The notes beneath the pieces were generated by a model. That model saw only the letters and a program-made list of their open reading frames with translations. It ran no database searches and was not told where the DNA came from. 12,159 bases of DNA from Propionibacteriaceae bacterium. Lineage in GTDB: Bacteria; Actinomycetota; Actinomycetes; Propionibacteriales; Propionibacteriaceae. The stretch covers positions 1-12,159 of the forward strand of contig JAIRRM010000156.1 of the NCBI GenBank assembly GCA_031255975.1. The letters run 5' to 3'. Both the position numbers and the translations under genes were made by a program. Positions 1 through 12,159 of this stretch are shown here, in pieces (position 1 is the first letter of the stretch; every line of letters starts with the position of its first letter).

Positions 1-3000
1 CCGCGCCGGACTGGAATGAGCCTTCTCGGTCAAGCACGTCGGGCTGAAGCCCAGCTTCGCACTCGTTCACGCTGTCCGGGCAGGCCGTCGAGCTGAAATC
101 GCCGTAGGCGTTGAAACCCGCGGGCACCCCTGTCTGCACCAGCAGATAAACGCCAGCCGACAGTTTCAGAGACTTCAGCGGACCGGCCGTGAACGGAACG
201 CTCACATGATCGCTGCCGCTCTGCCGGTCACCGGTCACCAAAGTGGCGTGCTCCAGCGCCGCGGCCCTACCCTCTGGGGTATCCAGGGTGGCGGGTGCGG
301 CATAGGCCGGATCGATGGCATAAAGCTCGTAGGTGGCTCCGGCCAACGGTTGATGCTCACCGCTAACGCCGTCTAGAACCTCGGAGAACGTATTGACCGT
401 CAGCCAACCGGTACCGCGATAGTTCGGGAAGATGACAGGTGCCGGTTCCTCGTGACCAGTCTCGCAGCCCTCACCTATTTCGCAGGGGGGGGTGCCAGCC
501 CCGGAGTTGCCGTTACCGTAGTAGGTGGTGAACAGCGTACCGCTATTGTCCATGGTGATACCGAAGGTCGGCGGGTTGGCCGGATCCCACTCGTAGGCGT
601 TGGGCAACGGTGAGCAGGTCGGGTTTCCTGGGTCTGGGGCTGCCAGGTCGCAGCCCTCCTTCGGCTTCTCCACGAACACCACACTCCACTGGGTGCGCTC
701 GTTCGCGTAGGCGTAGCGCACCGAGTTGGGCACAGGACTATGCCCCTCCTCCGTGCCGTCCCAGTCGATCATGCCAGGCACTACCCCGCCAATATCCAGC
801 GTGGCACCTATGCTGCCGTCCGGAGACGTGTTGATGGGGTAGTTGTGATACCTATATACGACCTCATCAGCGTCTGGCATCTCATCGCCGTTGGCGTCGT
901 CGGTGGCGGGATCCCACGTGAAGACCCCCCAGTCCTCACACGCTCCGCCTACAAGCGGAGAGCAGTAGAACACCTCGGTGATGTTGTAATACTCGGTGAT
1001 GAACTGGCCTTGACGCAGTTCGGCGTCACCCCAGTCTCTGGAGCGTGCCGTGGCGATCGGCGCATCCTCGAAGGTCGGCAGTATTTCATACTTGCCCTCA
1101 CTGGTGAGATACGCCGGGAATACATCGAACTCGATGCCGCCGAGGCGGGTGTCACGCACATACTCCATCAACGCCACGTCCAGCCTGAAACCATCCTTCT
1201 CAACGAAGTTGCGCACCAGGCGCGGCCCCAACGCGGAAGGAGAGTACGGAGCCCGGTTGGAGTTCCCGAAGGTGAGTTGACGATTGCCCTCGTTCCACTC
1301 GGTGTCCGGATTATCGGCGGGATGCTGGCCGAGTTCGACCAGAACACCGAGATGATCGGGAACCGGCTTCCAATCGGTATCGGCTTCGGCGTCAATACCG
1401 CTGGGCCGCGTGTTCTGGTAGTAGAGCGAAGTGGTTTGATCTCCCTGAGCATCTGCCGGAATCCAGCTATTCGGAGCGCTGTAGGAGTAGGGCATCTTGG
1501 TCTTGACCACAACATACTTACCGGCGGGAAGACCGCGCGACCAACCTCTGTTGCCGCCTTCCACATCACCAGCACCGATCTCAATGTTGTCTACCGGAGC
1601 ACCGGTGGTGCAGGTAGCCGGATCAATCGGATCGCAGCCAGGCGCGTCTTCGTCATACAGGTACACCGCGAACCAGGAATCGGTGACCACGATGCCGTCC
1701 CATTCCGTCTCGCCAAACATGGAGCGGAAATCACCATCGAAGCCGCCTGCCACACCACTTTCGGTATCGTGCAGCTTGATGGGCACTTCCCACAGTTCGA
1801 TGTGGAACTCGTTCACTCGGTTCGTCAACGTGTAGTAGGTACCGCTGCCATTGCCGCGCGGAGCCCAGAAGTTGGAATCATCGCCCTCATTGTCATGGCC
1901 ACGCACCAGGTAGTAGCCGGCGGCACGAGACGGATTACTGCTCGCGTCGCGCCACGCGAAACTGAACTGCTGTTCGATTGCGTTGTACGACAACCCGGAG
2001 GCGTTCTCACCCGGGATAGGCGGAACCACCACCTCTTCGAGCCAGTACTTGCGCAATGGGTCGATCTGGTTGAAGTTCAACATGCCGGCTTCATTGGAAC
2101 AGATCTGTGTCGCCGTCTCCACTGAACCGGGTTGTGGATCCGTCAGCACCACGTTGTTGCTGCCCGCCGCGACCTCATAGTACTGACCCAGGTCATCCCA
2201 AAGCACGAAGCAGGCACCTTCCAGGGGTTGACTTACCCGTCCGCCATCGTCATCCCATTCCATCAATTGACCACGCTTCTCGAACCTGATGTCGGGGCGC
2301 TTGATGTTGGTCCAGACAGCACTGATGGTGTTCTGGGTGGTTCCGTTAGAGGCGGTGACGCCGGGGATCTGCGACGACCCCGATGGCGGTGTGCCGACCC
2401 AGGAGACGGTCGGTTTGCCCCGCTCGTCGATCACTATCTCAATCGCAGCGCCACTGGCCACATACGGCGACATATCGCCGTACTCCTCAAGGTAGTAGGT
2501 GCCGGGCTTCAACCCGCTGAAGCTGACCACACCGCTGCTGTTGGTCGGCAAGATCATAGCCGTCGTTCCATCGGGGCAGCTACCCGGGGCGGTGCACCGC
2601 AACCGGAGGCTGGTCACAATACCGGCGCTGCTGCTGGCGTCACGCTTGGTGATGGTCACGGTGTTCAACGGAACGTTGAGCATCGTGCCCCAGGAATGGG
2701 TATTCGGCTGAGTGGAGAGGTCAACATAGTGGGCGCTCGTGATCTCAATCTTTTTCACGAAACCGCTATCGACAAGGGTTCCGGTAACGCCAATCTCGTC
2801 AATGTAAGACTCAGCCGTGGCCTTGGGAACCGAGTAGCCGCTGGTGGTCTTGAACCAGGATTCCCCTCCGTTGGCGGTGAAATACTCCGGCTTCATGTAG
2901 TTGGTACTACTCGTCAAAGTGGTCTCGACGAGCAGATAGGTACCCGCCGTCAGATTGGGGGTACGGACTACGCCGCTGCCATCCGGTGCCGCTAGCAAAC

Positions 3001-6000
3001 TGTGGAACACATACTCGGTCGCTCCGTCGTTCAGCCGGTATAGCGCAAACCTGGCATTACCCATACCGCTCATGACGTTAGCACCAGTGCTAGCGCTGAC
3101 ACGCTGCTTGGTGACAGTGACGATCGGCTTGTAGCGCCACAGGAAAGCCGCGGTCTGCACCGACGCCGGGTCGGCGGTGGTCGGGTCGATGCTGGCATTA
3201 CCAGCGCCGCCCGGAGCCTTCACCGCGTCGGCTATCGGGGTGGCCGGAGTGCCGGCGACGACGTTTACCGTGACCTGCTGCTGCACACTGCCACCGCTGG
3301 TCACGATGTTGTTACCGCCCATCGATTCGATCAACACCGCGCTGGCGCCAATGTTGATTGGCTCGATGGTGTAAGTACCGACGGGCACGAACCCGCGCCA
3401 ATCTCCCACATTCTGATTTATAGCCGGACTCGTCACATTCGGAATCGTCACATCGAGTACGCCATCCGAGTCCCACCAGCCGTCGTCAGCCGAGTTGAAG
3501 TCGGTCTTCACAATGCGGTACTGCTGAACGCCCTGAAGGGCTCCGGTACCGTTGAAGTTACGGATGGCCAGCTGACCAGCCCGCGACACATTGACGTGCC
3601 GGGGCACACCGATGTTCTCCGGACGCAGGCCGGAGTCACCGGCAGGTTGCGCGTTCAATGTCGGCATCTCGCCGGGCGCGCTGCCGAGGAAGAACTGGCC
3701 TCCGTACGAGCCTGCCGTGATGGTAAGCCGCAGGTTATCACCTTGATACAAGGCGTATTGCGTGGAGAGATCAACGCCCCCGGTACCGCTGCTGCTCCGC
3801 AACGAAACCTCACGCACGCAGTAGGTGCCACTTGGAAGTTCTTTACCCACATAATTCACGGTTGAGTTGTTCAACGTGAAGGTCACGTCGCCGCCGTTGA
3901 CCGCATCTTGTAGTGCGGTGGTGGCGCAACTGCCACTGAAGGGATCACCGCTAACCGGGTACAGGTTGTAGGTGGCCACGAAATTCTGGGTGCTGAAGGT
4001 GCCATCGGGATTCTGCAGCAGTTTGCCGGCGCGGAAACCGCCATAGTTGGATTGCAAGAAAGCGGTGTAAACGTTCAACGCCGCGGGTTCCGCCACTGTG
4101 ACCGACTGATCGGTGGTGGTCGGGATGGTTGGCGCGGTGGGGTCATGCAGTTCGATGGAATGCAACGCCCAGTCGGGGTCACCAGATTTGTCCCTGACGT
4201 AGAAGGTGGCGAAATACTGGATGTTCTCAAAGATCAGATAGTCGCCGCCCGCGTCGGTGCCGGCGTAATCGGCAACCAACACCTCAGTGGTGGCGCTTGC
4301 GTCGGTGTAGAGGCCGAGCGAGCCGTGGAAACTCACATACGTCGCCGGGTGCATGAACAGCTGCTGCCGCTTGGTGTACACCTTGATGTAACCGTGTTGG
4401 TTAGCATCGCTGCGGAAGTCGAGATAATCGGTGGGTAGGCGATACTCAGTGCCGTCCACATACAGGCGCGCAAGGCCGGTCGCGTCTGGAACGGAGACCT
4501 CAACCAACAGACCGTTGACGAGGTTGTCGTGAGCGGACTTAACGTCATCGCTGATTTCGTCACTTTGCCAAAGTCGGTACCAACCCGGCTCAAGATCGGC
4601 GAACGTCGCCAACGACTCGGCACCGTACAGGACAAGTCTCGCGGTACGTCTATCTTGCGGATACACCTCAATCTTGCTGCTGGCAGCACCATCCCTCACT
4701 CTGGCGAGGGTGAACTCCACATTCGAGAGATCTCCGGCGCTAAGATCGCTGTCCCCCTCCCATGACTTAGCCATCTCCACCGTGTAATAACGATCTGTAC
4801 CCGAGGCGTGCAGTATCTGGCTGATGGTCAGTGACGGCAGGGTTGGCTGCTGTTGCACCCACCCGAACGCCACCTCGGTGCTACCTCCAGGGGTGGTGGC
4901 TGGTACGTTGGTGGTGACCGGCGTATACGAAACGGATACCGTGTTGCTGACAGACTGCGGCTCCGTAAGAATCGCCGACTCGCCATAACGGTTGGTGTAA
5001 TCGTCCTTATCGAAAACGACCGTCACCTCGAAGGTGCGGGTGCCAGAGTACGCATCGGTGGAAACATCCGGCACATCAAACTCGATCTGCCGCGTATCGG
5101 CGGTGGGCTCGGTGACGACGACATCGGGCACACCCACCCTCACATTGCCTGTCTTGACTTCCTGAACCGTGATCGATGTGGGTACACCGCTGGCCAAGAA
5201 ACCGGAGAGCGTGTCACTGACATGAATGTTGTTCATGAACAACCGGCCGAAGGAGCCGCCAGGCTTGTTGGAACTGACGGTGAGGCGATACGTGATCGTG
5301 TGATTGTCTTCGGCATCTCCGTCGGTGACGACATCGACATAAGAGCGTTCCAGCAGGTCGGGGAAAACCTGCTCGCTGGGGTTGCTGGTAGAAGAGATGT
5401 ACTGGGAGACAGACCACACTTCATCGGCCCTGGAGGTGAGGGTGACTTCGCTGCTGTGGTTGTAACCCGATTCCGCGACTACGCCGGTGCCGAACGCGTT
5501 CTGGCCCGCGATGCCCTCAGCCTCGAAGCAGTACACCTGAACCGGGAAGGTATGTTCATCCGGGGTGATGCCATTGTCAAATGTGTACCGCAACGTCGCG
5601 TTCGGCATGGTGAAACTACCATACAGCGCCAGCTTCCAGATGAGCAGCGCCTTATCCAGCACTATGTCCGTGCCGGGGATGGCGTAGTTCTCGACGTACT
5701 GCGCTCCGGCGTCACCGATGTTCGGGGCGTCGGTATGGCTGGAATCCTGCATCACCGGCACCACGAGCAACATGCCAGCACCCGCCGCGGTCGACAGCCC
5801 GCTAGCCGAAAGTGCGAGCTTCACCAGTACGGATTGACCGGCCAGCACGTCGTAGGTGCCGCTGTTCACGGTGCATGTCAAGTTCGGGTTGATCTCGAAA
5901 TCACCGGAGCCGCCGTTTCGAGGTGCAGGTCGCTGCTGCGCCGGTGGAGCAGCCGGGGTATCATGCTCCGCCGGTGTCTCCGTGGACTCTGCGGGCTCCG

Positions 6001-6304
6001 CCGGTGTCTCCGCCGACTCCTCCGTGGACTCTGGCGGCTCCACGGGCTCCGTGGTCTGCGTTGGCACCTCTGGTTCACTGGTGGGATCCGATGTCGTAGC
6101 GTCGCCCGACGGTGCGCTCGTCGTGGTCTCGCTCGTGACTGGCTCACTCGGATCCGTCGGATCGCCGGAGGCGTTCAGTCCCGCGAGCCCCAGCCCCAGC
6201 GCCGCGGCCAGCACGATGGCCAGACCTCGCTTAGACCAACGCGGCGCGGCGTCATGACTTAGAGACTTAGCGTTATCGGAGTCGCTGTGCGAAAACATCC
6301 TCAT
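1..6304 (-). CDS. Giant secreted Cna-B/SpaA-like surface adhesin, 3' end outside window
   Basis: The minus-strand frame is open from the start to the window edge (2,101 codons); I read it line by line and found no stop. Residues 1-47 form a signal peptide: a charged n-region ending WSKR, then a hydrophobic core at 28-43. Residues 48 to about 132 are a Pro/Ser/Thr/Glu-rich stalk. About 330-455 resembles a DUF11-type domain (ITYRLTV, VSDTLSGF, SNTVSVSY). Cna-B/prealbumin-like units follow: about 1060-1135 (VTVTKQR ... GTYLLVETT), 1215-1280 (TITKRD ... GTYYLEEYG), 1338-1430 (RFEKRG ... YWLEEV), 1505-1605 (GLPAGKYVVVK) and 1968-2060 (LAGATYELYA ... GVYLLVQTGVPAGF). A weaker one lies near 500-610 (FADLEPGWYRLW). 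I infer a wall-anchored adhesin or pilus-like stalk protein; the C-terminus, where an LPxTG signal would be, is not visible. In-frame ATGs also occur at 6334, 6316 and 6298. I chose 6304 because GGATGGGG lies 6 nt upstream; the stronger AGGGAGGAG (6352-6360) is 17 nt from the 6334 ATG, so 6334 is possible. Confidence 0.88.
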   Translation of the reverse strand, partial: MRMFSHSDSDNAKSLSHDAAPRWSKRGLAIVLAAALGLGLAGLNASGDPTDPSEPVTSETTTSAPSGDATTSDPTSEPEVPTQTTEPVEPPESTEESAETPAEPAESTETPAEHDTPAAPPAQQRPAPRNGGSGDFEINPNLTCTVNSGTYDVLAGQSVLVKLALSASGLSTAAGAGMLLVVPVMQDSSHTDAPNIGDAGAQYVENYAIPGTDIVLDKALLIWKLALYGSFTMPNATLRYTFDNGITPDEHTFPVQVYCFEAEGIAGQNAFGTGVVAESGYNHSSEVTLTSRADEVWSVSQYISSTSNPSEQVFPDLLERSYVDVVTDGDAEDNHTITYRLTVSSNKPGGSFGRLFMNNIHVSDTLSGFLASGVPTSITVQEVKTGNVRVGVPDVVVTEPTADTRQIEFDVPDVSTDAYSGTRTFEVTVVFDKDDYTNRYGESAILTEPQSVSNTVSVSYTPVTTNVPATTPGGSTEVAFGWVQQQPTLPSLTISQILHASGTDRYYTVEMAKSWEGDSDLSAGDLSNVEFTLARVRDGAASSKIEVYPQDRRTARLVLYGAESLATFADLEPGWYRLWQSDEISDDVKSAHDNLVNGLLVEVSVPDATGLARLYVDGTEYRLPTDYLDFRSDANQHGYIKVYTKRQQLFMHPATYVSFHGSLGLYTDASATTEVLVADYAGTDAGGDYLIFENIQYFATFYVRDKSGDPDWALHSIELHDPTAPTIPTTTDQSVTVAEPAALNVYTAFLQSNYGGFRAGKLLQNPDGTFSTQNFVATYNLYPVSGDPFSGSCATTALQDAVNGGDVTFTLNNSTVNYVGKELPSGTYCVREVSLRSSSGTGGVDLSTQYALYQGDNLRLTITAGSYGGQFFLGSAPGEMPTLNAQPAGDSGLRPENIGVPRHVNVSRAGQLAIRNFNGTGALQGVQQYRIVKTDFNSADDGWWDSDGVLDVTIPNVTSPAINQNVGDWRGFVPVGTYTIEPINIGASAVLIESMGGNNIVTSGGSVQQQVTVNVVAGTPATPIADAVKAPGGAGNASIDPTTADPASVQTAAFLWRYKPIVTVTKQRVSASTGANVMSGMGNARFALYRLNDGATEYVFHSLLAAPDGSGVVRTPNLTAGTYLLVETTLTSSTNYMKPEYFTANGGESWFKTTSGYSVPKATAESYIDEIGVTGTLVDSGFVKKIEITSAHYVDLSTQPNTHSWGTMLNVPLNTVTITKRDASSSAGIVTSLRLRCTAPGSCPDGTTAMILPTNSSGVVSFSGLKPGTYYLEEYGDMSPYVASGAAIEIVIDERGKPTVSWVGTPPSGSSQIPGVTASNGTTQNTISAVWTNIKRPDIRFEKRGQLMEWDDDGGRVSQPLEGACFVLWDDLGQYYEVAAGSNNVVLTDPQPGSVETATQICSNEAGMLNFNQIDPLRKYWLEEVVVPPIPGENASGLSYNAIEQQFSFAWRDASSNPSRAAGYYLVRGHDNEGDDSNFWAPRGNGSGTYYTLTNRVNEFHIELWEVPIKLHDTESGVAGGFDGDFRSMFGETEWDGIVVTDSWFAVYLYDEDAPGCDPIDPATCTTGAPVDNIEIGAGDVEGGNRGWSRGLPAGKYVVVKTKMPYSYSAPNSWIPADAQGDQTTSLYYQNTRPSGIDAEADTDWKPVPDHLGVLVELGQHPADNPDTEWNEGNRQLTFGNSNRAPYSPSALGPRLVRNFVEKDGFRLDVALMEYVRDTRLGGIEFDVFPAYLTSEGKYEILPTFEDAPIATARSRDWGDAELRQGQFITEYYNITEVFYCSPLVGGACEDWGVFTWDPATDDANGDEMPDADEVVYRYHNYPINTSPDGSIGATLDIGGVVPGMIDWDGTEEGHSPVPNSVRYAYANERTQWSVVFVEKPKEGCDLAAPDPGNPTCSPLPNAYEWDPANPPTFGITMDNSGTLFTTYYGNGNSGAGTPPCEIGEGCETGHEEPAPVIFPNYRGTGWLTVNTFSEVLDGVSGEHQPLAGATYELYAIDPAYAAPATLDTPEGRAAALEHATLVTGDRQSGSDHVSVPFTAGPLKSLKLSAGVYLLVQTGVPAGFNAYGDFSSTACPDSVNECEAGLQPDVLDREGSFQSGA
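485..492. repeat. Homopolymer C8 tract inside the adhesin coding strand
   Basis: Eight consecutive G on the plus strand give eight C in the coding strand, read as ACC CCC CCC TGC. Losing one C would give ACC CCC CCT GCG AAA TAG, and gaining one would reach TGA four codons after the tract. Either slip would therefore truncate the protein at once. The tract lies about 1,940 residues into the protein, before the last visible Cna-B unit and any cell-wall anchor. Confidence 0.9.
863..898 (-). other. Calcium-loop-like motif (EF-hand/TSP3 type) in the adhesin
   Basis: Residues 1803-1814 read DANGDEMPDADE. Acidic or amide side chains fall at loop positions 1, 3, 5, 9 and 12 (D, N, D, D, E), the spacing of EF-hand and thrombospondin type 3 calcium loops. 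Such loops often stiffen linkers in large surface proteins. Calcium binding here is inferred from spacing alone. Confidence 0.5.
5965..6012. repeat. Exact 18-bp repeat with 30-bp period in the stalk region
   Basis: The sequence GCTCCGCCGGTGTCTCCG occurs at 5965-5982 and again at 5995-6012. It lies within the Pro/Ser/Thr/Glu-rich stalk of the adhesin, where it encodes repeated ETPAE-type units. Degenerate copies continue on both sides (GTGGACTCT twice). Such repeats allow stalk length to change by recombination or slippage in whole codons. Confidence 0.8.
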
Positions 6305-6403
6305 GGATAACCCCATCCAATGAGCGGTTCCCATGCGTGCTGGGAAGGCGGCTCCTCCCTTGACGGGACACGCATAACAAACCGGACTCAAGGTACCAGG
6401 GTT

Positions 6404-6433
6404 ATCCTAATCATTTTCACATTACTAAACCAA
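6404..6433 (-). promoter_or_regulatory. Candidate promoter of the adhesin gene
   Basis: On the minus strand TTGGTT (6428-6433) and TAGGAT (6404-6409) are separated by 18 nt, each matching 4 of 6 consensus positions. Transcription would start near 6397, giving a leader of roughly 90 nt. An A/T-rich stretch with a T9 run on the sense strand lies about 37 nt upstream of the -35 box. It is a pattern match only, but this is the best-placed pair I found in the region. Confidence 0.35.
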
Positions 6434-6585
6434 GTATTTTCTGCTCTGGCGTGGTCTTACGTTTACATCAAAAAAAAATAGTTTCTTTGAAGCTTTACCT
6501 CTATGTGACACAAATCTTCTCCTTAACGCGGGGCGAGGGGTATATAAAGGCGCTCCAGCGACACGTCCGCCCAGAAAATGTTGTT

Positions 6586-6598
6586 GCCAACAGTTGGC
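6586..6598. promoter_or_regulatory. Short perfect dyad, possible operator or weak trpS terminator
   Basis: GCCAAC-A-GTTGGC is a perfect 6+1+6 inverted repeat. Read on the minus strand it can fold as a 5-bp stem with a 3-nt loop, followed by AACAACATTTTCT. It could thus be a weak terminator for trpS transcripts or a protein-binding operator upstream of the adhesin promoter. The sequence alone does not decide between them. Confidence 0.3.
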
Positions 6599-6738
6599 TA
6601 AACCCATGGTTCAGACTCGCCACACCATCCACCCCAGCGCCTCAGCTTCAACTCGGGTAGCTTCGCTCTGTTGACCGGTGCCGCGCAACCATCCGGCGGC
6701 GTGTCCCAATCATGCCCAGGTGTCGGCATAAAAGAGCG

Positions 6739-7845
6739 TCAGTACTTCATCCGCATGGCGGTGCGCACCTCGTCAAGAGTGGCTTCAGCAACCACGTTGG
6801 CCTTCGCATTACCGGCGGCCAACACCTGTTCCAGGTAGCCTGGATCGGCAAGCAACTCGGCGCGCCGGGCCCGGATCGGAGCAAAGAAGGTGTTGACGGC
6901 CTCGGTGACATATGCCTTCAACGCGCCACCGCCACCATCGCCGATGCCCTCGGCGATGGCTTCCGGATCGCCCCCAGTGGTCAACGCCGCCAGCAATAGC
7001 AGATTGGACACCTCGGGCCGTCGCGCCGGATCGTAGCTGATATGTCGATCAGAATCCGTCACCGCTTTCTTGATGAGCCTCGCGGTAGCATCGGCGTCCA
7101 TACCGATCTCAATGGTGTTGCCCTTGCTCTTACTCATCTTGGTGCCATCGGTGCCCAGGATATTCATGGCTTCGCTGAGCAGGGCTTCTGGCTGCGGAAA
7201 CACCGGAGTATCCGGGGTGCTGCGCCCGTAACGCTCATCGAAGCGCCGTGCGATCACCCGGGCCTGTTCCAGATGCGGCAGTTGATCTTTGCCCACCGGG
7301 ACAAGGTGCGCCTTACAGAAAAGGATGTCGGCGGCCTGATGCACCGGGTACGTGAGCAGCAGCCCACTCATGGGCCGCCCTCCGGTAGCCTCATGCTCGG
7401 CCTTCACCGTGGGGTTACGTTTCAGTTCGGCATCGGTGACCAACGACAAAAATGGCAACAGCAACTGATTTAGCGCCGGGATCGCCGAGTGCGTAAAGAT
7501 CACAGCTCGCTCCGGGTCGATGCCACACGCCAAATAATTAGCGACAGCGGAGTAAACGCGCTCCCGGATCGGCCCCACCCCATCGCGGTCGGTAATGACC
7601 TGGTAATCGGCGGAGAGCACCCAGGTCTCGACGCCGAGGTTCTGCAACCGCACCCGGTTGGCGAGCGAACCGAAGTAGTGCCCGATGTGCAGTTCGCCGG
7701 TGGGACGATCCCCGGTGAGCACCCGCCAACGCTCGGGGTGTGCCACCAGATCGGCTTCAATCTTCAGGCTGCGCCGCTGGCTAGCCGCCAGGCTGGCCTC
7801 CGAAGTCGCCGCTGCCAGGTTGTCACCCACGTTGTCTTCCGACAT
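6739..7845 (-). CDS. trpS: Tryptophan--tRNA ligase, TGDRPTG/HIGH subtype
   Basis: Cytoplasmic class I aminoacyl-tRNA synthetase that activates tryptophan with ATP and loads tRNA-Trp. The protein has 368 residues. The class I signatures are clear: TGDRPTGELHIGHY with a true HIGH at 53-56, and KMSKS at 236-240. The substrate-pocket segment YPVHQAADI sits at 166-174 (the Asp that contacts the indole should be D173), followed by VPVGKDQ. The common bacterial form reads SGxQPSG...HxGNY instead. The TGDRPTG form marks a second bacterial TrpRS subgroup, which to my recollection includes auxiliary, indolmycin-tolerant actinobacterial enzymes and the main enzyme of some Firmicutes. About 40 residues precede the catalytic core, making it longer than the usual 330-340. 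The start is firm: an in-frame TAA lies two codons upstream, and AAAAGG precedes the ATG. It lies 83 nt after the PHP gene and is probably co-transcribed with it. Confidence 0.96.
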   Translation of the reverse strand: MSEDNVGDNLAAATSEASLAASQRRSLKIEADLVAHPERWRVLTGDRPTGELHIGHYFGSLANRVRLQNLGVETWVLSADYQVITDRDGVGPIRERVYSAVANYLACGIDPERAVIFTHSAIPALNQLLLPFLSLVTDAELKRNPTVKAEHEATGGRPMSGLLLTYPVHQAADILFCKAHLVPVGKDQLPHLEQARVIARRFDERYGRSTPDTPVFPQPEALLSEAMNILGTDGTKMSKSKGNTIEIGMDADATARLIKKAVTDSDRHISYDPARRPEVSNLLLLAALTTGGDPEAIAEGIGDGGGGALKAYVTEAVNTFFAPIRARRAELLADPGYLEQVLAAGNAKANVVAEATLDEVRTAMRMKY

Positions 7846-7928
7846 GCCTTAACCTTTTCCGGCACGTCCTCTACCTTTTAGACATGCCCTTCGCTCATCC
7901 GGTTTCTGCTCGTTGTCGGCACCGGTCT

Positions 7929-8867
7929 CTAGCCGAGCCCTACTCCGCCGCGCCGCGCGATCCGCGCCAGCACCTCGTCCAAGCTTGCCACAGTGGTGGT
8001 GTTGCAACCCAAGTCATGCTTGATCTTGCCGCTGCCGTGGTAGTCGGACGAGCCGGTGCCGATGGCTCCGACGCGCACCGCCAGGGCGTGCAGTTCGGCC
8101 CGATCAGTTGCGTCATGGTCACGGTGATCCACCTCGAAACCATCCAAACCTCGCTGGAGCACCAGGTCAGCCAGCATCGCCTTCGTCAGCACGTCGCGGG
8201 CACTGCGACCCCAAGGATGCGCGATGAGGGCCACTCCCCCGGCCTGGTGGATGAGTTCGATGCCCTTTAGCAGCGGACAACGCAGATGAGGGACGTACGC
8301 CGGGCCATCGTCATAGAGCCATTTATCGAACGCCTCGCGCCGGTCACTCACATAACCCTTGGCCACCATCACGTCGGCGACATGCGGACGGCCCACCGTG
8401 GTGGCGTCCTCGGCCTGGATGTAAATCTCCGCCGCCTCCACCGGCATCCCCAACGCGGTAAGTGCCGCCGCCATCTTCCCGACCCGTCCATCACGGGATT
8501 CACGGATCGACCGCATCGCGTCGTCTAACGGCCCCGGTTCGTCCCTCACTCCCAGACCAAGCAGGTGCACCGAACGACCTTCAAGTTCGGTGGACAGTTC
8601 CACCCCGCCCAACACGCTGATGGGGCGTGGCATCACCAACTGGTCGGTGGAATCGCCCACAAGATGATCGGTGGAATCGCCCGCCGCAAGGTTTACGGCG
8701 TCCCGAAGGGCACGAGCTTCCATCCTCGCCGCGGACAATCCAGCCAGGCTATCGTGGTCGGTGAGCGCCACCACGTCGAGCCCCAGCGCGGCGGCATGAC
8801 GTACCAACTCCGCCGGAGAATCGGTGCCATCCGAAATACTCGAGTGGGTGTGCAGATCGATACGCAT
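7929..8867 (-). CDS. PHP-domain metal-dependent phosphoesterase, TrpH/RNase AM (YciV) family
   Basis: The 312-residue protein carries the PHP metal site: DLHTHSSISDGT (H6, H8, D13), LTDHDS (D37-D39), GGVE (E90), IAHPWG (H217) and GSSDYHG (D275, H277). GRPHVADVM (159-167) is also typical of this family. Characterised relatives remove phosphate from nucleoside 3',5'-bisphosphates or act as a 5'-to-3' exoribonuclease trimming rRNA 5' ends (E. coli RNase AM). Which activity applies here is not visible. I set the start at ATG 8867 because the family begins MxxDLHTHS. The frame stays open upstream to 9053, but that stretch has no domain-like sequence and overlaps the regulatory region of the divergent glu operon. 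The ribosome binding site is weak (GGTGGT). Residues 63-78 hold a tandem GDSTDHLV/GDSTDQLV duplication in the variable stretch between the second and third metal motifs. Confidence 0.93.
   Translation of the reverse strand: MRIDLHTHSSISDGTDSPAELVRHAAALGLDVVALTDHDSLAGLSAARMEARALRDAVNLAAGDSTDHLVGDSTDQLVMPRPISVLGGVELSTELEGRSVHLLGLGVRDEPGPLDDAMRSIRESRDGRVGKMAAALTALGMPVEAAEIYIQAEDATTVGRPHVADVMVAKGYVSDRREAFDKWLYDDGPAYVPHLRCPLLKGIELIHQAGGVALIAHPWGRSARDVLTKAMLADLVLQRGLDGFEVDHRDHDATDRAELHALAVRVGAIGTGSSDYHGSGKIKHDLGCNTTTVASLDEVLARIARRGGVGLG
8641..8688. repeat. 24-bp tandem duplication in the PHP gene
   Basis: Units 8641-8664 and 8665-8688 share 17 of their first 18 bases (core TCGGTGGAATCGCCC) and diverge in the last six. 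The period is eight codons, giving GDSTDHLV followed by GDSTDQLV. The reading frame is preserved, so copy number could vary without inactivating the enzyme. Confidence 0.85.
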
Positions 8868-8999
8868 ACCACCATTCAACCGCAGTTGGGGCAAGAAACG
8901 ACAACACGGCCTACCAACAGCGCCCCTCCGGAGCATGGCCCCAAAAGCGGCGGCCCAGCCGATGAAAAGCCGGTGCCCGGAGGAAGAAAAACGAAAACA

Positions 9000-9015
9000 T
9001 GGACGCCCTCGTCCA
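9000..9015. promoter_or_regulatory. Small hairpin with a T-rich 3' flank on the minus strand
   Basis: TGGACG-CCCT-CGTCCA is a perfect 6-bp stem with a 4-nt loop. On the minus strand it is followed by TGTTTTCGTTTTTC, resembling a short intrinsic terminator or leader attenuator ahead of the PHP gene. A second small dyad, CGCTC-TACAC-GAGCG, lies at 9055-9069 in the same divergent region. Function is unproven. Confidence 0.3.
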
Positions 9016-9042
9016 GCATATGAACGTCCGCTAAACTCGCAA
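9015..9042 (-). promoter_or_regulatory. Candidate promoter for the PHP-trpS transcript
   Basis: On the minus strand TTGCGA (9037-9042) and TATGCT (9015-9020) are spaced by 16 nt, each with 4 of 6 consensus matches. This gives a leader of about 140 nt before the PHP start. The adjacent hairpin at 9000-9015 would overlap the start of such a transcript, so the assignment is weak. Confidence 0.27.
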
Positions 9043-9124
9043 AAGGGATTCATCCGCTCTACACGAGCGTGTAACAGGGCCGCAATATGCGTATGACAGG
9101 CTCGTTCCCAAGGTCACCGAAGCA

Positions 9125-9137
9125 AGAGAGGGGCTCA
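9125..9137 (+). promoter_or_regulatory. Ribosome binding site that sets the TTG start of gluA
   Basis: The purine-rich AGAGAGGGG run (about 9125-9133) stands 7 nt before TTG 9141. No comparable site precedes the ATG codons at 9087 or 9093, which is why the shorter, TTG-initiated form is preferred. Confidence 0.7.
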
Positions 9138-9140
9138 CCG

Positions 9141-9905
9141 TTGACTCAGACCGATGTACCCGCTGGTGCTGAAACTGTCGTCGCGCTGAGAGACGTGCAG
9201 AAATGGTTCGGCGATCTCCACGTGCTGAAAGACATCAACCTGAGCGTAGAACGTGGCGAAGTGGTAGTGGTGATCGGGCCATCCGGCTCCGGCAAGTCCA
9301 CGCTCTGCCGCACCATCAACCGCTTGGAACCGATCGACTCCGGCACCATTGAGGTAGCCGGTGAACCACTGCCCGCAGAGGGCAAAGACCTCGCCATGCT
9401 GCGCGCCGAAGTGGGCATGGTGTTCCAAAGTTTCAACCTGTTCGCCCACAAGACGATCCTCGACAATGTGACGCTCGGCCCCATCAAGGTGCGCAAAACC
9501 GATAAGGTGACCGCCCGCGAGGAGGCGCTGCAACTACTTGACCGAGTGGGGATTCGCAGCCAAGCCGACAAACTGCCAGCAGAACTTTCCGGCGGCCAGC
9601 AACAGCGCGCCGCCATCGCCAGGGCGCTCGCCATGCACCCCAAGCTGATGCTTTTCGACGAGCCGACGTCGGCTCTCGATCCCGAGATGATTAACGAAGT
9701 GCTGGACGTGATGACCGACTTGGCGCAGTCCGGCATGACCATGATCGTGGTGACACACGAGATGGGGTTCGCCCGCCGCGTCGCTGATCGGGTGGTTTTC
9801 ATGTCCGACGGAGAAATCATGGAAGAGGCCACCCCAGAGGAGTTCTTCACCAACCCGGTCACTGATCGGGCCAAGGACTTCCTTGCCAAGATCCTGCAAC
9901 ATTGA
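9141..9905 (+). CDS. gluA: Glutamate-type ABC importer, ATP-binding subunit GluA
   Basis: This is the ATPase of a polar amino acid (glutamate/glutamine class) uptake system; it acts as a dimer on the cytoplasmic face and drives the GluC/GluD pore. With a TTG start the protein has 254 residues, normal for the family. All motifs are intact: Walker [10 protein letters not shown] (46-54), Q-loop VFQSFNLF (Q96), signature LSGGQQQR (149-156), Walker B LMLFDEP (169-175), D-loop SALDP, and switch histidine VVTHEMGF (H206). The frame is open back to ATG 9087, but only TTG 9141 has a well-placed ribosome binding site and starts where relatives start. It is first in the operon, 48 nt before gluB, and is transcribed divergently from the PHP gene. 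The substrate assignment to glutamate rests on the operon order A-B-C-D and on similarity of its partners to the corynebacterial system. Confidence 0.94.
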
Positions 9906-9953
9906 CGGCTACCGTTTCCGTCATGTCAGAGTAAGAAGATGGAGAGGAACACA

Positions 9954-10859
9954 ATGATGAAGAAGAAGTTCATGGCCGCCGCTTTCGGCACCATGTGCCT
10001 AGCGCTGCTAGCCACCGGCTGTAGCTCCGACGACCCAGCCGCGCCAGGCACCAGCGGCACCACTTCCACCATTCCGGCTGGCCCGACGCTCAAGGTGGTC
10101 GGTTCGCCGTTCACCACCGAGCTTTACGGCGTGGGTCTGCCCTTCGATTCGCCCTACTGCGAGCAGGTGAACACCGCCATCAAGGCCATGATCGCTGACG
10201 GCACTTGGGAGGCCAAGCTCGACGCGCAGATGCAGGGTGTGCTCTACACCCCGAACGCCGAGAAGAACGCGCCGGAGAACCTGGCCAACGAGGTGTGCGA
10301 CCATACCGGCACCGCCGCGCTGGTCACTTCTGGCCGTCTCACCATTGGTATCAAGTTCGACCAGCCGAAACTAGGTTTCAAGAACCCAGACGGCACCTAC
10401 TCTGGTTTCGATGTGGATGTCGCTATCTATGTCGCCAACGCGCTCGGCTTCTCCCCGGACAAGATCGACTGGGTGGAGGCCCCGTCCCGGGCTCGTGAGA
10501 CCATGCTGGAGAACCATCAGGTTGACATGATATTCGCCACCTACTCCATCACCGAAGCCCGCAAGGAGAAGGTGGAGTTCGCCGGCCCGTACTTTGTCGC
10601 CGGACAGGATCTATTGGTACGTGGCGATGACGACCGCTTCACCGGCCCCGATTCGCTGAACTCGTCTGATTTCAGGCTCTGCTCCGTCACCGGCTCGACC
10701 CCAGCCCAGAAGATCAAGGATACGTACGCCAAAGACGTTGAATTGGTCGAGGTTACCGGATACAGCGAGTGCGTCACCGCACTGCTGGCAGGTCGAGTGG
10801 ATGCCGTGACCACCGACGACATCATCCTCGCCGGTCTGGCCGCCGCTGGCACCCAGTAA
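9954..10859 (+). CDS. gluB: Glutamate-binding lipoprotein GluB with circularly permuted sequence order
   Basis: Extracellular solute-binding lipoprotein (SBP_bac_3 type, 301 residues) that should deliver glutamate or a related amino acid to GluCD. The start is ATG 9954, 6 nt after GGAGAGG. The signal peptide ends in lipobox LATGC (C23), followed by a Ser/Thr/Pro-rich linker (24-45). The order then departs from the family. Residues 46-93 (LKVVGSPFTTELYGVGL ... DGTWEAKLD) match what is normally the C-terminal end. A connector (94-126) follows, then the normal N-terminal start GRLTIGIKFDQPKLGF (127 on), the ligand-site segment ATYSITEAR (R203), CSVTGSTPAQK and YSECV (C243, C273, the usual disulfide), and VDAVTTDD (D288/D289). 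The protein ends 12 residues later, just where VVGxPF would follow in relatives such as corynebacterial GluB. All lobes are accounted for once. I see no frameshift, and no C-terminal remnant after the stop. Two extra cysteines (C69, C115) might pair across the new connection. Confidence 0.92.
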   Translation: MMKKKFMAAAFGTMCLALLATGCSSDDPAAPGTSGTTSTIPAGPTLKVVGSPFTTELYGVGLPFDSPYCEQVNTAIKAMIADGTWEAKLDAQMQGVLYTPNAEKNAPENLANEVCDHTGTAALVTSGRLTIGIKFDQPKLGFKNPDGTYSGFDVDVAIYVANALGFSPDKIDWVEAPSRARETMLENHQVDMIFATYSITEARKEKVEFAGPYFVAGQDLLVRGDDDRFTGPDSLNSSDFRLCSVTGSTPAQKIKDTYAKDVELVEVTGYSECVTALLAGRVDAVTTDDIILAGLAAAGTQ

Positions 10860-10894
10860 GGTGCGGTCCTTGACGGACGCCTAGAAGTTGTCAT

Positions 10895-10942
10895 CGGGCC
10901 GGTTGTCCCCCGTATATAGCCCGTATAAAATCAACCGGCCCG
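10895..10942 (+). promoter_or_regulatory. Strong inverted repeat between gluB and gluC
   Basis: CGGGCCGGTTG (10895-10905) and CAACCGGCCCG (10932-10942) are a perfect 11-bp inverted repeat around a 26-nt loop. No T-run follows, so it is not a classic terminator. In ABC importer operons such stems often protect the binding-protein mRNA and lower permease expression. The loop holds two copies of CCCGTATA (10909-10916, 10920-10927) with TATATA and TATAAA sequences. TTGTCA lies at 10888-10893, so a second promoter for gluCD is also possible. Confidence 0.75.
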
Positions 10943-10975
10943 GTGGCGACACCACGCCAAAGAGGGGACGTTGTA

Positions 10976-11698
10976 GTGGAAGCATTCTTTGACTATCTAG
11001 GACGGTACTGGGAGTTCATCACCCAGCGCGATTCAGACGGCGATTTGATCTACAACATCTTGGGTGCCTTCTGGGTGAACATCCAGCTCACGCTCTGGTC
11101 AGGACTGCTGGCCTTGGTGCTTGGCACCGTGGTGGTAGCGATGCGTATCAGCCCCATCGCGTCACTCAGGGCAGTCGCCACCGCCTACACCAACATCTTC
11201 CGCGACATCCCCCTCACCGTGGTGATCTTGATGATGTGGCTGGTGGTGTGGACCCAACTCGGGGTCACCTTCGGCGGCAAAATGATCACCGACTTCTTCG
11301 TCTTGGCCGTCATCGGCCTGGGGTTGTATCACGGTTCATTCATGGCCGAGGCGCTACGTTCCGGCGTCAACACCGTGCCGCTGGGGCAGGCCGAGGCCGC
11401 CCGCGCCATCGGGTTGACCTTCATGCAGTCGGCACGCATGGTCGTGCTGCCGCAGGCGTTTCGCGGTGCCGTCGCCCCCATCGGCAACACCCTGATAGCC
11501 CTTATCAAAAACACCACTGTCGCCTCGGTCGGCGCGGTTTCCACCGAAACGTCATCCACCATGGCAGGCATGATCGAGTTCGGCCCCCAGTTCATCTTCC
11601 TGATCTTCCTGACGTTTGCCCTCGGCTACGTGGCCATCGTCATCCCGGTGGGCACGCTCAGCACCTACCTCTCGCGCAAACTGGCGGTGAAACGATGA
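10976..11698 (+). CDS. gluC: Glutamate-type ABC importer permease GluC
   Basis: Membrane subunit (240 residues) that forms the transport pore with GluD. Hydrophobic segments lie at about 27-57, 68-97, 104-124, 165-189 and 204-229. The cytoplasmic coupling loop that docks on GluA is plain: EALRSGVNTVPLGQAEAARAIG, with EAA at 140-142, G146 and LP at 158-159. The start is GTG 10976, preceded by AGAGGGG (10961-10967) with an 8-nt spacer. The frame extends back to GTG 10943, but that codon sits at the edge of the intergenic inverted repeat and has no ribosome binding site. The stop overlaps the gluD start in ATGA, so gluC and gluD are translationally coupled. Confidence 0.94.
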   Translation: MEAFFDYLGRYWEFITQRDSDGDLIYNILGAFWVNIQLTLWSGLLALVLGTVVVAMRISPIASLRAVATAYTNIFRDIPLTVVILMMWLVVWTQLGVTFGGKMITDFFVLAVIGLGLYHGSFMAEALRSGVNTVPLGQAEAARAIGLTFMQSARMVVLPQAFRGAVAPIGNTLIALIKNTTVASVGAVSTETSSTMAGMIEFGPQFIFLIFLTFALGYVAIVIPVGTLSTYLSRKLAVKR

Positions 11699-12159
11699 GT
11701 GAAAAAACTGCCAGAATGGCCAGCAGACACCGCCGCGCCGAACACTCGGTGCTATTCGATTCCCCAGGCCCGCGCACCAAGCGCGTCATCGCCCTCGCCA
11801 ACATCATCGGCGTGGCGTTGGTGGCGTACGGCCTATACGCCCTTTTCGCGGTGCTTAAAGATAAAGGGCAGATGGACCCGAAACTGTGGGCGGTGGTTGT
11901 CGATGCGAAGTCATGGACCAACTTCTTCCTGCCCGGCTTGCTCAACACCTTCCGCGCCGCAGCGGTGGCCATCGTCGGTGCCATCGCCTTCGGGTTTATC
12001 CTCGGCGTGGGTCGTCTGGCGATGAACCCGCTCATCAGGGGGATATGCGGTGTCATCGTGGAGTTCCTGCGCGCCGTGCCAGTGCTACTGATGATGATCT
12101 TCCTTTGGAGTTTTCTCGGCAGGCTGCGTGTGCCGTCGCCTGACTTCTGGGCGGTCAGC
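11695..12159 (+). CDS. gluD: Glutamate-type ABC importer permease GluD, 3' end outside window
   Basis: Second permease of the importer. The first 155 codons are visible, starting at ATG 11695 inside the ATGA overlap with the gluC stop. The N-terminal LFDSPGPRTKR (20-30) is a characteristic stretch of actinobacterial GluD proteins. A first membrane segment follows at about 31-54 (VIALANIIGVALVAYGLYAL), and then FFLPGLLNTFRAAAVAIVGAIA... and the conserved VEFLRAVPVLLMM (122-134) near the second and third segments. The coupling EAA loop and the stop codon lie beyond the right edge. The frame is intact as far as it can be seen. Confidence 0.93.
   Translation, partial: MSEKTARMASRHRRAEHSVLFDSPGPRTKRVIALANIIGVALVAYGLYALFAVLKDKGQMDPKLWAVVVDAKSWTNFFLPGLLNTFRAAAVAIVGAIAFGFILGVGRLAMNPLIRGICGVIVEFLRAVPVLLMMIFLWSFLGRLRVPSPDFWAVS

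Follow-up and report, generated by a model that had tools for sequence, protein, structure and literature searches.

Circular permutation of a binding protein is already known, as a natural event in the type I fold and as an engineered rearrangement of the type II fold. The natural case is TpMglB-2 (Tp0684), designated 'Type Ic / Cluster Bc', which still binds glucose and changes conformation, and whose permuted part is only 13% identical to its E. coli MglB counterpart; its authors see no obvious advantage and consider that the topology may keep strain exerted by the tether off the binding site (PMC4990184). The protein has the type I sugar-binding fold, with the break inside the N lobe and an extra hinge crossing. 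The engineered case is a circularly permuted LAO-binding protein whose design reportedly follows Okada et al. 2009. It has been used in lysine FRET sensors, with one of the two interlobe linkers deleted and the termini joined by a 12-residue (GGS)4; its lysine Kd, with fluorescent proteins attached, is 107 uM, the value reported for the native protein being 3 uM (PMC5087393). Among the best literature matches, judged by titles and abstract openings, we found no natural permutant of an SBP_bac_3, or type II, protein.

Here we describe such a protein, encoded by gluB in a 12,159-nucleotide stretch of DNA (the window; GenBank assembly GCA_031255975.1, contig JAIRRM010000156.1, forward strand) from a member of the Propionibacteriaceae. 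We put the probability at roughly 0.87 that, as sequence comparison indicates, the protein is a natural and functional circular permutant of GluB that serves as the lipid-anchored substrate-binding subunit of a GluABCD importer of glutamate, possibly aspartate. The gene lies at 9954..10859 on the + strand (301 aa plus stop), as delimited by structure-sequence search, Pfam and a profile of normal-order GluB, and a Shine-Dalgarno-like GGAGAGGA can be read ahead of its start at 9941..9948 (+). On the same strand, the sequence contains a signal peptide and lipobox (residues 1-23, 9954..10022), running from the ATG to C23 with Ala at -3, and then a linker (residues 24-45, 10023..10088) marked by variable length, low conservation and low pLDDT. 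The moved segment, which is the old C-terminal end of GluB, follows at 10089..10298 (+; residues 46-115), as placed by the first profile domain, the structure model and cysteine counts, and contains a hinge strand, the last strand and two helices of lobe 1, and a tail (94-115) with a conserved Cys at its end. Comparison of 44 permutants defines residues 116-128 (10299..10337, +) as the join of the old C- and N-termini. The old N-terminal part (residues 129-301, 10338..10856, +), located by the second profile domain, the model and the structure match, comprises the rest of lobe 1, the first hinge crossing and lobe 2, and its end at residue 301 falls just ahead of the old second crossing. In the normal-order relative P0046, a Luteimicrobium protein, the chain runs ...TTDDIILAGLAAQPANKGKVKVVGKPFTTENYGVG...DGSWQ...GTGYKPDASKNPPTPAACG; window GluB carries LKVVGSPFTTELYGVG...DGTWE...GVLYTPNAEKNAPENLANEVC near its N-terminus, 22 residues past C23, and ends in ...TTDDIILAGLAAAGTQ. 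The chain has been opened in the loop after TTDDIILAGLAA, just ahead of the second hinge crossing, 13 residues connect the old C-terminal tail to the old N-terminal strand, and the resulting order is (end of lobe 1)-(start of lobe 1)-(lobe 2). The original prediction, made from the letters of the window, had the ORF, lipobox and segment order right, and several of its details change. Its old N-terminal start at about residue 127 moves to residue 129; the joint that it saw in residues 94-126 shrinks to 116-128, 94-115 being the ordinary C-terminal tail; and the lipid anchor, which it attached directly to the hinge strand, sits at C23, 22 residues ahead.

The swapped order is most directly seen with a profile built from 178 normal-order GluBs (242 positions), which matches the window ORF twice: profile positions 173-238 fall at residues 45-109 (66.8 bits, or 70.0 bits for the moved part alone), and positions 1-167 at residues 129-298 (284.6 bits). 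Shuffled versions of the moved segment reached at best 5.8 bits (2000 shuffles, 1395 scored), and the window protein rotated to canonical order gave a single match over profile positions 1-238 of 242 with 366.3 bits. Homology to the GluB of actinobacterial GluABCD systems, as read from these alignments, spans the whole mature protein and the canonical segment order is absent; given this swapped order, we class the protein as a permuted variant of GluB. A search with SBP_bac_3 had been expected to return two matches. The Pfam model (PF00497) matched only one stretch, residues 129-228 to profile 1-96 of 132, at 88.7 bits against a cut-off of 26.4, and the Pfam search reported no second match on window GluB, so that the expectation held with the purpose-built profile and failed with Pfam. 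NCBIfam returned no match over cut-off for window GluB (P0001) or for normal-order P0046, a result that counts neither for nor against the permutation. Annotation displays an ordinary SBP_bac_3 match alone, so that similar permutants can escape notice.

Solved structures and a predicted model point in the same direction. By sequence search, the best relatives of known structure, 5eyf, 4zv1 and 6h1u, show a two-part swap: residues ~120-128 to 292-297 correspond to the initial three quarters of a type II amino-acid-binding protein, and residues 42-87 to its last part, the matched ranges being 16-183 and 185-229 in 5eyf, 10-171 and 183-224 in 4zv1, and 44-217 and 219-265 in 6h1u; the second pieces are not significant alone (i-E 0.33, 0.79 and 6.3, respectively). 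The closest known proteins are the amino-acid-binding lipoproteins of GluB / SBP_bac_3 (PF00497), type II, cluster F, with 5eyf (E. faecium, glutamate bound) and 6h1u (GlnH) as nearest solved relatives. The predicted monomer has a pTM of 0.79, with low pLDDT in the linker and a mean of only 67 for residues 101-110, and the order of secondary-structure elements in the confident model agrees with the permutation. Foldseek and VIA-align matched residues 118-301 and left the remainder without an in-order alignment; both follow chain order and cannot superpose the moved segment. A long Foldseek alignment to 6h1u (263 columns) was uninformative at an rmsd of 10.8, and none of the 50 structure matches listed is a sugar-binding protein by title, an absence that is no proof about the fold. 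Profile and model together put the break in the loop before the second crossing strand, and window GluB does not show a break of the TpMglB-2 type, which lies within the N lobe and requires one more hinge crossing. Compared with TpMglB-2, window GluB has, on its sequence match to SBP_bac_3, a type II amino-acid fold, together with a break at the hinge and clear homology in both parts.

The same arrangement recurs among relatives. A set of 260 homologous proteins comprised 44 permuted ones, the window's own included, 215 in normal order, and one, P0045, that is a public record with its start set too far downstream and most of the moved segment missing; the full permuted frame is open upstream of that start (L005 4857-5759). 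C23 is invariant in the 42 aligned permutants, and a loose lipobox pattern is present in 42 of all 44, the remaining two being records without the start. Since the source genome is a draft in 212 contigs, two normal gluB pieces could in principle have been joined in the wrong order during assembly or binning. That reading is refuted, and its chances are negligible, because the permutation occurs independently elsewhere: it is found in 44 proteins, of which 43 share a 13-residue join (14 residues in the other). These come from many separate contigs, the 42 that were aligned are 62-85% identical to the protein of the window, and both parts bear the mark of purifying selection described below. 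The permutation claimed in the original prediction is thereby borne out, by two swapped profile matches and by 44 permuted proteins.

Whole-genome searches located the carriers. Some match was present in 133 of 146 genomes (the window's own and relatives), and the best 30 matches, taken as loci, comprised 7 permuted and 23 normal genes, the permuted ones in the window's genus (G000, G002, G003, G004 and G006) and in one other genus of the family (G026 and G077). The normal-order profile splits each of these seven genes into two adjacent matches in reversed order, the larger part scoring 296-320 bits. A second close GluB was not found in these seven genomes, no other match exceeding 130 bits (highest 129.9, in G004), although the assemblies are drafts, 76-98% complete, from which a second gluB could be missing. 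Profile search also found no close GluB in G001, G005, G047 and G063, which belong to the carrier genera; the operon there is patchy, or missing from draft assemblies. Just one further SBP_bac_3 match occurs in the genome of the window, at L013 1216-2187 (G000:C181), by eye a divergent lipoprotein-like product in normal order followed by a polyprenyl-synthase-like gene. Three weaker matches with long query ranges in order-level relatives (G116, G108 and G091), considered as independent permutants, proved to have normal order. Searches with regions spanning the join returned 30 and 43 permutants first and then rows covering about half of the region, among the best 120 of 191 and the best 120 of 1311 matches; word sampling limits their reach, and more distant permutants are possible. 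The named carriers (L001-L005) are Propionibacteriaceae MAGs, and the sample codes of the carrier MAGs resemble what we take to be those of termite-gut surveys.

The two cysteines of the moved segment bear on how the permuted chain folds. C69 and C115 had been proposed as a new brace for the joined ends, an idea that the normal-order proteins contradict: among 178 of them both positions are Cys in 127, neither in 51 and one alone in none, and all 44 permutants have one Cys at each of the two places. The sequence counts identify an ancestral, inherited pair of normal-order GluB. This inheritance matters for a swapped dimer, in which residues 46-115 would complete lobe 1 of a neighbouring molecule. 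The opened hinge, the 13-residue join and the tail could permit such an exchange, and it is compatible with a monomer prediction, yet the monomer model is confident (pTM 0.79) and the cysteines come from normal-order proteins in which they presumably pair within one chain, so we regard the swapped dimer as very improbable. In the preferred, monomeric reading the moved segment would complete lobe 1 in cis, each lobe would be one continuous stretch, a single covalent crossing would join lobe 1 and lobe 2, and the lipid anchor would lead into the second hinge strand.

The genetic neighbourhood is that of an ordinary importer. On the + strand, gluA, encoding the ABC ATPase, lies at 9087..9905 by ORF list and locus comparison, with a TTG at 9141 as alternative start and 9138-9905 domain-tested; the permease gene gluC occupies 10976..11698 by domain tests and locus comparison; and a second permease gene, gluD, taken from the ORF list and locus comparison, runs over 11695..12159, where the contig end cuts it. 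Both gluA and gluC flank permuted gluB in 9 of 9 distinct loci compared (in L002 the locus ends within gluC), and gluD comes next in all eight loci reaching that far, the window's copy being the one cut by the contig end. Elsewhere in the window, 2-6391 on the - strand encodes a very long surface-type protein (2130 aa) that contains a SpaA-like prealbumin domain and whose frame is still open at the edge of the window. A comparison of 9 permuted with 20 normal loci gives 6 sites in GluA, 4 in GluC and 0 in GluD that differ between the groups and are fixed to at least 85% in each, the GluC sites being N64D, T65I (L003 numbering), G77V and L86F; permuted operons have RDIPL vs mostly RNTPL in normal-order ones. 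These GluA and GluC differences were considered as a docking change, and no link was seen. A frame after the window's gluB stop, GRLEVVIGP, vaguely resembles the old continuation and was considered as a decayed gluB copy; we take it as chance because the eight other permutant loci show, by eye, nothing alike.

Window GluB resembles ordinary GluB in both sequence parts, in its presumed ligand residues, in the lobe-1/tail cysteine pair, in the lipoprotein signal and in having gluA, gluC and gluD as neighbours, and differs in chain order: the last 70 residues of the old chain lie near the N-terminus, the former ends are joined and lobe 2 comes last. The presumed ligand residues are R203, G247-T249 and T287-D288, with roles carried over from related proteins. 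They do not vary among 42 permutants, nor do the corresponding positions among 49 normal proteins; glutamate is accordingly expected to bind normally between the two lobes. The protein would bind its ligand in the cleft, close on it and deliver it to GluCD in the manner of ordinary GluB, perhaps at lower affinity or with easier opening. A different role, in which the protein would act as a sensor, or would bind weakly under selection for quick release, instead of serving ordinary high-affinity transport, would fit the engineered LAO-BP hinge-cut permutant, whose Kd is 107 uM vs a reported 3 uM for the native protein, a comparison confounded by the fluorescent proteins (PMC5087393). We consider such a role improbable, as gluA and gluC adjoin gluB in the nine loci compared and the seven carrier genomes contain no other close GluB to serve those permeases. 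Most likely, the permuted protein is a working glutamate receptor whose lipid anchor appears to have moved to the hinge; lower affinity, easier opening and strain relief are possible by analogy.

Phylogenetic analysis favors one ancestral event. When permuted proteins were rotated to canonical order, the 26 permutants chosen for an 87-row GluB tree formed one clade (100/100), and the permuted operons likewise formed one clade in the GluA/C/D tree (9 of 29 rows, 100/100). Because the sampled permutants form one clade, the permutation would most simply have had one origin, before the carriers diverged. A 100/99 branch of the GluA/C/D tree has the permuted operons on one side, together with Luteimicrobium, Arthrobacter and one own-family operon (L047), apart from the other operons of the window's family. 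This grouping with Micrococcales-type operons, not with most operons of the window's family, suggests that the permuted gluABCD operons (L001-L005, L044-L046 and window 9087-12159) may have arrived by horizontal operon transfer, with the branch joining them to Luteimicrobium at only 91/89 and the root not inferred. A plausible route to the permutation would be that gluB was duplicated in tandem or fused and then lost the outer parts; no tandem gluB intermediate was seen in the loci and genomes examined. Between the window and L001, the moved segment has a dN of 0.066 and a dS of 0.73, the rest of gluB a dN of 0.057 and a dS of 0.74, and dN is below dS in both parts for three further pairs, the weakest case being the moved part of L002/L005 (0.084 vs 0.30); dN is higher in the N-terminal stretch and across the 13 codons of the join. 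Both parts of the permuted protein are under purifying selection, and the protein is therefore maintained. The placement of the new ends at the second hinge crossing, also part of the original prediction, is supported by the profiles, the 44 permutants, the two trees and the model's secondary-structure order.

In summary, as far as our searches reach, window GluB is the first case of natural circular permutation among the many amino-acid-binding proteins of type II, and its opening resembles a hinge cut made by engineers. Like the LAO-BP permutant, window GluB is a type II protein with one interlobe linker opened, its old termini joined and its new ends on different lobes; the former is man-made and flanked by fluorescent proteins, whereas window GluB is natural, lipid-anchored, part of one clade and maintained by selection. 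One could go further and see in it the first representative of a natural 'type IIc' group among ABC receptors, for which the hinge anchor and single lobe crossing would be adaptive, altering closure, release and the hand-over of glutamate to the permease relative to ordinary GluB, although we consider this proposal doubtful. Because normal-order relatives are about 60-72% identical over the main part and have the same neighbouring genes, the two forms can be compared directly, and the effects of chain order and anchor position on lobe closure and transport can now be asked directly.
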